A DNA stretch of 64,000 nucleotides from Nodosilinea sp. FACHB-141 (GTDB lineage Bacteria > Cyanobacteriota > Cyanobacteriia > Phormidesmidales > Phormidesmidaceae): assembly GCF_014696135.1 (NCBI RefSeq), contig NZ_JACJPP010000011.1, positions 372,001-436,000 of the forward strand, written 5' to 3'. The notes beneath the pieces were generated by a model that was given only the letters and a program-made list of their open reading frames with translations, had not been told where the DNA came from and made no database searches. This document shows positions 1 to 64,000 of this stretch, piece after piece. Numbering within the stretch: the first letter of the stretch is position 1; every line of letters begins with the position of its first letter. The position numbers were made by a program, and so were the translations under genes.

Positions 1-421
1 TGGTGTGCCCCCCCGACACCAGCAGGCACAGGTAAGGGGGCTCCAGATCAGGGCTGGCCAGATAGTTGGCGTAGATATGCCCCTCCAGATGGTGAATCCC
101 TAGGAAGGGCTTGCGGTGCACCATGGCCAGGGTTTTGCCCGCTGTTAGCCCTACCAGTAGGGCGCCTACTAGGCCTGGGGTGCAGGTGGCAGCGACCCCA
201 TCAATGGCGGTCCAGCCCAGTCCAGCTTGGTCTAGGGCCGCACTGATACTGTCCCCCAGCGTGGCGACATGGTGTCGCGAGGCTACCTCGGGCACAATGC
301 CACCGTAGGGTTGGTGAATGGCAATCTGCGAAGCAACGACGTTGCTGAGGACGGTGCGATCGCGCACCACCGCCGCCGCTGTTTCATCACAGCTAGTTTC
401 TATTGCTAAAATCGTCGCCAT
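1..421 (-). CDS. tsaD: tRNA N6-adenosine threonylcarbamoyltransferase TsaD, 5' part
   Basis: This is the N-terminal ~140 residues of TsaD (Kae1/Gcp/YgjD); the gene runs off the left edge. TsaD with TsaB and TsaE transfers threonylcarbamoyl from TC-AMP to A37 of ANN-decoding tRNAs in the cytoplasm. The translation starts [19 protein letters not shown], the ASKHA-type nucleotide-binding start of the family. It continues with [12 protein letters not shown] and with [12 protein letters not shown], whose His-x4-His pair is the metal site, then LLVSGGHT. The ATG at 421 gives exactly the family N-terminus. It diverges from psaF across ~220 bp. The missing 3' part lies outside the window; nothing suggests a broken gene. 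Confidence 0.95.
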
Positions 422-639
422 GGGGGTTGTGGTTGGAAGAGAACTAGAGTAAGTCGCGAAAGCGAATCAGAGTAAGGCACGCCGTAATTTGTAGAGATGT
501 AAACACCCCACCGATCTTAGCTTTACGGGGGTTCGGCCGCGAGGTATTATGGCGACCAAGTTGGGTGAATTTTTGTTCAAAAAACTTAACTTTACGTTCA
601 AATCGCCCTAGTTTCTTCGGTAATTAAAAGGAACAGTTT

Positions 640-1140
640 ATGCGACGGTTTTTTGCTGTAGCACTTGTAGTGTTTCTCTGGTTTGGGTTTGCTGCCCCGG
701 CTTCTGCTAGCCTGGCTGGCGACAACGTAGCAGGCCTTACCCCCTGTGGTCAAAACGAGGCATTTCTGAAGCGAGCCGCTGGTGCCAAGACCGAATCGGC
801 CAAAGCTCGGTTCGATTTTTATGGTAGCTCTACCCTGCTGTGTGGCAGCGATGGCCTACCCCACTTGGTGGTAGACGGTGACCTGGCCCATGCTGGTGAG
901 TTTCTAATTCCTAGCCTGTTGTTTCTCTACATCGCTGGGTGGATTGGCTGGGTAGGCCGCGCCTACCTAATCACGGTACGTGGTGACAAGAATCCCGAAG
1001 AAAAGGAAGTCATTATTGAGGTGCCCCTGGCCATCAAGACCATGTTAACTGGGTTTGCCTGGCCGCTACTTGCCTTCAAAGACATTGCTAGCGGAGCTAT
1101 GTTTGCTAAAAACGAAGAGATCACCGTATCTCCTCGCTAG
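640..1140 (+). CDS. psaF: Photosystem I reaction centre subunit III (PsaF)
   Basis: PsaF is the lumen-exposed photosystem I subunit at the plastocyanin/cytochrome c6 docking side. The 166-residue product has a cleavable signal peptide: MRR followed by a hydrophobic stretch to residue ~23 ending AAPASA, giving a mature start near [13 protein letters not shown]. The motif TPCGQN and two Cys (mature-side pair in TPCGQ and LLCGSDG) are typical. A membrane span lies around residues 89-107 ([20 protein letters not shown]). The C-terminus [11 protein letters not shown] is also characteristic. An AAAGGA-like ribosome site precedes the ATG (taaaaggaac). psaJ follows 63 bp downstream, so the two are probably cotranscribed, as is usual in cyanobacteria. 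Confidence 0.97.
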
Positions 1141-1203
1141 GTAAATCTCCGCTGACCCCCAGAAAAACGACTCCCCAGAATAACGACCCAGGAGAATTAG
1201 ACC

Positions 1204-1329
1204 ATGAACAACGGCCTGCCTCGGTATTTGTCAACTGCCCCGGTGCTGATTACCGTGTGGATGTTGATTCACGCCGGTATTTTGATTGAGTTCAATCGCT
1301 TCTTTCCTGACTTGCTGCTGCACCCCTAA
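1204..1329 (+). CDS. psaJ: Photosystem I reaction centre subunit IX (PsaJ)
   Basis: This is a 41-residue single-span membrane protein that begins [20 protein letters not shown] and ends [12 protein letters not shown]. PsaJ is the small hydrophobic photosystem I subunit that packs beside PsaF and stabilises it. The length, the PRYLSTAPV start and the [11 protein letters not shown] end all fit the family. A good ribosome site (CAGGAGAATTAGACC) lies just before the ATG. It sits 63 bp after psaF and 125 bp before psaL, and a hairpin lies in the psaJ-psaL gap. Confidence 0.96.
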
Positions 1330-1370
1330 GGAAAGACCTCGCGAGGCTGACCTTGCGAACTTGATGGAGA

Positions 1371-1411
1371 GATGGTTTCTGGAGACTTAACGGCGTCTAG
1401 AAACCGTCTTT
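1371..1411 (+). terminator. Hairpin between psaJ and psaL
   Basis: GATGGTTTCT (1371-1380) pairs with AGAAACCGTC (1399-1408), with one G-U wobble. An inner AGAC/GTCT pair is separated from the outer arm by a GG bulge. TTTAT follows. It may end or attenuate the psaFJ transcript, or mark an RNA processing site ahead of psaL. The tail is a short T-run, so it is not a strong textbook terminator. Confidence 0.6.
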
Positions 1412-1454
1412 ATCTAATTGCTGTGATCTTGTTTGAGTTGGAGAAACTTCCCCC

Positions 1455-1937
1455 ATGACAGACCTCATTCAGCCCGCTGGGGATCCGCAAATCGGCAACC
1501 TAGAAACGCCGATTAATTCCTCTGCGTTTTCAAAGGCTTTTATTGGCAATCTACCCGCTTACCGCAAAGGGCTTTCCCCCCAGCGGCGCGGTTTAGAAAT
1601 TGGTATGGCCCACGGCTATTTCCTCTACGGCCCCTTTGCTCTACTTGGCCCCCTGCGCGATTCTGAAATTCCTGGCCTAGCTGGGTTGCTGAGCGCGGCG
1701 GGACTAGTGGTGATTTTGACCGCTTGCCTGTCGATTTACTCGGGTTCTGGCCTTAACCACTCCGTTACTAGAGCCACCACCCCGTTCACCCCTCCCGCTA
1801 GCCTCGAAACCGATGAAGGCTGGAGCGAGTTTGCCGGTAGCTTTTTAATCGGCGGCATTGGTGGGGCTACCTTCGCCTACCTGCTAGCGGCTAACTTGCC
1901 TATTCTGACCACCCTAGTCAGCGGCGGCCACAGCTAA
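1455..1937 (+). CDS. psaL: Photosystem I reaction centre subunit XI (PsaL)
   Basis: PsaL forms the trimerisation domain of cyanobacterial photosystem I. The 160-residue product has the cytoplasmic N-terminus with QIGNLETPINSS and PAYRKGLSPQRRGLEIGMAH, where the conserved Glu and His lie near chlorophyll ligands. Three membrane spans lie at about 61-76, 79-100 and 128-155. The length fits the family (150-170). The ATG is preceded by TTGGAGAAACTTCCCCC. The hairpin upstream and strong terminator downstream suggest psaL ends the photosystem I cluster and may have its own promoter in the 125-bp gap after psaJ. Confidence 0.97.
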   Translation: MTDLIQPAGDPQIGNLETPINSSAFSKAFIGNLPAYRKGLSPQRRGLEIGMAHGYFLYGPFALLGPLRDSEIPGLAGLLSAAGLVVILTACLSIYSGSGLNHSVTRATTPFTPPASLETDEGWSEFAGSFLIGGIGGATFAYLLAANLPILTTLVSGGHS

Positions 1938-1970
1938 GCTTGCCTCTGTAATCTCTATTCTGTAAGCGCT

Positions 1971-2009
1971 AGGGGCGATGGACTACAATCCGTCGCCCCT
2001 GGCCTTTTT
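1971..2009 (+). terminator. Rho-independent terminator after psaL
   Basis: An 11-bp stem, AGGGGCGATGG (1971-1981) with CCGTCGCCCCT (1990-2000), has one G-U pair and an 8-base loop. GGCCTTTTTA follows. It lies 33 bp after the psaL stop and fits an intrinsic terminator for the psa genes. Confidence 0.85.
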
Positions 2010-2144
2010 AAAGGAGCCTTTCAAAATAGACGGCCAGGGATGATATGTAGAGCGGGAAAAATCACTCTCTCGATAGAGCTTTGTGGGCTAAAGTTCTGGA
2101 GTCGAGCTAAGGGAACCATGCTCGAGCTACTGCTAAATGCTGTT

Positions 2145-3374
2145 CTACAACGGTCCGATCGCCTCTACTGCTGCCTCCACCGCTAGAGCCACGTGTGTCC
2201 AGTGGGTGCCACCCTGGCAGTAGACGATGTAGGGCTCCCTCAAGGGACCATCAGCCGACAGTTCTGAGGTGCTGCCGTCGATAAAGGTGCCCCCAGCCAT
2301 CACCAGCTCGCTCTCGTAGCCAGGCATGGCACCAGGTACGGGTTCTACGTAGGCGTCGATAGGTGAACGCTGTTGTACAGCCTTACAAAAGGCGATTAGT
2401 TTCTCGGGCGACCCCAGGCGAATGGCCTGGATCACGTCGCGCTGGGATGCACTGGGGTCTGGATTGACGGGGTACCCTAGGGCAGCAAAGGTGGCCGCTA
2501 GAAGATAATTGCCCTTCATGGCTTCACCAACCATTTGGGGAGCTAAGAATAGTCCCTGATAAAGCAGGCGGTTGAGGTTGAGGCTAGAACCACCGCTGGC
2601 CCCAATGCCAGGGGCGGTAAGACGGCAGGCGGCCGCCGCAACTAGGTCGGCCCGACCCGCGATGTAGCCACCGGTGGGGGCAATGGTACCACCGGGGTTT
2701 TTGATCAGCGATCCGGCCATAAGATCGGCGCCAACGGCAGTAGGCTCACGGTCTTCTAAAAATTCGCCGTAGCAGTTATCGACAAAACAGACAACGGTGG
2801 AATTCTGGTCTTTTACCGTAGCCACGATCTTTTCGATTTCGGCTATGGTGAGGGATGACCGCCAGCTGTAGCCGCACGATCGCTGGATGTGCACCAGTCG
2901 GGTTTTTGGCCCCACTGCTGTTGCTAGGGCATCCCAGTCGAGGGTGTGGTCAGCGGTCAATGGTAACTCTCGATAGGACACTCCAAACTCGGCCAAGGAT
3001 CCCTGGCCTTTGCTCCGTAAGCCAATTACCTCTTCAAGGGTGTCGTAGGGAGTGCCTGCTACGGCTAGCATTTCATCCCCAGGGCGCAGCACGCCGTACA
3101 GGGCGCAGGCGATCGCGTGGGTGCCTGAGACAAACTGCGATCGCACCAGGGCGGCCTCCGCCTGCACTATGTCGGCAAAGACGCGATCGAGGGTGTCACG
3201 TCCCAGATCGTCGTGTCCGTAGCCCGACACGCTGTTAAAGTGGTGACTTCCCACCCGATGCTGTCGAAATGCCTCTAATACTCGCGCTAGATTTTGCTTG
3301 ACCTGAGCGTCAATTCCATAAAATATTGGAAGAAGGGTCGAGTCAGAGGGCATCATCAGGTTTGATTGTTGCAA
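2145..3374 (-). CDS. PLP-dependent lyase, methionine gamma-lyase/aluminium-resistance family
   Basis: This 409-residue protein belongs to the Cys/Met-metabolism-like PLP enzymes annotated as methionine gamma-lyase family or aluminium resistance protein (Alum_res). Family features seen are HHFNSVSGYGHDDLGRDTLD near residue 45, QFVSGTHAIACAL, VAGTPYDTLEEVIG, and the predicted PLP-lysine segment GSLIKNPGGTIAPTGGYIAG near residue 225. The C-terminal EPYIVYCQGGTHWTHVALAV is also typical. Its substrate is not established, and the aluminium-resistance name comes from one old phenotype. An alternative ATG lies seven codons in (MMPSDST). It stands alone between psaL and desC; desC is transcribed the other way from ~120 bp away. 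Confidence 0.88.
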   Translation of the reverse strand: MQQSNLMMPSDSTLLPIFYGIDAQVKQNLARVLEAFRQHRVGSHHFNSVSGYGHDDLGRDTLDRVFADIVQAEAALVRSQFVSGTHAIACALYGVLRPGDEMLAVAGTPYDTLEEVIGLRSKGQGSLAEFGVSYRELPLTADHTLDWDALATAVGPKTRLVHIQRSCGYSWRSSLTIAEIEKIVATVKDQNSTVVCFVDNCYGEFLEDREPTAVGADLMAGSLIKNPGGTIAPTGGYIAGRADLVAAAACRLTAPGIGASGGSSLNLNRLLYQGLFLAPQMVGEAMKGNYLLAATFAALGYPVNPDPSASQRDVIQAIRLGSPEKLIAFCKAVQQRSPIDAYVEPVPGAMPGYESELVMAGGTFIDGSTSELSADGPLREPYIVYCQGGTHWTHVALAVEAAVEAIGPL

Positions 3375-3495
3375 TGGTTAAATTTTTTCGTTAAGAAACA
3401 GGGGTAACTATTGTCCCCTACATTTACTCTGCCTGAGCAAAATTCTTACTGAGGATTCCTGCTGGGGCGCTTGTCCAAAATTCTGAGATTTTTGC

Positions 3496-4317
3496 ATGAC
3501 TGCTGTAACTACCGAGCGTTTGTCCCGCGATTGGGTCACCCTTGGCTTCATGATTTTTGTCCACAGCATGGCGGCCCTGGCGTTTCTGCCCGCTAACTTT
3601 TCCTGGGCGGCGATCGGGGTAGCACTGCTGCTCCACTGGTTCACCGGCTGCCTGGGTATTACCCTGGGTTGGCACCGACTGGTGTCTCACCGTAGCTTTA
3701 CGGTGCCCAAGTGGCTAGAGTACTTTTTCGTTTTTTGCGGTACCCTGGCTTGCCAGCACGGCCCAATTATGTGGGTCGGCCTACACCGCCACCACCATGC
3801 TTACTCTGACCAGAGCCTCGACCACCACGACTCTAACAAGGGTTTTTGGTGGAGCCACATGGGCTGGATGCTGCGCGACGTGCCGGCCCGCCACGAGGTT
3901 GACCGTTTCATCCGCGATATCAAAGACGATCGCTTCTACCTGTTCTGCGAAAAGTATTTCCTGCTGCTTCAAGTTGGCCTCGGCGTAGTGCTCTACGCCC
4001 TGGGCGGCTGGCCCTTTGTGCTGTGGGGCATCTTTGTGCGGCTGGTGGCGGTTTACCACTGCACCTGGTTGGTGAACAGCGCCACCCACAAGTTTGGCTA
4101 CCGCAGCCATGAAACCGAAGACAAATCGACCAACTGCTGGTGGGTAGCCGTGCTCACTTACGGTGAAGGCTGGCACAACAACCACCATGCCTATCAGTAC
4201 TCGGCCCGCCACGGCCTGAAATGGTGGGAAGTTGACATGACCTGGATGACTATTCGCCTGCTCGAAACAGTCGGTCTGGCCAAGAAAGTCAAGCTAGCTG
4301 GCTCTACTGAAAGCTAG
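3496..4317 (+). CDS. desC: Acyl-lipid/acyl-CoA delta-9 desaturase (DesC type)
   Basis: This is a membrane di-iron fatty acid desaturase of 273 residues. The three histidine boxes are all present: GWHRLVSHRSF (~residue 56), HRHHHAYSD (~96) and EGWHNNHHAYQYSARHG (~227). These ligate two irons and mark the delta-9 (stearoyl-type) group, which puts the first double bond into membrane acyl chains. Hydrophobic spans precede box 1 (residues ~14-50) and lie between boxes 2 and 3 (~155-190). The ATG at 3496 follows a weak ribosome site. desC is monocistronic, with a terminator 20 bp after its stop. DesC is expected to act with plant-type ferredoxin in the thylakoid or plasma membrane. Confidence 0.93.
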   Translation: MTAVTTERLSRDWVTLGFMIFVHSMAALAFLPANFSWAAIGVALLLHWFTGCLGITLGWHRLVSHRSFTVPKWLEYFFVFCGTLACQHGPIMWVGLHRHHHAYSDQSLDHHDSNKGFWWSHMGWMLRDVPARHEVDRFIRDIKDDRFYLFCEKYFLLLQVGLGVVLYALGGWPFVLWGIFVRLVAVYHCTWLVNSATHKFGYRSHETEDKSTNCWWVAVLTYGEGWHNNHHAYQYSARHGLKWWEVDMTWMTIRLLETVGLAKKVKLAGSTES

Positions 4318-4337
4318 ATAATCGGTTCTAAACCAAT

Positions 4338-4375
4338 AAAAGCAGGGTTAGTGCAAGTGCTGACCCTGCTTTTTA
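4338..4375 (+). terminator. Rho-independent terminator after desC
   Basis: This is a perfect 11-bp stem, AAAAGCAGGGT (4338-4348) with ACCCTGCTTTT (4363-4373), and a 14-base loop followed by TATT. The A-rich 5' arm and T-rich 3' arm make it usable on both strands, so it could also stop the Trypco1 transcript from the right. Confidence 0.88.
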
Positions 4376-4551
4376 TTGCGGTGCCAGCAGAATTCTTCAG
4401 TATTTCGCTGGCATCAAACTCCTCAATGCTTCTTTGAACGGCTAAACGACTTAATAAATAACTGAACCTAAAGTCAGTTGTCTGAGTTTAAGAAAAAATC
4501 GCAGTTTCAAATTACCTACGCAAATTTTGACGGCTAGCTGGTCTAACTCGC

Positions 4552-4983
4552 TTAGTTTTTAGGAAACTTACAGGTGACCTCGATTTTGAAGTCACCGTCA
4601 ATGGAACCCTTGGCCAGCATGGGAATGCCGGTATCGGCGTTGATTTTGATGCCAAAGCTGAGTTTGAGGTCTTCGACCTCAGCCCCGGCTAGGTTTTTGA
4701 ATGCCCCCAAGGCGTACACCGTGTAAGCGCGAATGGTTTGGTGAACCGTTTGAAGCTGGGCATTAATAGGCGCCGACAGACCCCGGGTTGGTTCGCTGGG
4801 TGGCCAACTATAGGTCTCACGAGTTGCGTTGGGGTCGTAGGAGCGGGGTGAAGGTGGCGGAGAAGGTGGAACGGCAGGGGGAGTTGCAGTCCTGCTGTTG
4901 GTTTCTACAACATCGGTTTCTACGTAGATGGTGTAGCTGGTTCCGTCATCATCTTCAAGCACAATCGGTTGAATCGTCGTCAT
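4552..4983 (-). CDS. Trypco1 (CU044_2847-like) domain protein
   Basis: This 143-residue protein has a short N-terminal beta segment (MTTIQPIVLEDDDGTSYTIY, residues 1-20), a Pro/Ser-rich linker (~32-70) and a C-terminal domain (~78-140) with VEDLKLSFGIKINADTGIPM then DGDFKIEVTCKF. The pattern 'LKLSFGIK...A.G....G....FEVT' is that of the trypsin-co-occurring domain Trypco1. Comparative-genomics work places that family in prokaryotic conflict systems with trypsin-like proteases, STAND NTPases and effector-associated domains. No protease or NTPase lies beside this copy. It is 199 bp downstream of gyrB on the same strand. Its biochemical role is unknown. Confidence 0.72.
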   Translation of the reverse strand: MTTIQPIVLEDDDGTSYTIYVETDVVETNSRTATPPAVPPSPPPSPRSYDPNATRETYSWPPSEPTRGLSAPINAQLQTVHQTIRAYTVYALGAFKNLAGAEVEDLKLSFGIKINADTGIPMLAKGSIDGDFKIEVTCKFPKN

Positions 4984-5182
4984 AGATTGCCCCTAGACCC
5001 ATGATCCACAGGATACATTCGCTCAGGGATAACTATCCCGTTAATTAGGGAATTGCTGCATCTCAACGACACCGAGGTTTCTTAGAAGCGCTCCGTCACG
5101 TTGTTTACGCTAGTTCAATCCATGCCCGCCGAGGGCACATAGTCAGCATGCCCTATCCCAAGCTTGATACTGGCTATTTACT

Positions 5183-7171
<1,989 letters not shown>

Positions 7172-7248
7172 TCAAAACACCTAGAAATTATAGCACAAAG
7201 CAGCCACAGCGGGCTCTAAGGCAACGTCAGCTCAAGAATAAACTAGGG

Positions 7249-8235
7249 ATGCAATCACCTAAATTTCCCCAGCTAGAATCGTCGTTCCAGGAGACGGAGA
7301 ATAATAGTTCAATTGTACCATTTTTATGGGTGATTGGCGGCGCTACGGCAACGGGCAAATCGTCTTTAGCAATCGCCCTAGCCCAGCGCCTTCAAGGGTG
7401 CATTCTCAGCGCCGACTCCCGACAAGTATATCGAGAGTTTGATATTGGGACGGCAAAACCTTCGGCATTCGATCGGCGGCAAATTCCCCACTACCTGATG
7501 GACATCTGTGACCCGACCGAAACCCTCACCCTAGCCCAGTACCAGCGCCAGGCTCAAGATTTAATTCACACCTTTCACCAGACGGGTGCTGTGCCCATGC
7601 TGGTGGGTGGTACAGGGCTTTACATAGATGCGGTGGTGAAAGGATTACATATTCCGCCCGTGGCTCCCCAACCCGCCCTGCGCCAGCAGTTAGAGGCCCT
7701 GGGGCAGCCCCACTGCTATGCCCTACTCAAAAGCCTGGATGCAGCTGCGGCCCAACGCATTCATCCCAACGATCCGGTGCGTACGGTGCGCGCTCTGGAG
7801 GTGTTCTATGTCACTGGCCAGCCTATGTCGACTCTTCAAGGAGAAGCGCCTCCGGCGTATCCGGTGCTTTACCTGGCCCTCGACTGTGATTCCCTCTCGT
7901 TGGAACGCCGCATTGCTCAGCGCACCCAGGCAATGATTGAGGCGGGATTTGTGGATGAGGTGACACATCTGCTGGAAAAATACGGCCCGGAGCTGCCCCT
8001 GCTGCAAACCCTGGGCTACGGCGAAATGCTGCGCTACGTGCAAGGGGATGTTTCTTTGGCGATCGCCCAGGCCGACATCGTGCAGCACACCCGTCAGTTC
8101 GCCAAACGCCAGCGCACCTGGTTTCGCAACCGAGCCACAGTGCAGTGGTTTGATGCCGATGCCAAAGATTTGGTAGAGCAAGTGTGGGATTGGTTCAAAG
8201 AGCGCAGGGATAGCTATCCGTTGCCCTTGAATTAG
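7249..8235 (+). CDS. miaA: tRNA dimethylallyltransferase MiaA
   Basis: MiaA transfers a dimethylallyl group from DMAPP to N6 of A37 in tRNAs reading UNN codons. The P-loop GGATATGKSSLAIALA lies near residue 30 of the 328-residue product chosen here. DSRQVYREFDIGTAKP, PHYLMDICDPTE, MLVGGTGLYIDAVVKG and LQTLGYGEML are family signatures, and RQFAKRQRTWFRN is the tRNA-binding segment. An upstream ATG at 7117 is in frame but would overlap the gyrB start and add 44 unlike residues, so 7249 is preferred. The gene converges on ccmO (stops 77 bp apart). Confidence 0.95.
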   Translation: MQSPKFPQLESSFQETENNSSIVPFLWVIGGATATGKSSLAIALAQRLQGCILSADSRQVYREFDIGTAKPSAFDRRQIPHYLMDICDPTETLTLAQYQRQAQDLIHTFHQTGAVPMLVGGTGLYIDAVVKGLHIPPVAPQPALRQQLEALGQPHCYALLKSLDAAAAQRIHPNDPVRTVRALEVFYVTGQPMSTLQGEAPPAYPVLYLALDCDSLSLERRIAQRTQAMIEAGFVDEVTHLLEKYGPELPLLQTLGYGEMLRYVQGDVSLAIAQADIVQHTRQFAKRQRTWFRNRATVQWFDADAKDLVEQVWDWFKERRDSYPLPLN

Positions 8236-8311
8236 TCAGGCAAAGACGACGCTCCTAGAGCGGCAATAGCACGCTAGACAGCGTCCCTAGTTCAAATACT
8301 CTGCCAACTTG

Positions 8312-9181
8312 CTAAAGCTCTTCATCGGCTAGCTCTTGCTCGTCTACGGTCAGTTCTAGGGCAATGGGTGTGACCTCTTCCGTCACCGCTTCAATCAGCA
8401 CAGGCTCGGCTTCGGTCTCCTCCTGTTTAACCTCCAGGTTAAGGGGAATGCGAAGGGGTTCGGGCTGCTCCTGCTCCATTTCCATGACGGGCAGCGATTC
8501 AACCAGATCATCGAGGGGGCGGGGAATGACCATGACGGCGTGGAGTTCGCCGATGCGCTCGGCTTCGTGCATGCCGGCTTCGATCGCGATCGCCACGTTG
8601 GGCAGCGACCCCCGAATCAAAATGGTGCAAAGGCCTTCGCCAATCGTCTCGTGGGACATCAGCTGCACATCGGCAGACTTGGTCATAGCATCAGCGGCTC
8701 CCACCATTGCCGGAAAGCCACGGGTCTCCAGCAGGCCAATAGCCTGACTGCCCATCTTGCCGCCGCTCTCGCCCCGCAACTCGTCCCAACGGGCGCAGAT
8801 AGGCAACACTGCTTCCAGGTTGGGTAACGGGCGCGGAATCAGCGTTGAAGAGACAAACTGACCAAAATCTTGGGCGGTTTTAATCCCAGCCTCTACCGCC
8901 ATGCGCACGTCGGAAATGCCCCCCCGCACGATCGCAGTGCAGTGCCCACCGCCGGTCTTTTCATAGCCCACCAGCAGAACATCGGCGGCCTTTAGCATGG
9001 CGTCGGCTGTACCAACCACCGCCGGGAAGCTCTCCGTTGACACCATACCCAAGGCCGCGCCGCGATACTTGTCGCGCTGCTGGGCTTCTTTTTGACCTGG
9101 CGCAGGGGTCGCCAGGGTCAACCGCTTGGGCGTGCCAGACTTGAGGTCAAGGGGCGAGGCTAGTTTGCCGTCGGGTTGCAT
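8312..9181 (-). CDS. ccmO: Carboxysome shell protein CcmO (tandem BMC domains)
   Basis: CcmO is a trimer-forming shell protein with two bacterial-microcompartment domains, needed for beta-carboxysome shell assembly. In this 289-residue protein, BMC 1 lies at ~41-127 (AALGMVSTESFPAVVGTADA) and BMC 2 at ~146-233 (AIGLLETRGFPAMVGAADAM). Each contains the GGHCTAIVRG/GEGLCTILIRG strand of the pore-facing edge. An acidic tail (~233-289, rich in Glu/Gln/Val) follows and is not part of the fold. It is the last gene of the ccm operon, 36 bp after ccmN. In many cyanobacteria ccmO sits apart from the main operon; here it is included. Confidence 0.93.
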   Translation of the reverse strand: MQPDGKLASPLDLKSGTPKRLTLATPAPGQKEAQQRDKYRGAALGMVSTESFPAVVGTADAMLKAADVLLVGYEKTGGGHCTAIVRGGISDVRMAVEAGIKTAQDFGQFVSSTLIPRPLPNLEAVLPICARWDELRGESGGKMGSQAIGLLETRGFPAMVGAADAMTKSADVQLMSHETIGEGLCTILIRGSLPNVAIAIEAGMHEAERIGELHAVMVIPRPLDDLVESLPVMEMEQEQPEPLRIPLNLEVKQEETEAEPVLIEAVTEEVTPIALELTVDEQELADEEL

Positions 9182-9217
9182 AGGGTGCCTCTACACAGGG
9201 GTGTCTGCCTCTCCATT

Positions 9218-9892
9218 CTAGGGCCTGTCCTCTGAGCTAGCGCCATTGAGCGAATGACGCTGGGGAAATAGCGTAGCTAGTAGGCGATTGACCTGGGTTT
9301 TGCCGTAGACGGAGGATCCGTTTTGCCCAGCAACGTTTTGCCCAACACTGTTTTGAGCACTGGCGTTTTGGGCAATACCGTTGGGGATATTGCCATTCTG
9401 AGCGGCTCCAACAGTAGTGTGGCCCGATCCGTTGAGGGCATTCCCCGTAGTGCCTAGGTTGCCAGCAGACCCGTAGACGTAGCTACTAGTGCTAGGGGCA
9501 GCCCCGTTAGATGCAGGCTCCTGGTCAGAAGAGGCCTGCGTTGGATCGCCCAGCAAAGACCCCGGTGCGATCGCCTGGGAGGCCCCAATTGTTGGGTTGA
9601 TGAGGGTGCTATTGGCTCCAATACAGGTGTGCTGGCCAATGGAGCCGTGACCCACTACCAACACACCGCTGCCTAAGCTCACCCCCGGCTCAATCACCAG
9701 GTCGCCATGGTGGACCTGTATCACCACATCGACCCCCAAACAGACACCTGCGGAGATCACCAGACGGCAACCGGAGGCTGCCCCCAGCAGTACCCCAGGT
9801 GCGATCGCCACTCCAGGCGCTATATCCACATCTCCCTGGATGTAGCCATTGGTAGGCTGGGTGATCACCTGGGCGGGTACTGCCACGGTCAA
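9218..9892 (-). CDS. ccmN: Carboxysome assembly protein CcmN
   Basis: CcmN links the CcmM-Rubisco core to the shell. Residues 1-115 form a left-handed beta-helix (hexapeptide repeats such as IAPGVAIAPGVLLG and IEPGVSLGSGVLVVG). Residues ~118-194 form a flexible Ser/Gly/Asn/Gln linker. Residues ~195-214 (SVYGKTQVNRLLATLFPQRH) are the amphipathic encapsulation peptide that binds shell protein CcmK. The domain order matches the family, and the length (224) is somewhat above the usual ~160-200 because of the linker. It starts 18 bp after ccmM. The linker holds a run of NG/QN units, described separately. Confidence 0.93.
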   Translation of the reverse strand: MTVAVPAQVITQPTNGYIQGDVDIAPGVAIAPGVLLGAASGCRLVISAGVCLGVDVVIQVHHGDLVIEPGVSLGSGVLVVGHGSIGQHTCIGANSTLINPTIGASQAIAPGSLLGDPTQASSDQEPASNGAAPSTSSYVYGSAGNLGTTGNALNGSGHTTVGAAQNGNIPNGIAQNASAQNSVGQNVAGQNGSSVYGKTQVNRLLATLFPQRHSLNGASSEDRP

Positions 9893-9910
9893 AGGTTGGA
9901 TGAGAGGTCT

Positions 9911-11869
9911 CTAGGGTCGCTGGATAGTGGCTTCATGCACTCGTTTTTTCACCTTCGGATCGATGCCCACCAGGCGTACGTATTGGCCAGAGTGGTTGCG
10001 CAATTGCGACTCTAGGGCGTTGAGTACATCCGAGGCCCGACTTCCCTCTAGAATGCCGGCGTTTTGCCAAGCACCGCTGCGGTAGCGGCGCACATCAGCA
10101 TGCTCAACGCTGAGGCGATAGCCCTGGTTGAAGAGCCGCTGCACCTGCTGCACAACCTCCTGGGGAAGACCGCCCATGGGAGCTGCTCCATTGCTGGTCG
10201 GAGCACTGGAACTTGAGTAGGAGGGCGATGGGGCCGATGGGGCCGACTTCGAGCCCGGACGCTGCACAGTAACCGCGGCCACCCGCCGCTTGGCTCTGGG
10301 GTCAATGCCAAATACCCGCACGTACTCGTTGGGGTGCTCAGCTACACAGGCATTGATAGCGCCCAGGACTTCTCCCTCGCGGTTGCTAGTAATGGTCTTG
10401 CAGGAATGCCAAACATTGCTGTTGTAGTGGCGCGCATCTGCATGCTCCGCCCCCACGTGGTAGCCCTGGCTGAGCCACTGGCGCACCTGCTGAGCGACAT
10501 CACCGCCAACTTGAGAACCGCCGCTGGGGCTAGGGGCCGAGGCATAGGAGCTGCTGGAAGAACCACCCGATCGCGAACTAGCCGCCGCGGATTTGCCGTC
10601 GGGGCGCTGGATGGTGATGGGGGCAACGCGGCTCTTCGCCTTGGGGTCAATGCCAAACAGGCGCACATATTCGCCCGAATGCTCAGCCAAACAGCGCTCG
10701 AGGGCACCAAAAACCTCACCCTCGCGGGATGACTGAATGGGAGAGCAGGTCTGCCACACGTTGCTGCTGTAGCGGCGAGAGTCGGCATGCTCGGTGCCAA
10801 TCCGGTAGCCCTGACTGAGGTACTGACGCACCTGCTGCACCACCTCAGGCGACAGGGGGCCGCTGGCCGCGGCTGGGGCCGGACGATGGCCACCGTTGTT
10901 GGAAGGGCTGGAATAACTCGAATGAGAAGGCGCTGAGCCGCTGTTGGCGACAGATTTGCCATCGGCTCGCTGAATGGTGATGGGGGCGACCCGCTGCTTT
11001 GCCCTCGGATCGATCCCGAACATGCGCACGTACTCGCCTGGGTGCTGGGACAGACAGTTTTCGATCGCAGCCAGTACCTCAGACTCTCGCTGGGACTGAA
11101 CTGGGCTGCAGGTCTGCCAAACGCCACTGCGATAGCGGCGAGAGTCGGCGTGCTCGGTACCAATGGTGAAGCCCTGGGCCAGGTACTGACGAACCTGCTG
11201 GACAACGTCGGGGGGTAGCAGTTGAGAATTCATAGTGCCTAATCCATCGCGTTCGTTTGAGTGTGCTGTGGTATGTAGAGACGCTGTGCTAGCTGACCCA
11301 CCCAGGGGGGGCGCATGGCCGGGCGTTCCTGCAAGTTCCCTAATTAGGGCAATATCAATGGGGCCAACGTCGCGGAGGGCATCGGCCTGCTGCTGCTGGG
11401 TAATTACTGACCCCGAAGGAATCAGCTTGCCGGGCGGCACGTCCACGTCCTGCACCAGGGCGTGCATCATAACGACGCACCCGGCTCCCAATCGAGCATT
11501 GAAAAGAGTTGAGCGAAAGCCAATAAAGCAGTCGGCACCAATGTAGACCGGACTCTGCACCAGCACTTTGTGGGTGAGGATAGCGCGATCGCCTACCCAG
11601 ACCGCCCAGGGGCTGCGATCGTCCCCCAGCACCTGTCCCTGGGCACGACCATATACTGTGGCTCCCTCCTGCAGGGTGCTAGCGGCACCGAGCCGCACGG
11701 CGGCACCAGGGTCGGCCCGAACTACCGAGCCAGCAGCCAAAACTGCTCCAGGCTCGACAAGAACCTGGCCCTGCACCTGGGCTAACCCATGCACCCGAGC
11801 CGACGACCCAGATGACTGCTGCGAACCCCATGCCTGAGTCGGAGATGCCGCTGGTGTGCGGATCGCCAT
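9911..11869 (-). CDS. ccmM: Carboxysome scaffold protein CcmM, long form, four RbcS-like domains
   Basis: CcmM aggregates Rubisco inside beta-carboxysomes. The 652-residue long form has a gamma-carbonic-anhydrase-like beta-helix (~residues 20-175), then four small-subunit-like (SSUL) modules at ~221-301, 342-421, 457-536 and 570-650, joined by Ser/Pro-rich linkers. SSUL1-3 carry a Cys pair (254/272, 375/393, 490/508); SSUL4 has none. At the metal site, the positions aligned with the three zinc His of the active Thermosynechococcus protein are Tyr73, His100 and Gln105, so this domain is probably not an active anhydrase. The ATG at 11869 (MAIRTPAASP) is preferred over an upstream in-frame start at 11917 that adds 16 unlike residues. 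It lies 128 bp after ccmL. Confidence 0.95.
   Translation of the reverse strand: MAIRTPAASPTQAWGSQQSSGSSARVHGLAQVQGQVLVEPGAVLAAGSVVRADPGAAVRLGAASTLQEGATVYGRAQGQVLGDDRSPWAVWVGDRAILTHKVLVQSPVYIGADCFIGFRSTLFNARLGAGCVVMMHALVQDVDVPPGKLIPSGSVITQQQQADALRDVGPIDIALIRELAGTPGHAPPLGGSASTASLHTTAHSNERDGLGTMNSQLLPPDVVQQVRQYLAQGFTIGTEHADSRRYRSGVWQTCSPVQSQRESEVLAAIENCLSQHPGEYVRMFGIDPRAKQRVAPITIQRADGKSVANSGSAPSHSSYSSPSNNGGHRPAPAAASGPLSPEVVQQVRQYLSQGYRIGTEHADSRRYSSNVWQTCSPIQSSREGEVFGALERCLAEHSGEYVRLFGIDPKAKSRVAPITIQRPDGKSAAASSRSGGSSSSSYASAPSPSGGSQVGGDVAQQVRQWLSQGYHVGAEHADARHYNSNVWHSCKTITSNREGEVLGAINACVAEHPNEYVRVFGIDPRAKRRVAAVTVQRPGSKSAPSAPSPSYSSSSAPTSNGAAPMGGLPQEVVQQVQRLFNQGYRLSVEHADVRRYRSGAWQNAGILEGSRASDVLNALESQLRNHSGQYVRLVGIDPKVKKRVHEATIQRP
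11231..11250 (-). promoter_or_regulatory. Candidate internal translation start for short CcmM
   Basis: An in-frame ATG at 11233 (residue 213 of CcmM, MNSQLLPPDVVQQ) lies just before SSUL1, preceded by GGATTAGGCACT as a weak ribosome site. In beta-cyanobacteria a shorter CcmM (M35-type) made from an internal start contains only SSUL modules. Starting here gives a 440-residue protein with all four. The role is inferred from position and known biology of the family. Confidence 0.6.
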
Positions 11870-11997
11870 TGCCGTACGTCCTCCCAAAAAACCCCAACTA
11901 ACTAGCTGCTCAACCACAGAAATGAGCTAGTTGTAGGGAGAGTGTAGTCTTTGCCCGCGCTAGCTGAACTGGATCGCCCAGTGTGGAAGAAACCTAG

Positions 11998-12300
11998 CTA
12001 GCTAAAATCATCTCGCTTGTTGTAGAGATTGCCGCTGTCGAGACTTACAGTATCAACAATGGCAACCACCGCCGCATCCACAGGACGATTTTCGTAGCCG
12101 CGCTGCTGGCGGGCCCCGCTGCCCTGGGTAATCAACACCCATTCGCCGGGGCCAGCCCCTACCACATCGGCGGCCACTGTATAGTCAGGCAGTAAGTCGC
12201 CGGTTTCGCTAATGAGTTGCACTAGTAAAAACTTTGTGCCACTCAAGCTAGGCTCCTTGCAGGTGCTAACTACCGTGCCACGAACCTTAGCCAAGAGCAT
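11998..12300 (-). CDS. ccmL: Carboxysome vertex protein CcmL
   Basis: CcmL (EutN/CcmL family, BMC-P) forms pentamers that cap the twelve vertices of the carboxysome shell. The 100-residue product starts MLLAKVRGTVVSTCKEPSLS and has FLLVQLISETG, AADVVGAGPGEWVLITQGSG and RPVDAAVVAIVDTVSL, all typical of the family. The length is normal. Its start lies 6 bp after the ccmK1 stop, so the two genes are probably translationally coupled. It sits between the shell hexamer genes and ccmM. Confidence 0.95.
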   Translation of the reverse strand: MLLAKVRGTVVSTCKEPSLSGTKFLLVQLISETGDLLPDYTVAADVVGAGPGEWVLITQGSGARQQRGYENRPVDAAVVAIVDTVSLDSGNLYNKRDDFS

Positions 12301-12306
12301 AGTGAC

Positions 12307-12645
12307 TTATCTGCCGTAGGGGCGAATGCCGCTGACGCTCTCTCTAAACTGCTCTACCGCTTCGGTGTAGCGAATGGGCAGAACGAATTCCAGGTTTTCG
12401 TGGGGACGAGCGATGATGTGAGTAGACAGCACCTGGCCGCCATTGACCCGCTTCACGTTCTCAATACCAGCGGCGACCGAGGCCTGTACCTCAGACACGT
12501 CGCCGCGAATGATCACGGTAACGCGGCCGCTGCCAATTTTCTCATAGCCCACTAGGGTAACCCGGGCCGCCTTTACCATCGCGTCGGCAGCTTCCACCAC
12601 AGCGGGGAAGCCCAACGTCTCGACCATACCAACTGCAATTGCCAT
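12307..12645 (-). CDS. ccmK1: Carboxysome shell hexamer protein CcmK (second copy, CcmK1-like)
   Basis: This is a single-domain BMC-H shell protein of 112 residues that forms the hexamers of the carboxysome facets. It starts [20 protein letters not shown] and has the pore-loop region [20 protein letters not shown] and the end [18 protein letters not shown]. It differs from the upstream copy (ccmK2) by few residues and by a 10-residue longer tail (after QFR), as CcmK1 does in other cyanobacteria. It lies 138 bp after ccmK2 and 6 bp before ccmL. K1/K2 naming rests on order and tail length. The 3' part is identical at DNA level to ccmK2. Confidence 0.95.
12346..12405. repeat. 60-bp block identical to 12793-12852 (3' end of ccmK1)
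   Basis: The last 60 bp shared by the two ccmK genes are identical here and at 12793-12852, whereas the rest of the pair differs at many synonymous sites. This looks like a gene-conversion tract. Confidence 0.85.
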
Positions 12646-12783
12646 GCTTTTATACGCCTTTTTTCAGAGAATACAGGAGTTCAAACGAGTGCTGAATTAG
12701 CCTTACCCCAAGCCAGGCCCACCAGCCCAGCAGATCCTTAAACCTTAGAACGAATAGGTCTCAAAAAACCGTACGTCTAAGGC

Positions 12784-13092
12784 CTAGCTGCGAAACTGCT
12801 CTACCGCTTCGGTGTAGCGAATGGGCAGAACGAATTCCAGGTTTTCGTGGGGCCGAGCAATGATGTGAGTCGATAGAACTTCGCCGCCATTGACTCGCTT
12901 CACATTTTCAACACCAGCGGCTACCGAGGCCTGTACCTCAGACACGTCGCCCCGCACAATCACAGTGACACGGCCGCTACCAATTTTTTCGTAGCCCACC
13001 AGGGTAACCCGGGCCGCTTTTACCATTGCGTCAGCGGCTTCTACCACAGCCGGAAAACCCAGCGTCTCAATCATTCCCACAGCAATCGGCAT
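12784..13092 (-). CDS. ccmK2: Carboxysome shell hexamer protein CcmK (first copy, CcmK2-like)
   Basis: This BMC-H shell protein of 102 residues is the first gene of the ccm operon. It starts [20 protein letters not shown] and ends [13 protein letters not shown], the usual CcmK2 length. The segment [16 protein letters not shown] includes the KIGSGR pore motif. The ATG has a strong ribosome site (ATAAGGAGATTTCGACT). Its promoter should lie in the 836-bp region shared with ndhF. It is expected to be the most abundant shell protein. Confidence 0.95.
12793..12852. repeat. 60-bp block identical to 12346-12405 (3' end of ccmK2)
   Basis: This is the second copy of the 60-bp identical tract; it encodes the [18 protein letters not shown] region of CcmK2. 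Direct repeats 447 bp apart could recombine and fuse the two genes. Confidence 0.85.
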
Positions 13093-13928
13093 AGTCGAAA
13101 TCTCCTTATAAATTTAGACAACCCTGGGTTTACCTAACGCACTTTGCCTGCTGTTCAGGCGCAAAAAAGCGTCCCAAAAGATGACAAGCCGGGAATCACC
13201 GTTGGGGAAGCAAAAACTTCAGATTGCCCAAAAATTCTTGATGACAGATTAAGCATAGGTGTCCGTAGTCACTTTTGCAATATAAGCCCCAATGATTGTT
13301 GCTAATGTTGAATATTATTAAAGCTAATGAGGCAAAGGTTTTTTTCTCGTAATCAATCCATAGGTTAGCAGTAGTGCTTGCTCACTTACGGCTTGGTCTT
13401 GGGGCTCTACTAGATCGGTGGGTGGTAGAAAGTGTAGGTTGTTCTAGCGTGTGCCTAAGCTGGGTAGGCTGCCCAAATCTCTAAATTTATTGATCCTCAG
13501 TACGAATGCCCTAGATTGGGTTGTGATTTCTAATCGATCGCTTCAGAAGTCTTTATTAGGTTAGCCCCTCAAAATCATGGCTTTTGGGCCGACCCCCTCA
13601 GGGAATCAGGTAGAATAGCAAAACGCTTTGAATATAGAGGCAACGAGGCTTAGAGTTTTGCCCCGCCAGCTTTGGGTAGGGCCGTGCTCAACTTGGTGAT
13701 TTTCTAACCGGTTGGGGCTGATGGGTTGACCGTCGGCTTCAGGTCTGATGCCGCAGGCTGCGCTTTGATTTAGCTCAGCTGTCAGCAAGTTGCTGCGGCT
13801 ATAGGTAACTAGCTGTGACGGCACGAGGTGCGATCGCGCCGCCAATCTGTCGAGCCAGAACTGCTGAATTTAGGCCGCCGTGGCCTTATTATTTGCTGAA
13901 CCATCGCCGTTGGAGATAAGCATTTAAG
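13093..13928. promoter_or_regulatory. Long divergent intergenic region between ccmK2 and ndhF
   Basis: No convincing gene is seen in these 836 bp. An open frame at 13606-13845 on the minus strand has no recognisable domain and atypical composition. The AT-rich left half (13200-13350) is where the ccm promoter would be expected. The right end precedes the GTG start of ndhF. The two CO2-related operons leave this region in opposite directions, so it probably holds their CO2-responsive control sites, but no operator was firmly identified. Confidence 0.55.
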
Positions 13929-15785
13929 GTGTTGTCAGAGAACGTCGGGATAACCCAATTTTTTGTTGAGACCAGCTGGCTGCTGCCGATGTATGGCCTC
14001 ATTGGGGCGCTGCTATCGTTGCCCTGGTCCACGGGGTTGATTCGCCGCACCGGCCCTCGACCATCGGCCTATCTCAACATTGTGATGACTCTGGTGTCCT
14101 TTGTTCATGGGCTCATGGCCTTTCGCGGCATTTGGAATCAGGGACCTCAGGAACTGCTGTTTTCCTGGTTTGACTTTGCCGATCTACACCTCACTCTAGC
14201 CCTCGACATCTCGGTGCTCAACCTCGGTGCCCTAGAGCTGATTACAGGCCTCAGTCTGCTGGCCCAAGTCTTTGCTCTAGGCTATTTGGAAAAAGATTGG
14301 GCCCTAGCTCGCTTTTATTCCCTGATGGGAGTTTTTGAATCTGCCATGAGCGGGCTGGTGTTAAGCGGGTCGTTGTTTGTCTCCTATTCGCTGCTGGAGA
14401 TGCTGACGCTGTCGACCTACCTGCTGGTGGGTTTTTGGTATGCCCAGCCCCTGGTGGTAACCGCCGCCCGCGACGCTTTCTTAACTAAGCGTATTGGTGA
14501 CGTGCTGCTGCTGATGGGAGTAGTTTCCTTGGCTTGTCTGGCAGGCAGCCTCGACTTCAACGATTTGTACGAATGGGTCAAGATAGAGCATCTATCCCCT
14601 ACTATGGCCACTCTCCTGGGGTTGGCGCTGATCGCCGGGCCGATTGGTAAATGTGCGCAGTTCCCGCTCCACCTGTGGCTCGACGAAGCTATGGAAGGCC
14701 CAAACCCCGCCTCGATTTTGCGGAACTCGGTGGTGGTGACCTGCGGTGCCTACATATTGATTCGCTTGCAGCCGATTGTTGTGCTGTCACCGGTAGCCCT
14801 AGGTACGCTAGTGGTGATTGGCACAATAACGGCCCTGGGTGGATCTTTAGTTGCCTTAGCCCAAGTCGACCTAAAGCGTACGTTCTCTTACTCTACGAGT
14901 GCTTACCTGGGGCTGGTGTTTATTGCCGTCGGCACGACCTGGCCAGGGGTAGCGCTGCTGCTGCTGCTGACCCACGCCGTAGCCAAGGCGCTAATTTTTA
15001 TGGCGGTGGGGTCAGTGATTATGACCACCAACTGCCAAAATATCACCGAGCTGGGTGGTCTGGGAAGAAAAATGCCGGCGACTAGCCTGGCTTTTGTGAC
15101 CGGTGCTCTAGGGATGGTCGGTGTGGTGCCCCTAGGCTGTTTTTGGGGGTTGCGGATGGGAGCGGATTTTCTCAGCCGTGACTATCCGCTGCTGACGCTG
15201 GTGTTTCTGTTGGTCAACGGGCTCACCGCATTGAATCTGACGCGTGTCTTTCGTCAGGTATTCTTGGGGACACCTCAGCCCAAAACCCGTCGCGCTCCAG
15301 AGGTGCCGTGGCAGATGGCGGTACCGATGGTTACCTTGTCAATTATTACACTGCTACTGCCGCTGATCATGGGCAAGCTGCTGGTGCTGCCCCCTTGGCA
15401 ATACATCAACCTGCCGATCGCGGCGCTGACGCTGGCTTCGGGTTGGATAGGCGTCGCGGTGGGGGCGACGGTGCCCCTGTCAAAGTCGCTGGCGCGATCG
15501 CTCAACCGCCCCCTGCGCATTGCCCAAGATCTGCTGGCCTACGACTTCTACACCGAACGCCTCTACGACAAAACCGTAGTGGCGGCGGTGTCAACCCTGG
15601 CTCGGTTTAGCAGCTGGTTTGACCAATACGTGGTCGATGGCTTGGTAAACGGGGTGGGTTTGGCCTCGCTGTTTGGTGGTGAGGGGCTTAAATACAGCGC
15701 CTCAGGCCAGTCGCAGCTCTACCTATTGACCATCTTTGCCGGGGTGGGGCTGATCGGAATTTTCATGACCTGGACGCTTTGGTAA
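13929..15785 (+). CDS. ndhF: NDH-1 subunit NdhF, CO2-uptake type (NdhF3/F4)
   Basis: This is a proton-translocating subunit of an NDH-1 complex, 618 residues, in thylakoid or plasma membrane. It is very hydrophobic with about 15 spans and carries the NuoL/Mrp antiporter core (GPIGKCAQFPLHLWLDEAME, GPNPASILRNSVVV, THAVAKALIFMAVGSV). The N-terminus LSENVGITQFFVETSWLLPM and the internal RRTGPRPSAYLN are typical of the NdhF3/F4 branch found only with CO2 uptake complexes. It starts with GTG at 13929; TTG follows as the next codon. ndhD and a CupA/B gene follow directly, which confirms the CO2-uptake assignment. F4 is slightly favoured over F3 (see the cup gene). Confidence 0.9.
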   Translation: MLSENVGITQFFVETSWLLPMYGLIGALLSLPWSTGLIRRTGPRPSAYLNIVMTLVSFVHGLMAFRGIWNQGPQELLFSWFDFADLHLTLALDISVLNLGALELITGLSLLAQVFALGYLEKDWALARFYSLMGVFESAMSGLVLSGSLFVSYSLLEMLTLSTYLLVGFWYAQPLVVTAARDAFLTKRIGDVLLLMGVVSLACLAGSLDFNDLYEWVKIEHLSPTMATLLGLALIAGPIGKCAQFPLHLWLDEAMEGPNPASILRNSVVVTCGAYILIRLQPIVVLSPVALGTLVVIGTITALGGSLVALAQVDLKRTFSYSTSAYLGLVFIAVGTTWPGVALLLLLTHAVAKALIFMAVGSVIMTTNCQNITELGGLGRKMPATSLAFVTGALGMVGVVPLGCFWGLRMGADFLSRDYPLLTLVFLLVNGLTALNLTRVFRQVFLGTPQPKTRRAPEVPWQMAVPMVTLSIITLLLPLIMGKLLVLPPWQYINLPIAALTLASGWIGVAVGATVPLSKSLARSLNRPLRIAQDLLAYDFYTERLYDKTVVAAVSTLARFSSWFDQYVVDGLVNGVGLASLFGGEGLKYSASGQSQLYLLTIFAGVGLIGIFMTWTLW

Positions 15786-15793
15786 GGTTGGCG

Positions 15794-17419
15794 ATGCTGA
15801 GTGCACTGATTTTAATTCCGCTGGTGGCGGCCCTGGTGTTGATCCTATGGCCCGGCAAGCTAGAGGCGCAAACGGCTAAAGTCGTAAGCGGCATTGGGTT
15901 GGCCCTAACCCTGGTTTTGCTCGGCTTTTTGGCGACTCAATTTGAGCTGACAACTCCGGGATTTCAGTTTGAGGAACTGCTGCCCTGGGTTGAGCCCTTG
16001 GGGCTGAGCTATCGCCTTGGCCTCGACGGATTGTCGCTGCCGCTGCTGGTAGTGAATAGCCTGCTGGGCCTGGTGGCAATCTATATCAGCGAACCCACTC
16101 TGCACCGCACTCGGCTCTACTATGTGCTGCTGCTGGTAATTAACAGCGCCGTGGCTGGGGCGTTTTTGGCTGCTAACCTGCTGCTGTTTTTTATCTTTTA
16201 CGAGTTAGAACTAATTCCGCTGTACCTGCTGATTGCCATCTGGGGCGGATCGCGGCGGGGCTACGCCGCCACTAAGTTCTTGATCTACACCGCCTTGTCG
16301 GGGGTGCTGATCTTGGGAGCCTTTTTGGGCTTGGTATGGCTGTCGGGCAATACCAGTTTTGACTACGACAGCGGTCTGGCCGCGGCCCTGCCCCTGGCCC
16401 AACAAGTCTCCCTGCTGGTAGCGCTGCTGATCGGCTTTGGCATCAAGGTGCCGCTGTTTCCATTCCACACCTGGCTGCCCGATGCCCACGTGGAGGCGTC
16501 AACGCCGGTGTCGGTGCTGCTGGCTGGAGTGCTACTGAAGTTGGGCACCTACGGCGTGGTGCGCTTTGGCCTGGGCCTGCTGCCCGATGCTTGGATGGCT
16601 CTGGCGCCCTGGATGGCAACCTGGGCTGTGATCAGTGTGCTCTACGGGTCGCTGGCGGCGATCGCCCAGACGGACATGAAAAAAATGGTGGCCTATAGCT
16701 CCATTGGCCACATGGGCTACGTGCTGCTGGCGGCGGCAGCCTCCACCCCAGTGAGCATTGTGGCGACGGTATTTCAAATGATTAGCCACGGGCTGATTTC
16801 GGCGCTGCTGTTCTTGCTGGTGGGGGTGGTGTATAAGGCCACAGGCACCCGCGACATGACGGTGCTACGCGGTCTGCTCAACCCCGAGCGGGGTCTGCCC
16901 TTTGTGGGGTCGATGATGATCCTAGGGGTGATGGCCAGTGCCGGCATTCCCGGTATGGTGGGGTTTATTTCTGAATTTCTGGTGTTTCGCGGCAGCTTTC
17001 TAATCTTCCCGGTGCAGACGCTGCTTTGCATGGTGGGTTCAGGTCTGACGGCAGTGTACTTTTTGCTGCTGGTGAACCGGGTCTTTTTTGGCCGACTGGC
17101 GATCGCACCCCCTACCGTTGCACCTCAGCTCGATATTGATCTGCCCCCGGTAACTTGGCGCGATCGCGTCCCCGCTTTTGGTCTGGCCATGCTGATCATC
17201 GCTTTCGGGCTTCAGCCTAACTGGCTAGCCCGCTGGAGTGAGAATATTACCTTGGCACTGCACCAGCCCTACCAAGGCTTTGTGCAGGCTAGAACCCAAT
17301 TTGCCCCCACGGCCGTACCCGCCGTTGCCGATACCCTTTTCGTTGACCCGGCCCTAACTCTGCCAACTCCTGTTTCCCCTGTCTTTGCCGACCCCAGTGC
17401 TGAGATCTCCCTGCCATGA
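15794..17419 (+). CDS. ndhD: NDH-1 subunit NdhD, CO2-uptake type (NdhD3/D4)
   Basis: This is an antiporter-like membrane subunit (NuoM/NdhD family) of 541 residues. Family motifs include ELELIPLYLLIAIWGG with the conserved membrane Glu, FGIKVPLFPFHTWLPDAHVE, STPVSVLLAGVLLKLGTYG and MKKMVAYSSIGHMGYVLL. The ATG at 15794 (MLSALILIPLVAAL) is chosen; a TTG five codons earlier overlaps the ndhF stop. It starts 8 bp after ndhF and overlaps the next gene by 4 bp (ATGA), so the three are one operon. An extended C-terminal tail (~490-541), rich in Pro/Val/Asp, is hydrophilic and variable. Confidence 0.9.
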   Translation: MLSALILIPLVAALVLILWPGKLEAQTAKVVSGIGLALTLVLLGFLATQFELTTPGFQFEELLPWVEPLGLSYRLGLDGLSLPLLVVNSLLGLVAIYISEPTLHRTRLYYVLLLVINSAVAGAFLAANLLLFFIFYELELIPLYLLIAIWGGSRRGYAATKFLIYTALSGVLILGAFLGLVWLSGNTSFDYDSGLAAALPLAQQVSLLVALLIGFGIKVPLFPFHTWLPDAHVEASTPVSVLLAGVLLKLGTYGVVRFGLGLLPDAWMALAPWMATWAVISVLYGSLAAIAQTDMKKMVAYSSIGHMGYVLLAAAASTPVSIVATVFQMISHGLISALLFLLVGVVYKATGTRDMTVLRGLLNPERGLPFVGSMMILGVMASAGIPGMVGFISEFLVFRGSFLIFPVQTLLCMVGSGLTAVYFLLLVNRVFFGRLAIAPPTVAPQLDIDLPPVTWRDRVPAFGLAMLIIAFGLQPNWLARWSENITLALHQPYQGFVQARTQFAPTAVPAVADTLFVDPALTLPTPVSPVFADPSAEISLP

Positions 17420-18552
17420 CCAAAACCCTATCTCTGGCCAAATCCAACCTCCACCCCCTAGAGCCCTTTATTCAAAAGCTACTAGGAGCCGAGGCGTTGC
17501 TGCCCGACTCTGAGAGCAACGTGATTGAGGTGGTGGGTATTCTCAAGAGCTATGGGGTCGTGCTCGATGCTTATTCCAAAAATCTGATTTACATTGCCGA
17601 TCATCAGTTCTTGGTATTGTTTCCGTTTTTCAAGTATTTCAACGGCAAGGTAACTCTGCCTCAGCTACTGCGTCACTGGTGGCACGATCGCATCAACTTT
17701 GAGTACGCCGAATACTGCATGAAAACCATGCTCTGGCACGGCGGCGGCAAAATGGATGAATACCTCGACAGCGATGACTTTTTGCAGCACTGTCAGGCTG
17801 CCGTTGCTGCCAAGATCAAAACCAACCTACCGATTCGGGCGTTGAACGGTCTATTCCCCGATTTTCTGCCTGAGCAGGTGCGCCAGCTGGCCTACTACAG
17901 CGCCCTGGGGCAGTTTTGGCGGGTGATGAGCGATCTGTTTATTGACCTGTCCGACGCCTACGATGCGGGCAAGGTACAGACTATTCCCCAGGTGGTAGCC
18001 TTCATCAAGGCGGGATTGGTGGCGGCGGCAGCAATTCCTATTAGCTATGCAGTCGGGATCAATGGAACCAGCTACGAACTGCTGCCCAAATCTGCCGGAC
18101 TGACGTTTTTGATGGATGTGGCGGTTCCCTACGTGGAGGCAGTTTTCTTTCGCGGCACGCCATTTTTGGGCACAGTTTCCTACAATGCTCAAGCCGACCA
18201 AATTTCCGCCGACCAGGGTCGCTTTGAGTATGGTGCTCTCTATGCCGACCCCTTGCCCATTGGTGGAGCAGGCATTCCTCCCACGCTGCTAATGCAGGAT
18301 ATGCGTCACTATCTGCCCGACTATCTGACGGCGTTCTACCAATCCAACGGGCGCGGGCTTGACGATGTCCGGGTCAAGATTTGTCAGAGCTTCCAAAAGT
18401 CGATGTTTTGCGTCACCAGTGCCTCGCTGCAAGGGCTGCTGCCCCACCCTGCGGATACCCAAGATCCCCGTGAGCAAGCCACTAACCACGCATTCCTCGC
18501 TGGGTGGATGGATCGCTTGGCGACTTCTCGGCTGGATGTGGTGCAGCTTTGA
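17416..18552 (+). CDS. CO2 hydration protein CupA/CupB (ChpY/ChpX)
   Basis: This soluble NDH-1-bound protein couples electron flow to hydration of CO2 to bicarbonate. The 378-residue product contains LRHWWHDRINFEYAEYCMK, where His87 and Arg92 (H-x4-R) match the spacing of the zinc-binding His/Arg pair reported in CupA structures. Other conserved parts are DFLPEQVRQLAYYSALGQFW and YALYADPLPIGG-like sequence near residue 275. CupA is usually clearly longer (~430-450) and followed by cupS; this one is short and no cupS follows. I therefore lean to CupB, the constitutive form, but cannot prove it. A perfect hairpin lies ~80 bp after the stop. Confidence 0.85.
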   Translation: MTKTLSLAKSNLHPLEPFIQKLLGAEALLPDSESNVIEVVGILKSYGVVLDAYSKNLIYIADHQFLVLFPFFKYFNGKVTLPQLLRHWWHDRINFEYAEYCMKTMLWHGGGKMDEYLDSDDFLQHCQAAVAAKIKTNLPIRALNGLFPDFLPEQVRQLAYYSALGQFWRVMSDLFIDLSDAYDAGKVQTIPQVVAFIKAGLVAAAAIPISYAVGINGTSYELLPKSAGLTFLMDVAVPYVEAVFFRGTPFLGTVSYNAQADQISADQGRFEYGALYADPLPIGGAGIPPTLLMQDMRHYLPDYLTAFYQSNGRGLDDVRVKICQSFQKSMFCVTSASLQGLLPHPADTQDPREQATNHAFLAGWMDRLATSRLDVVQL

Positions 18553-18630
18553 CAAAGATTTTAAGCTAGCTTTTCATGAAGCTCATTTAGGTGATTTACG
18601 AGCTATACCACTCGGAGAGAGAGGCCTTTA

Positions 18631-18662
18631 AAGGGCACGAAGATCATCATCTTCGTGCCCTT
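18631..18662. terminator. Perfect 14-bp hairpin between the cup gene and the MFS gene
   Basis: AAGGGCACGAAGAT (18631-18644) pairs perfectly with ATCTTCGTGCCCTT (18649-18662) across a 4-base loop. It lies between two convergent genes and probably terminates both. The flanking T-run is weak, so Rho-independent action is likely but not certain. Confidence 0.7.
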
Positions 18663-18785
18663 GATCGTAGCGATAAACTTTCAATACTCGGCTGTACTGC
18701 GAACCGGAAAACAGGGCGGTGTATCGGCTGTAGATAGGCTATCGGTGTTGAGTGAGATGTCATCATCCATAGACGACTACTTTGA

Positions 18786-20204
18786 TCACCTCACTCCATC
18801 TATATCGTCTTGTTTCTGAACGCGATCGCGCTCAGCCAGTTGTAGCAGCATTTCTTCGTGCATCTGACGAGTGATAGGGTAAAAGCGGGTCAACAACACT
18901 GACATCGCTAGCAGCACCATGGGTACAGGGCCAATAAAAACGCGAATGGCTAGCAGGGCCGAGTCAGACTGCTGAGCAGCCTCGCTAACAAACCCTGAAG
19001 ACTGTAGCGCCAGGCCCACCAAAAATAGCCCCAGAGCCAGGCCCACCTTTTGCAGCAGCGTCATAAAGGCGTAGAAAATGCCCTCGCGGCGCTGGCCAGT
19101 TTTGATCTCGTCTAGCTCGATCACGTCGGGCAGCATGGCCCAGGGCACCACATAGGCGGTGGCCACCCCAAAGCTAATCACAATGCACAGCAGGTAGAGC
19201 GCCGCCACCTGCCCCGGCTGCACAAAGAACAGCGCAATCTGGGCAATGATCCAGGTGCCAATGCCGATGTAAAACACCTCTTGCTTGCCCAAACGACGGC
19301 TGAGGTAGTTGACGACCACCATCATCAAAATGGCGGTGCCCTGCACCAGCAGCGCCGCTAAAAAGTAGGAGTCAAGCCCCATCCAAAAGGTGGCGTAAAA
19401 GGGAATGATACTGGCGGTCATCTGTAGGGCCAGCCAGGCAAACAAATAGATGCCCACCACAAACACAAAAGCTCGGTTGGAAAAGACGACCCTGATCTGC
19501 TGGAGAAAGGGCAACGCGGCTTCGTCAGTGTCGGCGGGCTGGAGGGCATTGCGCTGCACTGCATAGGGATAGGTGCCCCAAACGCACCACAGTAATGGCA
19601 GCACCGACAGTACTGCGCAAATGCCACCTAAGACTAAATACTGCTGGCGCTGGTCAGCAATTACCTGAGCGATCACTAGACCGAGGCCGAGGGCGGCGAT
19701 CGCCCCAAATAGCGACGACCCCAGCCGAAAGGCGGTCAGCTCAGTGCGTTCGTCATAGTCCTTGGTCAGTTCGGCGGTGAGGGTGGTGTAGGGCAGGTTC
19801 ACTACCGTATAAAACACCTGAAACAACAGCGACATCACCACGTAGTACCAAAATCGGGCGGCATCGCCCCAGTCTGGCACCACCCAGGTGAGAAAGAAGG
19901 TCACCCCAAAGGGAATGGCTCCCAGCACAATCCAGGGGTAGCGGCGGCCCCAGCGGGTACGGGTCTTATCGCTCAGATAGCCAATGAACGGGTCATTAAA
20001 CGCGTCCCAAATGCGCCCGATCGCCAGCACCGACCCCGCCGCTACTGGGCTCAGACCTGCCGCTGTCGTCAAAAAAATCAAAAATGAAAACGACAGCAGG
20101 TTGGCGGTCATCCCTGGCCCAATGTCTCCAGCCCCAAAAGCCAGCTTGCCCCAAAGGGAAAACTTAGCAGGGGCAGCGGTGGAAGAAGGTGGGTTAGAAG
20201 CCAT
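18786..20204 (-). CDS. MFS transporter, GPH (MelB-like) sugar:cation symporter family
   Basis: This is a 12-span transporter of 472 residues. The N-terminal part KLAFGAGDIGPGMTANLLSF and RIWDAFNDPFIGYLSDKTRT with RWGRRYPWIVLGAIPFG are the signature regions of the glycoside-pentoside-hexuronide:cation symporter family; the Asp residues of helices 2 and 4 correspond to cation-binding positions in MelB. The second half has WAMLPDVIELDEIKTGQRRE, the mid-loop typical of the family. The substrate cannot be read from sequence. It diverges from the phosphoribosyltransferase gene across ~240 bp and has no obvious sugar-metabolism partners. Confidence 0.85.
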   Translation of the reverse strand: MASNPPSSTAAPAKFSLWGKLAFGAGDIGPGMTANLLSFSFLIFLTTAAGLSPVAAGSVLAIGRIWDAFNDPFIGYLSDKTRTRWGRRYPWIVLGAIPFGVTFFLTWVVPDWGDAARFWYYVVMSLLFQVFYTVVNLPYTTLTAELTKDYDERTELTAFRLGSSLFGAIAALGLGLVIAQVIADQRQQYLVLGGICAVLSVLPLLWCVWGTYPYAVQRNALQPADTDEAALPFLQQIRVVFSNRAFVFVVGIYLFAWLALQMTASIIPFYATFWMGLDSYFLAALLVQGTAILMMVVVNYLSRRLGKQEVFYIGIGTWIIAQIALFFVQPGQVAALYLLCIVISFGVATAYVVPWAMLPDVIELDEIKTGQRREGIFYAFMTLLQKVGLALGLFLVGLALQSSGFVSEAAQQSDSALLAIRVFIGPVPMVLLAMSVLLTRFYPITRQMHEEMLLQLAERDRVQKQDDIDGVR

Positions 20205-20430
20205 AGATTACCTGTTTAGTGAATCCACACTCGATCGATGACAAGGCAACAGCTTGGGGGACGACAATTCAAAAAGCGTCCTCAGTGTATTATTTCCCCA
20301 TTGCACAATGCTCTATACCGAGTCCAGCTTAGGAACTGTAGCGCTTCCCTAGGCAAAACTCTACACTTGGGCTTAAATCACCTGGGCTAAAACGGGCTGA
20401 GCACAGCGGCCTGCTGGGGGCTGCTTCAAA

Positions 20431-20441
20431 GGAGGATGGAT
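20431..20441 (+). promoter_or_regulatory. Ribosome site deciding the phosphoribosyltransferase start
   Basis: AAAGGAGG ends at 20435. The first ATG (20436) directly abuts it, with no spacer; the second ATG (20442) is 6 bases away, an ideal spacing. The protein is therefore taken to start MADFYVSWDD. Confidence 0.75.
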
Positions 20442-20972
20442 ATGGCTGATTTTTATGTGAGCTGGGACGACTATCACCGGGATATTGAAAAGCTCGCCAT
20501 ACAGATCTACGAGTCAGGCTGGGACTTTAACCAAATCGTTTGCCTGGCCAAGGGGGGCTTACGCATCGGTGACACCCTCTGTCGGCTGTTCGATGTGCCC
20601 CTGGCAATTTTGTCCACCGCCTCCTACGGTGGGGCCGATGGCCGCACCCGAGGGTCGATCACTTTCTCCCGCGATCTGAGCATGACTACCCCCAGTCTGG
20701 GTAGCCAGGTACTGATCGTCGACGACCTAGTCGATTCAGGCTACAGCCTCAAGAAATCCATGGCCTGGCTGCACCACAAATATGGTTTCTACATCGAAGA
20801 TGTGCGCACAGCTGTACTTTGGTACAAAGCTGAATCGATCATCAAGCCTGACTATCACGTGGTCTATCTACCCGATAACCCGTGGATTCATCAGCCCTTT
20901 GAACGCTACGAAACTATGAGCCCGGCCGAGCTGGCGGCTAGTTATCAGCTTCAGCCGGAGCCGGCGACTTAG
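20442..20972 (+). CDS. Phosphoribosyltransferase (PRT family, xanthine/guanine-like)
   Basis: This type I phosphoribosyltransferase of 176 residues has the PRPP loop VLIVDDLVDSGYSL (two acidic residues then the Thr/Ser-Gly turn) near residue 93. It also has the pyrophosphate loop IVCLAKGGLRIGDTL near residue 32, and a C-terminal YHVVYLPDNPWIHQPFERYE hood resembling the xanthine/hypoxanthine group, in which W-I is typical. It may salvage a purine base or act as a regulator; specificity is not evident. Its last 35 bp overlap the end of the convergent TPR-CD225 gene. Confidence 0.85.
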   Translation: MADFYVSWDDYHRDIEKLAIQIYESGWDFNQIVCLAKGGLRIGDTLCRLFDVPLAILSTASYGGADGRTRGSITFSRDLSMTTPSLGSQVLIVDDLVDSGYSLKKSMAWLHHKYGFYIEDVRTAVLWYKAESIIKPDYHVVYLPDNPWIHQPFERYETMSPAELAASYQLQPEPAT

Positions 20973-22143
20973 GGGAAGTTAGCTCCGCCGGGGCGGCAGA
21001 AGCTTCAGGCGGGCTGTAGAGGTGCTGGTAGCTCCAGTAGCCCATCAGCATCGTCACTAGGGTCAGGGAAATAACGCTTCCGGCTCGGCACAGCCCCTGA
21101 ATTGTCTTAGAGGCTCGCAAGGCACTGAGATAGTCGCCCTGCTGGTAGGCCTGACGCAGATTCATAGCGCAGGCTAGGGCCGGAATGCCCAGGGGTGGAA
21201 AAATCACAAAGGCGGTGAGCAAGACTCGATGCCACCGGGCGGGGGGGCAGGGTTGCCCCTGAAACACCTTGTAATGGCCCCGCCACTCAACTACCGGCTG
21301 ACCTTGCACTTGGCCTGTGAGGTCGAAGCTGTGAATGTCATCCATTTGCCAGCTGATGAGCAGGGCGCGAATCTGATCGGGCAGGGTGAAATAGTTTAGC
21401 CCTACCCCCACCGGGCGGTGGATTTGAATGCGGAAACGGTCGTCTAAGTACTCGGCCTCGACGACGACTTGCTTAAGTCCCAACTCCGCCTGTAGGCGCT
21501 GGGAGAGGGCGCGATCGCGGTGAACCTGCTGCAGGTGGTGCAGCTTTAGCCGCGCCTGATCGAGGTTGAGATCGTTGCAGAGGGCCAGCTCCCAGTCGTG
21601 GGCAGCGGCGATGGTTTGCCCGAGCTGCTCGTGAACGTGGCCTCGGTGCAGGTAGGCCTCAGCCAGGTTGGGATTGGCGGCAATGGCGGCATCAAAATCG
21701 GCTAGGGCGGCGACATAGTCCTGCTGTCGAAAGTACAGCAGCCCCCGGTTGTAGTGAATTAGAGCATGGCCGGGCTGGTGCTGCAGCGCCTGTTGCCAGT
21801 CGGCCAGGGCCAGGTCATCTCGCCCCTGCTGGCAGTGGAGCAGGCCGCGATTGCCGTAGGCGCGCACGTTGGCAGGATCAAGGGCGATCGCCGCCGAAAA
21901 ATGCTCCAGCGCCGCCCCTGTGTCCTCAATCTGCCAGTATGCCTTGCCCAGCTCAATGTGGATATCGGCCGGACAGGGCGAATGGTCTAGGGCCTGGGGC
22001 AAAACCGTCAGCGCTACCTCAATGTTGCCCTTCCGCATTTGGGTCAAAGCCTGCCGATGACGGTAGCGAGCCTGCTGACGACGTAACCAGGGGGTGAGGT
22101 AGAGTCCCATAACCTTGAAAATAGTGTGGAGGAGGAGAAGCAA
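20938..22143 (-). CDS. TPR protein with C-terminal CD225/dispanin-like membrane domain
   Basis: This 401-residue protein has an N-terminal hydrophobic helix (residues 1-20). TPR units lie at about 30-200 (for example RAYGNRGLLHCQQGRDDLAL, HYNRGLLYFRQQDYVAAL, EAYLHRGHVHEQLGQT). A beta-rich region at ~225-300 follows, with RIQIHRPVGVGLNYFTLPDQ. The C-terminal two-span segment at ~306-376 reads FPPLGIPALACAMNLRQAYQ, then GDYLSALRASKTIQGLC. This last part fits the CD225/dispanin pattern (hydrophobic span, cytosolic 'GD...A..AS..A', second span). The fold predicts a membrane-anchored scaffold. It is the fourth gene of a minus-strand group led by the PP2C phosphatase; co-transcription is possible but gaps are 100-150 bp. 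Confidence 0.75.
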   Translation of the reverse strand: MLLLLHTIFKVMGLYLTPWLRRQQARYRHRQALTQMRKGNIEVALTVLPQALDHSPCPADIHIELGKAYWQIEDTGAALEHFSAAIALDPANVRAYGNRGLLHCQQGRDDLALADWQQALQHQPGHALIHYNRGLLYFRQQDYVAALADFDAAIAANPNLAEAYLHRGHVHEQLGQTIAAAHDWELALCNDLNLDQARLKLHHLQQVHRDRALSQRLQAELGLKQVVVEAEYLDDRFRIQIHRPVGVGLNYFTLPDQIRALLISWQMDDIHSFDLTGQVQGQPVVEWRGHYKVFQGQPCPPARWHRVLLTAFVIFPPLGIPALACAMNLRQAYQQGDYLSALRASKTIQGLCRAGSVISLTLVTMLMGYWSYQHLYSPPEASAAPAELTSPKSPAPAEADN

Positions 22144-22296
22144 CCACCCCCATGATTTCCTCGGAAATTAGGCCGTGTCAGTGAAGCGTTACGAAAACGT
22201 AACGGAGCATTAGGGCTTGGTAGTCGCTGTCATACAGAATCGCTAACTAATTGCCGCGATCGCCCCCCTCGGTAGAAGGATTTGTAGAAAAATCAC

Positions 22297-22917
22297 CTAT
22301 AGAGGCTCGCTACCCTCGTTCTGGGCCGCCTTGAGAGCCACTGAGGCTACAGTCAAGGTGAGCCGCGCTTGCTCTAGATTAGATAACGAGTCCCAGTCAG
22401 TCGCCGGAATTGCCCGCAGGTTAAGCTCTAAAATCTCGCCCCGGCCGTCGCGTAGAGAGTAGGCCAAGGGGCGAGCCAGCACCGCCAGGTCGTCAGCATC
22501 CCAGTCGGGCAGAATGTCATCCACGCACTGTACCAGCTGCTCGATCAGGGGTTGACCACTGCGGGCCAGGGCAGTGGCAGAGTTCGCCAGACGGTGCAGC
22601 AGCCCGCTGGGCACGCGACTCTGAAACTGTCGCAGCTGCTCAAGCACCGGATTGACTGTCTGATCCTCGGGGTCACCCATCTGGGTTGCCATCTGAGCAG
22701 ATAATACTTGCCATCCCGCTGCGATCGCAGCATCCGTCTCTCCGCCGTCGAGGGCGTCAAACTCTGTCTCTAGGCTAGCTAGGTAGGCCTCAGACTCAGG
22801 GGCCAGCGGTTGCCAAGGATACCCAGTTTCGGGGTCGAGAATACTGGCAAGCAAATCGTGTTCAGTGGCCATGGCGGGCTCAGAGGCGGAGTTGGAAGAC
22901 AGGGAAGACTGATTCAT
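22297..22917 (-). CDS. Uncharacterised protein between CHAT-FHA and TPR-CD225 genes
   Basis: I do not recognise this family. From the ATG at 22917 (MNQSSLSSNSASEPAMATEH) the product has 206 residues; an earlier in-frame start at 22977 adds 20 residues of unlike composition. The first ~20 residues are Ser-rich. The remainder is acidic and helical, with repeated Leu heptads (VNPVLEQLRQFQSRVPSGLL, LIEQLVQCVDDILPDWDADD). No signal peptide, metal motif or membrane span is visible. It lies 102 bp after the CHAT-FHA gene on the same strand, so it may belong to the same functional group. Confidence 0.65.
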   Translation of the reverse strand: MNQSSLSSNSASEPAMATEHDLLASILDPETGYPWQPLAPESEAYLASLETEFDALDGGETDAAIAAGWQVLSAQMATQMGDPEDQTVNPVLEQLRQFQSRVPSGLLHRLANSATALARSGQPLIEQLVQCVDDILPDWDADDLAVLARPLAYSLRDGRGEILELNLRAIPATDWDSLSNLEQARLTLTVASVALKAAQNEGSEPL

Positions 22918-23019
22918 AGCGTTATCTACAGATGCACAAGAGGGTAACAAAGCCTGATGACTGTGGATACACCGCACTGCTGAGGGATTCCGTACGGAGC
23001 GAACAATTTCCTGATTTCC

Positions 23020-24660
23020 CTAGCAGGGCGGGGATGATTTGGGGCTACCCTCAAGGGTAAATTCCATCAGTTCGCCTTCCGGACTGCCAAACCGAATGGC
23101 CGTGCCCAGGGCGAGGGGCACCTCGGCCCGGTGGACGTGGTGCCAGCCGTGGTTGTCAAAGTAGTACGACCCATAGCGGGAGCGATCGCGCAAGTAATAG
23201 TGGGTCTCCTGCGTGCCGTTCTCAAACTGGGTGCGGCAAAATATTTCCGCATGCTGCCCCGAGACCCATGGTTCTAGGATGACCAAGTCGTTGTCGGGCA
23301 GTCGCCCCACCCGCAGATAGCCGTCGTAGAGGCGCCACAGGCGGGTCGGGGTGGCCAAGCAGCGCAGCACTACCGATTGGGTCATGCGCAGGTCTTGTCC
23401 CGGCAGCTGGGTCACAGCCAGGGCCGCCTCGCGCAGCAGATGCCCTTCAAACTGAGGGTGCTGGTATAGCACCGGCAGCGTCCAGGCCGGGTGGTTAAAG
23501 CGGTAGGCCGTCAGCAGATGTTGGCGGGCCAGGGCCACCGCCTGAGCGACCGGCTGCCGCTCGGCCAGCCCCCGAGCCAGCACCTGAATAAAACTCAGCG
23601 CCTCCTCGTCGGCAATGGAGTCGCGCATGGCCAGCACCGCCGGCACCCCGTGGTGTAGTAGCACCTCCGCCAGACTGCTGCGGGGGATGACCTCCTGCTG
23701 TTGCAGGTCGGGCTGGGCTCCCCAGCAGGTGTTAAACACCGCCAGCCGAATGCCGTTGTGAGCCAGCCCCTGGGCCAGCTCCGTGCCGGTGAGGTTGCCC
23801 CCCTGGCGCAGAAACAGCATTCCGCCGTCGGGGGCGGGCACCCCGTGACCCGCATAGAAGAACACGTTAAAGTAGCCGGTCTCCAAGGCCTTGAGCAGGG
23901 TTTTGGCATCGGGTTCTAGCAGGGTTTGCACCTGGCAAACCACGGGGCTCGCCCCCTGGTAGCTCAGGCGAGAGGCGCTCAGCTCCAGCAGCTGCTTCAG
24001 GGCCTCCGCTTCTTGGGGCAGTTGTAAAACCTGCTCGGTGTCTCCAGCGGTGATGCCGGGGTCGTCTTGACCCAGCACCAGCAGAATTCGCAGCGAGATA
24101 TCGAGCTCCGCCTCAGGCAGCGGCTCAACGGTGCTGGCAGTGCGGCTAAACAAAACTTGGGGGCCCAGCGACAGCGCTGGACAGCCGGGCTGGGGCTGCA
24201 TAATTTCCCAAGGCAGGCTGATTAACTCAGGCGGGCGCACCTCTAACCGCAGCTTAAGCGGGCGATTTTGACCGATCGCCATGCCCAGACTGCGCTCTAA
24301 GGTCTGACGAATGGGGCCGTCAAACAGCCACTCCCACAGGCTCACCCCAAGCCCCTGCATCAGTCGCCCGGTGTAGCCGCCGGCTTCTGCCGCCGGAGCT
24401 ACCCGGTCGAGCAGATCGTCGAGATGAAACTGGGGCACGTAGGCCGAGGGCACGTGGGGCACCTGGGGCAGCCCCCGCAGCGAAAAAAACTGCTGCCAGC
24501 TCTCCCATATTTGGGCCATTTGGCTATCCCAGAGGCGATCGTGGTGGGCATAGCCGCCCGGAAACGGACTCTCTAATACCCAAATAGCGTAGTGGGTAGA
24601 GTCGGCCTGGGTGAGGCGATCAATGGCAAGGCACAGGGTAAGGTCATCGAATGACGGCAT
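23020..24660 (-). CDS. CHAT protease-like protein with C-terminal FHA domain
   Basis: This 546-residue protein joins a caspase-like CHAT domain to an FHA phosphothreonine-binding domain. The CHAT region (~185-410) has NVFFYAGHGVPAPDGG with catalytic His272 and RLAVFNTCWGAQ with catalytic Cys312; both are intact. LISLPWEIMQPQP near residue 147 is the usual segment ahead of CHAT. The FHA domain (~445-535) carries LRVGRLPDNDLVI and WVSGQHAEIF, the phosphopeptide-contact Gly-Arg and Ser-x2-His loops. It starts 42 bp after the PP2C phosphatase gene, which makes an operon likely. The arrangement predicts a protease recruited by a phosphorylated partner. Its substrate is unknown. Confidence 0.88.
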   Translation of the reverse strand: MPSFDDLTLCLAIDRLTQADSTHYAIWVLESPFPGGYAHHDRLWDSQMAQIWESWQQFFSLRGLPQVPHVPSAYVPQFHLDDLLDRVAPAAEAGGYTGRLMQGLGVSLWEWLFDGPIRQTLERSLGMAIGQNRPLKLRLEVRPPELISLPWEIMQPQPGCPALSLGPQVLFSRTASTVEPLPEAELDISLRILLVLGQDDPGITAGDTEQVLQLPQEAEALKQLLELSASRLSYQGASPVVCQVQTLLEPDAKTLLKALETGYFNVFFYAGHGVPAPDGGMLFLRQGGNLTGTELAQGLAHNGIRLAVFNTCWGAQPDLQQQEVIPRSSLAEVLLHHGVPAVLAMRDSIADEEALSFIQVLARGLAERQPVAQAVALARQHLLTAYRFNHPAWTLPVLYQHPQFEGHLLREAALAVTQLPGQDLRMTQSVVLRCLATPTRLWRLYDGYLRVGRLPDNDLVILEPWVSGQHAEIFCRTQFENGTQETHYYLRDRSRYGSYYFDNHGWHHVHRAEVPLALGTAIRFGSPEGELMEFTLEGSPKSSPPC

Positions 24661-24702
24661 AGGCAGGCCTAAGGCATAGGGCCGGTAAATCAGGGGAGAC
24701 GG

Positions 24703-27084
24703 CTAGGGCGTGCAGCGACCCGCTTGGGCTGGGGTGACTAGCTTTAGCACCGTGCCTGCCCCATAGATCTGGCGAGTTTGCACCCAGCCCTCTTCCCCCG
24801 GAGCTAACAGGCGTTGACCTAGATTAGGGGCAGTAGGCAAGGCAGAAGGGGGTTGATTGGTTTCCTGAGGTTGTTGGTCAAGGGACTCGCCCGAGGGAAT
24901 TGAGCAGACCCGTAACCGCACCCACTCGACATTGTCCGCCGTGGTTTGGCGACTGACAACCCTGAGTACGCTACCTGTGGCTACGGCTCGAGTCTCTTCC
25001 GCTGCACTCAAGGCAGGCTGTGGGCCTAGCTGTAGCAGTTCACTGTTACCTGTTGCACTCAAAGGCGGTGCAGACTGCCAAAACGAGCCAACAGCGACCT
25101 CAACAATGGCGGCCAAGGCGGCTTCCGGTAGCGGTCGCCCCGCCAGAGCAGGTACCAACCCTGACGAGGCCATTGGCCGGAAAGCAACAGGCTCGGAGGA
25201 ATTGCGGCTCAAGGCAAAGCCCACACCCGCTAGCGCGGCGAGCACCACGCCCACACCTCCTAAGAAGGGCACCCAAGGAAAGCCTGATCGTCTGGGAACT
25301 GGGGTCGAATCGGCCGGTGAGACTGGGGCCACGAGCCGGGTTGACGGCGTTGCGGTTGAACTATTGTTCAAGGGCAGAGACCCAAGCACGCTGGGGGGAG
25401 TATTCTCTGCCTGCCGTAGGGAGCCCGCGGGTAGGATTGGCAGAGGGCCAAGCTGGGGCATAAACCGCATTAGCCCAACGGTGACATTATCGTGGCCATT
25501 GAGCCGATTCGCCTGCTGAATTAGGGCAGCTACAACCGGGCTGAGAGGACTGGGGGCGGTCGTTATAGGCGCTACCAAGTGGGGCGCAAGGATTTCGACG
25601 CGATCGTAGTCGCTGAGACCGTCAGAGCAGAGCAGTAGCACCATCGAGTCGTCGAGCAGATGATGCTGTACGGAGGGATATAGCATGCCCGAGTCGCTGA
25701 TGCCTAACGCCTGAATGAGCGCCCCTCCGCTAGGCAGCTGGACGGCCTCTGAGTAGAGGGCATAGCCCATTTGGGCTTCTCGGGACGCAACGTCGTCGTC
25801 TACTGTGATTTGGTAGCAGGTGTAAGGGCTGACTCGGTAAGCGCGACTGTCGCCAATGTGGGCGATGGAAACGTAGGGAAAATGCACCAGGGCCACTACT
25901 ACGGTGGTGCCCATGCGGGCGCGGGCTGAACGATTCTCGTCGTTATTGCGGGCAGAAATGGCGTCGTTGGCCAAGATCAGGGCCTGCTTGAGGCGCTGGG
26001 CGATCGCCCCTGGAGATGGGTAAGCCTGCTGAGTGAGGGGCTCTAGCTCCTGCTGAAGCAGCTTGATGGCCGTTTGGGAGGCCACATTGCCCTGCTCATG
26101 ACCGCCAATACCGTCGCACACCAGCAGCAACGGCAGGGTCTCAACGCTGTCCGCTGAGACCGGTAGGCGCTGCTGGCGCGAGTCTTTCTCGGGATAGCAG
26201 GCATCTTCGTTGCGATCGCGGCTTGGCCCCTGATCAGTATCTGCCGCCCAATCTACCGTCACTAGCAACCCCTGGGCTAGGGTATGAATGGCTCCCTCCA
26301 GTTCGGCTACCAGCTCTTGCTCAGAAGCTAATTTCCCCTCCTTGAGGGTTTTACACAGCCAACTGAGGTAGGGGCGCACCTCGGGTTGAGCCGTGGCCAC
26401 CAGCGACTGCCACTGCTGGCTCAGCTGAGCCAGGGTAGGGCTAGAATCGTCGGCCACCAGTGTGGTGAGCCGCAGTAGAGCACCATCTACCCGCAGGTTG
26501 TCGAGTTCTAGAAGGGTAGTAGCCAACTGCTCTTCCAGCAGCGCTGGCCACAGGGCTGCTACCTGCCGTAGCCAGTTGAGCTGCTGCAAAGGCGACCCCT
26601 CTGGCCACCGTTGAGCCAGCGAAGGTAGGACAGCGGCTTCAATTTTTCCCTGCCCAGGAGGAGCTCCTTTCTCGTCAACGCCCTGGGAATGCAGCCGCAT
26701 AGCAATGGGAGCGTTGTCCAAGAGCAACACCGTGGCCGATAGCCCAGTTTGCTCTGACGTTAGGTAGGCATAGGGGCGAGGAACCTGCTGGGCCAGGTGA
26801 AACAGCTTTAGGTAAGCCATTACCGGGGCCGGAATTCTTTCTAGGGTAGGGGGAGGAGTGTCGGGCCGGGTGTCGAGCCAGAGTTGATGCTTCCCCTGGG
26901 TCTGTTTTTGACCCTCGCCCCAGACCAAAAAACGCCCGGCAATCAGCGTGCCAGAGCGCCCGGTGAGCGGCCCATCGCCAACCGCCAGCAAAAAGCGATA
27001 CAGCAGGGGAGTTTGGCAAACCTTGCAGTGGCTGGCAGGTGGGGTCGAAACCGACCGACAAGAGGGGTTAGAGCACTGGAGCAC
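24703..27084 (-). CDS. PP2C-family Ser/Thr phosphatase with zinc ribbon and membrane anchor
   Basis: This 793-residue protein has an N-terminal four-Cys zinc ribbon (Cys 4, 9, 20, 23). A ~240-residue region of unknown fold follows (30-270). The PPM/PP2C domain lies at ~275-535. All metal-site motifs are present: DQGPSRDRNED (~284), LVCDGIGGHEQGNVAS, IAHIGDSRAYRV, LLCSDGLSDYDRV and GHDNVTVGLM. A Pro/Ser-rich stretch and one membrane span (~616-640, WVPFLGGVGVVLAALAGVG) follow, then a ~150-residue SH3-like C-terminal part that would lie outside the cytoplasm. It should remove phosphate from Ser/Thr. Its adjacency to a CHAT-FHA gene suggests it controls FHA binding. Confidence 0.88.
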   Translation of the reverse strand: MLQCSNPSCRSVSTPPASHCKVCQTPLLYRFLLAVGDGPLTGRSGTLIAGRFLVWGEGQKQTQGKHQLWLDTRPDTPPPTLERIPAPVMAYLKLFHLAQQVPRPYAYLTSEQTGLSATVLLLDNAPIAMRLHSQGVDEKGAPPGQGKIEAAVLPSLAQRWPEGSPLQQLNWLRQVAALWPALLEEQLATTLLELDNLRVDGALLRLTTLVADDSSPTLAQLSQQWQSLVATAQPEVRPYLSWLCKTLKEGKLASEQELVAELEGAIHTLAQGLLVTVDWAADTDQGPSRDRNEDACYPEKDSRQQRLPVSADSVETLPLLLVCDGIGGHEQGNVASQTAIKLLQQELEPLTQQAYPSPGAIAQRLKQALILANDAISARNNDENRSARARMGTTVVVALVHFPYVSIAHIGDSRAYRVSPYTCYQITVDDDVASREAQMGYALYSEAVQLPSGGALIQALGISDSGMLYPSVQHHLLDDSMVLLLCSDGLSDYDRVEILAPHLVAPITTAPSPLSPVVAALIQQANRLNGHDNVTVGLMRFMPQLGPLPILPAGSLRQAENTPPSVLGSLPLNNSSTATPSTRLVAPVSPADSTPVPRRSGFPWVPFLGGVGVVLAALAGVGFALSRNSSEPVAFRPMASSGLVPALAGRPLPEAALAAIVEVAVGSFWQSAPPLSATGNSELLQLGPQPALSAAEETRAVATGSVLRVVSRQTTADNVEWVRLRVCSIPSGESLDQQPQETNQPPSALPTAPNLGQRLLAPGEEGWVQTRQIYGAGTVLKLVTPAQAGRCTP

Positions 27085-27252
27085 GATCCGTTTGGGGCAG
27101 GTAAACAGCTCTTAATCTTTCATGGTATCTAACCCCAGCCGATTCAATGCCAGAATCTTTAGCCCCAACCTAGCTGACATCGACTAGCGCTAGGTCTGGG
27201 GCAATACCTTACCTATTTCACGGCGGTTGTGCCAGGGGTGCTAAAGACAGCC

Positions 27253-27600
27253 CTAGCTAGCTGATTTATCGGCCTCAACTCGAGGTAGCCCCATGCTGTA
27301 GTTGAGGGCACGGCTCTTGAGGTTATAGCTAATAGCTCCCTGCTGCAGGAGCTGCCGAATAAAGTGCTCCAAATCGGAGCCAATGCGGCGCAGGTTATAG
27401 TCGGTCAAATCTTCTCCGGCGGCGGCATCGACCAGTCGATCAAACTCGGCATAGACAGCCTTGATGGCATCGTCAGACCAGTTGAACTCGTTGTCGGGGT
27501 CAATGTCTAGGGTGAGCTTATCTTCGCTGGGCACCAGCTCGTTGTTGGCAACAACAGCGGTGTAAATATGAACGTGCCGAGTGGTCGATTTGAGCATCAT
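27253..27600 (-). CDS. ndhM: NDH-1 subunit NdhM
   Basis: NdhM is an oxygenic-photosynthesis-specific subunit of the NDH-1 hydrophilic arm. The 115-residue product has [55 protein letters not shown] and [18 protein letters not shown], the family signature from start to end. The first two codons are both ATG (27600 and 27597), and either may be used. It stands between the PP2C and gloB genes on the minus strand. It is not next to the ndhF-ndhD genes, although it contributes to the same complexes. Confidence 0.95.
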
Positions 27601-27699
27601 AGCCAGGTGTCGCCCTTCTGAATAGTTGTGGTCTAGGGTGGTTTAACCCCAGGATGTGCTGCTGTTGTGATTGTATAACAACCGTTCCCTGGCTAGAGC

Positions 27700-28473
27700 C
27701 TAGAACAGGTCTTTTTTGCCCCTCAGCCGGGCAAAGGTCTGCACTGTTGAGGTGCTGTTCATGGCCTGCTGTAGGCTAGCTTCATCCCACCGGAGGAAGG
27801 GATTGGTTTGCTTTTCGAGCCCTAGCTCGGTGGGCACCGTGGGTTGGTCTTGGGCGCGGGCCGCCTCTACCTGTTTTAACCGCTGTTGCAGGGCAGCATT
27901 GGTGCCATCCACGATGACGGCAAACTTGAGGTTGCTCAGCGTGTACTCGTGGGCGCACCACACCCGGGTGGTGTCGGGCAGCTGACGCAGCTTGCCCAGC
28001 GACTCGACCATCTGCTGGGGAGTGCCCTCAAATAGGCGACCGCAGCCTCCGGCAAACAGGGTGTCGCCGCAGAAGAGTTCTCCCCAGTCCTTGGCTGTGG
28101 CCGGAGCTAGGTAGTAGGCAATGTGGGCGTAGGTGTGGCCGGGCACGAAAATCACCTCGGCTTGGCGATCGCAGATCTGCACCCGATCCCCCTCCTGCAA
28201 AAAATGGGTCTGCCCAGGAATGCGGCCCCGATCCTCGGTGCCGCCGTAGACCTGAGCCTGGGGAAATTGCTCTAGCAGCTGGCGGTTACCGCCCACGTGG
28301 TCGCTGTGGTGGTGGGTGTTAAAAATGGCGGTTAGCGTTGCGCCCAGCTCCTTTAGGGTGTGGAGCACCGGCTCGGCATCGCCGGGGTCAACCACGGCAG
28401 CCTGTCCCTGAACGGCATCGTGGAGCACAAAGATGTAGTTGTCGCGAAAGGCCGCTACCCGATAAATTTCCAT
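27700..28473 (-). CDS. gloB: Hydroxyacylglutathione hydrolase (glyoxalase II)
   Basis: Glyoxalase II hydrolyses S-lactoylglutathione to lactate and glutathione in methylglyoxal detoxification. The 257-residue metallo-beta-lactamase-fold protein has the metal motif [11 protein letters not shown] (~residue 53), [34 protein letters not shown] and [14 protein letters not shown], all metal ligands in place. The C-terminal helical domain ends [13 protein letters not shown], the glutathione-contact region with K-K. The length and ATG start ([17 protein letters not shown]) are normal. It is probably transcribed from its own promoter in the region shared with the small gene at 28703. Confidence 0.94.
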
Positions 28474-28624
28474 GTAGTGCTCCTTGTTCCGTGCTGTTTT
28501 TCCGTAGCTTTTCCGTGGAAAACCTGCCGTTGACCAAGCTTTAATACAGGTTTACTGAATCTTCACCAGCCGCTCAACCGTAGTGTTTAGAGATTGGGCA
28601 TGCTGAAGGAAGCATGAAAATGTA

Positions 28625-28660
28625 GCAAGGGCTACACCGCAGGCTGCGGTACGGCCTTGC
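28625..28660 (+). other. Two-tier stem-loop upstream of the small gene
   Basis: GCAAGG (28625-28630) pairs with CCTTGC (28655-28660), and inside it ACCGCAG (28636-28642) pairs with CTGCGGT (28644-28650) around one G. It lies between the divergent gloB and the 65-residue gene, ~40 bp before the start of the latter. It may be a 5' leader structure or a dispersed intergenic element; no RNA family was recognised. Confidence 0.5.
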
Positions 28661-28702
28661 GAACTTCTACTATCGTCACTCCTGAATCGAGGATTTGCAA
28701 TC

Positions 28703-28900
28703 ATGGTGTCGTCTCTGCCCGCCCCAGATATTCAGTTGCTTGTTAGCGTTGCCATAGAGCAAGGGACTTTGAGCCGCCGCGACCATCTGAGCCTATCGAC
28801 GGCGATGTTGAGCAATCCCCTGTTGACCGCCCGCGATCGCCAGTACATCAACCAGGTGTTTGACAATATTCGCTCTGGACGAGTGCGCCTGGCTGATTAG
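28703..28900 (+). CDS. Small uncharacterised protein, 65 residues
   Basis: This is a short open frame with codon use like its neighbours and a clear terminator 34 bp after the stop, so it is probably a real gene. The product is helical and amphipathic with no membrane span: IQLLVSVAIEQGTLSRRDHL, then LLTARDRQYINQVFDNIRSG. The sequence resembles small cyanobacterial proteins of unknown role, but I cannot name the family. It is preceded by an unusual stem-loop at 28625-28660 and starts 229 bp from the divergent gloB gene. Confidence 0.65.
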   Translation: MVSSLPAPDIQLLVSVAIEQGTLSRRDHLSLSTAMLSNPLLTARDRQYINQVFDNIRSGRVRLAD

Positions 28901-28933
28901 AACTTTCCTTATTTTTCTATACAGACACCGTTG

Positions 28934-28960
28934 CGCCCTGGCTAACCCCAGGGCGTTTTG
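28934..28960 (+). terminator. Rho-independent terminator after the 65-residue gene
   Basis: The 8-bp GC stem CGCCCTGG (28934-28941) with CCAGGGCG (28948-28955) has a 6-base loop and is followed by TTTTG and a further TTTT. Confidence 0.85.
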
Positions 28961-29055
28961 CTTTTACAATTTAGGGCAGCTAGGGCTGCGGTAAGCTACG
29001 GGGTGGCCGTGCTCTGGGGCCAAGTTCAGATCTAGAGATTCAGCGGTCAACACCT

Positions 29056-30129
29056 GTGCGTCAAAACCGCCCTCGCTATGGCGAAACGACTGTTGAAGAA
29101 AGCTATCGGCACACTCGGCAACACCTGATTCGCGGGGCGATCGCCCTTGGCTGTGTGATGGTGTCGGGGGTGTGCTGGTATCACTTTATAGAGGGGTGGA
29201 GCTGGCTAGACTCGGTCTACATGGCGGTGATTACCCTGTCGACCGTGGGCTTTGGGGAGACAAACCCGCTGAGCCCCGAGGGTCGCCTCTTTACCATCCT
29301 GCTGATCATGACCGGGGTAGGCGTAATTGCCTATATTCTCAACAATCTCACCGAGGCGATCGTGCAGGGTCACTTTCAGGCCGGGTTTCGCTCACTTAAG
29401 CGGCGCAGATTTATGGAATCCATGCAGGGTCACTACATCATCTGTGGCCTCGGCCGTACGGGTCGCCAGGTTGCCACAGAGTTCTTTGCAGAGAATATCC
29501 CTTTCGTGGTAGTCGACTCTGAAGATAGCGCAGTGCAGAGAGCCCAACAGTTGGGATACATCACGCTTCAAGGTGACGCTACCCAAGATCAGGTGTTGCT
29601 CCAGGCTGGGGTAGAGCGGGCCCGCTGTCTGGTGGCGGCCCTGCCCTCCGATGCCGAAAACCTCTACATCGTGCTCTCGGCCAAAACTCTGTCGCCCAAT
29701 ATTCGCACCATTGCCCGCGCCAGCAGCGAAGAGGCCATCCTCAAACTTCAGCGGGGTGGGGCCGATGTGGTAGTGTCGCCCTACATCACCGGTGGCAAAC
29801 GCATGGCGGCGGCAGCCCTGCGGCCCCAGGTGGTGGATTTTTTAGATGGCATTCTTACCGGGGCCGAGCGCACGGTCTATGTGGAAGAGTTTTTGCTGCT
29901 GCCCGAGAGCTGTCCGATCATTGGCAAAACCCTGGCTGAGGCGCAGCTGGGTCGTCAGTCTGGGGCACTGATTTTGGCTATTCGTCGCGACGGTGGGGTG
30001 CTGCTTTTTGGCCCCACCGCCGATACTCGCCTCTATCCCGGCGACATGGTGATCAGCATGGGCAATACCGATCAGCTGCGGCTGCTGAGCCAAATTCTTA
30101 GCCCGATCGAACAGGGCAGAAAGGCGTGA
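29056..30129 (+). CDS. Potassium channel protein with TrkA/RCK domains
   Basis: This is a two-span K+ channel subunit of 357 residues. The pore loop TLSTVGFGETNPL carries the selectivity filter TVGFGE (residues 63-68) between membrane helices at ~25-43 and ~77-98. The RCK/TrkA-N domain starts at ~126 with YIICGLGRTGRQVATEF, a Rossmann nucleotide site, and has TLQGDATQDQVLLQAGVERA. A TrkA-C domain follows at ~275-350. The layout is that of MthK/GsuK-type ligand-gated channels. It starts with GTG at 29056. No partner gene is seen. The ligand (nucleotide or Ca2+) cannot be told. Confidence 0.9.
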   Translation: MRQNRPRYGETTVEESYRHTRQHLIRGAIALGCVMVSGVCWYHFIEGWSWLDSVYMAVITLSTVGFGETNPLSPEGRLFTILLIMTGVGVIAYILNNLTEAIVQGHFQAGFRSLKRRRFMESMQGHYIICGLGRTGRQVATEFFAENIPFVVVDSEDSAVQRAQQLGYITLQGDATQDQVLLQAGVERARCLVAALPSDAENLYIVLSAKTLSPNIRTIARASSEEAILKLQRGGADVVVSPYITGGKRMAAAALRPQVVDFLDGILTGAERTVYVEEFLLLPESCPIIGKTLAEAQLGRQSGALILAIRRDGGVLLFGPTADTRLYPGDMVISMGNTDQLRLLSQILSPIEQGRKA

Positions 30130-30329
30130 TTTTGGCCCTGATGTCCACCTCGACCCAGAGCAGCGGTCGCTAAAGCTTTAAATCTTACAATTTTCCACAC
30201 GGTAGTCATTTTCTGCCATTTATCGCTAGCGTTCAGTATTAAGGTTTGATGCGCGGCCCACCCAGTGCTTGATCCGGGATGCGTTGATGGATCTTAGCCG
30301 AACCTAAACCCGCCCTTGGCGATGACCCT

Positions 30330-30806
30330 ATGCAAGACCTGCAAGAACGCTTCATTTTGGTCATTGATCCCAACCCGGTCCATGCCCAGGTGGTTCAGCG
30401 GGTTCTGATCGAGGGATCAGGCTGCGATTCGCAAAGCGATCTGCCCCAGAATCACCTCGAAATTGTCGTGAGCGGGGAGGCGGCGATCGACTACCTGCTG
30501 CAGCAGGGTGAGTACGCCCAAGCTCCCCGCCCCGATTTAGTTCTGCTGGATCTCGAGCTGCCAAAGCTGGAACTGTCGGAAAACGACGGCTACAACATTC
30601 TCACCACCATCAAGACGACGCCTCACCTCAGGCAGATTCCGGTGATTGTGTTTACGGAGTCTGACCGCAGCGAGGATATTTTGCGGAGCTATGCCAGCCA
30701 AAGCAACTGTTATGTAGTGAAGATGGCTGATTTAGAGCAGCTGTCTCACACGGTGAAGCAGATCGAGGCGTTTTGGCTTGGGATTGTAACGCTGCCGCTG
30801 CGGTGA
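30330..30806 (+). CDS. Single-domain response regulator, Rcp1-like
   Basis: This 158-residue receiver domain has no output domain. The phosphoacceptor is Asp74 in LVLLDLELPK; VIVFTESDRSEDI carries the switch Thr and VVKMADLEQL the conserved Lys. The first acidic pocket reads VIDPNP with only one Asp (Asp13) instead of the usual adjacent pair, which may affect Mg2+ binding. The C-terminus QIEAFWLGIVTLP closely resembles that of Rcp1 at 34107, so the two are relatives. It lies 590 bp upstream of the phytochrome gene but is not clearly part of its operon. Confidence 0.85.
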   Translation: MQDLQERFILVIDPNPVHAQVVQRVLIEGSGCDSQSDLPQNHLEIVVSGEAAIDYLLQQGEYAQAPRPDLVLLDLELPKLELSENDGYNILTTIKTTPHLRQIPVIVFTESDRSEDILRSYASQSNCYVVKMADLEQLSHTVKQIEAFWLGIVTLPLR

Positions 30807-31397
30807 GTCTCTCCTGCTTCAATACGTTTGGTAAATAAACAAAAACTATTTAGTATTCTTCCTCGTTGAAAGTCTGCTTTGAGAGAGTGATTGAAATCTA
30901 AATTTACCTAAAAAGCAAATTTCCTATTTTCTTAATAACCTTATTCTGAAGCCTCAATTTATCTAAGATATGCTGCTGAATAGAGCCACTTCAGAGCACG
31001 ATGCTCTAACTTGCAGCGGATGGTTGGGCTAGGATTTTGGCCAGCGCCAATACATGAAACCCTGTTCCTTCTAGCCTCCTTGCCCAACCACAGAGATTTT
31101 CCCAGGCCAAACGTTCGATTTTCAATGGGTCCTAAATTTAAGCAATTGGACCTAGGCTAACGTTTGTACTGCGATCGATGAGATCGAGCCGAAAGCTGTT
31201 TTTCCTAGTTCTTAAGACTGCTTGAGACCTTGACGCGAGACATTAATGCTTGATTTGGTCGAGCCATTCTAAGGCTCTATTTGGCGCGGCATTGCAGGGC
31301 CTTTTCGGGACTAAACATTGCCCTAGACGGTTAAAACTTACTTGCCTGAACACTGCCGACTAGCCCACTCACAACTTTCCCTAGGAGAGCGATCGCT
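30807..31397. other. Gene-free 590-bp region ahead of the phytochrome gene
   Basis: No open frame with recognisable content is seen on either strand, and no tRNA. The left part (30830-30990) is AT-rich. It probably contains the cph1 promoter and 5' leader. The last bases before the phytochrome start (CTAGGAGAGCGATCGCT) include a ribosome site and a HIP1 octamer. Confidence 0.5.
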
Positions 31398-33707
31398 ATG
31401 ACCCTTCGAAATCTGAACCTCGACGCCCAGCTGGTGAATCTCAAACAACCCGAGATTCACACCCTGACTCAGGTGCAGCCCCACGGGGTGTTGCTGGTGC
31501 TGCGGGAGGCAGACCTGTCGATTGTGCAGGTGAGTCGCAACACCCGTGATGCCTTTGGCCTGGCGGCGGAGGACGTGCTGGGCCAAACCCTAGATGACCT
31601 GTTCGACGCCTACCAGGTGGATCAGATTCGAGCGGGCCTGCGCCAGGAAAATTTGGACATCTTGAACCCCACCAAGGTGTGGGTGCGCCGTCGCGGCGAT
31701 GACTACGCCGTGTACGACGCCATCTTCCACCGCAATAGCGAAGGCTTTTTGATTCTAGAGCTGGAGCCAGCGCTAACCAACGAGGCCATCCCGTTTCTGA
31801 GCTTTTACCACTTGGCGCGGGCCTCAATTGGGCAGCTGGAGGCGAGGACGGCCAGCCTGGCGGATTTTTGCCGCATCATCGTCCACGAGGTGCGGCAGGT
31901 GACGGGCTTTGATCGAGTGATGCTCTACAAGTTTGATGATGACGGTCACGGCGAAGTGCTGGCCGAAGAAAAACTTGACGACATGGAGGTTTACCTGGGC
32001 CTGCACTTCCCTGAGTCTGACGTGCCCAAGCCGGCCCGCAAGATGTTTTTGTCCAACTGGATTCGGGTAATTCCAAACGCCAGCGCCGAGCCGGTGGAAC
32101 TGGTGCCCGCTCTCAACCCCGTCACCCAGCACGGCACCGACCTGGTGATGTCGATTTTGCGGCAGCCCTACCGCTGCCACACCGAGTATCTGCACCACAT
32201 GAATGTCGAGGCCTCTCTGACCATTTCGCTGATGAAGGATCAGAAACTGTGGGGGCTGATTGCCTGTCACCACAAGACACCCAAGTACGTGCCCTACGAG
32301 CTGCGCAAGGCCTGTGAATTTTTGGGCCGGGTGATTTTTGCTGAAATTTCGACCCTAGAAGAAGAAGCTGACCAAAGCTATCGCCTGAAGCTGGCCGCGG
32401 TGCAGTCAGCGCTAATTGATCAAATGGCGCGAGAAGATTACTTTGTTGACGGGCTGGTGCGCCACGACCCCAGCCTGCTGGATCTGGTGGGAGCTAAGGG
32501 GGCGGCGATTTGCTTTGGTGGTCAGTGGACCACCCTGGGCCGCACTCCGCCCGAGGAGGAGCTGAACTATCTGGTGCAGTGGCTGAGCACCTCGACCGAA
32601 CAGGATGTTATGGTGACCAACGCCCTGCCGCTGGACTACACCGAAGCTCAGCGGTTTAAGGATATGGCCAGCGGTCTGCTGGCGATCGCTATCTCCAAGC
32701 GCAGCTACGTGCTGTGGTTCCGCCCGGAGGTGATTCAGACGGTGAACTGGGGCGGCAACCCCAACGAGGCCTATACCCTGGTGGGCGAGGGCGAGGAGCA
32801 ATGGCTGTGCCCGCGCCAGTCGTTTGAGCTGTGGAAGGAGACGGTGAGCCTGCGATCGCTGCCCTGGCAGCCGGTAGAAATTAAAGCGGCCCTGGAGCTG
32901 CGCAAGGCGATCGTCAACATCGTGCTGCGCCAGGCGGAGGAACTGGCCCTGCTGGCCAACGACCTGGAGCGATCGAACGCCGAACTGAAGAAGTTTGCCT
33001 ACATAGCCTCCCATGACCTGCAAGAGCCGCTCAACCAGGTAGCTAACTTTGTGCAGCTCTTAGAGATGCGCTATGATGCCAAGCTCGACGAAGACGGCAA
33101 AGAGTTTATTGGCTTTGCGGTAGAAGGGGTGAGCCTGATGCAAACCCTGATCGACGACGTGCTGGCCTACAGTAAGGTAGATCTCCAGGGCATCGAGTGG
33201 CAGCTGACGGAGGTGCAGCAGGCCCTCGACCAGGCCCTCGGCAACCTGCGCGGGCGAGTGGCCGAAACCGGCGCGATCATTACCGTCGACCCGCTGCCCA
33301 CCATCGTCGCCGACAGCACCCAGCTGATGCAGCTGTTCCAAAACCTAATTGGCAACGCGATCAAGTTTCGCCAGCCTGGTGAAACGCCCCGGATTCACGT
33401 TGGGGTGCAGCGCCAGGAGGAGCACTGGCTGTTCTCGGTGGCAGACAACGGCATTGGCTTTGACCCCCAGTTTGCCGAGCGCATCTTTGTCATCTTCCAG
33501 CGGCTGCACACCCGCGACGAGTACGCTGGCTCGGGCATGGGGCTGGCCATTTGCAAGAAGATTGTCGAGTGCCACCGAGGCCGCATCTGGGTTGAGGCCG
33601 TCCCTGACCAGGGGGCAACCTTCTATTTCACCATCCCCGTTGAAGGACGCGATCGCAACCATGGCAACGGACGCAAGGCCAAAAACTATCTTTTTAGTCG
33701 AGGATAA
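31398..33707 (+). CDS. cph1: Phytochrome histidine kinase (Cph1 type)
   Basis: This is a red/far-red photoreceptor kinase of 769 residues. The PAS domain lies at ~18-125, with no Cys in its N-terminal extension. The GAF domain (~140-310) has Cys260 in YRCHTEYLHHM, aligned with the bilin-binding Cys259 of Cph1, and HFPESDVPKPAR (the PASDIP-like motif with Val for Ile). PHY (~325-505) carries the tongue motif PRQSF (472-476). DHp has His539 in SHDLQEPL. The kinase domain has NLIGNAIKFR, DNGIGFD and GSGMGLAICKK. It should bind phycocyanobilin and phosphorylate Rcp1, whose gene overlaps its last 47 bp. All key residues are present. Confidence 0.95.
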   Translation: MTLRNLNLDAQLVNLKQPEIHTLTQVQPHGVLLVLREADLSIVQVSRNTRDAFGLAAEDVLGQTLDDLFDAYQVDQIRAGLRQENLDILNPTKVWVRRRGDDYAVYDAIFHRNSEGFLILELEPALTNEAIPFLSFYHLARASIGQLEARTASLADFCRIIVHEVRQVTGFDRVMLYKFDDDGHGEVLAEEKLDDMEVYLGLHFPESDVPKPARKMFLSNWIRVIPNASAEPVELVPALNPVTQHGTDLVMSILRQPYRCHTEYLHHMNVEASLTISLMKDQKLWGLIACHHKTPKYVPYELRKACEFLGRVIFAEISTLEEEADQSYRLKLAAVQSALIDQMAREDYFVDGLVRHDPSLLDLVGAKGAAICFGGQWTTLGRTPPEEELNYLVQWLSTSTEQDVMVTNALPLDYTEAQRFKDMASGLLAIAISKRSYVLWFRPEVIQTVNWGGNPNEAYTLVGEGEEQWLCPRQSFELWKETVSLRSLPWQPVEIKAALELRKAIVNIVLRQAEELALLANDLERSNAELKKFAYIASHDLQEPLNQVANFVQLLEMRYDAKLDEDGKEFIGFAVEGVSLMQTLIDDVLAYSKVDLQGIEWQLTEVQQALDQALGNLRGRVAETGAIITVDPLPTIVADSTQLMQLFQNLIGNAIKFRQPGETPRIHVGVQRQEEHWLFSVADNGIGFDPQFAERIFVIFQRLHTRDEYAGSGMGLAICKKIVECHRGRIWVEAVPDQGATFYFTIPVEGRDRNHGNGRKAKNYLFSRG

Positions 33708-34107
33708 TCGCGGCGACATTCGCCTGATTCAGGAGGCCCTCAAGAGCACCGCCGCCCCGTGCGAGATTGTGATCGCCCGGGACGGCATGGAGGCGATGGC
33801 TTACCTGCACCGTCAGGGGGAGTTTGCTGAGGCCACTACCCCTGACCTGATTTTGCTCGATCTCAACTTGCCCAAGAAAGACGGGCGGGAGGTGCTGGCC
33901 GACATCAAGGCCAGCGACGCCCTCAAGCACATTCCGATTATTGTGTTGACCACCTCGCGGAACGAGGAGGACATTTGCAAGAGCTACGACTTGCACGTCA
34001 ACTGCTACATCTCAAAATCGCGCAACTTGACCCAGTTGTTCAAAATTGTGCAAGGAATTGAGGCATTTTGGCTAGAAACAGCGACGCTACCCTCGAGTAC
34101 CCCCTAA
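33661..34107 (+). CDS. rcp1: Phytochrome response regulator Rcp1
   Basis: This 148-residue single receiver domain is the cognate partner of Cph1. It starts at the ATG at 33661 (MATDARPKTIFLVEDNRGD), inside the 3' end of cph1, and has acidic pocket Glu14/Asp15, phosphoacceptor Asp67 (LILLDLNLPKKDG), the switch Thr in VLTTSRNEED and the Lys in YISKSRNL. The C-terminal QGIEAFWLETATLP is typical of Rcp1. The 47-bp overlap with cph1 and 40-bp overlap with the next kinase suggest coupled translation. A longer upstream open frame exists but is a read-through within cph1. Confidence 0.93.
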   Translation: MATDARPKTIFLVEDNRGDIRLIQEALKSTAAPCEIVIARDGMEAMAYLHRQGEFAEATTPDLILLDLNLPKKDGREVLADIKASDALKHIPIIVLTTSRNEEDICKSYDLHVNCYISKSRNLTQLFKIVQGIEAFWLETATLPSSTP

Positions 34108-36106
34108 ACCCGGCGGCGGTGCGAGTTCTGCTAATTGAGGATGATCTGGCCGAGGCCCGGTTTTTGCAGGAGGTGCTGAAAGGGTCACCCCGCAGTCGTT
34201 TTCAGCTCAGCCACGCCAAGTGTCTGGGGGAAGCGATCGCCTGGCTAAGGCAAGACGGCTTTGATGTGGCCCTGCTCGATCTCACCCTGCCCGACAGTAG
34301 CGGCCTCGACTCATTGGATGTGCTGCTACAAGAAGCCCCAAGCCTGCCGGTGGTAGTGCTGACCAACACCAACGATGACGCTCTGGCGGTGGCCGCCGTG
34401 CGCCACGGTGCCCAAGACTATTTGATGAAGCGATCGCTCCAGCAGGAGGTGCTGGTGCGATCGCTGTTCTATGCGATCGAGCGGCAGCGGGCTGAAGACG
34501 CCCTGCGCAATGCCAACGAGATTTTGGAAGACCGCGTGCAGGCCCGCACCGCCGAGCTAGAGGCGGCCAACCGAAACCTGCGCCAGGAGATTGAGCAGCG
34601 CCAGCGCATTCAAGAACGCCTCACCCTGGCTCAAAACGCCGCCAGCATTGGCACCTTCGAGTGGTGCGTCGACGCACCCGATCGCGACCCCTCAAACCCG
34701 GTCGCAGATGTACCCTGGCCCATAGCCGATATGATGGCCAGCTTTAGCGACAGCTGGCCCTGGCCCATTCACCCCGATGACACCGAGCGGGTCACTCAGG
34801 AGCTAAGGCGGGCGCTGCAGCAGGGGCAGGGGCTCAAAACCGAGTTTCGCATTTTGGTCGGCGATCGAGTGCACTGGCTGACGATCAACAGCAGCCTGAT
34901 TTGCGATGTGGAGACCCACAGCGAACGCCTGCTAGGCATTCATATGGACATCACCGACAAAAAACAGCTAGAGGCTCAGTTCCTGCGATCGCAGCGGCTC
35001 GAAAGTCTGGGTACTCTGGCCGGTGGCATTGCCCACGACCTTAACAACATTCTGACGCCGATTTTGCTGGTGGTGCAGCTCTTGCCGCTGAAGCTCAAGA
35101 ACATGGATTCCTGGATTCTGGGGAAGCTTGATATTTTAGAGGCCAGCGCCCAGCGGGGGCCGACTTGGTCAAGCAAATTCTCGCTTTCACACGAGGGGTT
35201 GAGGGCAAGCGCTTTGCCCTCCAGGTTCACCATTTGCTGGCTGACATCCGCAAGCTAGTTCAGCAGACCCTGCCCAGATCCATCGATGTCTATGCCGACG
35301 TGCCAGATAGTCTGTGGCCGGTTTGGGGTGACGCTACCCAGCTGCACCAGGTGTTTATGAACCTCTGTGTCAACGCCCGCGACGCCATGCCAGCCGGCGG
35401 CACCCTGCATATCACTGCCAAGAACCTGACCCTAGACCATGACTCAGCCCAGCGGCATTTTCAGGCCCAGCCTGGCCCTTACGTTATAGTTACCGTTGCC
35501 GATACCGGCACTGGCATGGGACCAGCGGTGCTCAATCAAATTTTTGACCCCTTTTTCACCACCAAAGCCCTAGGCCAGGGTACGGGGCTGGGGCTATCGG
35601 CGGTGCTGGGCATTGTCGAAAGTCACGGTGGCTTTATCGACGTGCAAAGCCAGGTGGGCCAGGGTAGCCAGTTTCAGGTCTATCTGCCGGCCACCTTTGA
35701 GCCCAATCCTGCCGCTGTTACCCTCCCCAACCTGCTTGATGGTAGCCAGTCAACGGTGCTGGTAGTAGACGACGAACCCGCGGTCTGTGCCGCGGTGCGC
35801 ACGGTGTTAGAACTGCACAACTATCGGGTGATGGTGGCCCACGGCGGGCAGGACGCAATCGCCCTGCTGAGCGAGCACGTGGATACCATCCACACCGTAC
35901 TGATGGATCTAATGATGCCGACGATGGATGGTTTCGCAACGATTCCGCTGCTGAAGCATATCAATCCAGACCTGCGGGTGGTTGCCATGAGCGGCCTCAA
36001 CTCCGTCGATGCCGTCGCCAAAGCCGAACAGCAGGGGTTCCAGGGCTTCTTACCAAAGCCCTTCACCCGCCAGGATTTGCTCCAGCGCATGCAGCCTGTA
36101 GATTGA
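34068..36106 (+). pseudogene. Hybrid histidine kinase REC-PAS-HisKA-HATPase-REC, interrupted by a 1-base frameshift
   Basis: Two open frames (34068-35258 and 35165-36106) together make one ~679-residue hybrid kinase. The first has a receiver (Asp71), coiled coil, PAS (~185-300) and DHp with His323 (GTLAGGIAHDLNNIL). The second holds the rest of DHp (VKQILAFTRGVEGKRFAL), the ATPase domain (FMNLCVNARDAMPAGG, GTGLGLSAV) and a C-terminal receiver with VLMDLMMPTMDGF. The break is at the G run 35155-35159; inserting one G restores the family-conserved reading Q-R-G-A-D-L-V-K. It starts with TTG at 34068, inside rcp1. The defect may be real or a sequencing indel. Confidence 0.85.
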
Positions 36107-36113
36107 CCAGCGG

Positions 36114-39035
36114 CTAAAAGGAGCCCGCTAGAGCTTCAACGCAGCGATCGCAGATCGTCGGGTCATCGCTGCTCTCGCCCACGTGGATGGAGTAGTTCCA
36201 GCAGCGATCGCACTTCTCACCCTCGGCATCCACTACACCAATGCCCAGGGAATCAGACTCGCTACTGCACTTAACGCTCGCTAGGGCTTCAGGAGTATCC
36301 AGCACCTCCACCTGGGAAACCAGGAACAGGTAGCGCAGTTCGTCCACGTGGTTGGAGGCGGGGGCAACTGCATCCGTAGGATTCATCGCTGCCAGCTTCG
36401 CCCGCAGTTCTGGATCGGCTACATATAGCAGCGCTTTAGCTTCCAAGGATGAGCCAATATCCTTGGCTGTACGGGCCTGCTCTAGCACTCGGTTCACGTC
36501 CTGGCGCACGGTGCGAATCTGGCTCCACAGACTGGCCAGATCCGGCTGCTGCCATTGGTCGTCCATTTGCACCCAACCCGCTTGAAACACCGATTTGTGG
36601 ACGGTGGGGTAGGGCAAGTTTTGCCAAATGTCTTCGGCCATGTGGGAGAGCACCGGGGCAATGGAGCGGGCCAGGTTTTCGATCGCGATCGCCAGCACCG
36701 TCTGACAGCTGCGCCGCCGGAAGGAATCTGCCGCACTGATGTACAGCCGATCCTTGGCAGCATCCAGGTAAAAGTTCGACAGATCGACCGCGCAGAAATT
36801 CTGCACGGTTTGGAAGAACCGGAAGAACTGGTAGGTCTCGAAAGCGTCGGTGATGTCGGTAAACACCTCGGTCATGCGGTGCAGCATGTAGCGATCGAGC
36901 TCGGGCAGCTGGTCGTAGGGCACGGCGTCCTTCGCTGGGTCAAAGTCGTGCAGGTTGCCCAGCAAAAACCGGGCTGTGTTGCGAATCTTGCGGTACACAT
37001 CCGACATCTGCTTGAGGATGTTGCCTCCCAGGGGCACGTCAGAGGAATAGTCGACCGACGACACCCACAGGCGCAGCACGTCGGCCCCATAGGGCGGGTC
37101 CTGTTTCTGGTTTTTGCCGCCGTTGATCACAATTGCCGGATCCACCACGTTGCCGATGGATTTGCTCATCTTGCGGCCCTGCTCGTCGAGGGCAAAGCCG
37201 TGGGTGAGCACCGTTCTGTAGGGGGCGCAGCCGTTCACCGCCACGCTAGTCAGCAGGCTCGATTGGAACCAGCCCCGGTGCTGGTCAGAACCCTCCAGGT
37301 ACATATCCACTGGGTATTCCAACTCGCCGCGCTGCTGGGCCACCGCTGCCCAGGAAGAGCCCGAGTCGAACCACACATCCATGGTGTCGGTGCCCTTGCG
37401 GTAGGTGTGCCCGTTATTGCGGTACTGTTCTGGCAAGAGTTCCGCTTCGGTCAGCTCCCACCAGGCATCGGAGCCTTTTTCGGCAAAGATCGCCTTGATG
37501 TGGGCCAAGGTTGTCTCGTTGAGCAGGGGTTCGCCCGTGGCTTCGTCGTAGAACACGGGAATGGGCATACCCCAGGTGCGCTGGCGCGAGATGCACCAGT
37601 CGGAGCGATCGCCCACCATGGCCGTAATCCGGTTTTCGCCCGTGGCCGGAATCCACTGTACCGACTGGATCGCCTTTAACGCCTCGTCGCGGAAGCCCTC
37701 GACGGAAGCAAACCACTGCTCGGTGGCGCGATAAATTGTGGGCTGCTTGGTGCGCCAATCGTAGGGATACTTGTGGACGTAGGGCTCGTGCTTGAGCAAA
37801 GAACCCGCTTTCTCCAGGGCTTCAATCACCGCTGGGTTGGCGTTGGTGAGCACGTTGAGCCCCGCGAAAGGACCGGCTTCCTCGGTCATGTCGCCCTTTT
37901 CATCCACGGGGCAAAGCACGGGCAGGCCGTAGCGCTGACCCACCTTGAAGTCTTCGTCGCCGTGGCCAGGAGCGGTGTGCACCAGGCCCGTGCCCGACTC
38001 GGTGGTGACATAGTCGCCGCCAATCAGAATGGGGCTGGTGCGATCGAACAGCGGGTGGCGGTAGGTGGAGTACTCTAGGGCCGCGCCTTTGATTTCGGCC
38101 TTGAGGGTGAGCTCGGAGCCGAGCACCTGGGCCATGCGATCGCACAGATCCTTGGCGATAATCAAGTACTTAAACGGCTTCCCAGACGCTACCTCAACTA
38201 CGGCGTAGGTCAGCTCCCCATTCACCGCTACCCCCAAGTTGGCCGGAATTGTCCAGGGAGTCGTCGTCCAGATCGCTACGCCCAGCTCGCCCAGGTACGG
38301 CTCCAATGCCGCCTTGGCGTCGGGGGACGCACTCACCATAGGAAATGCTGCGTAGATACTGGGGGAGGTGTGACCTTCGGGATATTCCAGCTCGGCTTCT
38401 GCCAGGGCCGTCTGGGAGGTCGGACTCCAGTGAACAGACTTGAGGCCACGGTAAATGTAGCCCTTTAGGTACATCTGCCCAAACACCTCAATTTGAGCCG
38501 CTTCGTACTCCGGTGTGAGGGTCAGGTAGGGGTGATCCCAGTCGCCCCAGACGCCATAGCGCTTGAAGCTATCTCGCTGGCGATCGATCGCTTTAAGGGC
38601 AAAAGCTTTGGCTTTATAGCGCAGCTTGATCGGCGTCAGGTTGGCCCGCGCCTCCGGGTCCATAGCTTGGAGCACCTTCAGCTCAATCGGCAGGCCGTGG
38701 CAGTCCCAGCCTGGGATGTAGCGCGCCTTGCGGCCATTGAGCAGCTGGTATTTGTTGATTGTGTCTTTGAGAATTTTATTGAGGGCGTGGCCAATGTGCA
38801 GATCGCCGTTGGCGTAGGGCGGCCCGTCGTGCAGCACAAAAATCTCGCCGGGGTTGCTGGTCGACAGAGTTTCGTAGACCTGGTTTTCGGCCCAAAACGC
38901 TTGAATCTCAGGCTCGCGCTGGGTGGCGTTGGCCCGCATATCAAAACTGGTCTGGGGGAGCAGAACGGTGTCTTTGTAGCTTTTAGGGTCTGTCACAGCC
39001 GGAGGTTGACTAAAGGTGAAGGATGCTCGCGCCAT
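36114..39035 (-). CDS. ileS: Isoleucyl-tRNA synthetase
   Basis: This class Ia aminoacyl-tRNA synthetase charges tRNA-Ile; the editing domain clears valine. The 973-residue product (ATG at 39035, MARASFTFSQ) has the HIGH motif in DLHIGHALNK (80-83), the KMSKS motif in GRKMSKSIGNVVDP, the connective-peptide editing domain (FTTESGTGLVHTAPGHG-like segment) and a C-terminal four-Cys zinc finger (CDRCWNYS and CDRCVEAL). An in-frame ATG at 39098 would add 21 unconserved residues. It converges on the hybrid kinase with 7 bp between stops. The length is normal for bacterial IleRS. Confidence 0.96.
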   Translation of the reverse strand: MARASFTFSQPPAVTDPKSYKDTVLLPQTSFDMRANATQREPEIQAFWAENQVYETLSTSNPGEIFVLHDGPPYANGDLHIGHALNKILKDTINKYQLLNGRKARYIPGWDCHGLPIELKVLQAMDPEARANLTPIKLRYKAKAFALKAIDRQRDSFKRYGVWGDWDHPYLTLTPEYEAAQIEVFGQMYLKGYIYRGLKSVHWSPTSQTALAEAELEYPEGHTSPSIYAAFPMVSASPDAKAALEPYLGELGVAIWTTTPWTIPANLGVAVNGELTYAVVEVASGKPFKYLIIAKDLCDRMAQVLGSELTLKAEIKGAALEYSTYRHPLFDRTSPILIGGDYVTTESGTGLVHTAPGHGDEDFKVGQRYGLPVLCPVDEKGDMTEEAGPFAGLNVLTNANPAVIEALEKAGSLLKHEPYVHKYPYDWRTKQPTIYRATEQWFASVEGFRDEALKAIQSVQWIPATGENRITAMVGDRSDWCISRQRTWGMPIPVFYDEATGEPLLNETTLAHIKAIFAEKGSDAWWELTEAELLPEQYRNNGHTYRKGTDTMDVWFDSGSSWAAVAQQRGELEYPVDMYLEGSDQHRGWFQSSLLTSVAVNGCAPYRTVLTHGFALDEQGRKMSKSIGNVVDPAIVINGGKNQKQDPPYGADVLRLWVSSVDYSSDVPLGGNILKQMSDVYRKIRNTARFLLGNLHDFDPAKDAVPYDQLPELDRYMLHRMTEVFTDITDAFETYQFFRFFQTVQNFCAVDLSNFYLDAAKDRLYISAADSFRRRSCQTVLAIAIENLARSIAPVLSHMAEDIWQNLPYPTVHKSVFQAGWVQMDDQWQQPDLASLWSQIRTVRQDVNRVLEQARTAKDIGSSLEAKALLYVADPELRAKLAAMNPTDAVAPASNHVDELRYLFLVSQVEVLDTPEALASVKCSSESDSLGIGVVDAEGEKCDRCWNYSIHVGESSDDPTICDRCVEALAGSF

Positions 39036-39158
39036 TATGGCAGATTCGGCCCGCTGACAATCGCTAGGGGCCATCTCTGGTGAGCCATCTCTATACATTA
39101 GGCCAGGTTGAGGGCAATTGTCGGGCTAATCTCGGCGTTCAGTGGCAGGGAGAGCAGC

Positions 39159-40286
39159 CTATAGGTCGCTGGGCCAATTTTCCTCTTCCTCGGCTTCGGG
39201 AATGCTGGAGACCTCGCGGGCTCGAGGGTATGGGCTAGTCTCTTTAACGGCATCGGGTTCTGGAATGCTCGAACTGTTGCGGCTCGAGCTTGTATCCTGT
39301 GGTATCCCAGGTACGGGAACCGACTCGGAACGAGTATCCTGGCGGCGATCGCCTTCCTCAAACCCGTCAAAACTCTCAGTGGCCTCGGTATCAACGATAG
39401 TCACCGTCGAGGATGAATCTACGTCTGATTTGCCTTTGGCAGTGGGATCGGGGTTAGCAGCAGGTGGACGCTTAGGTTTGGCCAATGGCGAGGGCCGGGG
39501 CGGAATTTCGATTACCGCTCGTTTGGGTTTAGGGCTGGTTTTGGCTTTAACAATGTCTCCCACCCATGCCTTTAACCCGGCCAACCTGCCCCCAATCGGA
39601 GAGGGCTTCTGTTTGGTCTTGGCCTGGGGAGTTTTAGGGGAAGTTTGAGAATTTTTAGCGATTGGCGTAGCCTGCGAGGCGCGGGGTTGCGGCGATCGCG
39701 CTGCTTTAACCGGTGGTGACGGCGGAGATTTGGCAGGCTCTAAAACTACGGGTTCTGAAATGTGGCCTACAGGTTCAGACGAGATGGCCCTAGGGGACGA
39801 TGGTCGACGAGAGCTAGGCGCTAGCTCATCGACAAATTCGTAATCCACATCCTTAAGGGACGACGCTCGAATTTCGCTGGTAGCGATCGCCGGATTGCCC
39901 GGCACTCTACTGTCCTCTGCCTGAGGCAGCCAGCGCCCCAGGGGAGTGCCCCGCAGCAGATCGACTGTCCACTGCTTCAGCTGTCGCCCAAAGGTCGCCC
40001 AGGAATCTCGGGTAACGGGCGTCTGCAAATCTAGCGGCGTGCGCTTGCGGCGCAGAGTTAGAGTTTGCCAACCGAACCAGCCTAACAGCACCACGCTAGC
40101 CAAATGGCCGAGCAACTCAGTGGGCGAGGTTTGAACGGCGCTAAACCACAGCACCAGGCCGTAAAATGCCCCTACCCCGCTCCAAAAAAAGTCGTGGCGA
40201 CGATGCACCTCAGGGAAAAAGAAGGCGGCCCCATACAGCGAGATGCTGCCCAACCAAACCGCGATCGCTAGAACGTGAACCCCCAT
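39159..40286 (-). CDS. ycf66: Ycf66 family membrane protein with long disordered tail
   Basis: The N-terminal ~90 residues form the Ycf66 domain, three membrane spans with VLAIAVWLGSISLYGAAFFF, then RHDFFWSGVGAFYGLVLWFS and HLASVVLLGWFGWQTLTLRR. Ycf66 is conserved in cyanobacteria and some plastids, and its role is unknown. The remaining ~285 residues are low-complexity, rich in Pro, Ser, Lys and Glu, and probably disordered, so the protein is about three times as long as its domain. ATG at 40286 is chosen; a GTG three codons upstream is the other option. It lies ~180 bp after the STAS-sugar transferase gene, on the same strand. Confidence 0.85.
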   Translation of the reverse strand: MGVHVLAIAVWLGSISLYGAAFFFPEVHRRHDFFWSGVGAFYGLVLWFSAVQTSPTELLGHLASVVLLGWFGWQTLTLRRKRTPLDLQTPVTRDSWATFGRQLKQWTVDLLRGTPLGRWLPQAEDSRVPGNPAIATSEIRASSLKDVDYEFVDELAPSSRRPSSPRAISSEPVGHISEPVVLEPAKSPPSPPVKAARSPQPRASQATPIAKNSQTSPKTPQAKTKQKPSPIGGRLAGLKAWVGDIVKAKTSPKPKRAVIEIPPRPSPLAKPKRPPAANPDPTAKGKSDVDSSSTVTIVDTEATESFDGFEEGDRRQDTRSESVPVPGIPQDTSSSRNSSSIPEPDAVKETSPYPRAREVSSIPEAEEEENWPSDL

Positions 40287-40371
40287 GCCGCCCACCGTGC
40301 CCGCTACCTCAACACCACTACTCTATCGCGGCTTGCTAGCCCAGGTGCGATCGGACGGCTTCCCTAAAGTG

Positions 40372-40406
40372 GAAAATCTTTATTCTCAAGGAGAATAAAG
40401 ATTTTC
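40372..40406. repeat. Perfect 16-bp inverted repeat with 3-base loop
   Basis: GAAAATCTTTATTCTC (40372-40387) and its exact complement (40391-40406) flank AAG. It sits between the STAS-sugar transferase stop and the ycf66 start. The AT-rich arms and the lack of a T-run argue against a normal terminator; it could be an RNA processing site or a protein-binding palindrome. Confidence 0.85.
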
Positions 40407-40476
40407 AGGAGTCTCTCGGCAGGTCAGCTATCCGCCCGCCTACCTCACTCACCTATCCACTTTTTCCCACGGTGCT

Positions 40477-41502
40477 TTACGATGCCCCAGCCTTCTTCGA
40501 AAACAGTACCAAAACTGTCTTAACGATTAGCTGGATGTCGTAGGCCAGGCTCCAGTTCTTCTGGTAATCGAGATCCATGCGAATCACGTCTTCAAACTTT
40601 TTCACCGTAGAGCGGCCGTTGACCTGCCACTCGCCGGTCATGCCAGGTTTTACGTCGAGGCGCTGCCACTCAGGCACTTTGTACTGCTCAATTTCGTCGG
40701 GGGTAGGCGGGCGGGTGCCGACCAAGCTCATATCGCCTCGCAGCACGTTCCAAAATTGAGGCAGTTCATCGAGGCTGGTGCGGCGCAGAAAACGGCCCAC
40801 TTTAGTAATGCGGGGGTCGTTTTCATTCTTAAACAGCGGCCCTTCTACTTCATTCTCGACCTGGGCCTTGAGCGCTTCGGCATCGGTCACCATGGAGCGA
40901 AACTTCCAAATGTGGAAGCGTTTGCCCATCCACGAGCAGCGCACTTGTCTAAAGAAAATCGGGCCGCCATCTTCGAGCTTAATAGCAATCACAATGGGCA
41001 CTGACAACACTGCGGTCAGCACCAAACCCACTAACGCTCCAACGATATCCAGCAGGCGCTTGCCCTTCGAGGCCACCGAGGGATGGGTGGTCAGCGCTAC
41101 AAATCTCATTTCGGGCTTGAGGACAGGGGTCTCGGGCTCACCGGCAACCGGTTCAAAGGTAAATAGCTGCTCGAGGTCGGTTAGGGCTAGCACCATGCGT
41201 ACCTGCTCTTGCACTCCCCGCAGCACCATGGCAATGCCCTTGGTCTGGCAGGTGCGATAGCAGATCACTAGGGCCCCTAAGCCACTACTGTCAATAAACT
41301 GAGTCTGGCTTAGGTCAATAATGATAGTTTCAGGGGTTGGTTGGCTTAGGCTGTGGTGCTTCACCTGTTGCTCAAACTCGACCGCCTCAACAACGGTTAA
41401 AGTAGACGGCACGCTAACAACCCGAGCGGTGTCTATCGCCTCATTAGAGAGCTGCTCTGCGACTACTTGTGGATCCTGATCTGGGGCAATGGATGAGGTC
41501 AT
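40477..41502 (-). CDS. STAS domain fused to a polyprenyl-phosphate sugar-1-phosphate transferase
   Basis: This 341-residue protein has an N-terminal STAS domain (~25-120) like anti-sigma-factor antagonists, with the potentially phosphorylated FIDSSGLGALV loop (Ser72/73). A bacterial sugar transferase domain follows: one membrane helix (~148-175), FRQVRCSWMGKRFHIWKFRSM, then GRFLRRTSLDELPQFWNVLR, VGTRPPTPDE and PGMTGEWQVNGRS. The second part is the WbaP/EpsL-type enzyme that starts exopolysaccharide or O-antigen repeats on undecaprenyl phosphate. ATG at 41502 is preferred to 41532. No glycosyltransferases or Wzx/Wzy genes flank it, so it is an orphan initiating enzyme in this window. Confidence 0.88.
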   Translation of the reverse strand: MTSSIAPDQDPQVVAEQLSNEAIDTARVVSVPSTLTVVEAVEFEQQVKHHSLSQPTPETIIIDLSQTQFIDSSGLGALVICYRTCQTKGIAMVLRGVQEQVRMVLALTDLEQLFTFEPVAGEPETPVLKPEMRFVALTTHPSVASKGKRLLDIVGALVGLVLTAVLSVPIVIAIKLEDGGPIFFRQVRCSWMGKRFHIWKFRSMVTDAEALKAQVENEVEGPLFKNENDPRITKVGRFLRRTSLDELPQFWNVLRGDMSLVGTRPPTPDEIEQYKVPEWQRLDVKPGMTGEWQVNGRSTVKKFEDVIRMDLDYQKNWSLAYDIQLIVKTVLVLFSKKAGAS

Positions 41503-41707
41503 ACCGGCATCCCTGGTAATGGTTAGTGGCAATAGGTACTGTCAGAATTCCCTTGACAATGTCCAAACTATAGGAGGCGCGGTCTGGGGTTGACTTGACC
41601 ACGCCTCTATCTTCAACGAGTCTTAACGAGTCGTTGATGAGTTGATTAGGAGAACCTGCGTATTTCTGCCCTTGACGGATACAGAATGTCAGGGTTCCAG
41701 AGCCTCC

Positions 41708-44389
<2,682 letters not shown>

Positions 44390-44420
44390 AGGGCTTGGGC
44401 TCTCCGATCGCGACGGGGAT

Positions 44421-44444
44421 CTATCTATATTCGATCATAGATAG
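44421..44444. promoter_or_regulatory. Inverted repeat upstream of acnA
   Basis: CTATCTAT (44421-44428) and ATAGATAG (44437-44444) form a perfect 8-bp dyad with an 8-base spacer. It ends ~30 bp before acnA and could be an operator in the promoter region. No regulator is identified. Confidence 0.5.
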
Positions 44445-44540
44445 CGTTGCGATTTTATTACATGGGTTGTACCGCTGTGCTGTAGGCTTTGTTGCCAATC
44501 ATTCCCTAAACCCAAGGAGTGTCTGGGGATTGCCTCGTGC

Positions 44541-45506
44541 TTAACGGCTAGGACCTTTAGAAAATAGCTTGCCAAACAGCGATCGCTTAGGGCTGTCTGA
44601 TGGTTTGCTATCCGGCTGCTTAGGGTTGTCCTGCGTGGGTGTGGCAGCAGGACGAGGCGGGGGATCCGTCATGGTGAGGTTGAGCTGCCGGGCATATTTC
44701 AGGGCCACAGCGTTGTTGGGGTTGAGGCGCAGCGCCTGTTTAAAGTGCACCTTGGCCATGCCGGGCAGCTTTTGCATCAGATAGGCCTGGCCCATTAGGC
44801 AGTGGTAGCTGCTGTTTTGAGGGTCAATTTTCAGGGCATCCTTGAGTTCTTGAATAGCGGCCTGAACGTTTTTACCCTTGAGATATTCTTGGGCTCGGCC
44901 GTAGTGGCGATCGGCATAGGCCTGCCCCGATGACTTGCCGTTGTTAGCAGGGTGGTCTGCTAGGGAATCAGATGCGATCGCGGTGGCAGCTACAAGCCCA
45001 CTACGCTTTTCGCGAATCACTGGCTCACCCATCTTGCGGCGCAGGTACACCAGGTTGAGTTCGCTGAGCTGCTGGGTGCAAGCTTCAAACTCGGCTAGAG
45101 ACGCATATTGGCGATCGCAGAGCTGATCGACCGCCTGCTCGTAAAACACGTCTACCTCGGCCTCGGCCACATCTAGCAGATACTTGCCGGGTTTGCTGGT
45201 GGGCTGGAGCTGCTGATCGCGGCTGAGGCGGCGCACCTTGAAGCGGAGAGCCGCCAGTACCTCGTTGCGGCCCTTGTCTTGCTTGAGGCGCTGGTAGGCG
45301 GGGTTGACTAGCTTGGGCAGCACCTGGTCGGCCAGCTGGCGCAGCTCGGCCGGCACATCGACTAAGGCATCGGGGTGCAGCTGTTTGGCTACCACCCGGT
45401 AGCGCTTGAGAATGCGACGCTCATCGGCTGCTACTGACACACCCAGTAGCGCATAGGGATCGGTGAAACGGTTGAGCCATTCGGGGGAGAAGGCAGCGTG
45501 GGGCAT
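44541..45506 (-). CDS. J-domain protein with C-terminal TPR repeats
   Basis: This 321-residue protein has an N-terminal J domain (~15-85: DPYALLGVSVAADERRILKR, with the HPD triad at 44-46 that stimulates Hsp70 ATPase). A helical middle (~100-165) follows, then two or three TPR units (~195-280: RHYGRAQEYLKGKNVQAAIQ, YHCLMGQAYLMQKLPGMAK, HFKQALRLNPNNAVAL). A basic, Pro/Ser-rich C-terminal tail ends the protein. It is a co-chaperone-like adaptor for DnaK. It lies 152 bp from acnA and has no obvious operon partners. Its client is unknown. Confidence 0.85.
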   Translation of the reverse strand: MPHAAFSPEWLNRFTDPYALLGVSVAADERRILKRYRVVAKQLHPDALVDVPAELRQLADQVLPKLVNPAYQRLKQDKGRNEVLAALRFKVRRLSRDQQLQPTSKPGKYLLDVAEAEVDVFYEQAVDQLCDRQYASLAEFEACTQQLSELNLVYLRRKMGEPVIREKRSGLVAATAIASDSLADHPANNGKSSGQAYADRHYGRAQEYLKGKNVQAAIQELKDALKIDPQNSSYHCLMGQAYLMQKLPGMAKVHFKQALRLNPNNAVALKYARQLNLTMTDPPPRPAATPTQDNPKQPDSKPSDSPKRSLFGKLFSKGPSR

Positions 45507-45671
45507 TCAGGGGGCAGAACTAGAGGAGTTTATTCTATTGTTGCGGAACTCGTGAGAACGGCGGATCAGAATCCGGAGGGCAATGTCGATTCTTTACGCC
45601 CGTCTTATACTGAATTCACAAGCTAGTGCAAAGCTTTAGCCTCTATGGGCTCCATACGATAGCGAAGGGCA

Positions 45672-46043
45672 ATGATGTTGGCAGAGCGTTCCCGTCGAAC
45701 AGCCGTCATTCTAGCGTGGCTGGGGGTATTAGCCCCAGTGTCAGGATTCCACAAGTTTTACCTAGGCCAGCCCTTTTGGGGCACTCTCTATCTGCTCCTG
45801 AGCTGGACTCCCCTTCCTCGAGTTGCCTGTGCCGTTGAAGGTCTTATGCTAATGGCCCAACCTCTTAGTGCCTTTGCCCCATCAGAGTCTTCCACCAGTC
45901 AAGCTAAGGGGGGCCTTGACCCAGCCCAGATTAGCGCCCTTGGGGTGGCCCTGCGGGAGCTAGACACCCTGCGCCAGGAGGGGCTGATTTCGGAGCTGGA
46001 GTTTGAGCAGAAGCGACGTCAGCTTTTAGATCAAGTGGCCTAG
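45672..46043 (+). CDS. TM2 domain protein with C-terminal SHOCT-like segment
   Basis: This is a 123-residue protein. Residues ~10-60 form a TM2 domain, two hydrophobic helices with the core GFHKFYLGQPFWGTLYLLLS, resembling the usual G-x-HRFYLG motif. Residues ~85-123 resemble a SHOCT domain (LRELDTLRQEGLISELEFEQ, then KRRQLLDQV). TM2 proteins sit in the membrane and have no settled biochemical role. The first two codons are both ATG (45672 and 45675). The ComEA-like gene follows 10 bp downstream, so they form an operon. Confidence 0.8.
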   Translation: MMLAERSRRTAVILAWLGVLAPVSGFHKFYLGQPFWGTLYLLLSWTPLPRVACAVEGLMLMAQPLSAFAPSESSTSQAKGGLDPAQISALGVALRELDTLRQEGLISELEFEQKRRQLLDQVA

Positions 46044-46053
46044 GGATGCGACA

Positions 46054-46581
46054 GTGCTAAAACGTTGGCAAGGCCTGAAGGCACAGTTACATCCCCTGGC
46101 GGCTCGCCTGAGCCAACCGAACTATCGGCTCCAGTCTTACCAGGAGGTTGAGGTGGCAGCCAAGCTGGGGTTCACTCTGGATGTAAACCGGGCGACGGTT
46201 GATGACTGGCTGCGGTTGCCTGGGCTGTCGATTCGCCAAGCCCAAGGGTTGGTGCGCCTGCGCCAGGCTGGAGTGCAGTTTCATTGCCTAGAAGATCTGG
46301 CGGCGGCCTTGGGAACGGCCCCGTCCCAGCTGACCCCCCTGGCTGCGGTACTGTCGTTTTGCTACTACGAGGAGCACTGCGGTACTCTGCCCACGGTGAG
46401 TTTAAACCAGGCCACCCTCTCGCAACTGTGTGGCCTGCCAGGTATGCCTCTCGCGCTGGCCCAAGCGGTAGTGCAGGAGCGATCGCAGCGCGGCCCCTAC
46501 CAAGATCTAGCCGATCTCCAGCGTCGTCTGGGTCTAGCCCCAGAGCTGGTGCAGACCCTAATGTATTATCTACGGCCCTAG
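46054..46581 (+). CDS. Helix-hairpin-helix protein, ComEA-like
   Basis: This 175-residue protein with tandem helix-hairpin-helix motifs begins with GTG at 46054. The two copies are LDVNRATVDDWLRLPGLSIR with QAQGLVRLRQ (~42-72) and VSLNQATLSQLCGLPGMPLA with LAQAVVQERSQRGPYQDLAD (~115-150). This is the pattern of ComEA-type non-specific DNA binding, but no secretion signal or membrane anchor is seen at the N-terminus, so a role in DNA uptake is uncertain. Alternatives are a photosystem II PsbU-like fold or a repair factor. It starts 10 bp after the TM2 gene. Confidence 0.75.
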   Translation: MLKRWQGLKAQLHPLAARLSQPNYRLQSYQEVEVAAKLGFTLDVNRATVDDWLRLPGLSIRQAQGLVRLRQAGVQFHCLEDLAAALGTAPSQLTPLAAVLSFCYYEEHCGTLPTVSLNQATLSQLCGLPGMPLALAQAVVQERSQRGPYQDLADLQRRLGLAPELVQTLMYYLRP

Positions 46582-46932
46582 CTATAGCGCCCAATCAGCA
46601 TTACGAAATAGCTGTAGCAATGCCTACAAAAAGTAGCTGGTTCAACTCGTTTTGTGGAGTTGACCAAGGAGCGATCGCACCTATCTTAGGGTCAGTTTTG
46701 AGGCGTAAATAATTCTTTAGAGGCATAGAAATAAAACTATGAATTGCGATCGCTGACAAGCTTCAAAGGCTTGCCTGGTAAAGTTCGTAGACTTTTTGGC
46801 TATCTTAATCAAAACTTAGTTTCAAGAAAGTATTGTCTAGACAATAGAAAATGCTCTAGAACGTTACCTAGGCACGAAAACCCTGTTTTTAATGCTTCAG
46901 AGATAGCGAGCACTTTTGCTGGAATTAACGCC
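46582..46932. other. Gene-free region before the phosphoketolase gene
   Basis: No gene is recognised. The phosphoketolase frame is open from 46744, but the added 63 residues are basic and unlike the family, so this part is treated as leader. The promoter should lie here. Confidence 0.5.
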
Positions 46933-49332
46933 ATGGTAGTAGCCTCCCCGCCCCAAACCAAGCCCCTCACCGATGAGGAATTGCGCAAAACGCACGCCTA
47001 TTGGCGAGCCTGCAACTACCTCGCCGTAGGCATGATCTACCTGCGCAGTAACCCTCTGCTAAAGGAACCCCTCAAGGCTGAGCACGTCAAGCACCGCCTG
47101 CTGGGCCACTGGGGAGCTTCGCCCGCCCTGAGCTTTACCTACATCCACTGCAACCGGCTGATCAAAAAGTACGACCTCAATATGATCTTTGTGGCTGGGC
47201 CAGGCCACGGTGCGCCAGGGGTACTGGGGCCGGTCTATTTAGAAGGCACCTACTCTGAGATCTATCCCGATAAGAGCATGGATGAAGACGGCATGCGCCG
47301 CTTCTTCAAACAGTTTTCGTTCCCTGGCCACATTGGCAGCCACGTTACCCCCGAAACCCCTGGCTCGATTCACGAGGGGGGCGAACTGGGCTATAGCCTC
47401 TCGCACTCCTTTGGGGCCGCCCTCGACAACCCCGAGCTAATCGTCGCCTGCGTTGTGGGAGACGGAGAGGCAGAAACGGGGGCTCTAGCCACCTCCTGGC
47501 ACTCCAACAAATTTATCAACCCGGCCCGCGACGGTGCGGTGCTGCCCATTCTCAACCTGAACGGATACAAGATTGCCAATCCGTCTATCCTCTCGCGGGT
47601 TTCCCACGAAGAGCTGGAGGCGCTGTTTGTGGGCTATGGCTACACGCCCTATTTTGTCGAGGGCAGCGACCCGGCCGAGGTGCATCAGCAAATGGCTGCG
47701 GTCATGGAAGAGTGCATTCTCAAGATCAAAGACATTCAGCAAAACGCTCGCGTCAACGGCAACCAGGAGCGCCCTCGCTGGCCAATGATTGTGCTGCGCA
47801 CCCCCAAAGGCTGGACGGGACCTAAAGAGGTGGATGGCCACAAAGTAGAGGGGTTTTGGCGGGCCCACCAAGTGCCGATGGGCGGCATGCACAGTAACCC
47901 CGAACACCTGCGCCTGCTCGAAGAGTGGATGCGCAGCTACGACCCTGAGGAACTGTTCGACGAAAACGGTAGCCTAATTCCTGAGCTGAAGGATTTGTCC
48001 CCGGTGGGCCACCGCCGCATGGGCGATAACCCAAACGCCAACGGCGGTATGCTGCGGAAGGCGCTGAAGATGCCTGACTTCCGCGAGTATGCGATCGACG
48101 TGCCCAAGCCCGGCAGCGTGGAGTTTGAGAATACCAAGGCCCTGGGCATTCTGATGCGCGAGATTATGCGCGACAACCCCAACAACTTCCGCTTGATGGG
48201 ACCGGATGAAACGGCCTCTAACCGGCTGAACCCGGTATACGAGGTCTCCCAAAAGGCTTGGATGGCTGACTTTTTGCCCGAAGACCTCGATGGTGGCGAA
48301 CTGTCGCAGGACGGCCGAGTGATGGAGATGCTTAGCGAGCACACCCTTCAGGGCTGGCTGGAGGGCTATTTGCTCACGGGTCGCCACGGCATGTTTCACA
48401 GCTATGAAGCCTTTGCCCATGTGGTCAGCTCGATGTTTAACCAGCATGCCAAGTGGCTGGATATCTGCAAAAACCACGTGCCCTGGCGGCGATCGGTGTC
48501 GTCACTGAATATTTTGCTGTCGTCGCTGGTGTGGCGACAAGACCACAACGGCTTTAGCCACCAAGACCCCGGCTATGTCGACTTGGTGACCAACAAAAGC
48601 CCTGACGTGGTGCGGGTTTACTTTCCGCCCGATGCCAATTGCCTGCTGTCGGTGGCCGACCACTGCTTCCGCAGCATCGACTACATCAACGTGATTGTCT
48701 CCGACAAGCAGAGCCACCTCCAGTACCTCAATATGGAGCAGGCGGTGACCCACTGTACTAAGGGATTGGGCATTTGGGACTGGGCCAGCAACGACGACTG
48801 CGGCACCGAGCCGGATAATCCTGACGTGGTGATGGCCTGCTGCGGCGACATCGTTACCAAAGAATCGCTGGCGGCGACCGCTATTCTGCGAGAAGAGTTT
48901 CCCCACTTGAAGGTGCGGTTTGTCAACGTGGTTGACCTATTTACCTTAATTTCGTCTGGGGAGCACCCCCACGGGCTCAGCGATCGCAACTTCGACTCAC
49001 TATTTACTCCGGACAAGCCGATTGTCTTCAACTTCCACGGTTATCCCTGGCTGATTCACAAGCTGGTGTATCGCCGCTCAAACCAAGACCGCATCCACGT
49101 GCGGGGCTATAAAGAGCAGGGCAACATCAACACCCCGCTAGAGCTGGCGATTAACAACGAGATCGATCGCTTCAACTTGGTGATCGACGTGATCGACCGG
49201 GTGCCCAAGCTGGGTTCGGCGGCGGCCCACGTGAAGGAGAAGATGAAGAACAAGATCATTGAGTGCCTTACCTATGCCCACACCGAGGGCAAAGATCAGG
49301 ATGAAATCGTCAACTGGCAGTGGCCCTATTAG
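46933..49332 (+). CDS. Phosphoketolase (xylulose-5-P/fructose-6-P)
   Basis: This thiamine-diphosphate enzyme splits xylulose 5-phosphate (and often fructose 6-phosphate) into acetyl phosphate and a shorter sugar phosphate. The 799-residue product starts [20 protein letters not shown]. It has [40 protein letters not shown], the ThDP site [20 protein letters not shown] (~Gly176-Gly178) and the second half [20 protein letters not shown]. Length fits the family. The ATG at 46933 was chosen because the preceding in-frame residues do not match. In cyanobacteria it gives an acetyl-CoA route without carbon loss. It converges on the flavoprotein gene 15 bp apart. Confidence 0.93.
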
Positions 49333-49347
49333 GCGGGGGCGGTGTCT

Positions 49348-50733
49348 TCAGGTGGGCGAAAGCGGCTGCATTTCGCCCACCACTGTGGGGAGCAGCTCAG
49401 ACACCGTGGGGTGAATGGGCACTGCCCTTTGCAGGGTGGTGTAGGGCTGGTCGGCAGTCATGATGTCGATCAGTCCGTGAATGGCCTCATCGCCGCCAAC
49501 GCCCAAAATTGCCGCTCCGAAAATGCGTTGGGTCCCGGCATCGGCCACAATTTTGATTAAGCCCTGGCTCTCGCCCTTCTCAATGGCGCGCCCCACTCTT
49601 GTCATCGGTCTAGTGCCCATCAGCAGGGGGCGGCCAGTGGCTCGCGCCTGGGCCTCGGTCATGCCGACGCGCCCCAGGGGAGGGTCGGTGTAGAGAGCGT
49701 AGGCGGGAATGCGATCGCTCACCCGCCTAGCCTCACCATCGAGCAGATTGGCGGCGACAATCTCAAAATCGTTGTAGGCGGTATGGGTGAAGGCACCTCG
49801 GCCATTGCAGTCGCCCAAGGCCCAAATGCCCGGCACGCTGGTGCGGAGTTGGTCATCGACGGTGATGTAGCCGTGCTCGTCTATGGCGATACCGGCGCGA
49901 TCGAGGCCCAGATCGTCGGTGTTGGGCTGGCGCCCTACCGCCAGCAGGACGTGGCTGCCAATCACCTCGGGTTCACCGTCGGTGCAGTCAAGGTGTACCG
50001 ACGCGCCGTCAGCATGGGGGGCAAAGGCAATGCATTCGGCCCCCGTGCGCACCTGCACACCCTCGGCTTCGAGCACGTCTCGAATTGCGGTGGATATGTC
50101 TTCATCCTCCCGAGAAACCAGGCGCGGGCCTTTTTCAACCACCGTTACCGCTGCTCCGAAGCGACGGTAAATCTGGGCAAACTCTAGGCCGATGTAGCTG
50201 CCGCCCACTATCACCAAATGACGGGGCAGACTGTCGAGCGCCAGCATGGAGGTATTGGTCAGATAGTCGATCTTCTCGATGCCGGGCATTTTGGGCACCC
50301 GCGCCCGCCCGCCCACATTGATGAAAATTTGCGGCGCGGTCAGGAGTTCGTCGCCGACCCGCAGGGTGTTTGCGCTTTCAAAGCGAGCCTGACCACGGAA
50401 TACGGTCAAGCGCTCCATGCTGCCGAGCCAAGCTTCCTGCCCACTGCGGGAGTTGGCGACCACGGCGTTAACCCGCGCCTTGACCTGGGCCATATCGACC
50501 GCGATCGCGCCCGAGATCACCACGCCATAGTCGGCGGCGCGGTGGGCTAAGTGCGCCGCGTAGGCGCTGGCAACCAGCGTTTTGGTCGGCGTGCAGCCGG
50601 TGTTGACGCAGGTGCCGCCAAACAGATGTCGCTCAATCAGCGCTACGGTCATGCCCGCCGCAGTCAGCCGTCCAGCCAGCGGTGGCCCCGCTTGACCAGC
50701 CCCAATGATCAGCGCATCAAAGGATTGAGTCAT
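49348..50733 (-). CDS. Pyridine nucleotide-disulfide oxidoreductase, mercuric-reductase-like
   Basis: This FAD flavoprotein of 461 residues belongs to the glutathione reductase family. It has the FAD-binding start FDALIIGAGQAGPPLAGRL, the redox-active disulfide GGTCVNTGCTPTKT (Cys42/Cys47), the NAD(P)H fold VIVGGSYIGLEFAQIYRRFG and IWALGDCNGRGAFTHTAYND. The C-terminal HPTVSELLPTVV has the active-site His. It lacks the extra N-terminal HMA domain and the C-terminal Cys pair that true mercuric reductases carry, so the substrate is not mercury by this evidence. It is translationally coupled to the DUF4126 gene (TAATG overlap). Confidence 0.88.
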   Translation of the reverse strand: MTQSFDALIIGAGQAGPPLAGRLTAAGMTVALIERHLFGGTCVNTGCTPTKTLVASAYAAHLAHRAADYGVVISGAIAVDMAQVKARVNAVVANSRSGQEAWLGSMERLTVFRGQARFESANTLRVGDELLTAPQIFINVGGRARVPKMPGIEKIDYLTNTSMLALDSLPRHLVIVGGSYIGLEFAQIYRRFGAAVTVVEKGPRLVSREDEDISTAIRDVLEAEGVQVRTGAECIAFAPHADGASVHLDCTDGEPEVIGSHVLLAVGRQPNTDDLGLDRAGIAIDEHGYITVDDQLRTSVPGIWALGDCNGRGAFTHTAYNDFEIVAANLLDGEARRVSDRIPAYALYTDPPLGRVGMTEAQARATGRPLLMGTRPMTRVGRAIEKGESQGLIKIVADAGTQRIFGAAILGVGGDEAIHGLIDIMTADQPYTTLQRAVPIHPTVSELLPTVVGEMQPLSPT

Positions 50734-51191
50734 TACAGCAACCCCACGACTAAAACTGCGCCAACTATGGCGATCGCATCTTCGATCAGCGCCGCCGGTA
50801 GGTCGCGGCCTAGGGCTTTAGCGAGCCGAGACCGGGCTGCCGCGCCGCCCAGTGTGCCAATTACCGCACCAACAATACCGGCAATTAGTCCGCCTACCCA
50901 CGTGCCGCTGGGTAGGGCGATCGCTGCCCCTGAGAGGGCTCCACTGACAATGCGAGCGCCAAACTGGACCGGAACCTTGCGACTAGGCGTAAAGGGAAGT
51001 TGATCGGTGACGAATTCGCCCAGTGCCAGCGCCGATAAGATCCAGGGGGTGAAACGGTAGCCCAGGAAAGCGAGCCAACTGCCGTCAAGGTTAAGGTAGC
51101 CCAGGTAGGCGGCCCAGCTGACAGCGGCGATCGCGGTCATGGTGCGTAGACCGGCAATGATGCCTATCAGCAGCGCCAGCAAGTAAACCAT
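50733..51191 (-). CDS. DUF4126 family membrane protein
   Basis: This is a hydrophobic 152-residue protein with about four spans: VYLLALLIGIIAGLRTMTAI, AWLAFLGYRF-like segment, TWVGGLIAGIVGAVIGTLGG and a final ALIEDAIAIVGAVLVVGLL. The first segment with GLRTMTA and the RARSRLAKALGRDLPAALIED-type stretch are features of DUF4126. Function is unknown. The stop codon shares one base with the start of the flavoprotein gene (TAATG), so the pair is one transcript; a functional link to membrane redox chemistry is only a guess. Confidence 0.8.
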   Translation of the reverse strand: MVYLLALLIGIIAGLRTMTAIAAVSWAAYLGYLNLDGSWLAFLGYRFTPWILSALALGEFVTDQLPFTPSRKVPVQFGARIVSGALSGAAIALPSGTWVGGLIAGIVGAVIGTLGGAAARSRLAKALGRDLPAALIEDAIAIVGAVLVVGLL

Positions 51192-51559
51192 AGGGCAGCC
51201 TCAACGGTTTGCATTCAATCACGGTCGCCTAGTCTGTGTTCTATTTCGCCCAAAACTCACAAATAGACCAGCGCTAATTGATATAGCGACTGTCTACAAT
51301 CCGGCTTGTGAGAACTTCAATAAACGAAGGTTAAGAACCGATTTATCGTCTCGGGCACTGCGATGGCGAAATCATGGCATACATAATTAATAGAGTCAAC
51401 GACTTCTATAAAGAGAGCCTTGACCTGTGCAAATATCGTTACCTTTAGCTGTTTAAGAGATAGAGATAGCCTGTTGGGATGGTAAGTTTGATAAATAACT
51501 ACGCTCTGGCAGCTTGGTCAAAGAACGCTTCTAAAGGATTCATCTAACTCGTTGAATTG
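51192..51559. other. Gene-free 368-bp region
   Basis: AT-rich sequence. It probably holds the promoter of the DUF4126/flavoprotein pair at its left end. No RNA gene, repeat or open frame of note is seen. Confidence 0.45.
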
Positions 51560-52018
51560 CTAATTTGCAGAAACTTCTAGCGGGTTGTACTCGATCTTGA
51601 CCCTGTCTCCGTATTTGATATTTGGTATGGGTGGCGCAATTATTTCAATGATGGAAGGATTCTGAAAGTTGCGCTTTTTGGTCTCTGGGTGAGGGTAGTA
51701 GATCCAGCTGTTATAAGTTGAGGTTTGGAACAAAACCCGACAGCGAGAGAAGGAAAAGTCTTCGGGAGGATGGCGATCGGTCCACTCGACCTGGCGAAAT
51801 GTGAGTTCAGGATCGGTGAGCTGAAAGGTTCTGGGATTAATCGAAATATTGAGTGTTCCTTTAAAGTATTCTGTTAGATCTAACCCTAAAGCTGCAAAAA
51901 ACGGCATTTGCATTTCAATTGTCCCGCTAGGATAGGGACAATTTGCAGCAGAGCCGGAAGCTACTTGGTGGCCATGCTCTACAATTCCTGTAACAGTTTG
52001 CCAATGTCTATGAGTCAT
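51560..52018 (-). CDS. Uncharacterised protein, 152 residues
   Basis: I cannot assign this family. The protein is all-beta in appearance, with TGIVEHGHQVASGSAANCPY near the start, MPFFAALGLDLTEYFKGTLN in the middle and IAPPIPNIKYGDRVKIEYNP at the end. The GTLNISINP strand and the 'G-x-V-x-x-G' start recall the cradle-loop barrel of CTP-dependent riboflavin kinases (RibK/DUF120), but no nucleotide site can be confirmed. The start MTHRHWQTVTG seems right. Its flanks are AT-rich, and the composition is lower in GC than neighbouring core genes, so it may be acquired. Confidence 0.6.
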   Translation of the reverse strand: MTHRHWQTVTGIVEHGHQVASGSAANCPYPSGTIEMQMPFFAALGLDLTEYFKGTLNISINPRTFQLTDPELTFRQVEWTDRHPPEDFSFSRCRVLFQTSTYNSWIYYPHPETKKRNFQNPSIIEIIAPPIPNIKYGDRVKIEYNPLEVSAN

Positions 52019-52240
52019 CCAGAAATACTTGACTGTGATGGATATCTTATAGAAAGCTTAATTCTCATCTAACTAAAAGCAAGCCTATTTACAACTCATT
52101 TCTCGATAAAATCTGTTTAATTAATAGTAGTTGCTTTCTGAATTTATTTACTCAAATTGAAGCTAATTCAAAGTTAATTACCATGGCAACCTGTCAAAGG
52201 AATTGCTATTCTTTCGCCTATCTTTCTATTAATAACACGC

Positions 52241-52534
52241 TCAAGCGGGCTTCAAATCGATGGTGAGACCCACAGCGTTGAGCACAGCCACAAAGGTTTC
52301 AAGAGTTGGGTTTTCTCCCTCTGCTAAGACCCTTTGTAGAGGCTTACTATGGCCATCAGTATTGCTCTCTTGCGTGATCTGCCTAGCTTCAACTACATTT
52401 CTTAAGGCCAACACAAAAGCTTCCCTGTTGCCATCCTTCAATGCCTCATCCAAAGCAGTTTTTAGGTACAGAGCTGCATAGTCTGGGTTAGCTAACCTCA
52501 CCAGCAAGTCAGTTCGATAATCTTTCACTGGCAT
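52241..52534 (-). CDS. Antitoxin, HigA-like HTH (COG3636 type)
   Basis: This is a 97-residue antitoxin. The N-terminal stretch VKDYRTDLLVRLANPDYAAL, YLKTALDEALKDGNREAFVL and the later helix-turn-helix part (ITQESNTDGHSKPLQRVLAE, then NPTLETFVAVLNAVGLTIDL) match the addiction-module antidote family that pairs with RelE/HigB-type toxins. It starts 3 bp after the end of the (frameshifted) toxin gene, the usual toxin-first order of this family. It should bind its own promoter and neutralise the toxin. It appears intact. Confidence 0.85.
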   Translation of the reverse strand: MPVKDYRTDLLVRLANPDYAALYLKTALDEALKDGNREAFVLALRNVVEARQITQESNTDGHSKPLQRVLAEGENPTLETFVAVLNAVGLTIDLKPA

Positions 52535-52537
52535 TAT

Positions 52538-52875
52538 TCAACCCTCCCGCTGTTCATCCTGATACATTGCCCAGAGCCGTTGCGCTGTCTGAACATCTTT
52601 ATTCTGACCTTTCTTATCGCCGCCGACCAACAACAGTACAACTCGCCTGCCTGCTAAACCATAGTAGACCCGATAGCCGGGGCAAAAAAGAACCGTAGCT
52701 CATAAACCCCTTCGCCAACGCTCTTGCGATCGCCAAAATTTCCTAGACTGACTCGGTCAAGCCGAACATCAATTCGGGCCTGGGTTTGAGCATCTAGGTT
52801 CGCAAACCACTCATCAAAGGGGCAAGCCCCCTGTGATGTCGTGTATTTTTGAAGTTCCCAATACTCCTGACTCAT
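52538..52875 (-). pseudogene. RelE/HigB-type toxin interrupted by a 1-base frameshift
   Basis: The first part starts MSQEYWELQKYTTSQGACPF and reads to GVYELRFFF, then the frame is lost. Adding one base at ~52683 (before the A6 run) restores a normal family end: FFFGPGYRVYYGLAGRRVVL, then a GGDKKGQNKDVQTAQRLW segment and a stop at 52538, giving 112 residues. This is a COG3657-type RNase toxin paired with the antitoxin at 52534. The deletion could inactivate the toxin, or be a homopolymer sequencing error. Confidence 0.82.
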
Positions 52876-52892
52876 CGCTGCCTTAGTTCTGT

Positions 52893-52933
52893 TAAAAACC
52901 CAAAATCCCCGATTTCTTTAAGAAACCGGGGAT
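52893..52933 (-). terminator. Rho-independent terminator after htpG
   Basis: The imperfect stem ATCCCCG-A-TTTCT with AGAAA-C-CGGGGAT (52905-52933) has a 3-base loop and, read on the minus strand, is followed by TTTTGGGTTTTT. It lies ~29 bp after the htpG stop and before the toxin-antitoxin pair. Confidence 0.8.
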
Positions 52934-52961
52934 CTATCAATAGAGTAACTTTCTTACCGCT

Positions 52962-54935
52962 CTATCGCTCGGTGAGCTTGGTCAGCAGTGTGTTCGATCG
53001 CTCCACAAAGGTCTTCATGCCGTTGGCATCAAAGCCCTTTTGAGCCATTAGCGCCGTGTCGTAGATTTGGTTGCAGATCATCGTCGCCATATCACCCGCC
53101 GGAGAGCTACCCCCGTCGGCCCCAATAATCGTGCTCTGGCTCAGACCTAGCAGGTTTTGAATCAGCGGGTGAGCCGTGTTCACCATCAGCACGTGGTCGT
53201 CGGGGAACTGCATCTCCTGCTGCTGAATCATTGCCATGGTTTCCTGCATGCGGCGGGCTTCTTCAGGCAGCAGCACCATGGCCGGGGGTGCGCCTTCGCC
53301 TTTCAGCGCCTGGGGTTTGACGTTCACGCGAGGGCGATTGATCGCCTGCTCAAACATCTCTTTGATCTGGTCGTCGCGGGTTTTGTTGGTGGCTGGGTCT
53401 ACAATTTCGCTCTGCTTCTCTTTATCGAGCAGGGTGTCATCCAGATCCGCATCGACGCGGACGAATTTCACGTCGGAGTATTCGCGCTCCAGGGTCGGAA
53501 TAAAGTGGGTGTCGATGAACGAATCCATGAACAGCAGCTCAAGGCCCTGGCTCCTGAATAGCTCAATGTAAGTGGCCTGGGAGACTTCGTCGGTGGCGTA
53601 GAAGACGCGATTTTCGTGCTTGTCTTTGTTGCGCTCTAGGTACTCTTGCAGGGTGGTGTAGAAGTTGCCCTTGGCATCGGTGGCGGGCTTATTGTCCGAC
53701 ACTTCTGACCAGGCGTCGCCCTCATCGGTCTGCACTTCGACCTTAGCGGCCTCGGTATCACCCAGTTTGGCGGTGGTGCGGAAGATGAGAATGTCTTTGA
53801 CTTGCTCTTTGAACTTGTCGTCGTTGAGGGAGCCAAATTTGACGAAGTTGCCCAGGTCTTGCCAACTGGCAATGTACTTGGCGGGGTCGTCGCGGTACAG
53901 AGCTTTGAGGCTGTCGCCCACTTTCTTGGCGATGTAGTCGGCGATGCGGCGCACGGTGCGATCGCCCTGCAAGAAGCTCCGGCTCACGTTCAGCGGAATG
54001 TCGGTGCTGTCGATCACGCCGCGTAGGGGCAGTAGGAAGCGGGGCACCACTTCTTCGCAATTGTCGGTGACGAAGACCTGGTTGCAGTAGAGCTTAATGC
54101 TGCTCTTGGTGATGTCGATGTCGGGCTTGAGCTTCGGAAAGTAGAGAATGCCGTTGACCACGAAGGGGTAGTCAGTGTTGAGGTGAATCCACAGCAGCGG
54201 GTCTTCCTGGAAAGGATACAGGTAGCGGTAGAACTCCAGGTAGTCTTCGTCGGTGAGGCTACTGGGCGATTGCTTCCAGGGGGCTTCGTGCTTGTTAACG
54301 ACCTCGCCGTCAATCTTGATCGGCACTGGCATGAAGTCGCAGTAGGTCTTAATCAACTGCCGAATGCGGGCGGGCTCCAGATATTCTTCTTCGCCCTCCA
54401 TCAGGGTAAGGGTGATGGTGGTGCCGACAGTGGTGCGATCGGAGGCGCTCAGCTCAAACTGGGTCGAGCCGTCGCAGCTCCAGTGCACAGCTTCGGACCC
54501 TTCTTTATAGGAGAAGGTGTCAATCTCAACGGTGGAGGCCACCATGAACGATGAGTAAAAGCCGAGGCCAAAGTGACCAATGATTGGGTCTTCGGCAGCA
54601 CTGTCTTTGTACTTGGTGATGAACTCTTCGGCGCTGGAGAAGGCTACCTGGTTGATGTACTTTTTGATCTCCTCAGCGGTCATACCGATGCCGGTGTCGG
54701 AGATGCTGAGGGTCTTCTTGTCTTTGTCAAACTTAATTTCAATCTCGGGGGCACTGATATCGCCGGAGTACTCGCCCGATCGCGCCACCATGGAGAGCTT
54801 TTTGATGGCGTCGACGGCGTTAGAAACCAGCTCCCGAAGAAAGATCTCGTGCTCGGAGTAGAGCGCTTTTTTGATGATCGGAAAAATATTCTCGGTATGG
54901 ATCGAGATATTACCCTGTTCCAGAATCGTCGTCAT
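52962..54935 (-). CDS. htpG: Chaperone HtpG (Hsp90)
   Basis: This is the bacterial Hsp90, an ATP-dependent dimeric chaperone. The 657-residue protein starts MTTILEQGNISIHTENIFPI (ATG at 54935; an in-frame ATG seven codons earlier lacks conserved sequence). The GHKL ATPase has LRELVSNAVDAIKKLS with the catalytic Glu/Asn, SISDTGIGMTAEEIKKYINQ and GHFGLGFYSSFMVAS. The middle domain has RGVIDSTDIPLNVSRSFLQG with the ATP-sensing Arg. The C-terminal dimerisation domain is intact. In cyanobacteria it supports heat, light and oxidative stress tolerance. No CIRCE element was seen upstream. Confidence 0.96.
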   Translation of the reverse strand: MTTILEQGNISIHTENIFPIIKKALYSEHEIFLRELVSNAVDAIKKLSMVARSGEYSGDISAPEIEIKFDKDKKTLSISDTGIGMTAEEIKKYINQVAFSSAEEFITKYKDSAAEDPIIGHFGLGFYSSFMVASTVEIDTFSYKEGSEAVHWSCDGSTQFELSASDRTTVGTTITLTLMEGEEEYLEPARIRQLIKTYCDFMPVPIKIDGEVVNKHEAPWKQSPSSLTDEDYLEFYRYLYPFQEDPLLWIHLNTDYPFVVNGILYFPKLKPDIDITKSSIKLYCNQVFVTDNCEEVVPRFLLPLRGVIDSTDIPLNVSRSFLQGDRTVRRIADYIAKKVGDSLKALYRDDPAKYIASWQDLGNFVKFGSLNDDKFKEQVKDILIFRTTAKLGDTEAAKVEVQTDEGDAWSEVSDNKPATDAKGNFYTTLQEYLERNKDKHENRVFYATDEVSQATYIELFRSQGLELLFMDSFIDTHFIPTLEREYSDVKFVRVDADLDDTLLDKEKQSEIVDPATNKTRDDQIKEMFEQAINRPRVNVKPQALKGEGAPPAMVLLPEEARRMQETMAMIQQQEMQFPDDHVLMVNTAHPLIQNLLGLSQSTIIGADGGSSPAGDMATMICNQIYDTALMAQKGFDANGMKTFVERSNTLLTKLTER

Positions 54936-55049
54936 GGCGGTTCGGTGGTGGTTCAACTATGGGTTACTTAAAGGCAATTTTTGACCGAGACGACGAATTC
55001 CACAAGCGGCGATCTCTGTACTAAGAGGTTCGGTTGACCCTACTCACTA

Positions 55050-55260
55050 AGGTAGAGAGTGCCCGAAGCGACAGTTGAGGCCCACGTCGATGCCAGTTCA
55101 GCCCGCTTAATGGACGTTCCACCTTCCAGCGTTTGGGCAAGGGCTCAAATGCTTTGCTAAGGAGCTAATGACCTTAGCTTAGTCCCAATCATCAGCCACA
55201 CGGCGAGGGCAAAGCATCGCTGCTATAGCCTTTGTCAGCCCAAAGCACCCTCCCGCTTAA
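55050..55260 (-). pseudogene. Remnant of an IS5-family transposase
   Basis: Two fragments read on the minus strand match IS5-type DDE transposases but are out of register with stops between them. One is GRVLWADKGYSSDALPSP (about 55255-55200), the catalytic 'V-L-A-D-K-G-Y-D-S-D' motif. The other is SKAFEPLPKRWKVERPLSGL with NWHRRGP (about 55158-55080), the 'LPKRWVVERTFAWLN-RYRR' region that holds the third catalytic Glu. No terminal inverted repeats were located. It is an old, decayed insertion. Confidence 0.65.
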
Positions 55261-55983
55261 GCCTCGTGGCATACTCTTCGACCATTTACCGGCAGATGAG
55301 GCCCGCGACCTTTGCTATTTAGCGGCGATCGCATGCGCTTGATTTTGCTCAAGAGGGGCGATCGCTGATACTCATAATCTAGAGTGAGTCTCGCCGTTAA
55401 CCCATATTATGTATTTCGGTTCACCGACTAATTCTGGAAGCTGTGAAAACAATCAGAAGATCTGTCTTAATAATGATTCATTTTCCTAAATTTGTTCTGA
55501 GCTAATCAACCCAAATAGACCCTATCAAATATATCTCTTTTGAGCGATTGAAGAATGGTGATCTTTACCTGAGTAATGGCTTAGCGTAGTCCCTCAAACT
55601 AATCTTGAGGGTGCATTTTCTGCACCATAGCCTACCCTATCGCTTCTAGGTTGCCAATCTTGTGCTTAGTAAAGCGAGGAAAATTCCCGACCGAAATTTT
55701 CTTCCATGGAAGCAGAAGTTACTGAAAAACGAACTTTAAAAACTTGATTCAACAGTATAGACGCTGAACCAGCAGGTTAAGAAAAGTAAGGATGTGTATC
55801 GAATTTAAGCCCAAACAGCGTTCACTTAAGAATATTCGGTCACTCTAACTGGTTCTCGGCTGGTTAACTTTGGTTGCTGAGTCGGTTTTATTGGGGGCTG
55901 GGAACCCTATAAGCAGAGGTGGCGGCGCTAATAGGCCAAAGGTAAGCATTACAAAACGCTAAGTGCCTAAAGCGTGACTATGG
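55261..55983. other. Gene-free region before the membrane hybrid kinase
   Basis: No credible gene is seen. The sequence is mixed, with AT-rich stretches at ~55480-55560 and ~55680-55760. It likely combines debris of the mobile element with the promoter of the kinase gene. Confidence 0.4.
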
Positions 55984-58900
55984 ATGCAGGCCCTATTGGC
56001 ATGGACAACGCAGCAATTAGGAATTATGAACAACGTTGTAGGAGACTTGTCGGCGCAGCAGCAGCGGAGAGCGGCTCGGCGGAGCTCTTTCGGGTTCATT
56101 ATTCTGTTGATTTTAGGGGCCCTGGGAAACTATTTTCGCTGGTCATTCTTTTTTCATATTGACTTTCTCTTTGGCACAATTGCCGTGTGGCTTGTGCTCA
56201 GCTATTATGGCGTTCGCTGGGGCGCAGTGGCGGCGATAGTGGCCTCCAGCATCACATACTTTCTCTGGAATCACCCCTACGCCATTGTTATTTTTGCCGC
56301 TGAATTTTTGTTTGTTGCGTTTTTTTATGCGCGCCACTCTCGGCGTAATTTGGTGCTGGTCAACGCCATTTACTGGGTACTCATTGGCATGCCGCTGGTG
56401 TGGTTGTTTTACTACCTGGTTTTAAGGGTAGACACCAACCAAACCCAAATCATTATGCTCAAGCAGGGGGTCAACGGCATTTTTAATGCCTTGGTGGCTA
56501 GTCTGCTGCTGTCCTACACCCCCATCCATCAGTGGATAGGACGGCCCCAGGCGGCTAGCGCGCTATCGCTTCAGCAAACTCTGTTTAACCTACTAGTGGC
56601 CGCTGCCTTCCTCCCGACGCTGATTTTGATGGCGCAAGATAGTCACGGGGTTGTAGCCCAGGTAGTGACTGAGGAGCAAATTCACCTCAATTTGGTTTCC
56701 CAGCCCTTGGCAGCTCGCATTAAGGCTTGGTACAACCTCCATGTGCGGGCGACCACAGCTCTGGCCAACATTGCTGCTCAAGGGGTGGGGTCTGCTCTAT
56801 CTCCGCAGAACCAGGAGATTCTGCAAGCCCAGACCAAAACTATTCAAGCGCTAACTCCAGATTTTCGTCATTTGGTAGTTACCAACGGTGCCAACGAGAT
56901 TGTGGCTGAGGCAAGTAGTGACCATGGCCCTATCCATGCGCTCAGGCTGCCTACGCTGGGCCAGGCCGCCAACGGCCTGCCTCTCCTATCCCGCGATCGC
57001 ATGGGAGACCACTCCGCTCAAAACAGTACCGTGCTGCTCAGCCAGCCCGTGCTCAATCAGGGCCAGGTGCAGGGCCGCGTCTGGGGCGAGATTGATCTGT
57101 CTCCAATGAAAGACATGCTGGCAGAAACTGCCGCTGAGCTGCATTTTCAGGTGACGTTGGTCGATCAAAACCAGCAGGTGCTGCTGAGCACAAACCCTGA
57201 GCGGGGCTGGAGTAGCACCTTCGACCTGCGCCAAACAGGCGAAGTCGTAACTCTCAGCGATGGAATTTATCACTGGTTGCCGACCGACGGTAGCCCCCTG
57301 TACGTCACCCGCTGGCGCAACTCGTGGTTTGTAGAAGAACTGTCCCTGCCGGCTATTGCCGGGTGGAAGCTGATTGTCGAGTCTCCGGCCCAGCCCCACG
57401 TTCAACCGGTGCAGCAACAGCACACCAGAAGTTTATTCATTTTGCTGGTGGTCACGGCGCTGACCCTAGCCATTGCGCACTGGCTCAGTCGGCGGTTTGT
57501 GAAGCCGCTGTTTGAACTGGCCCAGGTGACTACTAACCTGCCGACCCAGGTGCAGGAGCGCCGAACGATTCAGTGGCCCACCAGCCCGTTGATAGAGCTG
57601 CGATCGCTGGTGCAAAACTTCCAGCAGATGGCCGTCACCCTGACCCAAAAATTCCAGGAATTGCAGCAGGCTAAGCAAACCGCAGAGGTGGCAAACCAGG
57701 CCAAAAGCGAGTTTTTGGCCAATATGAGCCACGAGCTGCGTACCCCCCTCAACGCTATTTTGGGTTTTACTAACCTGCTGCATCGCCAGCCCGCCCTAGC
57801 CTCCCACCGGCCGGAGCTCGACTTAATCAAATCTAGCGGCGAGCACCTGCTTGACCTAATTAACGATGTGCTTGATCTGGCCAAGATTGAGGCTGGGCGC
57901 ATGACCCTCAAGGCCGCTGCCTTTAACTTGCTCGACTTTATCGCCAACCTAGAGAGTATGTTTTCGTTGCGAGCCCAGGCTAAGTCTATTGGCTTCGCCG
58001 TTGAGCGCGGTGCTGAGCTGCCGCAGTTTGTCCAGGCTGATGAGCGCAAGCTGCGCCAGGTGATCATGAACCTGCTCAACAATGCGATTAAATTTACCGA
58101 GGCGGGGAAAGTGACGCTGCGGGTTCTGTGGTCGCCGCAGCGGGAGGGCTGGCTGCGGTTTGAGGTAATCGATTCTGGCTTCGGCGTTGCCCCTGAGGAG
58201 ATGAATCTACTGTTCCGATCGTTCTCGCAAACCGAGTCTGGGCGGAGTAGCAACGAAGGCACTGGTCTGGGGCTGCGTATTTGCGATCAGCTGATTCAGC
58301 TCATGGGAGGCATGATTGAGGTGCAAAGCCAGCCTGGCCAGGGGTCGCAGTTTACGGTGCAGGTGCCGGTAGCGGGGGCGATCGCCGCTCAGCTGACGAC
58401 GCTCTCCTCAACCCGTCAGGCCACGGGGCTAGCCCCTGACCAGCTGCCCTATCGGCTGCTGGTGGTCGATGACCAGTTCAGCAATCGCCGGTTGCTGATG
58501 CAGTTATTAAGCGACCTGGGGTTTGAGGTGCGCGAGGCCTGCCATGGTCGAGAGGCGATCGCCCAGTGGCAAGACTGGCAGCCCCACCTGATCTGGATGG
58601 ATATGCGCATGCCGGTGATGGATGGCTACGAGGCTACCCGCCAGATCAAGGCCCAAGTGCAGGGGCAGGCCACCGCCATCATTGCTCTCACTGCCAGCGT
58701 CTTTGACGAAGAAAAATCGCTGGTGCTGTCAGCGGGCTGCGACGACTTTGTCCGCAAGCCGTTTGAGCCGACGGTGATTGTCGACAAGCTGGAGCAGCAC
58801 CTGGGGGTGCAGTTTGTCTATACCGAGCCCCCGGCCCTGGCCCCCGCTGCTGAGACGGCTCCCTGTCCAGCGGGTAGCCTAGCTATGATGCCCCAGGACT

Positions 58901-59079
58901 GGTGCGATCGCCTTTACCACGCCGCTACCCAGGCCGACCAGAAAGCTCTGTTTCACCTGCTCGAGGCCCTGCCGGATGAGCAGGAGTCCCACCGTCAAGT
59001 TTTGCAAAGCTGGGTAGCCAACTTCCAATTTGACAAGCTGATGTCCCTCTGCCGGCGCGAAGATGAGCGAACGCCCTAA
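55984..59079 (+). CDS. Membrane hybrid histidine kinase (MASE1-like, Cache, HisKA, HATPase, REC)
   Basis: This is a 1031-residue sensor kinase. Residues ~35-210 hold about eight hydrophobic helices resembling a MASE1-type sensor. An extracytoplasmic Cache-like region (~215-470), a further span (~478-496) and a HAMP-like linker follow. DHp has His583 in [20 protein letters not shown]. The ATPase domain has [11 protein letters not shown] and [20 protein letters not shown]. The receiver (~825-940) has Asp873 in [19 protein letters not shown] ~90-residue tail ends the protein. Its end overlaps the REC-PAS-GGDEF-EAL gene by 17 bp, so it probably signals to it. A start 14 codons later (56026) is possible. 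Confidence 0.9.
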
Positions 59080-61267
59080 CCCCAAGCCCACCATTCTGAT
59101 CGTCGATGACGTTCCCGACAATCTGCATCTGCTGATTCGGGAGCTGGGGGAGCAGGCCTACGAAACGCGGGGCGTCTTAACAGGGGCTATGGCCCTCACG
59201 GTGGCTCGCTCAACCCCTATCGACTTGATTTTGCTCGACATCATGCTGCCCGATACCGACGGCTACAGCGTGTGTGAAACCCTCAAGGCTGACCCTGCCA
59301 CCCGCGATATTCCGGTTATTTTTATTAGCGCCCTCGACGAAGCCCTCGACAAGGTCAAAGCCTTTGCGGTGGGGGGCGTAGACTATATTTCTAAGCCCTT
59401 CAGAACCGCAGAAGTGATAGCTCGGGTTAACACTCAACTCAGTCTCCGCCAGGCCCAGCGTCAGCTGCAGCAGTTTAACCAGGCGCTAGAGCAGCAGGTG
59501 CAGCAGCGCACCTATGAGCTGGGGGAGGTCAACAAATCGCTGCTGTCTGAAATTCAGGTGCGGCAGCAAGCGGAGCAAGATCTGCGCAATAGCGAAATTC
59601 GCTATCGCCTCATCGCCGACAACATGAGCGATCTGGTCTGTCTGCACAACACCGAGGGAGAATTTTTATACGTCAGCCCGTCAGTTCAAACCCTGCTGGG
59701 CTACGCCGCCACCGACCTGCTCGGCAAGCGCCTCCAGGATTTTTGCCATCCGGCCGATAGTCACTGCATTCAGCTCCAGTTTCAACCCTTGCCGGAGCAA
59801 GGCGAATCGAGCACCAGCTGCTATCGGTTTCGGTGTCAGTCGGGCCACCACATCTGGCTTGAAACCCTGGCTAAGCCAGTGCTCGATGACGCAGGGGCGA
59901 TCACCGGCATTGTCACCAGCTCGCGGGATGTGAGCCGCCGGGTTGAAGTCGAACATCGGTTGCGCCACGATGCCCTGCACGATGCCCTTACCCAACTGCC
60001 CAACCGTGACTGGTTGGCCAAACGCCTGGAGCTAGAGCTGATGCAGTGCAGCTGGTATGGCGGTCATCGCTTTGGCCTGCTGATGGTTGACCTCGATCGC
60101 TTCAAGGCGGTGAACGATAGCCTGGGTCACTTGCTCGGCGACAAACTGCTGGTGGCCGTGGCCAACTTGCTCAAGGGCTGCGTTCGCGATATCGATATGG
60201 TGTCGCGCTGGGGCGGCGACGAGTTTGTGATTTTCCTAGAGAGAATTACTGACGCCAACGAAGTCATTCAGGTCGCTAATCGCATTCAAGCCACGCTCGA
60301 AAACCCGATCGCCCTCGACGGCAAAATTATTTTTACCTCCGTCAGCATTGGCATTTTGATTGGCGATGGTGCCTACGCCAACAGCAACGACATTTTTAGG
60401 GATGTGGATATTGCCCTTTACCGGGCTAAGGAGATGGGGCGCAACCGCTACGAAATTTTTAGTCTAGAAATGTACCAGCAGGCGATCGCCCGGCTCAACC
60501 TCGAAAACGAACTGCGTTTAGCCATCCAGCAGCAGCACTTTGTGGTGCACTACCAGCCGATTGTGTCGCTCAAAACGCGATCGCTGCTGGGGTTCGAGGC
60601 CTTGGCCCGGTGGCAGCACCCCACCCAAGGGCTGATTATGCCCGGCGAGTTCATCGACCTAGCCGAAGATACTGGGCTGATTAAGCCCCTCGGCGGGCAA
60701 ATTTTGCGTCAGGTGTGCGAAACCCTGAGCCAGTGGAGCGCTTCCTATTCCCTAGGCAATGGTTTTCAAGTCAGCGTCAATGTGTCGGGCCAGCAGTTTC
60801 GCGACCCGGCCTTTATCCACACCGTCGACCGGATTTTGGTCGACACCGGGGTGGCGGGTCGCTGGCTTAAGTTTGAGATCACCGAGCGCATTTTGCTAGA
60901 GCAATCAGAGAGCATTGCCAGCACCCTAGCGGCGATTCGCAGTCGCGGCATTGAGCTCAGCATTGACGACTTTGGCACCGGCTACTCGTCCCTGCGCTAC
61001 CTCAGTCAGTTTTCGGTGCAAACCCTCAAAATTGATCGCTCCTTTGTCAACCAAATGCAGCCCACTCGCCAGGGCATTGTGCAGGCCATTGTCGATTTGG
61101 CCCACAACCTGGAGATGACCTGTATTGCCGAAGGGGTCGAAACCGAACTGCAGCTTAACCAACTGCTCAGCCTGGGGTGTGAGGCGGCCCAGGGGTATTT
61201 TTTCGCTCGCCCCCTGCCTGTGGAGGCGGCGACTCAGATGCTTGAGGGCGATCGCCGGTTGCCCTAG
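59063..61267 (+). CDS. c-di-GMP turnover protein REC-PAS-GGDEF-EAL
   Basis: This is a 734-residue response regulator. The receiver (1-125) has phosphoacceptor Asp59 ([15 protein letters not shown]). A coiled coil (~128-165) and PAS domain (~165-290) follow. The GGDEF domain (~300-460) has an intact GGDEF motif (384-388) and the RxxD inhibitory site (375-378). The EAL domain (~475-730) has EAL at 512-514, [20 protein letters not shown] and KIDRSF. Both catalytic sets look intact, so it may make or break c-di-GMP. The start overlaps the upstream hybrid kinase by 17 bp, which makes that kinase the likely phosphodonor. Confidence 0.92.
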
Positions 61268-61270
61268 CCC

Positions 61271-61867
61271 CTAGCCGGGGCGTTTGGGCCAGCTATTAGC
61301 GCGAAGGTTTTGGGCGGCCAGCTCTACGGTTTCGGCAATGCGGCGCGTGCGGGTTTCGGCCCGTTTGGCGCTGGCAATCCATTCCAAAATGCCCCGCTTT
61401 GCCGAACGCGGAAAAGCCTCAAAATTTGCTCTGGCCAACTCATTCTCGGCTAAGGCCGTTGCCAGATCCGTCGGCACCTCCAGGCGCTCGATCGCATCCA
61501 GCAACTCCCACGACCCATCCTGTTTCGCCGCCTCAATTTTTGCCAGCCCTGGCGGCATCATTAGCCCCGCCTCGCTTAGGGCAGCAATCCGCTTTTTGTT
61601 AAGCGCCGACCAGCCGGTACCCGGCTGGCGCGGGGCCATCCACAGCATGGTGCGCTCGTCGTCGAGCTTGTTGCCCTTGCTGTCGATCCAGCCAAAGCAC
61701 AGCGCTTCTTCCACCACCTCATCGTAGGAAACGTGGGGCTTACCCGGCCGTTTCTTATAGGTGATCAGCCATAACCCTTCAGTCCGCGAGTGATTTGTCG
61801 CCAACCACTCGCGCCACTCAGCGCGGCTTTCAACTTGAACAGAGTTGTTGGGCGCTTCAGTCGCCAT
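61271..61867 (-). CDS. YdeI/OmdA family protein
   Basis: This 198-residue protein has the YdeI-type core: REWLATNHSRTEGLWLITYK, EVVEEALCFGWIDSKGNKLD, then TMLWMAPRQPGTGWSALNKK and a C-terminal helical region with ALAENELARANFEAFPRSAK (the 'bacteriocin-protection, YdeI or OmpD-associated' family). The cellular role is not well defined. The stop lies 4 bp from the stop of the convergent c-di-GMP gene, and it starts 118 bp after dnaA on the same strand. The gap contains a G-rich tract. Confidence 0.85.
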   Translation of the reverse strand: MATEAPNNSVQVESRAEWREWLATNHSRTEGLWLITYKKRPGKPHVSYDEVVEEALCFGWIDSKGNKLDDERTMLWMAPRQPGTGWSALNKKRIAALSEAGLMMPPGLAKIEAAKQDGSWELLDAIERLEVPTDLATALAENELARANFEAFPRSAKRGILEWIASAKRAETRTRRIAETVELAAQNLRANSWPKRPG

Positions 61868-61965
61868 GGCAGTCAGGACAAGTCATCCTCAAGCCTCAGC
61901 ATACTCAATCCACGCCTCGTTCTGCTTCAGCAACATCCCAACTCATCCACCCATCCACCTATCCA

Positions 61966-61984
61966 CCCTCCTACCCACCCACCC
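61966..61984 (-). promoter_or_regulatory. Canonical G-quadruplex motif after dnaA
   Basis: Read on the minus strand the sequence is GGGTGGGTGGGTAGGAGGG, that is G3-T-G3-T-G3-TAGGA-G3. It starts one base after the dnaA stop codon. More GG runs follow to ~61945. It would form in the dnaA transcript or coding strand. Confidence 0.8.
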
Positions 61985-61985
61985 T

Positions 61986-63407
61986 TCACCGTCCCCGCTC
62001 GGACATACTCAGGCGATCGCCCAGTTGCCGAATGGTCTGGGCCAGATCTAAATCGCGCTTCAAGAGTTTCTCGATTTTGGTATAGCTGTAAAGCACCGTG
62101 GTGTGGTCTTTGCCGCCAAAGGCATCGCCAATTTTGGGCAGGCTGAGATCGGTGTGGCGGCGCATTAGATACATGCCCACCTGACGGGCCTGGCTGATTT
62201 CCCGCCGTCGTGAGGATCCCTTTAAATCTTCCACCGAGACGCCAAACTTTTCCGCCACCACCGCCAGCACCGAGCTAGGCGAGGCTTCGACTTTATCTGC
62301 TGGAGGGTTCAGCACCGCCGTCAAGTGTTCGACGGTCATGGGCAGACCCGAGATCGAGGTGTAGGCGAGGGCGCGAATCAGCGCCCCCTCCAGCTCGCGA
62401 ACATTCGAGGTGTAGCTGGCTGCAATATACTCAAGCGCCTCTCGAGGCAGCTCCACCTGCTCGTACTCCGCCTTCTTTTGCAGAATAGCGATTCGGGTCT
62501 CGTAGTCGGGGGTTTGAATGTCGGCAATCAGGCCCATGGAAAACCGCGAGATCAGCCGGTCTTGTAGCCGCATAATCTGGTTGGGGGGCCGGTCTGAGGC
62601 CAGCACAATCTGCTTGCCCGCCTCGTGGAGCGTGTTGAAGGTGTGGAAGAACTCTTCCTGGGTGTACTCCTTGCCCTCAATAAACTGAATGTCATCTACC
62701 AGCAAAATATCCACATCCCGGTAGTGGGAGCGAAAGTGCTGCATGCTGTCGCGGCGAATGGCGGTGATCAGGTCGTTGGTGAACTGTTCTGTGCTGACGT
62801 AGGCCACCCGCGCCTGGGGGGCAACTTCCTGCCGGTAGTGGCCGATGGACTGCATCAGATGGGTCTTGCCCAGGCCCACTCCGCCGCACAAAAACAGCGG
62901 GTTAAACTCACGCCCTGGTGACTCGGCTACCGCCAGAGCCGCCGCATGGGCCATGCGGTTGTTGGCCCCCACCACAAAGCGCGAAAACACCGCTTTGTGG
63001 TTGAGGTCGTTGTAATTTTCCCGAGTCGGGGCGGGCGAGTCCGCCGGCATTGCCCGGGTGGGCAACCCTGGGGTCGAGCGAGCGGGTAGGGTCGGGGCCG
63101 AGGTTGGCCAGTTGACCTCAGCCATGGGCCGCAGCGCCGCCGAGGTGTCATCCCCGTCGGGTACCACCGTTACCTGAAGCTCAATAGCCTTGCCCAAAAT
63201 ATTGTTGACGACCTGAGTGATGGTGCCTGCATAGTGCTTCTGCACCCAGTTGCGGGAAAAAGGGTTGGGGGTCGATATCACCAGGGCGCGATCGCTCAGG
63301 GTTTGCGCCTGAGCAGGCTTAATCCAGGTTTCAAAGGTGGGTCGGCTCAGCTCCACCTGAAGCTGATTCAAAACCTCTTCCCACAACCGATCCAGGGCCT
63401 GGTCCAC
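61986..63407 (-). CDS. dnaA: Chromosomal replication initiator DnaA
   Basis: DnaA is the AAA+ initiator that melts oriC. The 473-residue protein has domain I (1-85, [20 protein letters not shown]), a Pro-rich linker (~90-130), the AAA+ module with Walker A GGVGLGKT (175-182) and Walker [11 protein letters not shown], and domain IV with the DnaA-box-binding signature [18 protein letters not shown]. The start is GTG at 63407. The adjacent 408-bp region lacks clear TTATCCACA boxes, so oriC may not be next to the gene. def lies on the other side, divergent. Confidence 0.96.
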
Positions 63408-63815
63408 GGTTTACCTCGTAAATAACCGCTGCCCGAAGGCAGACATCGCGCATGATTAACTGATCGGGCTACCACTCCCTAGCCCGCTAGCATTCTGATG
63501 CCAGAACTGGGGCTTTCCAGGGCCGTGGAACCGTTTGTCCCGAACCTTAGCTGTAGACCGGGGCAGCCCAGTCCAACAGCTATTGGAAGATCTATAGGGT
63601 ACTAGATATACAGATAAAAAATGTCCCTAATTCTACATATAGCGTTTTAGCAAAATTTGGATCCAGTGATGCTCCAATTAAGCGAGGCACTAGAGGCGTC
63701 CCGCTGGTCTATTGAACCATAGGACCCTAGCCTCTGGGAAAGATATATACAATGGCTACAATATTGCTCACCTAACCCCGCCCCTGGCTCATCCTTTGAC
63801 ACCTAAGGCCTATCT
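63408..63815. promoter_or_regulatory. Divergent promoter region between dnaA and def
   Basis: 408 bp without a gene. It should carry the promoters for dnaA and def. I searched by eye for DnaA boxes (TTATCCACA and close variants) and found none. Confidence 0.5.
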
Positions 63816-64000
63816 ATGACCACCCCAGAGTCTTCGTCGCCATCGCCTTCGCTACTGACCCTGGGCCATCCGGTGCTGCGCCAGGTCGCCCAGCCCGTGA
63901 CCGCGTTAGATGGATCGGTACAACAGCTGATTGATCAGCTATTGACCACAGTGCGCACCGCCAACGGCGTCGGCATTGCCGCCCCCCAGCTGGGCCACTC
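63816..64000 (+). CDS. def: Peptide deformylase, 5' part
   Basis: Peptide deformylase removes the formyl group from the N-terminal Met of new proteins, using a metal. The 61-residue fragment starts MTTPESSSPSPSLLTLGHPV and reaches VGIAAPQLGHS, the first conserved deformylase motif (GxGxAAxQ). The gene continues beyond the window, so the later EGCLS and HExDH motifs cannot be checked. The first ~13 residues form a Ser/Pro-rich extension. It diverges from dnaA. Confidence 0.9.
   Translation, partial: MTTPESSSPSPSLLTLGHPVLRQVAQPVTALDGSVQQLIDQLLTTVRTANGVGIAAPQLGH

Follow-up and report, generated by a model that had tools for sequence, protein, structure and literature searches.

A cluster of three minus-strand genes in a cyanobacterial genome of 5.9 Mb encodes a membrane PP2C phosphatase, a protein that joins a CHAT protease domain to an FHA domain, and an acidic helical protein. 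We consider it somewhat better than an even chance that this locus is a second HetF/PatU3-type protease-substrate pair with probable control by phosphorylation. The cleavage itself, the cut site, the phosphorylation of Thr417, its removal by the PP2C and the process under control are what we infer. In the known pair, that of Anabaena, HetF cleaves PatU3 and both belong to a cell division and differentiation pathway (PMC12288457).

All positions refer to the window, the whole 64,000-nucleotide stretch of DNA that was analysed. On the minus strand the genes are read in the order ndhM, PP2C, CHAT-FHA and acidic PatU-like protein. The receptor-like PP2C phosphatase (24703..27084, 793 aa) is followed by the CHAT-FHA gene (23020..24660, 546 aa), whose open reading frame begins 42 bp past the PP2C stop and encodes a CHAT domain at about residues 105-402, a linker at 403-446 and an FHA domain at 447-540. 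The acidic partner (22297..22917, 206 aa) comes last. The three open reading frames lie where the sequence-only reading had placed them, and, as it had also said, the cluster holds no kinase gene. Among named strains, those with the nearest CHAT-FHA genes are Nodosilinea sp. FACHB-131 (98 %) and allied Leptolyngbya and Phormidium strains, which makes the source a Nodosilinea-like filamentous cyanobacterium. A scan for promoters and terminators found none in either gap, PP2C-CHAT or CHAT-partner, and the counts are close to the shuffled expectation.

Directly upstream of the PP2C gene is ndhM (NDH-1 subunit M, 27253..27600, minus strand), which holds this position at 53 of the 79 named loci, in different families, and is probably just a stable neighbour of the array. 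At window positions 20938-22143 lies a gene whose TPR product ends in a CD225 (IFITM-like) membrane domain. It had been described as following the cluster; the gene is indeed present, but it stands downstream of the array at only 14 of the 79 named loci. As all of these belong to close relatives, we rejected it as a fourth array member.

To estimate how far the arrangement is conserved, we surveyed 289 Cyanobacteriia genomes that are at least 95 % complete, counting as CHAT-FHA orthologues matches above 200 bits, a threshold passed in 150 genomes. The PP2C gene is directly upstream of CHAT-FHA on the same strand in 98 of the 130 testable genomes, namely those with the best PP2C position among the matches listed, so that the two genes are linked in a conserved order, as the sequence-only reading needed them to be. 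The acidic protein was found by profile search in 151 genomes, and in 117 of 148 its gene immediately follows CHAT-FHA; the full trio stands together on the same strand in 86 of 150. Across the 79 named loci the median gap is 62 bp between PP2C and CHAT and 129 bp between CHAT and partner, with 9 and 5 overlaps respectively, figures that are approximate since the longest ORF start was used throughout. This linkage is far above chance.

The distribution of the protease and the acidic partner is closer still. Both are present in 149 of the 289 genomes and both absent from 137, while two genomes have the partner only and one has CHAT-FHA only (Fisher p 4e-80, a value that ignores common descent). 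The co-occurrence persists when the genes are on separate contigs, and the two genes are jointly absent within families that otherwise have both (G160 in family f14, several genomes in f28). In the CHAT-only genome (G060) the contig ends at the partner's place. One partner-only genome (G095, L283:5734-6444) retains a short remnant of the FHA end between the PP2C gene and an intact PatU-like gene, and the protease was therefore lost recently there; in the other (G294) the PatU-like protein is present and CHAT-FHA was not detected. Because of this independence from contigs, the joint absences within families and the explanation of two of the three exceptions, we take the coupling to be real. For comparison, the PP2C is found in 238 of the 289 genomes, many of them without the protease, and it lies away from CHAT-FHA in about a quarter of the genomes that have CHAT-FHA. 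The near-obligate PatU-like protein is thus a more faithful partner of CHAT-FHA than the PP2C is. The genome with the protease remnant also has a HetF match restricted to the C-terminal part and no PatU.

The CHAT-FHA protein matches the Pfam CHAT family (PF12770) with an E value of 2e-20 and 73.9 bits against a cut-off of 24, and the Pfam FHA family with an E value of 5.5e-9. Together with the 42 bp spacing, these matches uphold the earlier description of a CHAT protein with an intact His272/Cys312 dyad and a C-terminal FHA domain. Both catalytic residues (codons at 23845..23847 and 23725..23727, minus strand) are invariant in 113 of 113 orthologues. In the FHA pocket, R453 is kept in 101, N457 in all 113, and S467 and H470 each in 112 of the 113 orthologues; the domain has the GR...S..H pattern expected of a putative phosphothreonine binder. 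This conservation shows strong selection on the catalytic dyad and on the greater part of the phosphothreonine pocket. The same genome encodes further CHAT proteins on contigs C2, C13 and C29, ten matches altogether, in frames of up to 1974 aa.

The protease is homologous to HetF across the whole CHAT domain, with 34 % identity and the same His and Cys, and carries the FHA domain and a linker with Thr417 where HetF has its C-terminal region. The HetF equivalog model (NF045509) calls for a full-length match above 1200 bits that includes the C-terminal region; CHAT-FHA reaches 154 bits over residues 103-416 only. A separate HetF-like gene in the same genome (C7:407547) scores 517 bits, itself under the family cut-off of 1200. 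Judged by sequence, CHAT-FHA is a paralogue of HetF and not HetF.

The third protein had been described as an unknown acidic helical protein. It is acidic (pI 4.05), lacks a transmembrane segment and is all-helical in the predicted model, but it is not unknown, since it is related to PatU. A near-invariant M21 in the alignment makes ATG 22917, giving 206 aa, the very probable start in place of GTG 22977. We found no family match for it in Pfam or NCBIfam, and a fold search with its model gave no convincing match, the Foldseek E values being above 1 and the best VIA Z score 4.5. When a profile of the partner was run against 146 genomes, three weak additional matches appeared, two of them in the gene that immediately follows hetZ; the upstream neighbour of these genes is HetZ (NF037963, 656 bits), and in filamentous cyanobacteria the gene after hetZ is patU (PMC7377430). 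We therefore compared the partner with a set of 30 PatU sequences. The hhalign probability was 90 % with one alignment pair and 57 % and 65 % with others, a variation among alignments that makes the figure itself nothing to lean on. The controls separate clearly: the profile score is 39-49, whereas 100 column shuffles gave no more than 20.5 and reversed profiles 18.6-20.9. A PatU HMM run against the 2,221 ORFs of the CHAT-FHA loci ranked partner proteins in all of its top 25 places, and conversely the partner HMM puts PatU first among the ORFs of PatU loci. The profile homology spans about 95 residues. The partner has 206 aa against about 330-390 for PatU, is without the PatU C-terminal part, is encoded beside its protease, and its locus has no hetZ nearby and usually an upstream PP2C gene. 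We accordingly class it as a distant homologue on profile evidence, PatU-like and not PatU.

Within this shared region, R156 of the PatU-like protein (codon 22450..22452, minus strand) is kept in 88 of 89 sequences and falls opposite R189 of PatU (30 of 30) in two independent alignments. Xing et al. 2022 reportedly mapped the HetF cut after Arg117 of PatU3. Residue 117 is this PatU-invariant Arg (30 of 30) in two of the three split PatU3 ORFs; the third has a longer start, which gives the Arg another number there. Because of its conservation and its alignment with this PatU Arg, R156 is the predicted P1 residue. The next residue is Gly, Asp or Ser in 83 of 89 sequences, and a stretch of variable length comes after it. 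In the predicted model Arg156 is in an ordered part (pLDDT about 91), at a helix end and not in a disordered loop.

Partner specificity was examined in 32 chosen genomes, hand-picked rather than random, with HetF-type matches accepted from about 440 bits upward although the family cut-off is 1200. All seven genomes with a HetF-type protease and without CHAT-FHA (G078, G079, G094, G106, G118, G127, G160) have PatU, and no PatU-like protein was found in them. All eight with CHAT-FHA and without HetF (G069, G074, G265, G268, G279, G283, G302, G306) have the PatU-like protein, and no PatU was found in them. The partner specificity is thus reciprocal in 15 genomes. The exception is G178 (3.8 Mb), which has PatU and CHAT-FHA, with HetF not detected.

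The phosphatase was described from the sequence as membrane-anchored with all its metal motifs, and this is borne out: the motif residues N292/E293/D294, D324-G325, D412, D488 and D532 are invariant in 67 orthologues and there is one hydrophobic segment (607-625). It matches Pfam PP2C_2 (E 9e-8) and NCBIfam PRK14559 (E 6e-70, under the PRK14559 cut-off), and the metal-binding Asp motifs and the fold place it in the PPM family, with tPphA, PstP and PppA closest to the catalytic domain (Foldseek/VIA, Z about 26; PppA Z 26.7). A four-Cys zinc ribbon (residues 1-30), resembling the start of the same genome's Ser/Thr kinases (40 % identity over 30 residues), precedes a folded middle domain (31-270) and the catalytic domain (275-540); beyond the single transmembrane segment lies a C-terminal domain with a Cys pair, C727 and C791, both retained in 22 of 23 orthologues. 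In the predicted model the strands and helices of the middle domain follow one another in a kinase-like order, and the VAIK, HRD and DFG residues are lacking; a degenerate kinase is possible there. The N-terminal domain gave a few weak viral kinase matches; profile comparison matches the zinc ribbon only, and the PDB matches listed are to PP2C. Sequence profiles thus lend no support to a pseudokinase at the N-terminus except at the zinc ribbon.

Phosphorylation enters the picture through the linker. T417 (codon 23410..23412, minus strand), in the motif [VI]T[EQR][LI]P, is the sole invariant residue of 405-445 (113 of 113 orthologues), and the motif is not kept at the corresponding place in the same genome's HetF. 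OdhI offers a characterised parallel: its FHA domain binds a phosphothreonine that lies just ahead of it in the chain, and a PP2C takes the phosphate off again (PMC2784874). The CHAT-FHA locus resembles the OdhI/GarA and Ppp/PstP systems in its conserved Thr about 30 residues before the FHA domain and in a PP2C as putative eraser; in contrast, OdhI and GarA inhibit metabolic enzymes and no protease is involved, and phosphorylation of the Thr is putative here. Taken together, the FHA domain, T417 as a candidate phosphothreonine and the PP2C neighbour suggest control by phosphorylation, and because an invariant Thr precedes the FHA domain, gating by the phosphatase is more plausible than it was in the sequence-only reading. 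Alternatively, T417 could be a structural residue. Binding of T417 by the protein's own FHA domain may not be universal, since the phosphate-binding Arg453 is substituted in 12 of 113 orthologues, all 12 of which still carry T417. The PatU-like protein has no conserved Thr that could serve as a phosphothreonine site, its only conserved candidate being Ser179, at 98 %.

We propose that CHAT-FHA, though not HetF, should by analogy work like HetF. As a caspase-fold Cys protease it would hold the PatU-like regulator and cut it, most likely after Arg156, and cleavage would remove or alter the regulator. In the HetF pathway, loss of patU3 is reported to suppress the loss of hetF. The FHA domain would add phosphothreonine control, a feature that HetF is without: a Ser/Thr kinase of the cell would phosphorylate Thr417 or a partner protein, and the FHA domain, by binding the phosphothreonine, would set the access or position of the protease. 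The membrane PP2C would then reset the switch upon a signal at its extracytoplasmic domain. By the same analogy the controlled process would probably be septum or envelope growth. In this full form, a HetF/PatU3-paralogous pair in which a caspase-like protease switched by FHA and phosphothreonine, and reset by a co-encoded transmembrane PP2C, acts on a PatU-type division or envelope regulator, the proposal is tentative and we place it a little short of even.

It is conceivable that the PatU-like protein is not cut at all and instead acts as a folded acidic adaptor, a stable subunit of CHAT-FHA or an inhibitor of it, which either keeps the protease inactive or guides it to its actual target. 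The confident, compact helical model, the near-obligate co-occurrence and the position of the predicted cut site within an ordered region are all what such an adaptor would show; the homology to PatU, with the split product PatU3 being cut by the paralogous protease HetF, and the retention in 88 of 89 sequences of an Arg aligned with that of PatU argue for a substrate, and we consider the adaptor unlikely, yet the most serious of the alternatives. In its simple form, the original idea would have the PP2C take phosphate from a phosphoprotein to which CHAT-FHA is recruited by way of the FHA domain, in a membrane-bound proteolytic or cell-death module to which the third protein is accessory. The order PP2C to CHAT-FHA in 98 of 130 testable genomes and the mostly conserved FHA pocket are in its favour, but CHAT-FHA is accompanied more faithfully by the third protein than by the PP2C, which many genomes have in the absence of CHAT-FHA, and nothing ties the locus to death or defence. 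The cell-death part is unsupported, the nearest characterised relatives, HetF and PatU3, being a division and differentiation pathway (PMC12288457), and we regard the idea as a whole as improbable. A defence role was rejected, as PADLOC gave only weak matches in the CHAT region (TmtA E 0.007, BovA E 0.05).

Finally, the CHAT domain might serve as a scaffold and not cut at all, in which case the array would form an FHA-based assembly platform like Fha in the threonine phosphorylation pathway of T6SS. The PP2C/FHA pairing resembles PppA/Fha (PMC6082577): as in the PpkA-PppA-Fha system, the PP2C gene shares a locus with an FHA protein, and PppA is one of the structures nearest to that of this PP2C. 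The CHAT-FHA locus has, however, neither a kinase gene nor a secretion system, and its FHA protein is a protease homologue. A His/Cys dyad kept in 113 of 113 orthologues is unexpected for a pure scaffold, and we hold this reading to be very improbable. The protease-substrate pair that we prefer has a further counterpart in Csx29-Csx30 (Craspase), where a CHAT protease is likewise encoded next to a single specific substrate, here putative; unlike CHAT-FHA, Craspase is activated by RNA guidance and its substrate is not PatU-like.

We found no paper on the locus, or joining CHAT, FHA and PP2C in cyanobacteria, in a literature coverage that is incomplete, and parts may be published. To our knowledge, few bacterial CHAT protease pathways have a known substrate; HetF/PatU3 is among them and has been studied in heterocyst formers. 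The present comparison indicates a sister pair in many other cyanobacteria and names its likely substrate and cut residue, and it would join Ser/Thr phosphorylation to the protease pair through the FHA domain and the PP2C. If true, this would be a phospho-gated caspase-fold pathway in bacteria, present in about half of the sampled cyanobacterial species, some of them without HetF.
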